Shown: in pieces, positions 1-35,148 of the stretch
Position numbering within the stretch: position 1 is the stretch's first letter
Layout of the letters: each line of letters starts with the position of its first letter
Virus record (IMG/VR): IMGVR_UViG_3300033145_000496
Coordinates: 1 to 35,148 of that record
Reading direction: 5' to 3' (one strand)
DNA: 35,148 nt
Source: a virus
Notes under the pieces: generated by a model
What the model saw: only the letters and a program-made list of their open reading frames with translations
Databases searched by the model: none
What the model was told of the DNA's origin: nothing
Position numbers and translations under genes: made by a program

Positions 1-114
1 TGTATTTATAACTTTTGCCCCAGCAGCAGCTACTATTCTATGAGGCTTAATTGTCTTTTTTAGATGGACCAGAAAGCATTCATCTATAACCATATCATTA
101 TCAAGGAAAACAAC
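1..114. repeat. Terminal direct repeat, left copy
   Basis: Bases 1-114 are identical to 35035-35148. The repeat lies wholly inside the coding sequence of a glycosyltransferase, and joining the copies restores one uninterrupted reading frame. This is what an assembled circular or circularly permuted phage genome looks like; it is less like a biological terminal repeat, which would usually sit outside genes. Confidence 0.95.
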
Positions 115-357
115 ATATTTAGAAGAACAACAAGAAAGAGCCTTGCGCCTAGCTTGCCCCACTCCGATATTTTTGTCAAGGCAGACCAAAAGAAATTTAT
201 GAGTCTCTTGCAACTGTAGCAAAGCCTCTCTTGTGCTAACCCCGGAGCCATTGTCTATAACGATAAGGCGAAAAGAAACGCCTTTGCTTTTGTAAAGAGA
301 CTTTATGCAAGCCTCAGTTTTAAGATACCTTTTAAAAGATAAAACTACTACGTCCAT
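1..357 (-). CDS. Family 2 glycosyltransferase, N-terminal part (gene split by the circle junction)
   Basis: This is the first 119 codons of a GT-A fold glycosyltransferase that continues in frame at 34660-35034 once the 114-bp end repeat is merged; the joined protein is 243 aa. It probably transfers a sugar from a nucleotide-sugar donor; the acceptor is unknown. The start MDVVVLSFKR is a GT2-type first beta strand, followed by the VIDNGS segment near residues 33-38 and the metal-binding DND motif at residues 86-88 (FLDNDM). The ATG at 357 overlaps the end of the upstream radical SAM gene by 10 nt, which suggests coupled translation. The fragment has no stop inside 1-357 because the contig ends. 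The family call is firm; the substrate cannot be told. Confidence 0.88.
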   Translation of the reverse strand, partial: MDVVVLSFKRYLKTEACIKSLYKSKGVSFRLIVIDNGSGVSTREALLQLQETHKFLLVCLDKNIGVGQARRKALSCCSSKYVVFLDNDMVIDECFLVHLKKTIKPHRIVAAAGAKVINT

Positions 358-1028
358 TTGATTTCCGGGTCAATCTTAAAATTAACCATTTGATTATGTT
401 TCCTGACCCTTCGTCTAAATTCTGTTATCTCTGCTCTATTCCAATGAATCGGGTCAATGTCTGGACTTAATTGGTTATCGAAATAACAATCAGCCATTTG
501 GAAGTTCCATATTTTACATAAATCCATTTTCCTTAAATTTTCTTTATATGGTGTTTCCCAATTACAGACCACAAAGATCATAATATCTTTAGGGGCATAT
601 CCAGCATTCAACAATAATTGAGTTTTATTCTTAATCTCTTTCTGTAATTCAAAACCAAAATCCCAAGCTACTCTAACGTTCTTAAACCTTGATTGTTTTA
701 ATGCAGTCGCTAGCTCTTGAGTTAAAAACCTGTAATCAACCCCACAAAGCAACTCATAATAAATAACTTTATTATCAACTTTTCTTCTGCCTAGTTCTTT
801 TATGATTTCTAATGCCTCTGGGTGACAAAGCAAATTCATGTCCATTATTTTGACCCTGTTCCTAACTAGCTCGGGTATCTCAAACACTTTTAACTCTGGG
901 TTTTCTAACCATTCCCGGCAGAAAGGACACCCGTTAGGACACCCCTCACTAAGCCGAACCCATTGCTCCTCATTATTGAATTTATTATATTCACCCTTCG
1001 AGTAAGGCTTAATTCTGACTTCGCTCAT
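348..1028 (-). CDS. Small radical SAM domain protein
   Basis: A 226-aa protein with a canonical radical SAM [4Fe-4S] motif, C30-x3-C34-x2-C37 in EGCPNGCPFC, near the N-terminus. Members of this superfamily cleave S-adenosylmethionine to start radical chemistry. The protein is shorter than a usual full radical SAM barrel (about 250-350 aa) and has no recognisable SPASM or B12-binding domain. The ATG at 1028 has a good AAGGAG Shine-Dalgarno site. The next gene (glycosyltransferase, start at 357) overlaps its end by 10 nt, and a B12-type radical SAM gene lies about 0.35 kb upstream, so the two enzymes and the sugar transferases look like one cassette. The reaction and substrate are unknown. Confidence 0.82.
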   Translation of the reverse strand: MSEVRIKPYSKGEYNKFNNEEQWVRLSEGCPNGCPFCREWLENPELKVFEIPELVRNRVKIMDMNLLCHPEALEIIKELGRRKVDNKVIYYELLCGVDYRFLTQELATALKQSRFKNVRVAWDFGFELQKEIKNKTQLLLNAGYAPKDIMIFVVCNWETPYKENLRKMDLCKIWNFQMADCYFDNQLSPDIDPIHWNRAEITEFRRRVRKHNQMVNFKIDPEIKWT

Positions 1029-1036
1029 TTAGCTCC

Positions 1037-1147
1037 TTAGTTACCATACAAACAATCAACAAAATAATGCCACCATTTACAAAATAAGACAAAGAGGGCT
1101 ATAAAGACAATAATTTCTAATATTAATTTGATAGCCCTCTTAAACAT
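1037..1147 (-). CDS. 36-aa single-pass membrane peptide
   Basis: A short open frame, starting MFKRAIKLIL, fills what would otherwise be a gap. Two early basic residues are followed by a continuous hydrophobic run of about 15 residues and then a Trp/His/Cys-rich tail. Its ATG overlaps the stop of the upstream 75-aa gene (TAATG), and its stop sits just before the ribosome binding site of the radical SAM gene. The frame contains a perfect 11-bp inverted repeat (1092-1102 with 1131-1141). No homology is recognised; the tight overlap and membrane-like composition are the only support. Confidence 0.5.
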   Translation of the reverse strand: MFKRAIKLILEIIVFIALFVLFCKWWHYFVDCLYGN

Positions 1148-1374
1148 TAGCTAACTGGCCCCGACCCTGAAGGAGCTGCTTTAGCTGCTTTATGGGCTGC
1201 TACCAACTCTAGCATTTCTTTCCCCAAGTCAGCCAATTTCTTCTGCCACACATCAGCTAAACTAATAGGCATTTCACCTACATCAAGATCAGTTTTGCTG
1301 ATTGTTTTCCCCGTAATCCTCAAACTCAACTCAAACCGTACCATAGTCTTTTTTTCCTCTGGCATCTTATTCAC
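1147..1374 (-). CDS. Small charged protein between two radical SAM genes
   Basis: An unrecognised 75-aa protein. The frame opens with a GTG overlapping the stop of the radical SAM gene (GTGA); an internal ATG at 1365 (MPEEKK) also lies downstream of a run of G residues that could serve as ribosome binding site, so the true protein may be 72 aa. It has a mixed-charge N-terminal half, a helical middle rich in Lys/Leu/Ala, and an Ala-Pro-Ser-Gly tail ending SGSGPVS. Lying between two radical SAM enzymes, it could be a peptide substrate or partner, but no precursor-type core is recognised. Confidence 0.65.
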   Translation of the reverse strand: MNKMPEEKKTMVRFELSLRITGKTISKTDLDVGEMPISLADVWQKKLADLGKEMLELVAAHKAAKAAPSGSGPVS

Positions 1375-2492
1375 CCCCCTTTTTTTAATCGATCTGTTAA
1401 AACTTTCTCAACATAGCTATCAAAACTTTCCCGGTATTTATTCATCCACGCCACATTAAGCTCTACTTTTTCTATAAAATCAAGCGTAGCGGTTTTGTCT
1501 TTCTCTGTTTCTTGCGGATGGCCAAAAATAAAACTCCCAGCAACTTTAATCCCGCATCGATATGCCTCTTTCGCTATCTCAAGCCCTTGCTCAACCGTAG
1601 TTCCTTTATTGTAAACCTCAAGCATCTTTTGAGAGCCGCTTTCAAAACCGATATAAAAGACCTCGCATCCGGCCTGTTTCATTAAAGCCATCAAGTATTT
1701 ATCTATTGCATTAACCCGGGTTTCACATGCCCATTTAAAACGTAAGCCTCTTTTTAAAATTAATACGCAAATTTCTCTGACCCTCTCTTTATTGCAAGTA
1801 AAATTATCTTCCCGAAAATATATACCCTTAACACCAAATGTTTTCATAAGATATTCAATATCATCGACAACTCTTTCCGCTGAAAAGCAAGTATATTCCC
1901 GGCCCCAAACTTTTTTCGTATCACAAAAAGAACAACCAAAAGGACAGCCCCGGCTTGAACTATAATTATAGACAGGCTCATCTTCAAACCACTTGGTCCG
2001 GGTTAAATAAGGCATAGTAGAAAACAATTCATAATCTGGCCGAGGCAGCATATCTAAATCTTCTATCCGAGGATAACGAATAATCCCCTTTGGAGCAACG
2101 CCCAAAACCACATCCCTGATAACCTCTTCCCCTTCTCCCTGCACAATATAATCCACGCCCTTTAAGGTCCCCGGATAAACTGAAGCATGCGGACCGCCCA
2201 CGCAAATCCGTGGATTCTTAAACCCGGGTTGACGATAATAGTCTATAATCCTGAGAGTATCTTCAAAGCAAGGTGTATTTGAATAAATACAAACCAAATC
2301 ATAATCTTCAGCCAGAAAAAATCGATCTTTATAATACAAATAGCGATCGTAGAAATCAACCTCATGCCCCATGCTCTTAATGATAGAAAGTAAAAACCCC
2401 ACGCCTAAAGGAAATAACTTCTCTGTAAAATTTAAGCCGATATGTTCTTTAGGCGGAGCAGACGTATAAAAAGCTATTTTCTGTGGATTCAT
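1371..2492 (-). CDS. B12-binding-type radical SAM protein
   Basis: A 373-aa protein with the layout of cobalamin-dependent radical SAM enzymes. An N-terminal Rossmann-like region (about residues 5-130) carries the signatures VGGPHASVYP (98-107) and GEGEE (119-123). A radical SAM barrel follows with C183-x3-C187-x2-C190 in RGCPFGCSFC, then REDNF (228-231) and ESGS segments typical of the SAM-binding barrel. Families of this type methylate or rearrange unactivated carbons in cofactors, lipids, sugars or peptides. It is shorter at the C-terminus than most relatives (about 450-550 aa) and stops soon after the barrel. It overlaps the lipoprotein gene upstream by 4 nt and the 75-aa gene downstream by 4 nt. 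Such an enzyme is unusual in a 35-kb phage. Confidence 0.9.
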   Translation of the reverse strand: MNPQKIAFYTSAPPKEHIGLNFTEKLFPLGVGFLLSIIKSMGHEVDFYDRYLYYKDRFFLAEDYDLVCIYSNTPCFEDTLRIIDYYRQPGFKNPRICVGGPHASVYPGTLKGVDYIVQGEGEEVIRDVVLGVAPKGIIRYPRIEDLDMLPRPDYELFSTMPYLTRTKWFEDEPVYNYSSSRGCPFGCSFCDTKKVWGREYTCFSAERVVDDIEYLMKTFGVKGIYFREDNFTCNKERVREICVLILKRGLRFKWACETRVNAIDKYLMALMKQAGCEVFYIGFESGSQKMLEVYNKGTTVEQGLEIAKEAYRCGIKVAGSFIFGHPQETEKDKTATLDFIEKVELNVAWMNKYRESFDSYVEKVLTDRLKKGG

Positions 2493-2764
2493 TTAATCCT
2501 TTTTAGCAAGGCAGCTTTTTGAGCTACTTGTTTATTGATAATTTTTATCCCGGCATCTAGCCGTCCCTGTTTGATTAGCAAATCATAAATTTCTGCTTTT
2601 AGTTTTATTCTTTCAGCAGATTCTTTCTTTACTAATACAGGATTATTAACCACAACTTTCTGCTTCGCTTTAATTTGCCTTAATTGAGCTTTCTCTGCTT
2701 CCGTACAAGCCGCCGCACCCAAGAGTAAAATTCCCACCAAAAAGATTTTAAAACCTTTAACCAT
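2489..2764 (-). CDS. Small exported lipoprotein
   Basis: A 91-aa protein with an N-terminal Lys, a hydrophobic run (residues 5-16) and a lipobox-like LGAAAC with Cys20, so it is probably lipid-anchored in the envelope after signal peptidase II cleavage. The mature part is about 70 aa, Lys/Gln/Ala-rich, helical and likely to form a coiled coil. Small phage lipoproteins serve as outer spanins or superinfection-exclusion factors; neither role is shown here, and the endolysin is 3.3 kb away. It overlaps the radical SAM gene by 4 nt (ATGA). The GGGGGGAGCAA run before the ATG is its ribosome binding site and lies inside the preceding small gene. Confidence 0.7.
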   Translation of the reverse strand: MVKGFKIFLVGILLLGAAACTEAEKAQLRQIKAKQKVVVNNPVLVKKESAERIKLKAEIYDLLIKQGRLDAGIKIINKQVAQKAALLKRIK

Positions 2765-2853
2765 TTGCTCCCCCCTTTTTTGAATATCCGATCATAATTT
2801 TTTCCATACGTTTTTCCATCCACGGGCCGGTAGCGATCACCCTTACCGCTCAT
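2680..2853 (-). CDS. Short conserved phage protein of the MSGKGD type
   Basis: A 57-codon frame starting MSGKGDRYRPVDGK and continuing NYDRIF. From memory, short phage proteins with an MSGKGD...RP...Y(D/E)xI(F/W) pattern of about 40 residues recur widely without known function. The ATG directly follows the stop of the upstream gene (TAAATG). The recognisable part ends near residue 28; after that the frame runs on, Lys/Trp/Arg-rich, for about 29 residues inside the start of the lipoprotein gene, which suggests the original stop was lost. The N-terminal pattern makes this a real gene; the tail may be incidental. Confidence 0.72.
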   Translation of the reverse strand: MSGKGDRYRPVDGKTYGKNYDRIFKKGGSKWLKVLKSFWWEFYSWVRRLVRKQRKLN

Positions 2854-3108
2854 TTAACGGCCGCCGTTAGTTGCGCTATTGGCCATACCATCCAATGACC
2901 ACGGCCGCCCGCTTACAGGTCGCCTATAGCTAAACTCTTCAATGAACTTTCCCTCAGTAAAAACGGCATAGCCTTTTTCTCTTTTCTTGATAACGCAATC
3001 CCTTTTTGGGTCGTCCCTAAACATTTTAATAGCAAATTCAAGACACTCCTTTCTTTTAAACCATTCTGTTAATTGATAATCAAAACCTGAATGACATCGT
3101 GAAATCAT
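2854..3108 (-). CDS. Hypothetical 84-aa protein
   Basis: Not recognised. A small basic protein (starts MISRCHSGFDYQ) with an amphipathic helical middle (EWFKRKECLEFAIKMF) and a short beta-like segment (KGYAVFTEGKFIEEF). The ATG has a strong AAGGGG site 5 nt upstream, and that site is part of a leader element also found before two other genes. It is followed without a gap by the MSGKGD-type gene. It belongs to the replication/recombination operon. Confidence 0.6.
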   Translation of the reverse strand: MISRCHSGFDYQLTEWFKRKECLEFAIKMFRDDPKRDCVIKKREKGYAVFTEGKFIEEFSYRRPVSGRPWSLDGMANSATNGGR

Positions 3109-3113
3109 GTTGT

Positions 3114-3153
3114 CCCCTTTGTTTTATGAGAGGGGCAGAGATTTGAACTCTGC
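3114..3153 (-). repeat. Repeated leader element, copy 1
   Basis: Plus-strand consensus of three copies: CYCCTTT, then 8-12 nt, then GGGGCAGRG leading into a hairpin. Here the hairpin is 3136-3140 with 3148-3152 (5 bp, 7-nt loop), and the CCCC beyond it could pair with the AAGGGG ribosome binding site of the gene starting at 3108. Other copies are at 4893-4934 and 26479-26519. Confidence 0.5.
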
Positions 3154-3265
3154 AAGCCACGGCAGGGAGTTGTCCCCGTAAGGATTCTCAAGATATGACC
3201 ACTTCGGCACAAAGCCCGGGCTTTGAGTGTAATCCAAATGCTTTTCCTATTAAGCAACCCTCTCA
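3127..3265 (-). ncRNA. tRNA-like structured RNA between HNH and the 84-aa gene
   Basis: On the minus strand a perfect 8-bp closing stem (3258-3265 with 3127-3134) encloses two tRNA-like arms at the 5' side: a 4-bp D-arm-like hairpin with GG in its loop, and a 5-bp arm whose 7-nt loop ATTACAC would read anticodon UAC. At the 3' side is a 5-bp hairpin with T-loop-like TTCAAAT. Between them lie about 68 nt, far more than a normal variable arm, containing a 16-nt palindrome (CAAAGCCCGGGCTTTG) and a GG/CC hairpin. One extra C sits between T-arm and closing stem. It may be a degenerate or intron-bearing tRNA, or an unrelated structured leader: the 3' hairpin is also part of the repeated leader element. 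The HNH stop overlaps its first bases. Confidence 0.35.
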
Positions 3266-3658
3266 TCGCCTACCCTCAACTAAAATTCGTAACTCTTCTT
3301 TTAATATTAATTTTACCGTCAACCTATCTTGCACTTTCATCACCCTTCTTGCCAACATAAGCCTTTCCCACTCTTCTTCGCCCATGCGTTCTCGCACCCA
3401 GTTTTTAAAAGCTTTTATATTTTGATGGGCCTCTTCTTTGTGGCATCCATGATATTGACCTCGCTGACAAAGAGTAATCCCATTGGCTAATAAAAATCTA
3501 ATATTCGGGTAAGCCCCTTTTCCCCAAATATGATGGGCAACCAAAACAACACCCGGCTGTTTTGCAACCCTGCACAATTGACATTGATGGTTGTCCCTTT
3601 CTCGGACGACTTCACTCCACTTTCCTAATAAAGTTTTATATGATGGTATTAATATCAT
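3263..3658 (-). CDS. HNH endonuclease
   Basis: A 131-aa HNH nuclease: zinc-type CQLC (C26, C29), the first catalytic His in AHHI (42-43), the central Asn (N59) in LANGITLC, and the last His region QYHGCHKEEAH (70-77). It cuts DNA with a beta-beta-alpha metal fold. Free-standing phage HNH proteins act in packaging, recombination or homing; this one sits in the recombination operon directly after a NinB-like gene, not beside the terminase. The ATG overlaps the upstream stop by 4 nt. The stop overlaps the tRNA-like RNA, which would fit a homing nuclease next to a tRNA, but no intron boundaries are proven. Confidence 0.85.
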   Translation of the reverse strand: MILIPSYKTLLGKWSEVVRERDNHQCQLCRVAKQPGVVLVAHHIWGKGAYPNIRFLLANGITLCQRGQYHGCHKEEAHQNIKAFKNWVRERMGEEEWERLMLARRVMKVQDRLTVKLILKEELRILVEGRR

Positions 3659-4089
3659 GGTTTTGCATCCGGGGTATTTAAGCCTAAAAAGCTACCCGCC
3701 CACATTCGGACATTATCAATATATTTTGAAAATTCCCTTGTGTCCATCTGAAACTTAGCCGTGCTAGGTGTATTGTAGAGCCTCTCAACTTGACCGTCTT
3801 TGCCTAAAACTTCCCGGCCCTTTCTAAGCATTAAATCTGCAATTTCTTTATGCGTTTGCTCATATAAATAAGCCGGGCAATCTTCACCGTTCATAAACTC
3901 GCAGATCATTTTTATAATTACACCCCGGTAATATCGCATCATTTGAATAGTTTCAAAATTGACTTTCTGTTCTTTCCAAATTTCAATATTGTAATAGCCA
4001 TCTGCAAGGCCCCGGAGATAATCTTCATAAACTGAAGAATACCGGGGAACACCCTTATCCATACAAATTTTAAATCTGCTATGACTCAT
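3655..4089 (-). CDS. NinB-like recombination-associated protein
   Basis: A 144-aa protein whose C-terminal third (STAKFQMDTREFSKYID, then RMWAGSFLGLNTPD) resembles the closing region of NinB-type phage recombination proteins: Ser-Thr, then a helix, then W-A and a Pro-containing end. The middle region (MMRYYRGVIIKMICEFM) fits the Arg-rich helix of that family. If right, it binds single-stranded DNA and helps annealing-type recombination with the ERF protein nearby. It overlaps the exonuclease gene upstream and the HNH gene downstream by 4 nt each. The family call rests on pattern only. Confidence 0.5.
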   Translation of the reverse strand: MSHSRFKICMDKGVPRYSSVYEDYLRGLADGYYNIEIWKEQKVNFETIQMMRYYRGVIIKMICEFMNGEDCPAYLYEQTHKEIADLMLRKGREVLGKDGQVERLYNTPSTAKFQMDTREFSKYIDNVRMWAGSFLGLNTPDAKP

Positions 4090-4649
4090 TTTTTAACCAT
4101 ATCAAGATATTTATAGAATATCTCCCTTGTAATCCGAATATCCTCTAAGGCATCATGGGCCTTAAACTCAAGCTTAAAAAACTCTGCAATTGTTGACAAC
4201 TTTAAATTCTCAACCTTCACCTTCCCGGCAATCTTAAACAGGGCTGTTATGGAAATAATATCGATAAGGTGATAATTGATATATGAATATAAATATCTAT
4301 CTCCATTATCCTTAAAGAACGCCGTCAAAAAATCATAATCAAACTTCACATTCTGACCAACAAGATAGAACTTATCCATGCGGTTGAATCTGTCTATATG
4401 AGCATCGAGCCTTTTCTTTAGCTGTCCATAGGCAATAGAAGGGTCTGGCAAATCCGCCAACCCCTCTCTGGTCTGGCCGTTAACTTCTAAAGCCTCATCG
4501 GTTATTTCCTTTCCCGGAAAAGGCCGACATTTTATATCAAAGGTTTCTGCTACGTTGCCATCAATTTCTATAATCCCCGAAATCTGTATCAACCCGCTTT
4601 TGTCCGGGTCTTTTCCTGTGGTTTCCGTATCAAGATAAAGTAGTTTCAT
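4086..4649 (-). CDS. DnaQ-like 3'-5' exonuclease (DEDDh)
   Basis: A 187-aa single-domain exonuclease. Motif Exo I is LYLDTETTG with D7 and E9, Exo II is GQNVKFDYDFL with D104, and Exo III is AHDALED with H165 and D170, giving the full DEDDh set. Such enzymes remove nucleotides from 3' ends during proofreading, repair or recombination. No polymerase is encoded, so it may act with the host replisome or with the ERF annealing protein. It overlaps both neighbours by 4 nt (ATGA), so it is translated as part of the operon. Confidence 0.93.
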   Translation of the reverse strand: MKLLYLDTETTGKDPDKSGLIQISGIIEIDGNVAETFDIKCRPFPGKEITDEALEVNGQTREGLADLPDPSIAYGQLKKRLDAHIDRFNRMDKFYLVGQNVKFDYDFLTAFFKDNGDRYLYSYINYHLIDIISITALFKIAGKVKVENLKLSTIAEFFKLEFKAHDALEDIRITREIFYKYLDMVKK

Positions 4650-4888
4650 TGTTCCCCATCCCCTTTTTCAATTGGTTGCTCGTGATAGATATACCAAGAA
4701 TGCCTAACGCCCTGAACAAATTCTGTATAGTTTTCTATATGTAACCCCTTCCCCCTTAGCTCTGAAATCCTAGCCCTGTAAGCCGCTATTCTTGGTTGTA
4801 AGTCTAAGATTTCGTAAAGATTTATTTTCTGATTAGGCCTTGCCTCAAATAGATTCCTTATCCTTTGTTTTTGTGCTGCTTTATTCAT
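4646..4888 (-). CDS. Winged-helix DNA-binding protein
   Basis: An 80-aa protein fitting the small phage helix-turn-helix family with the pattern KQRIRNLFEARPNQKINLYEI...RISELRGKGLHIE followed by a beta wing ending SWYIY. Helices about residues 8-16, 22-28 and 33-45 would form the DNA-binding part, the last being the recognition helix. It is probably a regulator or accessory replication factor. The AAAGGAG site 4 nt before the ATG lies in a copy of the repeated leader element. Confidence 0.7.
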   Translation of the reverse strand: MNKAAQKQRIRNLFEARPNQKINLYEILDLQPRIAAYRARISELRGKGLHIENYTEFVQGVRHSWYIYHEQPIEKGDGEQ

Positions 4889-5016
4889 AATACTCCTTTA
4901 AAACAAGAAGGGGCAGGGACAAACTTTTTGGTCCTTCCGACTCCGATATTTTTTATATAGATTTCCTGCCTAATTGTAGAGAACAACCCTTGCCCCTTTT
5001 GTTTCTTATTCATCAT
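4885..5016 (-). CDS. 43-aa basic leader-like ORF
   Basis: An open frame that fills the gap between the ERF gene and the HTH gene. Its ATGATG start overlaps the ERF stop, and its stop forms ATGA with the HTH start, so both ends are coupled. The peptide (start MMNKKQKGQGLF) is very basic with a single acidic residue and is not recognised. The same DNA contains an 8-bp inverted repeat (AAGGGGCA/TGCCCCTT, about 4908-4915 with 4991-4998) and a leader-element hairpin. The ORF may therefore serve to bring ribosomes to the HTH gene, or be incidental to a structured RNA. Confidence 0.45.
   Translation of the reverse strand: MMNKKQKGQGLFSTIRQEIYIKNIGVGRTKKFVPAPSCFKGVL
4893..4934 (-). repeat. Repeated leader element, copy 2
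   Basis: Same plan as the copies at 3114 and 26479: CTCCTTT (the ribosome binding site of the HTH gene on the minus strand), a spacer, GGGGCAGGG, then a hairpin GGAC(4917-4920)/GTCC(4931-4934). The GGGGC part also pairs with a segment about 80 nt away, closing a larger fold. Confidence 0.45.
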
Positions 5017-5867
5017 TTTTTATTTTGTTTATTGTTCCATTTAGCCCAAAGATTCATAACCTTATCATAAGTCTTACTTAACCAAGCATTTTTAAGTTCA
5101 TCAATGTTGGTTTTATATTTCACTTTTCCATCGCTGCCAGCAAAAGAAGTTACTTCTTTAAGTGTTATCTTTAAATCTTTAAGGCAAGCAACTATTTCTT
5201 CCCGCATTATTTTATCTGTTATTGTTTTATTTGAAGAGTCAGCGCTTGCTTTAGAAGCTGCTGGTTGTGCCTGACCACTTGGCTTCGCTGGTTGAGCAGC
5301 CGCAGGCTTTTTCTCAGTATTGTCCTGACTATCCGGGTCTTTAACATCATCGATGCAAAACAATCCATTGAGAGCATACTTTCGAGCATAGCTTGAAGTT
5401 GCCCCGGTAATCTGGGCCTCATCCATGCCTTTTTTAAGTAAAGATTCCCGAGCATAAGCCTCGACATGAACTTGCTCTCCGCTCTCAGTCTTTAATATCG
5501 CCGTTGCCTTGACATAATACCGATCTCCGATCAGTAAAATGTTATCAGTTATAGTTAGCACTAATTTTTGCTCTTTCAACTGACCCTTCACCGCATTAAG
5601 AATATCCTCACAAGATCGATAATGGTAATTCCCAAATGAGTTAAACTGCCCCTTCGGGGCTTTAAGATCAGTCTGAATTATATTTAGTTTTTCAAATAGA
5701 TTCATGGGTTTTTGCTCCTTAATTTCTATACCTTTTTTTTTCTTATCTTTTTTTGCAGTACAGTCTTTTAACATCCCGCAACAAATAACTTTTCTCCTTT
5801 TTCTCCCGGGCTTGTTGCACCATTCGTTTCTTCCGTCCTCTCTCCAACATTTACAAAGCCCTACCAT
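5013..5867 (-). CDS. erf: ERF-family single-strand annealing protein with Cys-rich N-terminal extension
   Basis: The ERF core starts at residue 55 (MNLFEKLNIIQTDLKAPKG) and runs to about residue 185, including the family's typical GNYHYRSCEDIL, GATSSYARKYALNGLF and acidic DDVKDPD segments. ERF proteins anneal complementary single strands in phage recombination. A flexible Ala/Pro/Gln linker and a C-terminal helical domain follow. Two starts are credible: ATG at 5867 overlapping the previous stop, or ATG at 5705 with AAGGAG 9 nt upstream (230 aa, the usual family length). The extra 54 residues contain six Cys (CKC, WC, ICC, DC) and many Lys/Arg and look like a small zinc-binding protein that has become fused in frame. 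Both products may be made. Confidence 0.88.
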   Translation of the reverse strand: MVGLCKCWREDGRNEWCNKPGRKRRKVICCGMLKDCTAKKDKKKKGIEIKEQKPMNLFEKLNIIQTDLKAPKGQFNSFGNYHYRSCEDILNAVKGQLKEQKLVLTITDNILLIGDRYYVKATAILKTESGEQVHVEAYARESLLKKGMDEAQITGATSSYARKYALNGLFCIDDVKDPDSQDNTEKKPAAAQPAKPSGQAQPAASKASADSSNKTITDKIMREEIVACLKDLKITLKEVTSFAGSDGKVKYKTNIDELKNAWLSKTYDKVMNLWAKWNNKQNKK

Positions 5868-6103
5868 CCCCTTGACCTCGCTAGTTTTTCTTCTTGGAAC
5901 ATCTTAGCGCAAACCGGGCAGAATAACACCCCCGGTTCCAAATAAACCCCGCAAAAACAAATATTGCTGGGTTTCTTTTTAACCTCTACGGGCAAAGTAC
6001 AATATCCGCAACTCTCAACAACCCGCTCAAACTCTGGGTCAAAAGCCTCATATAAAGGGTCGCAATTCTTACATACTAAGGTTTTTTCTAATAGCTCTGA
6101 CAT
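5861..6103 (-). CDS. Multi-cysteine zinc-ribbon protein
   Basis: An 80-aa protein with four Cys pairs: CKNC (11-14), CGYC (32-35), CFC (49-51) and CPVC (62-65). It likely binds two zinc ions in a rubredoxin/zinc-ribbon fold. Function unknown. The ATG at 6103 has AAGGA 4 nt upstream and lies inside the endolysin gene (35-nt overlap). The next gene (Cys-rich extension of ERF) overlaps its stop. Confidence 0.65.
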   Translation of the reverse strand: MSELLEKTLVCKNCDPLYEAFDPEFERVVESCGYCTLPVEVKKKPSNICFCGVYLEPGVLFCPVCAKMFQEEKLARSRGW

Positions 6104-6494
6104 TCAATCCTTCTCCCGGGCATTCTTCGTGATGCCTCTCAATTTGTTTTATTTTAAGCCTTTTTAACAACCTAATTAACGCATGAATTTGTTGGCCAGT
6201 AAATTCATCGTTCCCCGTTAAGACTATCCCCGTTAAATGATTCCGGCCTTTAGCATGGGCCGCAATTTTAGAATACTCCCGGCCCTCTTCAATGTCACCG
6301 TTAGCCCTTATAACGAAATGATAGCCTATCCCATCCCAGCCAAACTCTTTATGCCATGAGCCTATTTCTTTAGCAGAAACATCGTGGCTTGCTGTATGAT
6401 GTAGCACCGCTTTAGAATAATCTCTTTCAGCAGCTTGGCTCTTAAAGCCAATACAAAAAAGAATCAACCCCACAACTAAAACTTTTTTTATCAT
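6069..6494 (-). CDS. Exported N-acetylmuramoyl-L-alanine amidase (endolysin)
   Basis: A 141-aa endolysin of the T7-lysozyme/PGRP amidase type, cutting the bond between muramic acid and L-Ala. Zinc ligands are seen as HHTAS (H32/H33), RHHEEC (H121/H122) and C125; Tyr58 in GIGYHF matches the family's catalytic Tyr. A Sec signal precedes the domain: MIKK, a hydrophobic run (5-17), and SQAAE for cleavage near residue 21, so it should reach the periplasm without a holin. I chose ATG 6494 because it has GTGGAG upstream, gives a clean signal peptide and forms ATGA with a leader ORF; the frame is open further upstream (to 6581). It is the first full gene after the 6.63 kb promoter, far from the late genes. 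Confidence 0.9.
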   Translation of the reverse strand: MIKKVLVVGLILFCIGFKSQAAERDYSKAVLHHTASHDVSAKEIGSWHKEFGWDGIGYHFVIRANGDIEEGREYSKIAAHAKGRNHLTGIVLTGNDEFTGQQIHALIRLLKRLKIKQIERHHEECPGEGLNVRAIRKNLSM

Positions 6495-6616
6495 GTTGCT
6501 CCACCCCCATGATACGGCCGAGGGGCAAGAGTGGAGCAATGAGATAGTAGATACCTCAAGTTCTCTTGACACCCTCGACATTTTGATATTTTTTTATGCT
6601 CCAATCTATGCTCCAT
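6491..6616 (-). CDS. 41-aa leader peptide at the promoter's predicted +1
   Basis: The frame starts MEHRLEHKKISKCRGC at an ATG 7 nt after the -10 box, so the mRNA would begin at or next to its start codon. It ends TGA overlapping the endolysin ATG (ATGA). The peptide has CRGC plus further His/Cys residues. Its reading crosses the hairpin that covers the endolysin ribosome binding site, so translating it could open that hairpin. A related 16-aa leader (MEQRSKQKIK) starts in the same way at 7736. Confidence 0.45.
   Translation of the reverse strand: MEHRLEHKKISKCRGCQENLRYLLSHCSTLAPRPYHGGGAT
6496..6539 (-). promoter_or_regulatory. Hairpin covering the endolysin ribosome binding site
   Basis: TTGCTCCAC and GTGGAGCAA form a perfect 9-bp stem (6531-6539 with 6496-6504 on the minus strand), extended by CCCC/GGGG (6522-6525 with 6505-6508) after a 5-nt bulge. 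The GGAG that serves the ATG at 6494 lies in the stem. Closed, it would block endolysin translation; passage of ribosomes on the 41-aa leader ORF would open it. Confidence 0.6.
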
Positions 6617-6622
6617 AATTTA

Positions 6623-6650
6623 ATTATATAATGTTTTCACAACTTGTCAA
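6623..6650 (-). promoter_or_regulatory. Sigma-70-type promoter of the endolysin/recombination operon
   Basis: Perfect boxes on the minus strand: TTGACA (6645-6650), a 16-nt spacer, TATAAT (6623-6628). Predicted start near 6616, at ATGGAGCA. The region from the -10 box to +8 nearly repeats that of the 7.75 kb promoter, including a second GGAGCA. Confidence 0.85.
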
Positions 6651-6662
6651 CAACTTTATTGC

Positions 6663-6914
6663 TTACTCTCCCAATGGTTTACGAACTTTTCTAAATTCTT
6701 TTGCATAAGGGCAATCTGCAAAATGAGAAATCCATTTACCCTGTTCATCCAATTTTATCGGAATCGGTTTTTGGTTTTTTAGCGTTTTGGCCCATAGGAT
6801 ACTGGTCCCACACTTACGGCAAGAGTCATAACCCAAGTAAATCGTTTCACCCGGAGAAAAACTAATCTCCACTTCTACATCGCACCCACCCTGCAATTTA
6901 ATGAGTTCTACCAT
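6663..6914 (-). CDS. Small zinc-finger phage protein
   Basis: An 83-aa protein with CRKCG (32-36) and HFADCP (64-69), a Cys2-His-Cys zinc site, plus the pattern ILWAKTLKNQKPIPIKLDEQG between them. This resembles a common small phage family in which a CxxC, a Trp, Pro-Ile and a distant H-x3-C occur in this order; its function is unknown. It starts just after the replication gene stop, with AAGGGG upstream, and ends 10 nt before the next promoter, so it closes the short 7.7-6.7 kb operon. Confidence 0.7.
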   Translation of the reverse strand: MVELIKLQGGCDVEVEISFSPGETIYLGYDSCRKCGTSILWAKTLKNQKPIPIKLDEQGKWISHFADCPYAKEFRKVRKPLGE

Positions 6915-6915
6915 A

Positions 6916-7689
6916 TCATTTAATCCCCTTTATTAATTTATCAACATCCTTTCTTACACTAGCCGCTTGTTCTGGCGAAATGTCTGGCCTCTTTTCAGTT
7001 TCTTTTTTATTTTTTACCTCTGGTAACTTTTTCTTAACGCCATCCCGGCGCATCCAATTGCGAATAACCGCAACATGGCAACTATATTTAGCATCAGCTT
7101 TAGCCACCCCGATCTGATCGATATAACCATCGAGATCAGTTAAATATTTTATAACAATTCTTTTCTCATAATCCGCAAGAACACTTTTAAGTTGATCTTC
7201 AGTTATCCTTACATTTGTTATTTGGTTTTCTTTTACATGCGGCGGTCTTATATATTTATCTTTATCTCTACCTTTACCTATACCTTTACCTTTACCTATA
7301 CCTATACCTGAACGCTTCAGGTAGCTTACGGGTAAATATTTAATAACATCAATATCTTTTCGAGAATAAGCTTCTAAGAGATCAATACAATTTTTTTGAA
7401 GGTTTGTAAGCTTTTTCCCATTTAGATTGCCTATCTGGAAAGGAATAAAATCTATTATAATAAGAAGTGGCCCCAAAACAACAACCCGGTCCTTCCCTTC
7501 ATTAAAAGCCTCGAACTCTTCCATGCAAACGATTTCTCCAACATGGAAAGAAGCTGCCTCAAAATCTATTTTCCAAACCCCGGCATTATTGCAGTTGTCG
7601 CAAATATATTGCCAAAAGTTTTTTTGCTTTGATGGCAACCTTCTGTACCACGGGTCATTCCATTTTGTCGTTTCAGTAAATCTTTTCAT
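6916..7689 (-). CDS. Putative replication initiator or organizer protein
   Basis: A 257-aa protein with two parts. The N-terminal part (1-130; starts MKRFTETTKWNDPWY) resembles the winged-helix region of phage replication proteins (WRRLP-like WYRRLPSKQKNFWQYI, and DNCNNAGVWKIDF). A basic Gly-Lys/Ile linker (about 129-146) leads to a helical C-terminal part. Phage initiators of this design bind the origin and load host helicase. The linker is encoded by seven tandem TACCTN hexamers, a possible origin inside the gene as in lambda O. It is the first gene after the 7.75 kb promoter. The ATG lacks a clear Shine-Dalgarno site but overlaps the stop of a 16-aa leader (ATGA). The family call is moderate. 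Confidence 0.62.
   Translation of the reverse strand: MKRFTETTKWNDPWYRRLPSKQKNFWQYICDNCNNAGVWKIDFEAASFHVGEIVCMEEFEAFNEGKDRVVVLGPLLIIIDFIPFQIGNLNGKKLTNLQKNCIDLLEAYSRKDIDVIKYLPVSYLKRSGIGIGKGKGIGKGRDKDKYIRPPHVKENQITNVRITEDQLKSVLADYEKRIVIKYLTDLDGYIDQIGVAKADAKYSCHVAVIRNWMRRDGVKKKLPEVKNKKETEKRPDISPEQAASVRKDVDKLIKGIK
7269..7310. repeat. Seven tandem hexamers (TACCTN)
   Basis: Seven uninterrupted copies of TACCTT/TACCTA, the last TACCTG, lie inside the putative replication gene and encode its Gly-Lys/Ile linker. Iteron-like arrays inside an initiator gene can be origin sites; a simple slippage repeat in a linker is equally possible. Confidence 0.75.
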
Positions 7690-7736
7690 AAACTAAAAAG
7701 TAAAATTTTTATTTTTTGTTTGCTCCGTTGCTCCAT
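7686..7736 (-). CDS. 16-aa leader peptide at the promoter's predicted +1
   Basis: MEQRSKQKIKILLFSL starts exactly 7 nt after the -10 box and ends in TGA overlapping the ATG of the replication gene (ATGA). No other ribosome binding site is visible for that gene, so coupling through this leader may be how it is translated. It resembles the start of the leader at 6616 (MEHRLEHKKI). Confidence 0.4.
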   Translation of the reverse strand: MEQRSKQKIKILLFSL

Positions 7737-7742
7737 GATTTA

Positions 7743-7770
7743 ATTGTATAACTTATTGGTAGGATGTCAA
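7743..7770 (-). promoter_or_regulatory. Sigma-70-type promoter of the replication operon
   Basis: TTGACA (7765-7770), 16-nt spacer, TACAAT (7743-7748) on the minus strand, predicted start near 7736. The stretch after the -10 (TAAATCATGGAGCA, then another GGAGCA) matches the 6.63 kb promoter, so both are probably controlled together. It lies directly after the late-operon terminator. Confidence 0.8.
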
Positions 7771-7771
7771 C

Positions 7772-7795
7772 AAAAAAATAGCTTTAAAAAGCTAT
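7772..7795 (-). terminator. Rho-independent terminator of the late operon
   Basis: Stem ATAGCTTT/AAAGCTAT (7788-7795 with 7778-7785), 2-nt loop, then seven U residues (7772-7778). It sits 25 nt past the stop of the last late gene and ends one base before the -35 box of the next promoter. Confidence 0.8.
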
Positions 7796-7819
7796 ACTGG
7801 TATTGACTTTCTTGAAAAG

Positions 7820-8293
7820 TTACAAGATAGTAAAAGAATTAAATAAAATTTTGATCGTATAAATTAAAACAACGCCCCGAAAAATTTCTTCAATCCAATC
7901 TCGAAAAGGCACATTGTATTTATTGACAAACTTATTAAGGCCACCCATGAGCAAGCCTAAAACAATCGATCTTATAAATAAAAAAATCCAAAACTTTGGA
8001 GTGTTAATTTGTATTGCATAAAAAATTGACGACATCCCGCACATAAAACCATGTAAATAAAAGTTATCTTTCTTTTTATTAAAAGGTATGCTGTCCCAGT
8101 AAGTTGATAATGCTCCCCACAAAGCAACAAAGGCAAGCCCGTGCCACCACCATTCAAAAGTAATCGGCAATCTAAAAATATACCAACCCAAGATTAAAGC
8201 GCAACCCCAATCCCGGGCCTTAGTATTAGACCCTGCCATTCCCCCACTTCGATATAATGCACCGCTGAGTAATGCTGCTAAATTTATATTCAT
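7820..8293 (-). CDS. Phage membrane protein with about four helices
   Basis: A 157-aa hydrophobic protein. An N-terminal soluble turn carries the motif GALYRSGGMAGSNTKARDWG, followed by about four membrane segments (30-45, 50-66, 80-97, 104-120) and a terminal hydrophobic stretch. A family of phage inner-membrane proteins with the same order (RxGG, then R-DWG, then W/G-rich helices) is often found near tail or lysis genes; its role is unknown. A holin-like role is possible. GGGGAG precedes the ATG. It is the last gene of the late operon. Confidence 0.65.
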   Translation of the reverse strand: MNINLAALLSGALYRSGGMAGSNTKARDWGCALILGWYIFRLPITFEWWWHGLAFVALWGALSTYWDSIPFNKKKDNFYLHGFMCGMSSIFYAIQINTPKFWIFLFIRSIVLGLLMGGLNKFVNKYNVPFRDWIEEIFRGVVLIYTIKILFNSFTIL

Positions 8294-8305
8294 TAATCTC
8301 CCCGG

Positions 8306-9409
8306 TTATTTCCACATAATATAATTAAGAGTTATAAACGGCTGCAAATTAGTATGGGCTGATGCTGCTGATGCTGTTGAGTTAGCGTTTGTTACTGCCG
8401 TCCCTACTGTTCCCCCACTATTAGGCGAACCATAAAATTCTACAAATGCTGGTCCCGAGCCTGTTCTTGTTGCCGCACCGTGAGTATGAGCAGGAACGCC
8501 AGACTGAGCGGCTGTTAAAGTTACGGTTTCCGCTCCATCAGCATTTCCTAAAGTATCAGCATCAGCATCAGTAACCCGGTTAGCAGATGCACCGCCCATA
8601 TTATCTTTTCCTAATGGAACACGGCCTCTTAAATCTGGAACTTCAAAATCAGTTATATCAGAGCCACCATATACATTAGCAAGGACCGCAAACAAATCTG
8701 CAAATGTCGGGTCGGTTGTTCCATTATAAGCCTGCCCATAACAAAGGACAGCCCCATCAGGCGGAGTATCTGTCGGCCAAATCTCCATCGACCCGGTTGC
8801 ATGATATTTTAATTTTTGATCGTCATTAACGTCAGTTATATTATCACTACCATCATTGAAAAAACTTCCGATTCGTCTAAACAAAGTAAGTCCATCAGGA
8901 GCAGTCGGGCTTAATGAGATCACAACTGTAAACGTAGTCGCCGCTGCATCAGCGCAAGCGAATACATAGTATCTTTTGCTAGTATCTTCTGCCCCGGTAT
9001 CAATATCTCCCCAATCAACCGTTGTGTCGCCCGTATTACGCCTAAAACAAACATTCCCGGAACCATCAACAATCGCTATCTCTCCGGCCCGGACATATAA
9101 ATCCGCTACGCCTTTGTATTCAACCTGACAATTTCTGCGGAAGTCTCTTAGTAAATTTCGATATGAAGCATTATTCGCCTGAGTGCTTCCCATAGCACCA
9201 AGCATTGTTTCTATAGCTTCGATTTCATCATATCCCACATTGCAGTTCGCACCTTCCATTTTATGCGTTCCGTCAACTAACTGGGTGAAAGTCTTTTTAG
9301 CGTTGGGAAAACTAGCAGCAAACTTTACTAATCCCGAGGCTAAAAGAATTTCCTCATAGCTGAATTTTTCTCCTTGCAACCATTGTAGAAATAAGCCTAA
9401 AATATTCAT
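8306..9409 (-). CDS. Tail collar-domain fibre protein
   Basis: A 367-aa virion protein with a phage tail collar domain in its C-terminal half: GSMEIWPTDTPPDGAVLCYG (about 205-224), then DFEVPDLRGRVPLG and AHTH, ending in the typical LQPFITLNYIMWK. Such proteins form short fibres or baseplate knobs that touch the host surface. The first 31 residues (MNILGLFLQWLQG...) match the N-terminus of the major capsid protein at 16 of 31 positions, a link not expected from function. The ATG has GAGG 5 nt upstream, right after the hub gene. It is the last recognisable virion gene. Confidence 0.88.
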   Translation of the reverse strand: MNILGLFLQWLQGEKFSYEEILLASGLVKFAASFPNAKKTFTQLVDGTHKMEGANCNVGYDEIEAIETMLGAMGSTQANNASYRNLLRDFRRNCQVEYKGVADLYVRAGEIAIVDGSGNVCFRRNTGDTTVDWGDIDTGAEDTSKRYYVFACADAAATTFTVVISLSPTAPDGLTLFRRIGSFFNDGSDNITDVNDDQKLKYHATGSMEIWPTDTPPDGAVLCYGQAYNGTTDPTFADLFAVLANVYGGSDITDFEVPDLRGRVPLGKDNMGGASANRVTDADADTLGNADGAETVTLTAAQSGVPAHTHGAATRTGSGPAFVEFYGSPNSGGTVGTAVTNANSTASAASAHTNLQPFITLNYIMWK

Positions 9410-9411
9410 AA

Positions 9412-10587
9412 TTACCTCGCTTGTCTTAATTCAGCCATCATTAATTCTAGCTGTTTTATTTTTGCAGAAGTTTCTAAAATTCCCCCGCCTAAAGTTATAT
9501 CTGCGTTTACTCTTTCATCCGTATCGGATAAACTATATTTAACCCTATCTATTTGATCTGAATAATCGCCACCCCAAATTTTGTCAGAGCCGCCATTGCC
9601 TGCGGTTCCCCACACTAAATCAGAACCACCATTAGCCGCGGTTCCCCAAACGTATTCACCATCATAATATTCTGCATCAAAAACAACGACCCGGCCCATC
9701 GGAATAGTATCTTCAAACCTTGTCTTAGTATTCGCAATCTTAACTCTAAAAATAGTTTTTATTACAGACCGCTCTTGCAAAAGAGCCGTTAAATATTGAT
9801 CTGCAACCGACTGAGTTGTAATGGCCGCATTAACAATAATCCCTTCCGCTAAATAATACCTATCTTGACTATCTGTATTTTCAGCATTTCTCGCATAAGG
9901 AGACCCGGCAACATCCCCACCTTCAAGATATATTTTATTTAATAGCTGGTTTCCGTCTGAACGTTTTTCAAACAATTCAACATTATCACCAACAAGCAAT
10001 TTATGGTTTATGTCTGATTCTTCGGCTCGCCAATAAAAAACTAAATCTTCATCAACCCCGTACTCAACTTGACCTTCTAATTCTGCGAGTGTCCTTAGTG
10101 CTTGCTCAACTGTAGTTTTGAAATCTAAGGTGTCGGCAGTAAAAGAAGCCGCATCGATTGTCCCTTTTGTAATATCACTATTAGGAGTAATAAAAGTATC
10201 GGCTATATCATCGACTATATCTGAAACCTTATCGCTAGTGTATGTTTTTGCTCCACCGCTATCTTGAACAACTAACTTTCTTAATTTATCAAAATACCCT
10301 TTTGCGGTTATTTTAATTTGCTGACCAACTTTTAAACTAGGAATAATATTCGTAATAAAGCCACGGTAAACCAACTTAGAAGTCGCCCCGGATTTAAGCC
10401 GTATCTGAACATCATCACCTATAATAAAATCAAAATCTCTATACCCCATCCCAAGCGTAAGGGTGCATCTACCACAACCGCCGATTCGACTCCATTCCCA
10501 AGTTACCCCAGAAACATGAGGGGTCAGGTAAGTCCTTAATGTTCCACCACGCCTTATCTCTACATTATATTTTGTTGAATCTGACAT
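9412..10587 (-). CDS. Tail hub / tail-associated structural protein
   Basis: A 391-aa protein in the position of the tail-associated hub protein, after the distal tail gene and before the fibre. The N-terminal 230 residues have the features of gp27/Tal-like hub domains: VEIRRGG, WEWSRIGGCGRCTLTL, FDFIIGDDVQIRL, YRGFITNI, and later SDIVDDIADTFI, as in many phage baseplate hub or Mu P-like proteins. Near residues 311-340 the unit VWGTAxNGGSD is repeated (VWGTAANGGSDL, VWGTAGNGGSDK, then IWGG). The end is a coiled-coil-like helix. No peptidase or lysozyme domain is seen, so it is probably a minimal hub. Confidence 0.7.
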   Translation of the reverse strand: MSDSTKYNVEIRRGGTLRTYLTPHVSGVTWEWSRIGGCGRCTLTLGMGYRDFDFIIGDDVQIRLKSGATSKLVYRGFITNIIPSLKVGQQIKITAKGYFDKLRKLVVQDSGGAKTYTSDKVSDIVDDIADTFITPNSDITKGTIDAASFTADTLDFKTTVEQALRTLAELEGQVEYGVDEDLVFYWRAEESDINHKLLVGDNVELFEKRSDGNQLLNKIYLEGGDVAGSPYARNAENTDSQDRYYLAEGIIVNAAITTQSVADQYLTALLQERSVIKTIFRVKIANTKTRFEDTIPMGRVVVFDAEYYDGEYVWGTAANGGSDLVWGTAGNGGSDKIWGGDYSDQIDRVKYSLSDTDERVNADITLGGGILETSAKIKQLELMMAELRQAR

Positions 10588-10590
10588 TTT

Positions 10591-11346
10591 TTAATACCAA
10601 GCATCCCGATGGGAAAGAACAGTTACTCCCATAGTACCAGTTAATTCAATATCGTTTACGCCGGGATTTAATGTTATAAAATCACCTTCAAAGTTTGGCA
10701 TGTCGGAATCACCATCGTTTAAAACTTCAAAATCATCCGTATCAACTCTATTATCAACTTCTAAATCTTCAGCAGCAGCAACGTCCCCCCGGTACTTGCA
10801 AAGTTCCCCAGTAGTCAAATTCTCAATTTGCACATCATCAGAAATTCCACCACCCGGAGCAGTAATCACTATCTTGGCTCTTGTCGGAGCATTCCCAGCG
10901 TTTGTTATTTCATAGCTTACCCCGGTTGAAGGTGTTCTGCTATCACTATTTAAAGATTCACTCAACCAATACGGATAATGAGCAATAAATGTAGCTTTCC
11001 ATTGAGCAAGTGTTCTTAAAGTAAGAAATTCAACGGTAAAAGTTTTTAGTTGGCCCATGATATACCTATCATCATCAAGGGTAAACTTTTGCAATCCATT
11101 TTGTAACCCAGCTTTTAGGGCATCTAGGTTTGTCCTTAAATCATCATAATTACTTCCAGCTATGTCCCCAGTAACAGAGATCATTAAAGATTCACGCTTT
11201 GCTGTTTCAGCTATCGACCCATTAGATTTAGGAATCTTATGCACCTTAACTGGTTTGGATTCTTTAACCTGTATTTTTCCGATCGCAATGTTATTCGTAC
11301 TGTCTAAATTCAACGTTCCGAAATCAATTGTAATTTCATTAGCCAT
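10591..11346 (-). CDS. Distal tail protein (Dit-like)
   Basis: A 251-aa protein immediately downstream of the tape measure gene (TAATG overlap), where siphophages encode Dit. An N-terminal beta domain (1-130) with KESKPVKVHKIPKSNG and the GDIAGSNYDDLRTNLDALK helix fits the ring-forming Dit core; the C-terminal half (FIAHYPYWLSES, then beta strands to VLSHRDAWY) fits a galectin-like domain. Dit hexamers cap the tail tube and hold the hub. The call rests on position and general pattern. Confidence 0.75.
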   Translation of the reverse strand: MANEITIDFGTLNLDSTNNIAIGKIQVKESKPVKVHKIPKSNGSIAETAKRESLMISVTGDIAGSNYDDLRTNLDALKAGLQNGLQKFTLDDDRYIMGQLKTFTVEFLTLRTLAQWKATFIAHYPYWLSESLNSDSRTPSTGVSYEITNAGNAPTRAKIVITAPGGGISDDVQIENLTTGELCKYRGDVAAAEDLEVDNRVDTDDFEVLNDGDSDMPNFEGDFITLNPGVNDIELTGTMGVTVLSHRDAWY

Positions 11347-13064
11347 TATAGTCTCTCCGTTTCTTGTGCTAATCTATCAGATATTTCTTCAACTAAATCA
11401 TCTATATTTTGATCGTCCTTAATAACTGGCGAATCAATGTTTATGTTATAAGTAACTATATTACCATTGCCACCGCCACCCGATCGACCACTAACCGAAA
11501 TCTCTCCGGCCCGGATAGCATCTGCCATCGATCTAGGGAAAACCATTTCTCCCGGAGTCATCATTGCTGGAACACTATCGGTTCCATGAGCAAACCCTTG
11601 AGCCGCTATTAAAGCAACCTCTGCCGCACCCATAGCCCCAACTATCGAGGCAAGCACAAAATTCAACGGCGGCGGGGCGGATGCAAGGGCCTTGGTGACA
11701 CCAACTGAAGTATTCATAATAGCTTCACCGATATTGACTCCTTGAGCAACCACGGCCATTCCTTTATTGTGCTGTGCTGCCATATTGGTTATTCTTTTCA
11801 TTTGGCTAAAACCAGTTTTTCTGGTTGTTTCCATATTTTTTGCCATTTCTTTATCGCTTTCAGTTTTTTCTTTATCTGCTTCTACCTTTATTTTTACCTC
11901 TTCTTTAGAGTTTGCCAATAGTTCTTTTTTCTTTTCTTTTAAATGAGACTTAAAACGCTTTAATCGTTTTGTTAACTCCTTTGAATGATCTTTTGTTGCC
12001 TTTCCTGCTAGAACAGTCCCGGTTTCTTCTAAGGCCGTTATCTCTAATTTTAAAGTCGCTATCTGTTCATTGATTTTTTCAAAGCCGACAATCAATCCGG
12101 CCGGAGTAAATCTAAAAACTCTTAAAAATGTTTCCTCTAAGGTCAAAGCAGTAATAAGCAAAGAATTTATAACTAGCTTGAACTCATTCCATCCATCAGT
12201 TACTTGCCCAGTACCCACAATCATAAACCCTAGAAAGCTTTTAGCATTTTCATAAGCCTCTGCGAAAAAAGTTGCCAATTCAGAAACAACCTCGCCGTAT
12301 TGTCCACCCTCTTCTTTACTCTCTTGTATAATTTCAAGAAGTGCCTGCCCATCAAGTTTAATCTGCTCAAAGATTTCTTCTCCAACCGCCACCTTAAATT
12401 GGAACCAAGCATCTTGCATCATTGAAACTATACCTTCAAAAGTGTCTTTTAGTTGATCTGCTGCTCCCACAAATTTACCAGTTCCATCTTCCCATTGCTG
12501 AATCATTATTTTCATTGTTTCTTCTGCTGAATAAGAAACTCCGGCTTGAAAACCCAAAGCCGCTGAAACACCCCTCTCTCTAAACATATCCGCCGAAGCA
12601 GCCCCAGCAGAATACATTCTTATCATCTGACCAGTAACTTCTTGAACTGACATTCCAGTTGCCGCTGACAAATCAACAATCATTGGCATTAATTGCTTAA
12701 CCTCTTTCGTCCCGTCCCTGACAACTGCTGTTAAGTCTGTAGCAGAAGCCATGATTTCTTCATAAGTTTTAGGAACTCGCCCGGCCAAGTCAGCCATATC
12801 TTCAAAAACCTGATTGCCTTTTTCAACGTCTTTCAATAAAACCGTTAACCGGGTCCGATATTGCTCTACGGTAGAAGATGCTGTTATCAACGATTTTGTC
12901 ATTTTAACCATAGCGTAAGTAACAGCAGCAACCGCAGCCGCTACTTTAAGCCAATGCCTTTTCATAAGGTCCGTTGACCGACTCGTAAGGCCTCGAAATT
13001 GTTTTAATTTCTTAGTGGCCTCGTCCCGCATGCTTAATAAGATTTCTAATTTATTGTTTGTCAT
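11346..13064 (-). CDS. Tail tape measure protein
   Basis: A 572-aa protein: an N-terminal coiled coil with a hydrophobic stretch (about 41-55), then a TP901-type tape measure core (STVEQYRTRLTVLLKD, VPKTYEEIMASATDLTAV, LSAATGMSVQEVTGQ, FRERGVSAALGF), a helical middle, and a Gly/Ala-rich C-terminal region with MTPGEMVFPRSMADAI near the end. The protein sets tail length and is threaded through the tube. At the usual 0.15 nm per residue it suggests a tail of roughly 85 nm. It overlaps the chaperone gene by 4 nt and Dit by 1 nt. Confidence 0.93.
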   Translation of the reverse strand: MTNNKLEILLSMRDEATKKLKQFRGLTSRSTDLMKRHWLKVAAAVAAVTYAMVKMTKSLITASSTVEQYRTRLTVLLKDVEKGNQVFEDMADLAGRVPKTYEEIMASATDLTAVVRDGTKEVKQLMPMIVDLSAATGMSVQEVTGQMIRMYSAGAASADMFRERGVSAALGFQAGVSYSAEETMKIMIQQWEDGTGKFVGAADQLKDTFEGIVSMMQDAWFQFKVAVGEEIFEQIKLDGQALLEIIQESKEEGGQYGEVVSELATFFAEAYENAKSFLGFMIVGTGQVTDGWNEFKLVINSLLITALTLEETFLRVFRFTPAGLIVGFEKINEQIATLKLEITALEETGTVLAGKATKDHSKELTKRLKRFKSHLKEKKKELLANSKEEVKIKVEADKEKTESDKEMAKNMETTRKTGFSQMKRITNMAAQHNKGMAVVAQGVNIGEAIMNTSVGVTKALASAPPPLNFVLASIVGAMGAAEVALIAAQGFAHGTDSVPAMMTPGEMVFPRSMADAIRAGEISVSGRSGGGGNGNIVTYNINIDSPVIKDDQNIDDLVEEISDRLAQETERL

Positions 13065-13372
13065 TTTTTCTTCTTTTTTTCAGCTACGTTTACATATTCT
13101 CGCTCAATAATCTTTATTACATCATTAAACACCGCAGCTTGATCTCTCCAACCCCCCTCGTCAGGTAAATATCCCTTTAGGTATTTGTTGTAGTACTCAA
13201 AGAAGGAATCAACCCTAGAATCAACCTGAGTAAGTGGACACCGCTGCAAAACGTATGGACCGACTTCCCACATGTCCTTTGCAGGCGAATCTTTTTCACA
13301 TCCGTAAAGAACCTTCTGGCCACTTGAACACTTATTGCAATTCAGCCCTAAAGCTGGAATCCAAATAGCCAA
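13061..13372 (-). CDS. Tail assembly chaperone, frameshift-expressed C-terminal part (GT-like)
   Basis: This frame has no ATG and no ribosome binding site (its first possible start is TTG at 13372), but it is open in the -1 frame from the slippery A-AAA-AAC at 13384-13378 at the end of the previous gene. It should be made as a 246-aa fusion: 141 residues of the first chaperone plus 105 from here. The added part has NCNKC, YGC and RCP cysteines, a likely zinc site that would bind the tape measure, and a Lys-rich end. Its position between tail tube and tape measure fits the G/GT pair of lambda-like phages. Confidence 0.85.
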   Translation of the reverse strand: MAIWIPALGLNCNKCSSGQKVLYGCEKDSPAKDMWEVGPYVLQRCPLTQVDSRVDSFFEYYNKYLKGYLPDEGGWRDQAAVFNDVIKIIEREYVNVAEKKKKK

Positions 13373-13374
13373 GA

Positions 13375-13800
13375 TTAGTTTTTTCGGTCAGTCTCGCTTA
13401 CGTTGTTTATCTCTTTAATCTTCCTCGCTAATTCAGAAAGAACATCCCCCGGCATTTCCCGGAGTATAGAATCATCAACTACAAAATACACCTTGCTGTT
13501 AATCGTTCTTTGCTGCGTTTTAAAATAAACTTGCTTGCCAGTATCACCATGAACATAATGCTCAAAACCTTTCAACCCGAAAGCAACAAAATCAATTTCA
13601 CTTTTAGAAAGGTTGAATTGCGCCTTTGCTTTTCCCTCTCCCGGCTTCGAAGGGTCAATCTCGTATTCCCAAGAAATATCTTCTAACATTTTTCTAACCC
13701 GAGTATCAATCATCCCTAATTTGAAAACCGTAATCGGTTGTTCTTTATCCTCGGGCATACTATAATCAACCGTTGATGCTAGGTCTAAAGACTTAATCAT
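13375..13800 (-). CDS. Tail assembly chaperone (G-like)
   Basis: A 141-aa soluble protein directly before the tape measure region. It has a beta-rich first half (ITVFKLGMIDTRVRKML) and a helical end (MPGDVLSELARKIKEINNV). It is the abundant form of the chaperone pair that keeps the tape measure unfolded or coated during assembly. Its last sense codons are CGA AAA AAC before TAA, a canonical slippery site that allows -1 shifting into the next frame. AAGGGGG precedes its ATG, and a short hairpin (13818-13830) lies between this gene and the tRNA upstream. Confidence 0.82.
   Translation of the reverse strand: MIKSLDLASTVDYSMPEDKEQPITVFKLGMIDTRVRKMLEDISWEYEIDPSKPGEGKAKAQFNLSKSEIDFVAFGLKGFEHYVHGDTGKQVYFKTQQRTINSKVYFVVDDSILREMPGDVLSELARKIKEINNVSETDRKN
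13378..13384 (-). promoter_or_regulatory. Programmed -1 ribosomal frameshift site
   Basis: The heptamer A AAA AAC lies in the zero frame of the chaperone gene, one codon before its stop. Slipping back one base joins it to the open downstream frame (Leu-Ile-Leu-Ala-Ile-Trp...). Site type, position and gene context match the conserved G/GT shift of long-tailed phages. Confidence 0.88.
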
Positions 13801-13839
13801 GTTTCCCCCTTTTTTACCGCTTGGTAAGCGTGTTATAGT

Positions 13840-13911
13840 TGCGTAGCTTGGGAATCGAACCCAATTTGGGTTGGTTATGAGCCAACTGCGATACCTTACC
13901 GCCCGCCCGCA
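13840..13911 (-). tRNA. tRNA with CAU anticodon (Met or Ile2 type)
   Basis: About 72 nt. Anticodon arm GTTGG-CTCATAA-CCAAC reads CAT; T-arm TTGGG-TTCGATT-CCCAA is perfect; the D-arm GCGG...TCGC has a GG-containing loop; the variable loop is 5 nt. The acceptor stem is poor: four good pairs at the end (TGCG/CGCA), then mismatches next to the body. No CCA is encoded. Whether it acts as elongator Met, initiator or Ile (lysidine) tRNA cannot be told, and the weak acceptor stem may mean it is decaying. It lies in the late operon, between tail tube and chaperone. Confidence 0.75.
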
Positions 13912-13917
13912 TCCTAC

Positions 13918-14844
13918 TTATGTTAAAACTAAACTAAACTCATCGTTGCCAGAGCTTTTTGCTAATTGAATAGGAATCTCAAAAGTAATAACTCCATCCC
14001 TATTGCCTAAAGCTGGCGGTCTTAAATAACAATAACTTGCTGTCAAGGTTGCAATATTCCCGGCTGTTGAACCAACAACCAAAGAAAGGGCCTTAACGGT
14101 CCCGGCTGCAAAGTAACTATAGAAATCAGCATTTGACTCCGCTCTTAAAACTGCTTCTATAATCATACTCCCTTCAGGATTTCTTTCGGTAACTGCATAT
14201 CCCTTTATACCATCGGTTGTATTGAAGTCTGGTCTTTCAGCAATCTTGTTATTCATTTTTATTACTAACTTTTCTATGATCGCTGAGTAACTTCCAAACG
14301 TAAAAGTCAAGCCCTTACAAACTTGCGGAACTGTAGTGTCAAAAGTTGGGTCCTCAATTGCTACATCTGTAGGAAGGAGATAGAGACCTTTCCCCATAAC
14401 AGTAGCAAGCGGCAACTCGCCCGCCGTGAAATCTAGCTCAAGATCGCCGACTACTCCAAGGGCTTGATAAAACAACCCATCCTTAGAAAATTCAAGGCAA
14501 GCACTTTTAAAGCTGCTTGATACTGGTGCATAAGTAACGCTTGTTGCGCTGACTACGACTTCGCCCAACCCGCAACATTGTAACAACGGAGCATATCGAG
14601 GCGCTGTCCCCGCGGTTCCGCTTCCTTTTAAATGAAACGGGACCTTAATATCAAAATTCGTTTTTCCCCTGACTTCTGAGAACCGAGAAATATCATCACT
14701 CCCCGGGTATCTCTCTTTCATGTCCGAAATTAAGCTGACCTCTGGCTCATAAGCCATAACTGAATTATCAGCAGCCGCAAGAGTCGGGTCACTTCCATAA
14801 GCACTTTCAACCTTTGCTAGAAGAACTGTCTTTTTGTTTAACAT
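13918..14844 (-). CDS. Major tail tube protein
   Basis: A 308-aa beta-rich protein just upstream of the chaperone pair, the standard place of the tail tube gene. Its start (MLNKKTVLLAKVESAYGSDP) matches the LLAKxExxYGTDP opening common in tube proteins of one siphophage group; TNFDIKVPFHLKGSGTAGTAPRYAPLL and the GxxGDLELDF region also fit that group. Copies stack as rings to build the tail tube. Followed within 10 bases by the tRNA. Confidence 0.85.
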   Translation of the reverse strand: MLNKKTVLLAKVESAYGSDPTLAAADNSVMAYEPEVSLISDMKERYPGSDDISRFSEVRGKTNFDIKVPFHLKGSGTAGTAPRYAPLLQCCGLGEVVVSATSVTYAPVSSSFKSACLEFSKDGLFYQALGVVGDLELDFTAGELPLATVMGKGLYLLPTDVAIEDPTFDTTVPQVCKGLTFTFGSYSAIIEKLVIKMNNKIAERPDFNTTDGIKGYAVTERNPEGSMIIEAVLRAESNADFYSYFAAGTVKALSLVVGSTAGNIATLTASYCYLRPPALGNRDGVITFEIPIQLAKSSGNDEFSLVLT

Positions 14845-14858
14845 CTTTCATCCCCCCT

Positions 14859-15278
14859 TTAACTATATATATATGTATCTATCACATCCAGCCTAATTAC
14901 TAAAACGTAATAATTAGGAAAATCTTGTAATTCCCAACTACTGTATTTGACTATTCTGGCAATGCCAGTCCAGTTAGCGGGCTTATCTATATATTTAATG
15001 ATGTCGTCCTTATCCCTATGAAGCGTGTCTTTAACGACTAAATCATTGTTTTCATTTTTACTATAAGCAATCTGAATTTCCCAAGTTTGATAATCAAAAA
15101 ACCGATCAACTAAAGTTTCAGAATCTTCCCCCATGAGTCCGCTCAAAGCATTAAGGATAAAACTATTTCCTAATTCATTGGCCGGAGCGTTCTCAAAATC
15201 AAATGGTTTACTACTTTCAGAAAACCCCCGCCCCTTCACCATCAAAGCGATTCCGTTTTTTACTATATCATAACTCAT
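14859..15278 (-). CDS. Putative tail terminator / tail completion protein
   Basis: A 139-aa mixed alpha/beta protein (start MSYDIVKNGIALMVKG) between the connector genes and the tail tube, where siphophages encode the tail terminator. The central strand-rich part (WEIQIAYSKNENNDLVV, then SSWELQDFPNYYVLVIRLDVI) fits the terminator fold, which caps the tube and joins the head. No sequence signature is clear, so the call rests mainly on position. It overlaps the previous gene by 4 nt. Confidence 0.55.
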   Translation of the reverse strand: MSYDIVKNGIALMVKGRGFSESSKPFDFENAPANELGNSFILNALSGLMGEDSETLVDRFFDYQTWEIQIAYSKNENNDLVVKDTLHRDKDDIIKYIDKPANWTGIARIVKYSSWELQDFPNYYVLVIRLDVIDTYIYS

Positions 15279-15760
15279 TTTCTTTTTGCCCTCTTTATTT
15301 TTTCGGTTTCATTAACCGCATTAAGAATGCATCGACAATTTTCCCTGCATACTGTCGCCCCGGTCCTTGGAAGCCCGGCCTCTTCCCACTCTTCCCAAGT
15401 TTTAACTTGATTATGCCGAGGACCACAATCCTTGCAAACAGATTTATCTTCAACCGTTACCCAGCGCCATTTTTCATCAACCCCGATTTCTGACGCAACG
15501 CCAATATCTCTAAGCCTAGCAAGCGAACCTCGGGCTGTTGATCTGACTGAGTTTCTAAATTCTCCAAACACCCGGCCACCTTCCATTAAATCTCTTTCTA
15601 GTTCGATCAGCAAAGCTTTTTTTGTCGCACCCTGCAATAACCTGATCTGAACATATTCCTCTAAGGTTGCAGACGATCGCAAAACCTTAGTCGCTAAATA
15701 AATCTCCATCGTTTTTATTTCACGGTCTAATAAATTCTGAGCTATTTCTTTGTTAGGCAT
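15275..15760 (-). CDS. Short Mu F-like / minor head-type protein
   Basis: A 161-aa protein with a helical N-terminal half and the cysteine-rich end typical of the Mu gpF / SPP1 gp7 C-terminal domain: VEDKSVCKDCGPRHNQVK (C109, C112), then VCRENCRCIL (C138, C142, C144). In other phages this domain ends a 300-500-aa minor head protein encoded beside the portal. Here it is short and encoded about 12.5 kb from the portal, among connector and tail-completion genes. It may be a detached domain reused as a neck component. It overlaps the next gene upstream by 8 nt. Confidence 0.72.
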   Translation of the reverse strand: MPNKEIAQNLLDREIKTMEIYLATKVLRSSATLEEYVQIRLLQGATKKALLIELERDLMEGGRVFGEFRNSVRSTARGSLARLRDIGVASEIGVDEKWRWVTVEDKSVCKDCGPRHNQVKTWEEWEEAGLPRTGATVCRENCRCILNAVNETEKIKRAKRK

Positions 15761-16181
15761 TTCTAATTATCTTCCTTAGTTTTAACCGCATATGGCTGAT
15801 CGCTTGTCTTTCGGCCCTCTTACTAATGCCAAAAAACTCAAAATGTTTTGTTCCTTGTTTAGATTTTATCCCGGCTATTTGTAAAAATTCACCGATCTCT
15901 TTGCGAACTCTTTTTAAAGTTATTAAGACTTTATGCTTACCTCTTTTTTTAAAAATAAAGGATTTTATAAGCTGCTTTGTATCTATCAATGGCTTATCGT
16001 GGCCTTTTCTTTTTATTGTAGCCGGGGCAAGGGTCGGGAAACTCCCGCCGCTAACATCCATTCTTTTTTTAATGCCACCGATCATATCCGGGATTGCAAT
16101 TTTCTCAGCAACGTATAATAAATCCTTTTGGAAATTTAGATCAGGAATTTTCATCTTAAAATTAATCTTTGCCTTTATCAT
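15753..16181 (-). CDS. Mu G-like virion morphogenesis protein
   Basis: 142 aa from ATG 16181, chosen for its AAGGG site 6 nt upstream; a longer frame opens at 16211. The pattern GGSFPTLAPATIKRKGHDKPLIDTKQLIKSF, then a strand, then FEFFGIS and a basic end matches phage virion morphogenesis / tail completion proteins of the Mu gpG and HK97 gp10 type (G-x-F-x-x-L-x-x-x-T, then PL-x-D/T-x-x-L). These complete the neck or tail end in assembly. It is highly basic and sits between other connector genes. Confidence 0.72.
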   Translation of the reverse strand: MIKAKINFKMKIPDLNFQKDLLYVAEKIAIPDMIGGIKKRMDVSGGSFPTLAPATIKRKGHDKPLIDTKQLIKSFIFKKRGKHKVLITLKRVRKEIGEFLQIAGIKSKQGTKHFEFFGISKRAERQAISHMRLKLRKIIRNA

Positions 16182-16413
16182 TTGATTCCCTTGTTCCTTG
16201 AGCAAGTTCAATCCCTAATTTTATAGCTCTTTCAGAATACTTTGTTTTTATTAAAAGCCGGACAGTAGCCCCGACTTGAGTAAGCTCGGCTGTTGAATTA
16301 TCTACAAGCTTTTTAATGTCTATTGCATTCAATAAAACATCAATCTCTTTTTCAAGAGATTCCTCTAACCGCTCTAACGCATCAAAATGTTCCTGAACCT
16401 TTTTATTTAACAT
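16162..16413 (-). CDS. Hypothetical helical protein in connector region
   Basis: An unrecognised 83-aa, almost entirely helical protein (start MLNKKVQEHFDALERLEESLEKEIDVLL), probably forming a coiled coil. It overlaps the glycosyltransferase gene by 11 nt upstream and the morphogenesis gene downstream, so it is translated with them. A small head-tail joining factor is possible from position only. Confidence 0.55.
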   Translation of the reverse strand: MLNKKVQEHFDALERLEESLEKEIDVLLNAIDIKKLVDNSTAELTQVGATVRLLIKTKYSERAIKLGIELAQGTRESNDKGKD

Positions 16414-17089
16414 CCCACTTCTTTTTAAAAAATTCGTGCCGCTCTTTTGAGCTTGATATATATTTTTCTTTTCCCATTAATTTAATAGAAGAATTTATGT
16501 CGTGATAATATCTATCTTGTGCATTATTAATATTTGCTGCGTATTGAAGTATTCCAGCTTTTTTTAATTGCATATAAAAGTCTCTTTCTTCCCAGCCATA
16601 ACCCGGACCACTAAACGGACCACCGACTTCCATTCTTAAACCAAGATCAAAAACCTTGCGCCGGACCATACCATAATACATGTTTGAGCTAGAGACAACC
16701 TTAACATCTTGTAAGTAAGAACACCATTCGGCCTGCTTGCCCCACTCAGCAGTAAATTTGTTAGGCGGAAACCCTATCGCATCTACTTCCTCATGGACAA
16801 TTAAATAATTATATAAACATTGAACGCTATTCCGCACGGGAACAATATCTCCATCTAACATTAAAACAAAATCCCCGGTGCTTAAATCTATTCCTTGATT
16901 CTTGCCAACCGAAACACCCATATTTTCATAGTTGTTGATTGTCGCTATCCTTTGGCACCCATCATCAGAACCGTTATCCACTATAATAATTTCGTGGCTA
17001 ATCTCAAACAATTCTTCTTTTAATATCTCAAGCGTTTTTTCTAGCGCTTTGATATTGTTCCAAGTTAAAATTACAACTGATAATCTCAT
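16403..17089 (-). CDS. Family 2 glycosyltransferase inside the connector genes
   Basis: A 228-aa GT2 enzyme: MRLSVVILTWNN opening strand, EIIIVDNGSDDG (33-44), metal-binding DGD at 79-81 (LMLDGDIVP), and the later GYGWEERDFYMQLKKAG segment typical of the acceptor side. It should transfer a sugar from a nucleotide-sugar to an unknown acceptor. It overlaps the connector gene before it and the helical gene after it by 4 and 11 nt, so it is co-translated with virion genes. That suggests glycosylation of a structural protein or late change of the host surface. It is a different gene from the two at 34-35 kb. Confidence 0.92.
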   Translation of the reverse strand: MRLSVVILTWNNIKALEKTLEILKEELFEISHEIIIVDNGSDDGCQRIATINNYENMGVSVGKNQGIDLSTGDFVLMLDGDIVPVRNSVQCLYNYLIVHEEVDAIGFPPNKFTAEWGKQAEWCSYLQDVKVVSSSNMYYGMVRRKVFDLGLRMEVGGPFSGPGYGWEERDFYMQLKKAGILQYAANINNAQDRYYHDINSSIKLMGKEKYISSSKERHEFFKKKWDVK

Positions 17090-17985
17090 CCTCTTCCTAT
17101 ATTAATTTGTGTCGGGTTGCTTCCTTCCTCTTCCCCAACGATCGTACCGCTCTCGTCAGCATCATACTCTAGTTTCAAATTACTGAATGCCAGCTTGAAT
17201 TTTTCCTCGTACTTGTCAGACAATAAATTCCATTTATCATCCGGCTCATTAATTAAATCCAGACAAATAGAGTGAACCGTTAAATAGATTAAAGGCAATT
17301 CTATTTGAGAACTTTCTAAAATTAAAGAATGCCGTTTGCCCTTATTGTAGATCATCGTTTCCAATGTATTAAACATTTTCTCAATTTTATTAGTAAACGA
17401 TTTTATAATTACATAAACACTATCCGTGCTAGGGTTAGTCGCCCAGTTAGGAGATACCGCTACAACCCCAGAGCTTTGAGTGTTCCCGGTAACTGCCCGT
17501 GTTTGCCCAACGCCCGTCCCGGAAAGAATTTTAATAATTCCACCCTTCCAAAAATCATCGGCTTCTTTTCTTTTTGCAGTATCGGTTAAGGTCCCAGCAG
17601 CCCCGGCCGTAGCCGTCCCGGTTTCTTGTTTATTAACCTGCCTTAAACTTTCTAGTTCGCCATATAGATCATCATCAGTAATCGGGATTGAAAGAATGCT
17701 TTTGACAACATCAAAAAGCTGAGTTTCATAATACGTCACCGCATTAGAGACATAGGCCCAAACCGCCTTGAAATTAAGATCGTGATTATCGGTATGAGTA
17801 GTCGTTAAGCTATAGGTCATTTCTCCGGTCGTAGCATCAACTGAAACCGCAGCCGCCGCTTGAAGCGTTGACCCGTCAGGCTTATAAAGAGTGACCGTCC
17901 CAGAGCTAGGGACAAGAGGCCTGTTGCTTTCATAAACCGTCAATCTGATCGTATCTGTTTTATCAACTAAAAATTGTTGCTTCAT
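17086..17985 (-). CDS. Putative head-tail connector protein with Ig-like N-terminus
   Basis: A 299-aa protein. Residues 1-90 form an all-beta Ig-like segment (IRLTVYESNRPLVPSSGTV...YKPDGST). Residues 115-200 resemble a short beta repeat of phage structural proteins (DDFWKGGIIKILSGTGVGQTR, then VAVSPNW). The C-terminal part is helical (MFNTLETMIYNK, LISDKYEEKF-like) with a loose end. Placed first in the row of neck genes, it is probably the head-tail adaptor or a related neck protein. The assignment is by order and composition, not by a clear motif. Confidence 0.5.
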   Translation of the reverse strand: MKQQFLVDKTDTIRLTVYESNRPLVPSSGTVTLYKPDGSTLQAAAAVSVDATTGEMTYSLTTTHTDNHDLNFKAVWAYVSNAVTYYETQLFDVVKSILSIPITDDDLYGELESLRQVNKQETGTATAGAAGTLTDTAKRKEADDFWKGGIIKILSGTGVGQTRAVTGNTQSSGVVAVSPNWATNPSTDSVYVIIKSFTNKIEKMFNTLETMIYNKGKRHSLILESSQIELPLIYLTVHSICLDLINEPDDKWNLLSDKYEEKFKLAFSNLKLEYDADESGTIVGEEEGSNPTQINIGRG

Positions 17986-18356
17986 TGGGCTTTCTCCTTA
18001 ACTTTTATGTCAGCTTTATTCCTATCTTTCCCGAACAGATCAAACACGCTGTGGAACTTCACCCCAATCCGGGCCTCAACTCCATGCTCGCCACCACTCC
18101 GGGTATATGCAGACAGTTCAGTAAATAATTCTTTATCATAATTAGCTTCTTGAATTACTGTTAAACTATCAACTCTTTCGATTTCAAGGTTCTGAGTTTG
18201 CTCAACGCTCTTTTTAAAGAAAGCACTCCAAAGAATTAGCCCAATGATAACCGGGATTAAAAGAAACATAATCCCTCTAGTAACAGTAGCAGAATCTTTG
18301 ACATACTTACTTCTATGCCCAAAATCTTTAAAGTATTTCCTTGCGTTTAATTTCAT
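17982..18356 (-). CDS. Single-pass membrane protein with soluble C-terminal domain
   Basis: 124 aa from ATG 18356, chosen because it forms ATGA with the previous stop; the frame also opens at a TTG at 18380. A basic N-terminal segment (KYFKDFGHRSKYVKD) is followed by one membrane helix (about 28-45, GIMFLLIPVIIGLILW), then about 75 residues with EVxE-type beta strands and a Lys-rich end. The C-terminal part probably faces the periplasm. Not recognised; it might be a lysis or envelope protein given its neighbours. Confidence 0.58.
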   Translation of the reverse strand: MKLNARKYFKDFGHRSKYVKDSATVTRGIMFLLIPVIIGLILWSAFFKKSVEQTQNLEIERVDSLTVIQEANYDKELFTELSAYTRSGGEHGVEARIGVKFHSVFDLFGKDRNKADIKVKEKAQ

Positions 18357-18760
18357 AAATCTACTTTGATAATCGTCCAACCAACCCCATAATCGATCTC
18401 ATTATTCCCTTCAGTTATCCCCAGCCTCTTATATCCACCATAAAGCCTTACATCCAGCCTTAAAAGGTCTAAAATAGGTATAGACGTATAATCTTTAAGA
18501 GCAAGCAAATCTATGGCTACAGCGCCAATTATGGCCTGTTTTGAGTTATATCCTGCCTCTATCGAGAAATCTTTCCACTCCTTTACCACAAAAGTGCTAG
18601 TATAATTAAATTCTTTATCTAAAAATGAATAAGCCACGCCCTGTTTCATCGGCGGCATTGACCCCAAAACGTCCATAACGTCAAAGGCCTCTTGAGCAAA
18701 AGCAGTCCCACAAATAGCGAAAATAAATAAAAAAAGCATTGACAACGCTAGTTTTTTCAT
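18353..18760 (-). CDS. Small exported protein, possible outer-membrane type
   Basis: 135 aa. Clear Sec signal: MKKLALSM, a hydrophobic run (5-17), and cleavage after TAFA (about residue 22). The mature part alternates hydrophobic and polar residues with aromatic ends (YTSTFVVKEWKDFSIEAGYN, RLDVRLYGGYKRLGI, DYGVGWTIIKVDL), which suggests short transmembrane strands or a small beta barrel. Its function in a phage is unknown; changing or blocking the host surface is one option. It overlaps both neighbours by 4 nt. Confidence 0.6.
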   Translation of the reverse strand: MKKLALSMLFLFIFAICGTAFAQEAFDVMDVLGSMPPMKQGVAYSFLDKEFNYTSTFVVKEWKDFSIEAGYNSKQAIIGAVAIDLLALKDYTSIPILDLLRLDVRLYGGYKRLGITEGNNEIDYGVGWTIIKVDL

Positions 18761-18999
18761 AGCTCTCCTTTTTTACGATCATCCCTTTTAAAATACCATT
18801 CCCCGGTCAAAGCAAAAGTAGCCGTGAACCCCGAGAATAAACCAAGTAAGACTCCTGAATAAAATTTTGCAGCTTCGATATTATCTTTGCTTACACAAAG
18901 CACCATAGTGGCCAATAAGCCTAAAATAACAAGACAATAAGTGATTGTTAAGGTTACGGTCATAAACTTTCTGCCAGAAAAAGATTTTTTATCCACCAT
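18757..18999 (-). CDS. Two-helix membrane protein, holin candidate
   Basis: An 80-aa protein with a short basic N-terminus, two membrane segments (about 15-36 and 45-66) and a charged tail (KRDDRKKGEL). The size, two helices and charged end fit class II holins. The ATG has a GGGGGG site. It is encoded in the late operon, as holins usually are, but the endolysin is not adjacent and carries its own export signal, so a holin might only set timing. Inferred. Confidence 0.5.
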   Translation of the reverse strand: MVDKKSFSGRKFMTVTLTITYCLVILGLLATMVLCVSKDNIEAAKFYSGVLLGLFSGFTATFALTGEWYFKRDDRKKGEL

Positions 19000-19201
19000 T
19001 GGTTCCCCCCTTATTATCTTTATTTACCACTTCTCTATAATGCTTCAACTGCTTAATACAATTTTTTACAACCCGGCTAAAATAAGTCCTTTCGTTTATT
19101 TCCGTTCTAGCGGGTAAAGAGCCAAGCTCATCATCCACGGCGTTTTCTATAACCCGATCATAAATATTCTTAATGAGGCGTTTGGTCTCTTCAACCGTCA
19201 T
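18989..19201 (-). CDS. Hypothetical 70-aa helical protein
   Basis: Not recognised. Two charged helices (MTVEETKRLIKNIYDRVIEN and SRVVKNCIKQLKHYREVVNK) and a Gly-rich end. GGAG and GAGG lie before the ATG. It overlaps the holin-like gene by 11 nt and probably works with the membrane genes around it. Confidence 0.5.
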   Translation of the reverse strand: MTVEETKRLIKNIYDRVIENAVDDELGSLPARTEINERTYFSRVVKNCIKQLKHYREVVNKDNKGGTNGG

Positions 19202-19206
19202 TTCCT

Positions 19207-19497
19207 CTACTCCTTATAGCCGTTTATTCTCCCGAGCGTTCTGATAATTTCAGTATGCTCTTCCATTATTGCCTTGTGGGCCTCTTTATTATCTGACATT
19301 ATTTGTTTATGTTGTTCAGCCGACTGCTCATGCTCTTTTCTTACTCTTGCTGTGAATATATCCATCTTTCCTATCATACTGTCAAGGCTTGAACCCATCT
19401 TTTTTATTATATATTGAACAATCCAAAAACATAAAATAAATACTCCGATACTAATTCCAACTTCTTTGATAAACTTAGCTAGTTCTAGGTATTCCAT
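19207..19497 (-). CDS. Membrane-anchored coiled-coil protein
   Basis: 96 aa: one N-terminal membrane helix (about 14-31, ISIGVFILCFWIVQYIIKK) followed by a long charged coiled coil rich in Lys/Glu/His (VRKEHEQSAEQHKQIM...). This layout is seen in BhlA/UviB-like holin proteins and in inner spanins; lengths fit either. It overlaps the previous gene by 23 nt. A role in lysis is plausible from the late position and the second membrane gene nearby. Confidence 0.5.
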   Translation of the reverse strand: MEYLELAKFIKEVGISIGVFILCFWIVQYIIKKMGSSLDSMIGKMDIFTARVRKEHEQSAEQHKQIMSDNKEAHKAIMEEHTEIIRTLGRINGYKE

Positions 19498-19705
19498 CAG
19501 ACTTCACCTTTTTAAAAGTTAGTTCATAATAATGTACAGATTCCTTACAATCTTTATCACATAATTCAAACAATGAAATCGTATTCCCGCAATCCCAAAA
19601 ATGATACATGAGTACCCATCTTTCCAAAATCTTATTATATTTTTGCATGAGCCATTTTTGCTCTGTCTCATTCCAAATCATTCTTACTTTAAAAGTTCCA
19701 TTCAT
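19475..19705 (-). CDS. Hypothetical 76-aa protein
   Basis: Not recognised. A short aromatic-rich protein (MNGTFKVRMIWNETEQKWLM, then WVLMYHFWDCGNTIS) with three Cys; no signal or membrane helix. It touches the start of the beta-helix gene upstream and overlaps the coiled-coil gene downstream by 23 nt. It lies at the end of the segment that lacks the genome's common CCCGG pentamer. Confidence 0.42.
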   Translation of the reverse strand: MNGTFKVRMIWNETEQKWLMQKYNKILERWVLMYHFWDCGNTISLFELCDKDCKESVHYYELTFKKVKSDGIPRTS

Positions 19706-21693
19706 TACATCACCGTAAATATTCTACGAGCTGGTGATTCTTCGCCACTAAATTCATCAGCCCCACAATCCCAAGCTGAACGAGTTTCATCACCATCTAT
19801 ATCATCTTCAAAGGAGTATTTACCATCACCATCAGTAGATAAATCAGTACCAGCACCTCTAGCAACACTATCTCCAACCGCTAAATGGTAATCACTAGCA
19901 CCAGCAAAAGTAACTGTTCCAGTTATATCTCCTGAACCATCTTCATCAACATTAGTAGCAAGTGTTTTGTTGGCTGAATTTCCTAATGTATAATCAGTTC
20001 CAGAAGCATTTTGAGAAATATTATTTTTAAGCCACATGTAGTTATTACTACCGTGACCACTTGAAAATCCATTTACTACGTTATCAACTGTATTATTGTA
20101 GGCAACTACGTACATCGCTGCTGCTGGATACGAAGTACCGACTGTTATACCTGTCCCAAAATCATAAACAATACAATTACTTATCCTAGCAGAAGAACCA
20201 GACTGCCCCATTCTTACGCCAACTTCGTTAGAATGTTCGCCACCTTCAAAAATACACTTATCAACATTAACGTTTGTATGCTCGTTAATTTCCATACCAT
20301 CTGCATAGTAACCAGAGCCACCATTACCGTCTATATGAATTTGTAATCCAGTTATAAATACATTATTTTCATCAACTGATATAGCGTCGCCGTAATAACT
20401 AGTTTTGGAAAGTATATAATAATCTGTTGACCAAACCCCTAAATGACGAGCTTCCGAATCAGTATAAATATTTATATATTGAGTTTCACTTGTCGTGTAA
20501 TTATTTATAGAAACTGCTGTAGTGTCAGTATCACTTGACCAATCACCATTTATTTCTATTTCAAGATATTGGTCTGTGTCAGTTAAATCTCTTTCCAATG
20601 CGTCTAAAGCAGTTTCTAAATCTGTATAATCCGCACCAGACGGGGAAACAGTTCTTCTAACACATAATGATTGGTCTGCGCCAATATCCCAACCTGTACC
20701 TCTTGTTCTAAAATCTATATCATCTAAATAAATACCACTTGAAGGGTTATCATCTCCTACGTCTATAGCGTCTGATGTTATTTGTAAATGAAAATCTTCT
20801 GAACCACCCGTAGTAGATACAAAGTCTGGAGTTTTGCCGTCTGTATCTCCATGTATTGAAGTAGAGCCATCTTCAGGAGCAGTATCATCTTTTGAAAAAT
20901 TATAATCTGAATTATCATAAGTGCCTACAAAATCTGTTCCATTATCATAACATAGATTGTTATAAGCATCATTTTGAGCAGTCCATAAATCTAAATCCAT
21001 ACCCTCATCACAATCATAAATTGTATTATTATAAACTAACCATGTAGAATCTCCAGCACCATAGGGAGCGATACCTTTATTGCTACCAGTTTTAGTTAAT
21101 CCATAGATAAGACAATTAGCTATTGTTACCTTGCAATCTTTACTGCCATTTTGGTTTGTAATCCCTCTTGTTAAAGTAGCAGAAGCATGAGATACATCAG
21201 CAGTTAAAATACAATTAAGTATTCTAATATCTGAACTAGCATCTCCATCATCATTTTGTGGTATAATTATTTCTTTCCAAGTTGAAGTGGGAACATTTTT
21301 AAATTGTAAACCATCAATACGGACATAAGCCTCATCGATTGTAAGTGGTTGAGCATTACCAACTTCTATAGCATAAGCAGAAGCCTTAGAAGCATATCTT
21401 TTTCCATCATGCCTTGCATCACCTGTTGTTATTATTTCTATGTAATCATCGGGGTCGGTTACATAGTTCCCATTTACTGAAGCAGCGGTTGTATCTGGAG
21501 CGGCAGTCCAATCACCACTTATTGTAATAACAAAAGGGTCAGCATCGCCTGTTATATCTGCTTCGTTAGCATCCAAGGCAGCTTCTAGATTTTCATAATC
21601 ACAAACTTCAAAGCCGGGACAAACTGTTACATCTGCGGTTGGATAACAAATTAAAGGAAACAATAAAAATAAGAAAAATAATATTTTTTTCAT
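19705..21693 (-). CDS. Exported two-domain parallel beta-helix protein
   Basis: 662 aa with a Sec signal (MKKILFFLFLLFPLICYPTA, cleaved near residue 20). The mature protein is two tandem copies of a right-handed beta-helix domain (about 22-342 and 343-650). Each opens with a YxxLExALDAxExDxT helix cap and GDW/TTA(A/V)S, has an ARH(D/L)G turn, and ends in WDIGADQ or WDCGADE, the closing signature of many metagenomic beta-helix proteins. Beta-helix domains bind or cut polysaccharides, as in tailspikes, but no catalytic set is evident. A signal peptide is unusual for a virion spike. The DNA is richer in A/T and almost lacks CCCGG, so it was probably acquired recently. Confidence 0.82.
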   Translation of the reverse strand: MKKILFFLFLLFPLICYPTADVTVCPGFEVCDYENLEAALDANEADITGDADPFVITISGDWTAAPDTTAASVNGNYVTDPDDYIEIITTGDARHDGKRYASKASAYAIEVGNAQPLTIDEAYVRIDGLQFKNVPTSTWKEIIIPQNDDGDASSDIRILNCILTADVSHASATLTRGITNQNGSKDCKVTIANCLIYGLTKTGSNKGIAPYGAGDSTWLVYNNTIYDCDEGMDLDLWTAQNDAYNNLCYDNGTDFVGTYDNSDYNFSKDDTAPEDGSTSIHGDTDGKTPDFVSTTGGSEDFHLQITSDAIDVGDDNPSSGIYLDDIDFRTRGTGWDIGADQSLCVRRTVSPSGADYTDLETALDALERDLTDTDQYLEIEINGDWSSDTDTTAVSINNYTTSETQYINIYTDSEARHLGVWSTDYYILSKTSYYGDAISVDENNVFITGLQIHIDGNGGSGYYADGMEINEHTNVNVDKCIFEGGEHSNEVGVRMGQSGSSARISNCIVYDFGTGITVGTSYPAAAMYVVAYNNTVDNVVNGFSSGHGSNNYMWLKNNISQNASGTDYTLGNSANKTLATNVDEDGSGDITGTVTFAGASDYHLAVGDSVARGAGTDLSTDGDGKYSFEDDIDGDETRSAWDCGADEFSGEESPARRIFTVM

Positions 21694-22157
21694 TATGGGG
21701 TCACCACTACAGCAGTTTTGGTTTCTATCTTGCTAATAGCTGTTGTTTTATTTAATGTTTTAGTCCCACTTATTTCTAACTTTGCTTGGTCAACTACTAA
21801 TGTATCTAATTGATATTTTCTCTTTTTAAGAAGTTTAAAATTACCTTCACCCAAATCTTCTATAAGCTTATCTTCATATTTTTTAGCCTCTTTATATGGC
21901 ATATCTGGTATTTTAATAACTACATACCAAGGCGGTTTTTCTCTTTTACCATAATTAGCTCCATTAGGCTTAACTACTATAATATCTCCTATTTGTGACC
22001 TAGCATCATATTCTTCTTTTTCTTTTATAGTCAAACTCTTAACCTTCTCAGCACTCCAGCTATCTTTCCAATGAGGTTTTGCTTTGACTAAAAACTCAGC
22101 AGAATAAGCTTGAAGGCTAAACAAACAAAGTAAAATAAATAATCCTATTTTTTTCAT
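21693..22157 (-). CDS. Exported hypothetical protein
   Basis: 154 aa with a clear Sec signal (MKKIGLFILLCLFSLQAYSA, cleavage after about residue 19). The mature part starts EFLVKAKPHWKDSW, has two Lys/Glu-rich helices, a DIIVVKPNG...PPWYVVIKIPD beta segment, and a Thr/Val-rich end. Not recognised. It overlaps the beta-helix gene by 1 nt (TAATG), shares its base use and its lack of CCCGG, and was probably acquired with it. It could be a partner of the beta-helix protein. Confidence 0.6.
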   Translation of the reverse strand: MKKIGLFILLCLFSLQAYSAEFLVKAKPHWKDSWSAEKVKSLTIKEKEEYDARSQIGDIIVVKPNGANYGKREKPPWYVVIKIPDMPYKEAKKYEDKLIEDLGEGNFKLLKKRKYQLDTLVVDQAKLEISGTKTLNKTTAISKIETKTAVVVTP

Positions 22158-22166
22158 ATCTCTCCT

Positions 22167-25100
22167 TTAATCAACCCAATTGCCAGTAAAACATATTGAA
22201 CACCACGTTGGTGTACTCGCAACTGACGTTACTGCTAAATCTAATTCTTCGCCAGCAGCCACCGTAGTGTCGCCATCTAAAGAAGTATCTTCGGCTTCAC
22301 CAGCAGCAGGAGCTAAATCTACACTATCAACATCAGCAGGCGAACCATCATCTACTTGTAACATAAAAGTAACTGTCTGATCAGACTCTGCCCAAATTTC
22401 AGTTATTAAAAAATCATTCGCAGTTTTGTTGGCCCAAACACTATTAAAATCATCAGCAGCGGTTGGGTCCTCAAAATAAAAACATTTAGTGTCGGTTTGA
22501 TCTGAATCAGCCATTTCAGCATGAGTAACAATATCGTCTGCCAAGTGTTCTACGTCTATTGAACCGTCAACGTACATGGCTGAATCTACAGAATTGGCTT
22601 CATCGGCTTGAACAAAATCAGAAACATTACTTAAAACTGCATACAAACCAGCTTCGTCATCTAGTTGCACTTCAAAAGCAATATCAGCCGCACTTACTGA
22701 ATAGAAATCTGTCCCGGCTTCTAAATCTAAAAAAGTCCTAATTGCCGCTTCGTCAGCCGCGCTTAACACCGACTGAACATCCGCAGAAGGAGTAATTCCG
22801 GCATAAGTAGTAAGATCAGCATCATAAGCTTGAACGTCAGTCCCTATCTCTAAGCTAAGGTCAGCCGCAACTTCCGCATAGCTTCGACCTTCTAATCCGG
22901 CTGCTGTAAACTTAGCAAAATCATTATCTGCCGCATCAGCATCATCAACGGTTGCGATCGCATTATCAGTAATTACTTGAGAAGCTGCTGCGACTGCCGC
23001 ATCAGCCGTAGGCCAATTATTCCCTACAGCAATTAAAAGTTTATCCGCAGAGGATTCAGTAAAAATTGAATTTGTGTCCCCGGTCGTTGCAATCTCTATA
23101 AGGTCAGTTGAATCGTCCCCGGCATCATCCCCCAAATCAAGGATGTTAGGAGTGCCGCCACCGCCCGAAGCATCTGTTCCATCTGCAAAACCAGCCGGGA
23201 CATTCGTTAACTGTGACCAATCAACCTTACCAGTAGCGGCATTAGGTACGCCGCCATTTATAACATCATCCATTTCTTCTATTGCTGGGCCGATCTTTGT
23301 TGCCGTCCAATTAGAATCAGCATCATCAAAAGCAACATCATCATCATCTACAGCATCCCCGGTTTGTAAAAAGTTAGTTACATCAGATAGCGCAGCGTAT
23401 AATCCAGACTCATCATCCAATTCATTTTCATACGCAGAGTGATCGTCATCAGCAAGCCCGGTAAGATTCCCGTGATCTGAGGCTTGACTTGCCGTAAATA
23501 CCGTGGCCCAAACTGTATCAACTTGAACCGGGGCATCAACCCCTTCTTTTATAATTATTCTTCCAATTAAAAGGCCAGTTTCACCAACATGCAAAGGCAA
23601 GGTTGTTGGCGGAGCTTCGGCTTCAGCGCCAGAAGAAGATACATATTGAGCTTGGCCATAGACCATAGCGACTTCATCGTCATCGGCTTCAACATAAACC
23701 CACATATTAGCATATCTATTATTTGTCAAAGCAACAACATCAGCAGAAGTCATATCGTTATAGCTCGTAACTGGATATTGAGAAACATCTGAGTCTGACC
23801 AAGTTCCAGCTACTCCATTATATTTATACAATTCAAAAGTTCCTGAAGAGCTTGTATCTAATGCCGATATAGCAAACTCATTCAATCTACTCCAAAGAGT
23901 CCCGGCCGTAACCGAAACGTTTCTTGTCCCTGTCTGAGTAAGAATTAATCCGCCGACATGCTCATCTCTTTTTAGATGGCCCATCGATTGAAACCTTTCT
24001 AAAGTGTTCCCCTTTATATCTCCTGTCCACCACGGATTATTTAATATATGAAGAGTGTCTCCTTGATTAACCACTTTCGCTAAAGGAAAATCCGTGTCCC
24101 AATCCCAATCCTCAGCAGTTTTAACAACTACTTGAGGCGACCCGGCATTGTATTCTATTCCAATATATCTGACTGTATCAATCGGCATATCGTGAACCCC
24201 GGTTGACGCACTCCAATCGAATGCTAATATTTCAGCGACATCGCTATCGGTTGCTTTAATCCAACCAGTTCCGGCAGCGACATCAATTTTCGTAGCATCC
24301 CCACCATTAGCTGTAACATTTCCCCCTGATATTCTTCCAGAAGATGCCAGAACATTAAACATTTCTTGGGATTGATTATATGTTGCTGTTGCAATTTCTG
24401 ATACGGGAATATCTTCAGCTTCTATTTGACCAGCACCAGTTCCAAAGTTAAGATGCTCATCGTCTATTGAATCAGCCGCATAATCAGGGCTATCTATATA
24501 GTCATCAGTAATTGACCCATCAGCATCTAAAGCAGCGGCGGCCCCAAAATCTCCTGATTCCGGGACATCATCATTCATGTCGTCAACTACAAAATCAAAA
24601 GCATTATCGGTATCGTCATAGGTAATAGTGATTCTTGTATGAGTAGAGTCGGCATCCTTTATTAAAGCATTAACAAAGTCGTCAACTTCTTCTTGGGTAA
24701 GGTTGGTATCTAAATCGTCAACAACAAAATCGATTGTTCCATCGCTATCTTGATAAGTAACGGTGCATCGAGTCTCAGTATTCCCTGATGTCATGGCACC
24801 GATATAATCCTCGACTTCTTCTTGAGTCAAGGTATTAGTAATAAAGCCCGAATTAGTATTATCATAATTATCGAGATCGTTATCTACAACAAAATCAATT
24901 GCGTTATCTGAATCATCATAAGTAACTGTGATTAATGTTCGCACTCCATCAGCATCGTTGACCAACACCCCAACACCATCATCTAATTGTTCTTGTGTTA
25001 CCCCGGTCCCCGCAACTTCATCGAGGGTTTCTAAAGCTTTCTGGACAGTATCATCGGCAGAGGATAAATTGTTATCAAAATTAGCGACAACGGCTCTTAT

Positions 25101-25178
25101 TCGTGTAGCAGCCGGGTCAGAATAGGCATTAAAAACTCCGAGAGATATTAAAAGTAAGAAAATAAATATTTTCTTCAT
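22167..25178 (-). CDS. Large tail-fibre-like protein with Sec signal
   Basis: A 1003-aa acidic protein, the largest in the genome. Residues 1-20 are a textbook Sec signal (MKKIFIFLLLISLGVFNAYS). Three imperfect repeats follow (61-100, 118-155, 161-200) of the type TQEEVDDFVxAL...TYDDxDNAxDFVVDD, as in phage fibre stalks. A long beta and Asp-rich shaft leads to a C-terminal domain of about 110 residues (VTFMLQVDDG, DTSLDGDTTVAAGEELDL, then WCSICFTGNWVD) that recurs at the ends of phage receptor-binding proteins. It should be a host-binding fibre, but the signal peptide implies passage through the inner membrane. AAGGAG precedes the ATG. Confidence 0.85.
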   Translation of the reverse strand: MKKIFIFLLLISLGVFNAYSDPAATRIRAVVANFDNNLSSADDTVQKALETLDEVAGTGVTQEQLDDGVGVLVNDADGVRTLITVTYDDSDNAIDFVVDNDLDNYDNTNSGFITNTLTQEEVEDYIGAMTSGNTETRCTVTYQDSDGTIDFVVDDLDTNLTQEEVDDFVNALIKDADSTHTRITITYDDTDNAFDFVVDDMNDDVPESGDFGAAAALDADGSITDDYIDSPDYAADSIDDEHLNFGTGAGQIEAEDIPVSEIATATYNQSQEMFNVLASSGRISGGNVTANGGDATKIDVAAGTGWIKATDSDVAEILAFDWSASTGVHDMPIDTVRYIGIEYNAGSPQVVVKTAEDWDWDTDFPLAKVVNQGDTLHILNNPWWTGDIKGNTLERFQSMGHLKRDEHVGGLILTQTGTRNVSVTAGTLWSRLNEFAISALDTSSSGTFELYKYNGVAGTWSDSDVSQYPVTSYNDMTSADVVALTNNRYANMWVYVEADDDEVAMVYGQAQYVSSSGAEAEAPPTTLPLHVGETGLLIGRIIIKEGVDAPVQVDTVWATVFTASQASDHGNLTGLADDDHSAYENELDDESGLYAALSDVTNFLQTGDAVDDDDVAFDDADSNWTATKIGPAIEEMDDVINGGVPNAATGKVDWSQLTNVPAGFADGTDASGGGGTPNILDLGDDAGDDSTDLIEIATTGDTNSIFTESSADKLLIAVGNNWPTADAAVAAASQVITDNAIATVDDADAADNDFAKFTAAGLEGRSYAEVAADLSLEIGTDVQAYDADLTTYAGITPSADVQSVLSAADEAAIRTFLDLEAGTDFYSVSAADIAFEVQLDDEAGLYAVLSNVSDFVQADEANSVDSAMYVDGSIDVEHLADDIVTHAEMADSDQTDTKCFYFEDPTAADDFNSVWANKTANDFLITEIWAESDQTVTFMLQVDDGSPADVDSVDLAPAAGEAEDTSLDGDTTVAAGEELDLAVTSVASTPTWCSICFTGNWVD

Positions 25179-25188
25179 CTTCTACTCC

Positions 25189-25506
25189 TTATTGTTTAAT
25201 ATAGTTATTCCTTACTTTCTCCCCTGTCGCCGGGACCTTACTATTTATAAATGTATAAGTGCTTGAAGTTGTTTCTTCCCAATCAGTATCTTTGACTTGC
25301 TGAATACCATCAAGAAAAACTTCTAGCATCCCCGATACATATTCTTCACTATTTGGTATAGTGAAAACAGTAATTACCCCATTTGGCGTTTCATCAGGAG
25401 CTTGATTATATCTAAATCGTGTAGTGTCCACATCGACCCCTTTGATTTTTGTACTAACTACCCTACGAGTTTTATTAACCTTAACTGTCTTATATTCTTT
25501 AGCCAC
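25189..25506 (-). CDS. Small fibre-associated structural protein
   Basis: 105 aa from a GTG start overlapping the previous stop. A basic N-terminus leads to a beta domain: NGVITVFTIPN, EEYVSGMLEVFLDGIQQVK, then STYTFINSKVPATGEKVRNNYI. This DGxxTxF..Y..GxxxVfxdG..q..D.....T.F.....P..G..i...Y pattern is common in phage appendage proteins and often forms a fibre-joining beta sandwich. It lies just before the large fibre gene and may link it to the virion. Confidence 0.62.
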   Translation of the reverse strand: MAKEYKTVKVNKTRRVVSTKIKGVDVDTTRFRYNQAPDETPNGVITVFTIPNSEEYVSGMLEVFLDGIQQVKDTDWEETTSSTYTFINSKVPATGEKVRNNYIKQ

Positions 25507-25894
25507 CAGAAAGCCTTTTGATTGTTTTTGTTAATATTTTTCCTTTACCCTCTAGGCATCTACCCCGGCATTGCTTACAAATCGGACTCATCGGGTCAAA
25601 AACTTTTTCGATTGCATGACTCGCAGTAATAAAAGGCTGTAAAAGTTTTCCCTCTTTTCTGAGCCGGTAAAGTTTTTTCCCATCAAGCATTTTATTGCCC
25701 ATCCTATCTCTAGCAATCCGAGTGGTTTTTAAATTGTACCTTTTGATTAAATCCTTAGATACTCTTTTAAGCAAAGGTACTTCTTCCCGCAACCAAACAT
25801 CTTCCTTCAGCCCGGCCGGAGTTAATAAAAAATTAGCCGGGCATTGTACTTTGCGCTGATAATAAGGAGCCTTTGTATTAATTTGCATGCGCAT
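25499..25894 (-). CDS. Hypothetical basic protein with Cys cluster
   Basis: 131 aa, strongly basic (start MRMQINTKAPYYQRKV; a second Met at residue 3). Near the end CKQCRGRC has the spacing of a zinc or metal site. The middle (RIARDRMGNKMLDGKKLYRLRKEGKLLQPF) looks nucleic-acid or membrane-surface binding. Not recognised; it lies two genes after the capsid and before the fibre genes, so it is probably structural or an assembly factor. Confidence 0.5.
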   Translation of the reverse strand: MRMQINTKAPYYQRKVQCPANFLLTPAGLKEDVWLREEVPLLKRVSKDLIKRYNLKTTRIARDRMGNKMLDGKKLYRLRKEGKLLQPFITASHAIEKVFDPMSPICKQCRGRCLEGKGKILTKTIKRLSGG

Positions 25895-26462
25895 TTGAGA
25901 GAGGCTTTACTCCACTAGCTTTTACAATGCTATGGATAGCCTCTATGTTTTGCCCTGTCATTTCGGCAATCTGTTTCATATATTCTTCGATCTTCCCTTT
26001 CTTCCTTGACTTGTCTTTTATTCCCCGACTCTTTGCCAAAGCAGCAATCTCTTTTTTCCCTTCAGGTGTTAATTTATACGATTCGACTTGTTCTACCGTA
26101 GGCTGTGTAGTTGAAAGAATATTCCCTAAGTTGTAGAAAAGCTGAAAAGTCCGTATCGCATTTGCTTGATGCAAAGGTCCAATACGCTTTCCCATCTTAG
26201 TCCACAAAGAGATATTCTTGTGGTCAGTAGTCTCAACAACTTTTATTTTATTTGAATCAACCCGGGCAGTCCTTTTGATCGCATTCATTTCTTCCATGTA
26301 CTTTGCCATTGTTGCATCACTTGTAGGCGCAATTTGGGCCATTTCAGAAATACTTTTTTCTGCATCTGCGAGCTTAGATGTTAGGGCCTCATTCTCCGCA
26401 ATGATCTGGTCCATAGTCTTTGCTGGTTTTACTGCTTTGTTTTTTGCTTTTGCTTTTGGCAT
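25878..26462 (-). CDS. Helical basic protein after the capsid gene
   Basis: 194 aa. A Lys/Ala-rich start (MPKAKAKNKAVKPAKTMDQI) and a coiled coil (about 18-48, IIAENEALTSKLADAEKS) are followed by a more compact helical region (LWTKMGKRIGPLHQANAIRTF, YKLTPEGKKEIAALAKSRG). Not recognised. Translation starts from a strong GGAG site within the repeated leader element, behind a hairpin that follows the capsid gene, so its level may be set apart from that of the capsid protein. Confidence 0.5.
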   Translation of the reverse strand: MPKAKAKNKAVKPAKTMDQIIAENEALTSKLADAEKSISEMAQIAPTSDATMAKYMEEMNAIKRTARVDSNKIKVVETTDHKNISLWTKMGKRIGPLHQANAIRTFQLFYNLGNILSTTQPTVEQVESYKLTPEGKKEIAALAKSRGIKDKSRKKGKIEEYMKQIAEMTGQNIEAIHSIVKASGVKPLSNAHAN

Positions 26463-26478
26463 TTTTTTCTCCTTTTTT

Positions 26479-26519
26479 CCCCTTTAAAGAAGCGGGGCAG
26501 AGGTTTGTTCCTCTACCCC
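26479..26519 (-). terminator. Hairpin after the capsid gene (repeated leader element, copy 3)
   Basis: GGGGTAGAGG/CCTCTGCCCC forms a 10-bp stem (one G-U, 6-nt loop) at 26494-26519, 22 nt past the capsid stop, followed by GCTTCTTTAAAGGGG. The U run is weak, so it may act as a partial terminator or as a 3' cap that protects capsid mRNA. It is also the third copy of the element at 3114 and 4893, and its GCCCC could pair with the following AAAGGGG. Confidence 0.5.
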
Positions 26520-26541
26520 ACCGGGTATTTTATTCAACCGA

Positions 26542-27483
26542 TCATACAGTATCAAACTGCATTTCGTTTCCGTGCTTATTCCTTAAAATTGCTTCACCCC
26601 ACATTTCAGTACCGACAATCTTAGTTGCTACTTCAGAAGCATCGCCTTCAATGTCAATCCTGAATCCTCTCTTAGATACATACTTAATGGCCTGAGAAGA
26701 AAGCGCCGCACCAGAACCATTGTAAGATGTTAAAGCGATGTTAGCATCGACCCATAAGTTGAAACCCAAAGCCATTCCGGCATATCCATAACGAGCAAAA
26801 TCTTCACCAACTGTACCGGGACCTTGAGTCTGAATAGCATCACTTGAGTTGTCAAATAATGAGATTAAACCGACTGAACTCCATATTTGCTGAGGGTGTA
26901 AAATTAAGTGATAAGGTAATGGAGCAAAATACAACCTAAGAGAACCGTAAGCATCATATAAATCTGCTGGCGCAATATTCGTTCCGGCTCCGCCTTGGTT
27001 AGTAGTCAAAGATGCAAATAATGTAACGAGGTCTAAATCTCTTCGCTTAACCACACATTGGCCGATCAACTTTCCGGCTACTGCTGCCATGTCATCAACT
27101 GTTGCTAATGCTGCGATCTCTTTTAGCTGAACATACGCACCGTGGACACCTATTGTTGCAGCACTTGGCGAAGTTTCATCGCTAGTAGTTGAGTCCAATG
27201 CCTGAGATGCTAAAGAATCATCCGCCTCAGATGTCAATCTAGTAATAAAAGGTGTTTGGTGAACTACACCAGCACCCGGGAAGCCAACGTTCGTAACCAA
27301 AGGCCGAACGACATCCCCTTCATCCAACTCTAACAAAGCACTCGCTACGATTGTAGGAATGGCTTCGGTTAAAGTTGTGGTTGTGGTATCAGCGAATAAT
27401 GCTAAACCTAAAGCTGAGAATATACCATAAATGTCAAGCCTCGCTCCGCCTAACCATGCTAAAAATAAACCTAAAAACTTCAT
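26542..27483 (-). CDS. Major capsid protein
   Basis: 313 aa, directly downstream of the scaffold gene. It has the HK97-fold layout of many siphophages: an N-terminal arm, TEAIPTIVASALLELDEGDVVRPLV, GAGVVHQTPFITRLTSEADDS, an Ala-rich spine helix (VDDMAAVAGKLIGQCVVKRRD), YHLILHPQQIWSSV, and a closing beta segment (KYVSKRGFRIDIEGDAS...GEAILRNKHG). The first 31 residues (MKFLGLFLAWLGG...) match the N-terminus of the collar fibre protein. TAGGAG lies 8 nt before the ATG. A hairpin follows the stop. Confidence 0.88.
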   Translation of the reverse strand: MKFLGLFLAWLGGARLDIYGIFSALGLALFADTTTTTLTEAIPTIVASALLELDEGDVVRPLVTNVGFPGAGVVHQTPFITRLTSEADDSLASQALDSTTSDETSPSAATIGVHGAYVQLKEIAALATVDDMAAVAGKLIGQCVVKRRDLDLVTLFASLTTNQGGAGTNIAPADLYDAYGSLRLYFAPLPYHLILHPQQIWSSVGLISLFDNSSDAIQTQGPGTVGEDFARYGYAGMALGFNLWVDANIALTSYNGSGAALSSQAIKYVSKRGFRIDIEGDASEVATKIVGTEMWGEAILRNKHGNEMQFDTV

Positions 27484-27510
27484 AATGTCAACTCCTATTG
27501 AATTAAAGAA

Positions 27511-28212
27511 TTAAGCAGCGTTCCGATTTCCCGGAAGGATAGCTGCTATTTTGATCTTTAATTCGTTTGCCCTCTTCATGTCGCCAGTATTCCTAGCTTG
27601 CATGAGTTGTGTATTCAATTCTGCGAGGTTTGCAGATTTGCCATCGCCTGACCCTGCGCCTGCACCGCCAGTACCGCCGGACCCACCTGTTCCACCTGCT
27701 TTTACTAGGTGAGGCCGTTTTGTTAAAAAATCTTTTACGCCGTCAGCAATGCTTAATTTGGCATCAATATTGTTAGCATCTTTGCCCTTAATAAACACGC
27801 CGCCGTTTTCGTCAATCACCGTGCTTTGTCTTAATAACGCAAGCGTTTCTTCAACAAAACCATTCTGACCGACTATTTCATTTGTTAGTGCAGTTGTGAT
27901 CTGCATATTTTTGATTAGAACATCCTTAGAAGAAATGACTCCGGCCATTTCGCCAATCTTTGTTTCATAGCCCTGTTTGGCCTCATCATACTTCTTTGAA
28001 GCTTCTAAATCTTCTTGATTTTTTTTGTCCGTAGCAATTTTATGCTCTTCTTTAAACTTTTTTAAGTCCTCATAATCACCGAACTTGCTGCGTTCCCGGT
28101 TTAATCTACTCTCAATTGCAGAGTCAATTTGTGCTTGGTTCATTAAACCTTCTGTCGCTTTTGCCACCGCATCCGTTACCGCTTTGTCCATTTGTTCTTG
28201 CGTGAATTGCAT
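27511..28212 (-). CDS. Capsid scaffolding protein
   Basis: 233 aa. A long helical, charged coiled-coil body (about 1-125), a short middle (FVEETLALLRQS), a Gly-rich flexible stretch (about 174-190, GGTGGSGGTGGAGAG) and a basic helical end (NELKIKIAAILPGNR) fit the phage GP20-type scaffold, whose C-terminus binds coat subunits during prohead assembly. Its place between portal and capsid genes supports this. GGGGGAG precedes the ATG by a few bases. Confidence 0.85.
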   Translation of the reverse strand: MQFTQEQMDKAVTDAVAKATEGLMNQAQIDSAIESRLNRERSKFGDYEDLKKFKEEHKIATDKKNQEDLEASKKYDEAKQGYETKIGEMAGVISSKDVLIKNMQITTALTNEIVGQNGFVEETLALLRQSTVIDENGGVFIKGKDANNIDAKLSIADGVKDFLTKRPHLVKAGGTGGSGGTGGAGAGSGDGKSANLAELNTQLMQARNTGDMKRANELKIKIAAILPGNRNAA

Positions 28213-28243
28213 GTCTCTCCCCCTTTACCGTTTGGGTCCGTGT

Positions 28244-29767
28244 TTATTTATTCTCTTTCTCAAATAATTCGGGCATTCTATCTATTAGTTTTAGCCCTTC
28301 CCCTTTTTCATTGTTATCTATATCATCAAGCATAACCTTTATTTTATCTTCTGGCATGCGAGGAAATTTTTTCTTAACGATGGCTTTCTTAATTTCTTTA
28401 TTAAACTCATTCCCCAAACTGATCTTAATCGCCTTTTCAGCCTCTTCTAAATCTTCAAATAAGCTCTGCATTGAAAACTCTTTCGGATAGCTGATGGTCC
28501 CTTCAAATTTCTTCTTTTCCCAAAGAGCATATTTCTGCCATATCCTTGTTTCACCATCTTCAAGGTTTGCAGCCTTTTTAGATAAAGAAGAATTTGTTTC
28601 GTTGAAATCCCAAGCCTTAGAAACCCCTGATTGCTCAATGGCCCGCTCTCCCTTGTATGAACCTGACCCGCCCTCTAGTTTAGCCAACTGATATATCTTA
28701 GAAATCTGCCTGTCTATATGTTTAAAATAAACTTCTGCATTAGCAGGCGGCGGGCTTATATACTCCGGCTTATTTCTATCTTCCGGGTACAGCAACGCTT
28801 TTGATGTCCCAACCGTCAAATCGTTATATTCATCAGCCGACCCCTGTATCGCTAAAAAAGCAAAAGTCTGATCTCTAAGAATCTGCTTTAACTCTGAGCA
28901 AGAATTATAAATGTCTCTCGTAATAAAAGCAATATCAGCAATCGTACTTATACCTAAAAAATTCTTATATTTTTTGCTCTTCTTATCAAATACGCAGCTT
29001 ATCGGAACATATCCCAAGCCATGGACCCCAGTATCTATCTGAGCATAATCGCTGTCGTAAATAGTCCAATTCGTGCGAGTCCATAAACGATAACGGACAT
29101 TTATTAATTTACTTTTATCATATTTATCCGGGTCTATAGCTGTATCGACAACTTCTTTTATTAAAACCCAATAAGGCTCGCCGAACTCATCTAAGGCCCA
29201 ATTTATAACATTTTGAGGATGTATTAAAGTCAAGTAAGGAAACAATTTATTGTCTATTTTATCTTTAAACGTTCTAATTTGCTTACCATCAACAACCCTA
29301 GGCATATCGGACATAACAAAAATATGCCCGTAAAGCTGACTTAACTCGGCCATTTCAGCCCGAAACTCCGCAATACTATTTCCTTGCCGATCAATGTTCG
29401 TTTTGCGTTCTTTGATAATTGTGTCAAGCCCTTTGAACTCTTCATTAATCGGATGCTTGAATAAATGATTAGTATAAATGTCAATTATCGGCGAACAGAA
29501 GTTATAATAATAACTCATCTGAAGCCGTTCAGTATAGCTATTGTCTTTTTCTTTCGGATGCTTGAATAAATGATTCTGCACCGTACTTTTTAAAGGCTGG
29601 CCATTAACCATAACCGTAATCCCGGTCGATGCGTTTATCATCGTGCTAGAAACAATCTGCGCCTGAGTATAATCCACTCCCCCTTCATAACTATCTAAAA
29701 GGAAGTTCCAATATGGACAATAACTCTTGTGAATTTTGTGAGGATTTTCAACTAAATCTTTTATCAT
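28244..29767 (-). CDS. Portal protein
   Basis: 507 aa, between the terminase large subunit (ATGA overlap) and the scaffold. The order of segments fits the DUF4055-type portal family: an N-terminal wing (MIKDLVENPHKIHKSYCPYWNF), YSYYYNFCSPIIDIYTNHLF-like helix, GHIFVMSDMP, the stem region (LTVGTSKALLYPEDRNKPEYISPP), IDRQISKIYQLAKLEG and an acidic C-terminus. A dodecamer forms the DNA channel at one capsid vertex. Length and place are as expected. Confidence 0.9.
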   Translation of the reverse strand: MIKDLVENPHKIHKSYCPYWNFLLDSYEGGVDYTQAQIVSSTMINASTGITVMVNGQPLKSTVQNHLFKHPKEKDNSYTERLQMSYYYNFCSPIIDIYTNHLFKHPINEEFKGLDTIIKERKTNIDRQGNSIAEFRAEMAELSQLYGHIFVMSDMPRVVDGKQIRTFKDKIDNKLFPYLTLIHPQNVINWALDEFGEPYWVLIKEVVDTAIDPDKYDKSKLINVRYRLWTRTNWTIYDSDYAQIDTGVHGLGYVPISCVFDKKSKKYKNFLGISTIADIAFITRDIYNSCSELKQILRDQTFAFLAIQGSADEYNDLTVGTSKALLYPEDRNKPEYISPPPANAEVYFKHIDRQISKIYQLAKLEGGSGSYKGERAIEQSGVSKAWDFNETNSSLSKKAANLEDGETRIWQKYALWEKKKFEGTISYPKEFSMQSLFEDLEEAEKAIKISLGNEFNKEIKKAIVKKKFPRMPEDKIKVMLDDIDNNEKGEGLKLIDRMPELFEKENK

Positions 29768-31047
29768 ATCTTTATTCCTTCTATTCTGCCTTTGTTTAGG
29801 CTAAACTCTTTCTCAATCATGTACCCCAAGCCATCCGAGGCATGAGTGAGATTAAAATCACGGCCCTTGTCTATTCTTGTCGTCCCTTCTTTATATGGAA
29901 CCTGTTCAAAGTCTCTAATTAAATGTTTACACTTATTAGGATTCACAAAAATCCTACGCTCATTTCGACTATTGCAAATCATTCCATTCACCGCATTAAT
30001 CCGATCTCTTTCGGCCGGATTCTTTTTTGGGATTCTTTTTTCAATCCCATAAATCCCAAGCTCAGATTCAATAATTTTATAATTCGTTACATTGCTTGCA
30101 GTAGTTCTTGAATGCCCCGTAGCATCACCGTATAGAATTATTCCTTTATCGTGATTCGGGTATCTTGCTTTGAACTCTTGGCAAGCCTCAATAGTGTTAG
30201 AATTTTTTAGTCTGATTTCATCTATAACATAAACTTCTTTCAAATTGGTTTGAAGGTTAATCCCAACTTGTGCGATCTCCCAAACCATCGGGTCAACATT
30301 AAAATCGCAGCATAAACCTAAAGGCAATCGAGGATTATATTGAGCAACTTTAAAAGCCCGGGACCCGGCATTCTCTTGCCGATTAAACGTATAATAAACC
30401 GACCCCTCAAATATAACAAACTCGCCATATAATTCTTGTTGAGCAAACTTCTTATCATACTTACGTTCTAAAGCTGAAATGGCTAATTTATTAAGATGGG
30501 TATTTTGATGTGTAGCAAACTGGATAACGCCATATTCACTATCTTTATTTTCTATAAAAACATCGTGAATCCAATCAAAACTATTTGGTGAAGTAGTAAG
30601 AATCCCTTTACCCCCGGTAGATAAAACCCGGCCCAAAAGAACATCCCAAATACCATTCTTGCATTCCCGGCCCTCGTCTAACCAGAATCCGCAAAGAGTT
30701 GCATTCCTTACTCTGTCTGGTTTATCAGCGCTAAAGCCGTGAACTTCTCGACCGTTCTTTAATGTGATTATTTTAAAAGATTTATTTTCACTAGCAATTA
30801 ACGGCCTAGCCGCTCTTTTAAATTCTCGCCAAGTTGTTCTTTCAAGCATGTGGAAGGTCGGAGCTACGACTCCATAAACTCCATCGCCTTTAGCGTTCCA
30901 AGACTGTCTGCTGGATTCTCTAGCCCCAGCATAGGTTTTTCCGCCTCGAATGCCGCAGATCATTGCAACATATCTAAACACCCTTTCAATAGCATAGTGA
31001 AAAGCCATTTGCCCCTCATGCGGTTTATATTTTTTAAGATGTATCAT
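29764..31047 (-). CDS. terL: Terminase large subunit
   Basis: 427 aa with both halves of the packaging motor. ATPase: Walker A GIRGGKT (32-38), Walker B LCGFWLDE (118-125) with the catalytic Glu, and coupling motif TTSP (151-154). RNase H-like nuclease: Asp248 in CCDFNVDP, Asp308 in GDATGHS, and H402/D405 in LTHASDG. It pumps DNA into the prohead through the portal and cuts concatemers. It overlaps the small subunit by 1 nt and the portal by 4 nt. Every motif is intact. Confidence 0.97.
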   Translation of the reverse strand: MIHLKKYKPHEGQMAFHYAIERVFRYVAMICGIRGGKTYAGARESSRQSWNAKGDGVYGVVAPTFHMLERTTWREFKRAARPLIASENKSFKIITLKNGREVHGFSADKPDRVRNATLCGFWLDEGRECKNGIWDVLLGRVLSTGGKGILTTSPNSFDWIHDVFIENKDSEYGVIQFATHQNTHLNKLAISALERKYDKKFAQQELYGEFVIFEGSVYYTFNRQENAGSRAFKVAQYNPRLPLGLCCDFNVDPMVWEIAQVGINLQTNLKEVYVIDEIRLKNSNTIEACQEFKARYPNHDKGIILYGDATGHSRTTASNVTNYKIIESELGIYGIEKRIPKKNPAERDRINAVNGMICNSRNERRIFVNPNKCKHLIRDFEQVPYKEGTTRIDKGRDFNLTHASDGLGYMIEKEFSLNKGRIEGIKI

Positions 31048-31508
31048 TAGTTTCTCAAAAATTTATCCATTCGGTTTTTATATAGTTTATCATGGCCAGC
31101 AGGTATTATTTCAATCTCTTCATCTTTAAAGCGATCATCTTCGTAAGGCACTCTTGGCTCCATCTGCCCAAGATATTGTTTGCCTAGCCAGATAGCCATC
31201 GCTGTGCTGTTTTTAGCAAGCTTAAATTGGGTCCTGCGAAGCGAGACTTTTGACGGGCCGGAGAACCTTTTTAATACCCCCTCAAAAGTATCGTCATATT
31301 TTACTCTGATTTTTCTCTGCAAGGTAGAATCGGATAAATTAAAAACGCCGCAGATTTCTTCTTTCGTAGCCATTAACATGCAGCAGAACTTGAAATTCGT
31401 CCAATTTATGTCTTTTTCTGGCCGCCCCATTTTAACCAATACCCCTTTAGCTTTTTTTGCTTTAGGTTTTGGTTTAGCCTTTGATCTCGTTTTTTTTCTT
31501 CCAGCCAT
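31047..31508 (-). CDS. terS: Terminase small subunit
   Basis: 153 aa. A Lys-rich tail (RKKTRSKAKPKPKAKKAKG) precedes a helix-turn-helix (about 49-71, TKEEICGVFNLSDSTLQRKI) and an oligomerisation helix pair (VSLRRTQFKLAKNSTAMAIWLGKQYLG), the standard order in small subunits that recognise the packaging site. The acidic C-terminus would touch the large subunit. GGGAG precedes the ATG by 7 nt. It is the first gene of the late block, separated from its promoter by a palindrome and a terminator-like hairpin. Confidence 0.92.
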   Translation of the reverse strand: MAGRKKTRSKAKPKPKAKKAKGVLVKMGRPEKDINWTNFKFCCMLMATKEEICGVFNLSDSTLQRKIRVKYDDTFEGVLKRFSGPSKVSLRRTQFKLAKNSTAMAIWLGKQYLGQMEPRVPYEDDRFKDEEIEIIPAGHDKLYKNRMDKFLRN

Positions 31509-31521
31509 TTGTCAACTCCCA

Positions 31522-31563
31522 GAAAAAACAAAAGGAATCACCTTTTTTAGAAAGCAATTCCTT
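31522..31563 (-). terminator. Terminator-like hairpin in the late leader
   Basis: AAGGAAT (31557-31563) and ATTCCTT (31532-31538) pair with a partly paired interior, followed on the minus strand by TTTGTTTTTT. It lies between the 31.6 kb promoter and the terminase start, so late transcription must read through it or be antiterminated; it could equally end transcripts arriving from upstream. Confidence 0.6.
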
Positions 31564-31592
31564 ATGTTTTAGATAAACTCATCCTTATTTTA

Positions 31593-31621
31593 AGGATAAG
31601 CCCTATCCGCCTTACTGTCAA
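31593..31621 (-). promoter_or_regulatory. Promoter of the late (virion) operon, with overlapping palindrome
   Basis: TTGACA (31616-31621), 17-nt spacer, TATCCT (31593-31598) on the minus strand. The -10 region is inside the palindrome ATCCTTA-TTT-TAAGGAT (31581-31597), which could be an operator or a hairpin at the mRNA 5' end. A six-codon ORF (MSLSKT) at 31582-31562 ends at the start of the terminator stem. Confidence 0.65.
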
Positions 31622-31630
31622 GAAATAATT

Positions 31631-31819
31631 TTATTTAATTTGGAATGTTTGACGTAACTTAGCTGTTAGTATGATTGTAAACACACCAAAAGCTACTTGA
31701 TTTATTTGCCTTTGGCTCAAATCCTTTTCATCCGGGTATTGGAACATTGGCCCGAAAGCGCTTTTATCTACTGCATCTTTAAGCTCATTGATTTCTTTCG
31801 CTAACTCTTTTGAATCCAT
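31631..31819 (-). CDS. Hypothetical 62-aa protein
   Basis: Not recognised. A charged helical start (MDSKELAKEINELKDAVDK), a Pro/Asp turn (FQYPDEKDLS) and a hydrophobic helix near the end (QVAFGVFTIILTAK) that could touch a membrane. GGAG precedes the ATG. It is the last gene before the late promoter. Confidence 0.48.
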   Translation of the reverse strand: MDSKELAKEINELKDAVDKSAFGPMFQYPDEKDLSQRQINQVAFGVFTIILTAKLRQTFQIK

Positions 31820-31832
31820 AAAACTCCTTTTT

Positions 31833-31970
31833 TTATAATTCTAGTAAATCTTGCTCTTCTTCTAACCTTACCAACCAATCATGCAAAGCCATTAACCAAC
31901 CTTGAACACACCAAAAAAGCATCCAGATAACATAAACAATAACCCTCAATGTCTTAGTTATGAGTATCAC
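31833..31970 (-). CDS. 45-aa membrane peptide with GTG start
   Basis: The frame starts at a GTG overlapping the upstream stop (GTGA) and fills the gap before the next gene. About 20 hydrophobic residues (VIVYVIWMLFWCVQGWL) are followed by an amphipathic stretch and an acidic end (LEEEQDLLEL). The same GTGA coupling is used at 1374. Not recognised; a small membrane effector is possible. Confidence 0.5.
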   Translation of the reverse strand: MILITKTLRVIVYVIWMLFWCVQGWLMALHDWLVRLEEEQDLLEL

Positions 31971-32254
31971 ACCAACCCTTTCTTAAATAAAATCCTTTTA
32001 GCCGCCAACCACCTTTTGCGGAACGGCTGAGTTTTCATTAATTCATAAAAATCATCATATTTTCTTTTAACATATTTTTTGGTTGCTTTTTTAAGGCCCT
32101 TGATTTCTCTTTTGTTTAAGACCTTCTGAGACTGAAGCTGTTTAACGTCAACTGTCTCTACAGCCATATCTGTGCTGCTTTTGATTAAATCAATATGCTT
32201 GTAGAAGTCCTCTCTCTTCCCGGCCGTTTTAGTTAGTTTAAGATAAACTATCAT
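31967..32254 (-). CDS. Hypothetical basic protein
   Basis: 95 aa. A short beta start (MIVYLKLTKTAGKRED) followed by Lys/Arg-rich helices (LNKREIKGLKKATKKYVKRKYDDFYELM, then RKRWLAAKRILF), consistent with nucleic-acid binding. Not recognised. It overlaps the previous gene by 4 nt in the ParB-led cluster. Confidence 0.5.
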   Translation of the reverse strand: MIVYLKLTKTAGKREDFYKHIDLIKSSTDMAVETVDVKQLQSQKVLNKREIKGLKKATKKYVKRKYDDFYELMKTQPFRKRWLAAKRILFKKGLV

Positions 32255-32475
32255 CTTATTCTCCGTTTTGCTTCCGCAGCCTTTATTATCACACCAATAA
32301 TTTCCTCTTTTTTCTTTGAAGTAAGCCCGGGTAAAGAATCTACCACCCTTGCAATATCTTTATACTCTAGCTCTGTTTTGTTGAGGTCCCGGACCGCTTG
32401 GTTTATAACATCCTCTTGCATGACTGTACCAAAATGCTCCATAAGAATATCTTTGCGTGTTTTAAATTTACTCAT
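32251..32475 (-). CDS. Hypothetical helical protein downstream of ParB-like gene
   Basis: 74 aa, helical and charged (MSKFKTRKDILMEHFGTVMQ, then LPGLTSKKKEEIIGVIIKAAEAKRRI). It overlaps the ParB-like gene by 8 nt. The middle (YKDIARVVDSLPGLTSKKKEE) could be a small DNA-binding helical bundle. Not recognised; probably works with the ParB-like protein. Confidence 0.5.
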   Translation of the reverse strand: MSKFKTRKDILMEHFGTVMQEDVINQAVRDLNKTELEYKDIARVVDSLPGLTSKKKEEIIGVIIKAAEAKRRIR

Positions 32476-33271
32476 TCGACTCCTTTGCTTTAAGCTTCCT
32501 TAACTTTTGAATCTTGACCATAAGCGCTTTCCGAAGGCTTAAAATTTTTAATTTATGGATTTCACAAATCTCGTCAAGAAGCTTGTGGATTTTTTCAGAA
32601 TCCGTCAACCCTTTTATCTCTTGTATTATTAAATCAAAATTTCTTTTAGGTTCAACGAAGGGTTTTTCTACTATTCTTTCTTTTTCATTAGTTCTTTTCA
32701 CAAGCGCATATAAACTGCCTACAGTAAATTCACCCTTCTTAATTTTCTCTCGTACTTCATCCAATAAATCTTCTTGTCCGATCAACGGATATAGTGGCCG
32801 AGCATGACTTAGTAAAAGTTTCCCGGTTTCAAAATAGTACCTTATGCCCCTTGGCAGCTTTAATATAGAGAGGGCATAACTAACCCATCTTTCACTCTTC
32901 CCTATCTTTTTAGATAAAGTCCGATCATCGCATTTAAACTTTAGCTTTAAGCCTTTTAAGGCTTTAGCAATCTCTATCGGCATCAAATCTTCCCTTTGCT
33001 CGTTCTCAATAAATTGAGCCAAAACAACTTTCTCTTCATTTGAGGGCTTTACTATTGCACAAATATATTTAAAATTTAATTTAAGGCAAGCCCGGTATCT
33101 TCTTTCACCACAAACTATTTCATATTTATCGCCAACTGGCTTAACCAAAATCGGGTTTATTAAACCAATAGATTTTATAGATTCTGATAATTCGTCAAGC
33201 TTACTTTCATCAAAGAGTTTTCTTTGGTTAACTAACGATGGTTTAATTTTATCTAGTTCTATTTTTTCCAT
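32468..33271 (-). CDS. ParB-like partition/regulatory protein
   Basis: 267 aa with the full ParB pattern: an N-terminal nuclease-like fold (INPILVKPVGD, box CGERRYRA at 54-61, ENEQRED at 89-95), a central helix-turn-helix (DDRTLSKKIGKSERWVSYAL, 115-134; LLSHARPL after it) and a helical C-terminal part. ParB proteins bind centromere-like sites and hydrolyse CTP. No ParA is encoded, so it may serve a regulatory or nuclease role, or use a host ParA in a plasmid-like state. It overlaps the genes on both sides. Confidence 0.88.
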   Translation of the reverse strand: MEKIELDKIKPSLVNQRKLFDESKLDELSESIKSIGLINPILVKPVGDKYEIVCGERRYRACLKLNFKYICAIVKPSNEEKVVLAQFIENEQREDLMPIEIAKALKGLKLKFKCDDRTLSKKIGKSERWVSYALSILKLPRGIRYYFETGKLLLSHARPLYPLIGQEDLLDEVREKIKKGEFTVGSLYALVKRTNEKERIVEKPFVEPKRNFDLIIQEIKGLTDSEKIHKLLDEICEIHKLKILSLRKALMVKIQKLRKLKAKESNE

Positions 33272-33518
33272 TTTGTTTTATTTTTTTAAACGGAATATCC
33301 ACCATGGGCTTCACGGGCTGCAATCCCCGGCCAAAGTTAAGAACACTAATCCACAACTTGCCCGTAAATAGAATTTTTATCCTTTCCCTAAAAGTCAACT
33401 GCCAACAATGAAAGACCCGGCCGCCCTGAACATCATCTTCATAAACAGGCAGAGGAAGAAACGGTTTTTGATTCTCTCCATAAACTTTATTCTGCTCTCT
33501 AAATTTTATCGGCTTCAT
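33249..33518 (-). CDS. Conserved phage hypothetical protein
   Basis: 89 aa with the pattern KPIKFREQNKVYG, then PLPVYEDDVQGGRVFHCWQL, RERIKILFTGKLWISVL and a PF end. Small phage proteins with this KPxxFxExN ... LPV ... CWxLsxxExxxxLftGkxW order are widespread and of unknown role. It overlaps the ParB-like gene by 23 nt. Confidence 0.65.
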   Translation of the reverse strand: MKPIKFREQNKVYGENQKPFLPLPVYEDDVQGGRVFHCWQLTFRERIKILFTGKLWISVLNFGRGLQPVKPMVDIPFKKIKQNGKNRTR

Positions 33519-33524
33519 TTTCTC

Positions 33525-33710
33525 CTAAATTCTATCTTTATCAAGATGCTCCTGAATTTCTTGCTCTAGTTCTTTTGAATCATAAAGGCTTTTAAGCCAA
33601 TTCGTTTTCCAGAACAGAGCATCTTGTTTGTATTGTTTCTCGCACTCAGTACAATATTTTTGAAAACCACTTACGCCATTACTGCAATTCATGCAACTGC
33701 TACAACTCAT
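33525..33710 (-). CDS. Small zinc-ribbon protein
   Basis: 61 aa. MSCSSCMNC and YCTEC give C3/C6/C9 and C20/C23, a likely zinc-binding knuckle, followed by a helical, charged tail. Function unknown. Starts directly after the stop of the upstream gene. Confidence 0.6.
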   Translation of the reverse strand: MSCSSCMNCSNGVSGFQKYCTECEKQYKQDALFWKTNWLKSLYDSKELEQEIQEHLDKDRI

Positions 33711-33977
33711 TTATCTCTCCTGAATCGTTATCCCCACAAGCACTTTAACAACCCTCGCTTTAGGATAAGGAATAAAATCCCCTAAAGACTCTTCCTCGTA
33801 TTTTTTCATTTTCTTTAAATATCCCCGGGCTATTTTTCTAGTAGTAAATAAGCACACTCGGCACCCTTCAAGTTGCGGCGGTATGTTCGGAATACCATCA
33901 AACCACCAGTATCGACCAACAAGGCCCGGGTGCTTTTTTCCGTTTAAGTCTATTGCCCAAGCATAAAATTTACTCAT
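33711..33977 (-). CDS. Hypothetical 88-aa protein
   Basis: I chose ATG 33977 (MSKFYAWAIDLNG) because it has AAGGA 6 nt upstream and overlaps the glycosyltransferase stop (ATGA); the frame is open to 34010. An alpha/beta protein with FYAWAID, RYWWFDGIPNIPPQLEG, LFTTRKIARGYLKKM and a basic ARVVKVLVGI strand. Not recognised, though the first and third segments resemble small phage proteins that handle a bound ligand. Its close coupling to the glycosyltransferase may mean a shared role. Confidence 0.52.
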   Translation of the reverse strand: MSKFYAWAIDLNGKKHPGLVGRYWWFDGIPNIPPQLEGCRVCLFTTRKIARGYLKKMKKYEEESLGDFIPYPKARVVKVLVGITIQER

Positions 33978-34678
33978 TTGCATTCCTTTTCCACAATAGC
34001 CCGATGGCAAACTTTTTGTTGCGATCGAACCGCTTGAGATATTTGATTCTTGTGTAGCCGATAAAAATATAAAGTTTCTTTTAGCGTTTTGAGAATCCAG
34101 TTTCTTTTACGCATTGATACTAGCATGTAAAAATCTTGTGCGTATTTATATTTCCAGCCGCCAATCTCTTTTATTGCTTTCGTACGAAACAAAGAAGCCC
34201 CAGCGATCGTCCCGGCTAACTTATCTATCCTTTGATTCTCCGGGTCCGCAGTATTTATATGAGTAAGATGGCCCATAATATTAACAACGCCATAGTTATC
34301 CCCGACCACACCGATCTTGTCATGTTTTATAATGGCATCAAGCAATCTCTCTATCCTATTCGGTGAAGAAAAATCATCTGCATCGTGCCGGGCGATAAAC
34401 GGTTCCTCGATTCTCTCAAGGACCATATTTAAAGATTTTGTTAAACCCATGTGATCTTGTTTAATAAAAACAATCCTCTCATCTTGATCTGCATGATTTT
34501 GTATAATTTTTTCTGCCTCTGGAAAATAACCATCTAAAATAATATAAAAAACAAAGTTTGAATGCGTTTGCATAAGGTTGGAAGTTATTGCTTTCTTTAA
34601 ATAGCGTTCTTCATTTTCTCCATAACTAAAAAAGAACACGGGCATTATAATTGCAACTTTTATGTTTTGATTTTCCAT
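33974..34678 (-). CDS. Family 2 glycosyltransferase
   Basis: 234 aa. GT-A pattern: IKVAIIMPVFFFSYG opening strand, LKKAITSNLMQTHSNF helix, metal motif DAD at 99-101 (RHDADDFSSPNRIE), and the acceptor-side region GGWKYKYAQDFYMLVSM near 173-189. It probably transfers a sugar to an unknown acceptor. It overlaps the circle-spanning glycosyltransferase by 19 nt, so the two are co-translated and may act in turn. Confidence 0.92.
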   Translation of the reverse strand: MENQNIKVAIIMPVFFFSYGENEERYLKKAITSNLMQTHSNFVFYIILDGYFPEAEKIIQNHADQDERIVFIKQDHMGLTKSLNMVLERIEEPFIARHDADDFSSPNRIERLLDAIIKHDKIGVVGDNYGVVNIMGHLTHINTADPENQRIDKLAGTIAGASLFRTKAIKEIGGWKYKYAQDFYMLVSMRKRNWILKTLKETLYFYRLHKNQISQAVRSQQKVCHRAIVEKECK

Positions 34679-35148
34679 TTTTCCTCAAAGTAAGTTTTAC
34701 TGGCCAATAAAGTTTTAGGGTCCCGGCGTATCTTTGCGTAATCTCCTAAATGCTCCGGCGAATGAAAAGCGATCGCATCGGCACAATATAAAAGCTTAAA
34801 CCCAAGCTCTCGGAACTGCAACATCATATCCATATCTTCATACCCAATAAAAAACTTTTTATCAATCTTAATTTTATCAAGAGCAGACTTGCGGTAAATT
34901 GTAGCCCCGCCATGGATTAAATCACAAACCCTAGATACCATGGTCCTCGAATCGTATCGATCTAGTTGGTCCCTTGAATAATCTATCCTATCATTAATAA
35001 TATCCCTTCCGCACAATTGAAGTTTCCCGGTGTTTGTATTTATAACTTTTGCCCCAGCAGCAGCTACTATTCTATGAGGCTTAATTGTCTTTTTTAGATG
35101 GACCAGAAAGCATTCATCTATAACCATATCATTATCAAGGAAAACAAC
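34660..35148 (-). CDS. Family 2 glycosyltransferase, C-terminal part (gene split by the circle junction)
   Basis: Continuation of the gene whose start is at 357. The acceptor-side signature is HGGATIYRKSAL, then FIGYEDMDMMLQFRELGFKLLY, the ED-x-D-x-R-x-x-G helix of GT2 enzymes. Bases 35035-35148 repeat 1-114. The frame is open through the repeat and joins exactly (119 codons from 1-357 plus 124 from here and a stop). Confidence 0.88.
   Translation of the reverse strand, partial: VVFLDNDMVIDECFLVHLKKTIKPHRIVAAAGAKVINTNTGKLQLCGRDIINDRIDYSRDQLDRYDSRTMVSRVCDLIHGGATIYRKSALDKIKIDKKFFIGYEDMDMMLQFRELGFKLLYCADAIAFHSPEHLGDYAKIRRDPKTLLASKTYFEEKWKIKT
35035..35148. repeat. Terminal direct repeat, right copy
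   Basis: Identical to 1-114; see the left copy. The overlap supports a closed circular map of about 35,034 bp. Confidence 0.95.

Follow-up and report, generated by a model that had tools for sequence, protein, structure and literature searches.

Hypervariable phage regions combining glycosyltransferase and radical SAM genes are known from pelagimyophages, T4-like SAR11 phages whose host-recognition cluster (HRC; mean 44.6 kb, tail fibres included) encodes several glycosyltransferases and, in some genomes, radical SAM cassettes (PMC7029224). Besides, glycans have been described on capsid or tail-tube subunits of mycobacteriophages (Freeman et al., 2023, as cited in PMC12619734). With phage glycan cassettes and virion glycosylation already known, the system treated here, encoded on a 35,148-nt virus record (IMGVR_UViG_3300033145_000496, the whole of which is referred to as the window), is a variant of these. 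It resembles the HRC in being a variable phage region with glycosyltransferase and radical SAM genes but is found in a phage of about 35 kb, lies near the terminase gene and is accompanied by a fixed glycosyltransferase of the GT2 family in the head-tail cluster. From mycobacteriophage virion glycosylation it differs in lineage and in the addition of radical SAM enzymes and, moreover, in being known from genes alone, with glycosylation of the virion being suggested by gene position.

An exact 114-bp terminal repeat (bases 35035–35148 are a copy of bases 1–114) closes the record to a circle of about 35.0 kb, the complete genome of a tailed phage. All genes of the row under study are located on the minus strand, and neighbours are closely packed or overlap by 4 bp, as had been deduced in the original prediction of an overlapping string. 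Most upstream is a small lipoprotein-like ORF of 91 aa (lipo91, 2489–2764) with a G-rich ribosome site and the N-terminus MVKGFKIFLVGILLLGAAAC, in which the lipobox-like stretch LLLGAAAC fits by eye; a family match or relatives among the fetched loci were not found, and its membership in a glycan module is uncertain. It is followed by the genes of a radical SAM enzyme with B12-binding domain (B12-rSAM, 1371–2492), two small ORFs, a stand-alone radical SAM protein (rSAM2, 348–1028) and two glycosyltransferases (GT2-A and GT2-B). The reading frames are long and undisturbed, family matches score highly, and a homologue in another virus shares 57% identity, all of which places these genes far outside what chance would produce. 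Hence, both predicted radical SAM genes with intact CxxxCxxC motif, the lipoprotein-like ORF and the two GT2 genes are real; the latter two, however, lie outside the interval 348–2764 to which the cassette had been assigned, and a third GT2 gene (GT2-C, 16403–17089), situated within the structural genes, had been overlooked.

B12-rSAM (373 aa, short C-terminus) belongs to the radical SAM superfamily according to its cluster motif CPFGCSFC, a PF04055 match (E = 1.3e-21, 77.9 bits versus a cut-off of 29.5) and fold matches to AprD4, OxsB, TsrM and MiaB. The anticipated B12-type N-terminal part is evident from PF02310 (E = 1.7e-12, 47.7 bits versus a cut-off of 32.1), which places the enzyme in the cobalamin-dependent class B, with cobalamin binding being predicted. 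AprD4 bears a B12-binding domain as well but works without cobalamin. This radical SAM 1,2-diol dehydratase (PDB 6fd2) is the best solved match of B12-rSAM by both sequence (4e-19) and fold (TM 0.76), whereas B12-rSAM scores just 80.9 bits against the NCBIfam cut-off of 500 for AprD4, is shorter and adjoins GT2 genes. Scores for ApyD (143.6 versus 750 bits) and HpnJ (134.2 versus 577.6 bits) were similarly low, and as none of the NCBIfam equivalog cut-offs (HpnJ, ApyD, BchE, PhpK, AprD4 and TIGR04295) was reached, the concern that the enzymes might simply group with housekeeping families did not materialize. The nearest cellular B12-rSAMs found show 36–38% identity and are encoded beside acyltransferase, GT4, epimerase, SPASM radical SAM and methyltransferase genes (named by eye from sequence), a neighbourhood that is of surface-polysaccharide type judging from its gene content. 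A close cellular source was not found: identities did not exceed 38% among 396 genomes of one phylum, and in a second phylum (398 genomes) no match reached E ≤ 1e-45.

Assignment of GT2-A, GT2-B and GT2-C to the GT2 family is well supported by PF00535 (55.0, 68.7 and 53.4 bits, respectively, versus a cut-off of 23.3) and by the D-x-D metal motifs DND, DAD and DGD. GT2-A (243 aa) straddles the record ends and is complete only in the circle closed via the 114-bp repeat, with the N-terminal part encoded at 1–357 (PF00535, 1.2e-14) and the C-terminal part at 34660–35148 (PF13641/PF13632, both just below the family cut-off). GT2-B (33974–34678, 234 aa; PF00535, 7.7e-19) has, like GT2-A, no membrane span detectable by hydropathy. 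GT2-A and GT2-C show weak matches to the GtrB-like phrog_841, recalling the phage GT2s of Gtr O-antigen conversion cassettes; in contrast to the latter, GT2-A and GT2-B lack membrane spans and a GtrA flippase was not found among the proteins scanned. GT2-C (minus strand, 228 aa; PF00535, 3.8e-14) is a core component of the head-tail morphogenesis cluster. It has 30 orthologues in related contigs (39–55% identity) with conserved DXD and E/D motifs, and gene order in all 30 is consistent with a single position among head-tail genes. A homologue of the same neighbouring gene (s299) is located just upstream in 28 of the 30 contigs, with gaps of 0–45 bp in 26 of these 28, while relatives of GT2-C and this neighbour were not detected in named phages (50,697 records).

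For identifying relatives, the large terminase subunit (29764–31047, minus strand) was used as lineage anchor, resulting in 31 viral contigs at 59–71% before values drop to 31%. Among named phages, the best MCP match was at 31%. Searching genome collections with the terminase gave one match of 65%, located on a contig of 5.7 kb from a Clostridia MAG; this match is probably stray and as such a poor host pointer, and all others were at or below 36%. In a single relative (L031), the order B12-rSAM, GT2-A, GT2-B is kept at 57, 35 and 48% identity, respectively; here, a methyltransferase domain is fused to the GT2-A counterpart (1509–2804, the 35% applying to its glycosyltransferase domain), the GT2-B counterpart (2786–3502) follows, and both the small peptide and rSAM2 are missing. 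A further GT2-B relative, a fragment in L028, is 53% identical. Upstream of the terminase, L031 encodes this methyltransferase–glycosyltransferase fusion plus two more glycosyltransferases, while other relatives carry an E1-type TPP enzyme pair with three radical SAM and glycosyltransferase-like proteins (L007), a GT2 with a SPASM radical SAM protein (L023) or an NDP-sugar epimerase/dehydratase with glycosyltransferases (L022); in L034, a similar glycan gene set is found elsewhere in the genome. PF00535 occurs in 8 of 21 close relatives versus none of 24 viruses with distant terminases (Fisher p = 0.0009), while enrichment of PF04055 (3/21 versus 1/24) was not significant. In other relatives the region harbours genes not clearly of glycan type, such as that of a polytopic protein in L009, L021 and L025; a GT-C enzyme, as considered for this protein, would be a tentative assignment, Pfam, NCBIfam and PDB profiles having given no match. 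Likewise, the relatives' glycosyltransferase-like proteins gave no PF20691 match that would indicate TAGT/DNA-glycosylation enzymes.

The second radical SAM protein has a different history. rSAM2 (226 aa) shows the cluster motif CPNGCPFC but stays below the PF04055 cut-off (E = 0.026, 15.2 versus 29.5 bits). Nevertheless, it matches PHROG 9298 'radical SAM domain protein' (8e-15), and its AlphaFold model (AF2, pLDDT 89.7) retrieves with Foldseek the radical SAM folds of AprD4, MiaB and LIAS as top matches, so that motif and modelled barrel place it in the radical SAM superfamily. Its relatives are encoded in 20 other viral contigs and in the archaeal virus vir520 (Methanofastidiosa virus), the protein of which is 44% identical over 95%, and in none of them do they adjoin glycosyltransferases of the type found in the row. 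In 9 of 19 non-redundant loci, a DNA methyltransferase gene is located within 500 bp of the rSAM2 relative, whereas the corresponding rate among the remaining genes of these loci is about 0.19 (p = 0.005). These methyltransferases are of differing types. In the present phage, by contrast, rSAM2 adjoins a GT2 gene and has no methyltransferase neighbour. It also keeps the CxxxCxxC motif, whereas the middle cysteine is lacking in vir520, L167 and L181, being replaced by histidine in the latter two (CxxxHxxC). From this distribution, rSAM2 appears as a separate, independently mobile viral gene, and hence the row is not one machine as originally proposed. Of the conserved partner set sought by neighbourhood comparison, only B12-rSAM, GT2-A and GT2-B recur together, in L031; independent gain thus applies to rSAM2 but not to these three, and the peptide, having no relatives, stays outside as well.

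The peptide had been predicted with 75 aa between the two radical SAM genes. The ORF (1147–1365) is real, although 72 aa starting with ATG at 1365 after AAGGGGGG is likelier than 75 aa from the possible GTG at 1374, and an additional 36-aa ORF (1037–1147) between it and rSAM2, with a start overlapping the preceding stop (TAATG) and a hydrophobic stretch (KD mean 2.8) typical of a single-span membrane protein, had gone unmentioned. Both are orphans in the searches conducted, as the 36-aa ORF has no relatives among fetched loci and the peptide neither family match nor viral relative. A phage RiPP system, with the peptide as substrate of one radical SAM enzyme or of both, could be read from the overlap of the B12-rSAM and peptide genes and from ApyD, a RiPP enzyme, being the best NCBIfam match of B12-rSAM. 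However, this match falls far short of the cut-off and HpnJ scores almost as high, the peptide is devoid of cysteine, a recurring small peptide family was not found beside rSAM2 relatives, and RRE, SPASM or exporter were not seen. Absence of the peptide from the relative keeping B12-rSAM and both glycosyltransferases argues against it being their substrate. The RiPP interpretation was consequently rejected as very improbable. DNA hypermodification by rSAM2, perhaps together with the glycosyltransferases, finds encouragement in the methyltransferase neighbourhood of rSAM2 relatives, in PF01555 being present in 10 of 20 rSAM2 viruses versus 3 of 24 controls, and in virus-encoded DNA glycosyltransferases being on record (Pyle, 2024, as cited in PMC12619734). 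Against this, the glycosyltransferases of the window are ordinary GT2s (the TET-associated GT, TAGT, model gives background on GT2-A, E = 0.13), rSAM2 lacks the methyltransferase neighbour here, and among the window proteins scanned, which covered the small ORFs only in part, neither TET protein nor dCMP hydroxymethylase or other hydroxymethylpyrimidine-making gene nor DNA methyltransferase was found. For this phage, we consider such chemistry quite unlikely.

That the variable region merely gathers host genes without common function would agree with rSAM2, the peptide, the 36-aa ORF and lipo91 each having separate relatives or none, but it leaves the gene order shared with L031 and the recurrence of glycan-type genes in the region unexplained and is unlikely, too. 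Alteration of the host surface polysaccharide, an O-antigen/capsule-like conversion blocking superinfection or re-adsorption, is possible, if on the doubtful side. The glycosyltransferases would then use lipid-linked precursors within the cytoplasm of the host, and B12-rSAM would alter a sugar or lipid, in line with the clusters surrounding the nearest cellular B12-rSAMs, the resemblance of the GT2s to EPS, teichuronate and rhamnosyl glycosyltransferases (NCBIfam), the polytopic membrane protein in the region of some relatives and the corresponding interpretation of pelagimyophage HRC glycosyltransferases (PMC7029224). Yet, GtrA-type flippase and membrane-bound GtrB were not found, and a GT2 locked into the virion-assembly cluster is not needed for such a conversion. 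Sequence alone cannot separate the two targets, with the virion being the most likely and the host surface a less likely one.

We regard the chances as about even that B12-rSAM, GT2-A and GT2-B constitute an exchangeable module for glycan synthesis with the virion as likeliest acceptor and rSAM2 as separate gene. The surface-glycan, nucleotide-sugar or virion role originally considered for the whole row suits these three genes, in view of their conserved order in L031, the glycan genes near the relatives' terminase, the polysaccharide-type clusters of cellular B12-rSAMs and the GT2 fixed in virion assembly. The best solved relative, AprD4, acting on an aminosugar also supports the module. GT2-C is tied to the module solely through shared lineage and joint presence in those few genomes that cover both places. 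Substrate, acceptor and the link to GT2-C are what we infer: the glycosyltransferases would add sugars from host nucleotide-sugars to a growing glycan (a nucleotide-sugar gene was not found in the window), and B12-rSAM would modify sugar or carrier by C-methylation or AprD4-like deoxygenation. The acceptor would most likely be the phage's own virion, with GT2-C starting or completing the glycan, and the host envelope only in second place; rSAM2 would have landed between the parts of the module as a mobile viral gene.

Independently of this module, the small viral radical SAM family around PHROG 9298, in which DNA methyltransferase neighbours and CxxxHxxC variants occur, may be a candidate source of as yet undescribed nucleic-acid chemistry, and literature linking radical SAM enzymes to phage DNA hypermodification was not found. 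Rather speculative is the wider notion that the lineage glycosylates its own virions via core GT2-C and diversifies the glycan by exchangeable gene sets located close to its terminase gene, with radical SAM enzymes of cobalamin type among their products. If true, the virion coat, beyond the tail fibre, would be a variable surface, glycosylation would be built into virion assembly throughout a phage lineage, radical SAM enzymes providing an exchangeable layer, and the GT2-C orthologues fixed in 30 contigs would provide a genomic handle on virion glycosylation in uncultivated phages.

An exact terminal repeat of 114 bp (1-114 identical to 35035-35148) is present in the 35,148-base virus record, so that joining the ends gives a genome of about 35,034 bp that is complete or circularly closed. 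The genes of interest share the minus strand; read along it, they are lipo91 (2764-2489), the 373-aa radical SAM protein with B12-binding domain (B12-rSAM, 2492-1371, matching PF02310 and PF04055), a 72-aa ORF (1365-1147; the 75 aa of the original prediction had been counted from a GTG), a 36-aa membrane-type ORF (1147-1037), the second radical SAM protein of 226 aa (rSAM2, 1028-348, matching PHROG 9298) and the glycosyltransferases GT2-A (from 357 across the contig ends to 34660) and GT2-B (34678-33974), both matching PF00535. Small genes come next, along with ParB and the terminase. Hence, the gene row had been read correctly, and two glycosyltransferases do follow the radical SAM genes once the circle is closed, a claim resting on that closure as GT2-A crosses the contig ends.

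The row had also been taken for a single cassette, whereas gene order and family membership indicate that it is composite. With the terminase large subunit as lineage anchor, 31 mostly fragmentary contigs were found in the viral collection, to which the distributions refer, at 59-71% identity, with a gap down to 31%; no close named phage was found for the lineage. The region near the terminase differs between these relatives. One of them, L031, encodes MT-A70, B12-rSAM (57%), a methyltransferase-GT2 fusion (35% to GT2-A), a GT2 (48% to GT2-B) and two further glycosyltransferase-like genes, the fusion gene directly following B12-rSAM where the window holds the 72-aa ORF, the 36-aa ORF and rSAM2, which has its own viral family. 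B12-rSAM, GT2-A and GT2-B together are common to these two genomes only. Elsewhere, the region holds a 515-aa GT2 with a SPASM radical SAM protein (L023), or an NDP-sugar epimerase/dehydratase, split across the contig ends, with glycosyltransferases (L022), a similar set being found at another genomic place in L034. In L007, the phage carries a pair of E1-type TPP enzyme genes, alpha and beta-like (763-1883), next to three radical SAM genes and glycosyltransferase-like genes. A conserved polytopic membrane protein of about 440 aa encoded close to the terminase (52% identical; L009 194-1519, L021 815-2155, L025 2304-3665) has no match in Pfam, NCBIfam or PDB. PF00535 occurs in 8/21 close relatives versus 0/24 more distant terminase relatives (p = 0.0009), the latter being mostly longer, while enrichment of PF04055 is not significant (3/21 versus 1/24).

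B12-rSAM reaches no NCBIfam equivalog. Its best solved relative by sequence and by fold (medium-confidence model, pLDDT 73.8) is the sugar-modifying enzyme AprD4, and the closest cellular relatives found (36-38%, 493 aa) are neighbored by an acyltransferase, glycosyltransferases, an epimerase, a SPASM-type radical SAM protein and a methyltransferase, as named by eye from sequence. We infer a sugar or sugar carrier as substrate. The window and L031 proteins have little sequence beyond the barrel core, each being about 120 aa shorter than the cellular relatives; as both are short in this way, the reduced C-terminus belongs to the family and does not reflect a recent truncation.

rSAM2, predicted to be a bare radical SAM core, belongs to a small family (PHROG 9298; L165, L166-L185) of 20 viral loci plus the archaeal virus vir520, in unrelated phages, with DNA methyltransferases of several types as recurring neighbors. 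With ORFs called in a simple way and neighbors assigned by blastp to seed sequences, a DNA methyltransferase lies within 500 bp in 10/21 loci (9/19 without near-duplicates) versus about 0.19 for other genes of the same loci. PF01555 occurs in 10/20 rSAM2 viruses versus 3/24 controls. These numbers overstate independence because several loci are from related phages. Of the motif cysteines, the outer two never vary in the family, but the central one is replaced by His in L167 and L181 (CxxxHxxC) and is absent in vir520. A homologue in L003/L185, the same record (L003 9899-10504), bears an unrelated Cys-rich N-terminus lacking CxxxCxxC.

A third glycosyltransferase, GT2-C (16403-17089), overlooked in the original prediction, sits among structural genes and keeps D-x-D and E-x-D-type motifs in an alignment of six orthologues. 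The viral scan gave 30 orthologues (39-55% identity, including three near-duplicate pairs), the next matches being at 31%; L009 and L015 lack GT2-C, and no match was obtained among 50,697 named phage records. One gene order fits all 30 contigs: a homologue of the head-tail ORF s299 is upstream in 28, the other two beginning at the contig end, with a gap of 0-45 bp in 26 contigs, 148 bp in L233 and 215 bp in L232, and homologues of s83, s152 or s161 from the same cluster follow in 29, L233 ending there. This fixed position argues for a role of GT2-C in making the virion. In the structural region of L014, an 834-aa protein (6634-9138) carries a GT2 domain at its start, possibly a glycosyltransferase fused to a virion protein. 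The window also encodes a tail protein (8306-9409) with Mtd second domain and tail-collar domain, an arrangement also present in receptors that retroelements diversify; the general annotation showed no reverse transcriptase.

Precedents are the glycosyltransferase and radical SAM cassettes in the host-recognition cluster of pelagimyophages (PMC7029224), the abundance of radical SAM genes in viruses of anoxic systems (PMC9723712) and the glycosylation of mycobacteriophage virions, according to work cited in PMC12619734. A strong rival is modification of the host surface; however, the glycosyltransferases have no membrane spans, no flippase is among the scanned window proteins (family-library scans included part of the small ORFs), and a GT2 is locked into virion assembly. 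For these reasons, the favored reading is glycosylation of the virion, extended by a variable module.
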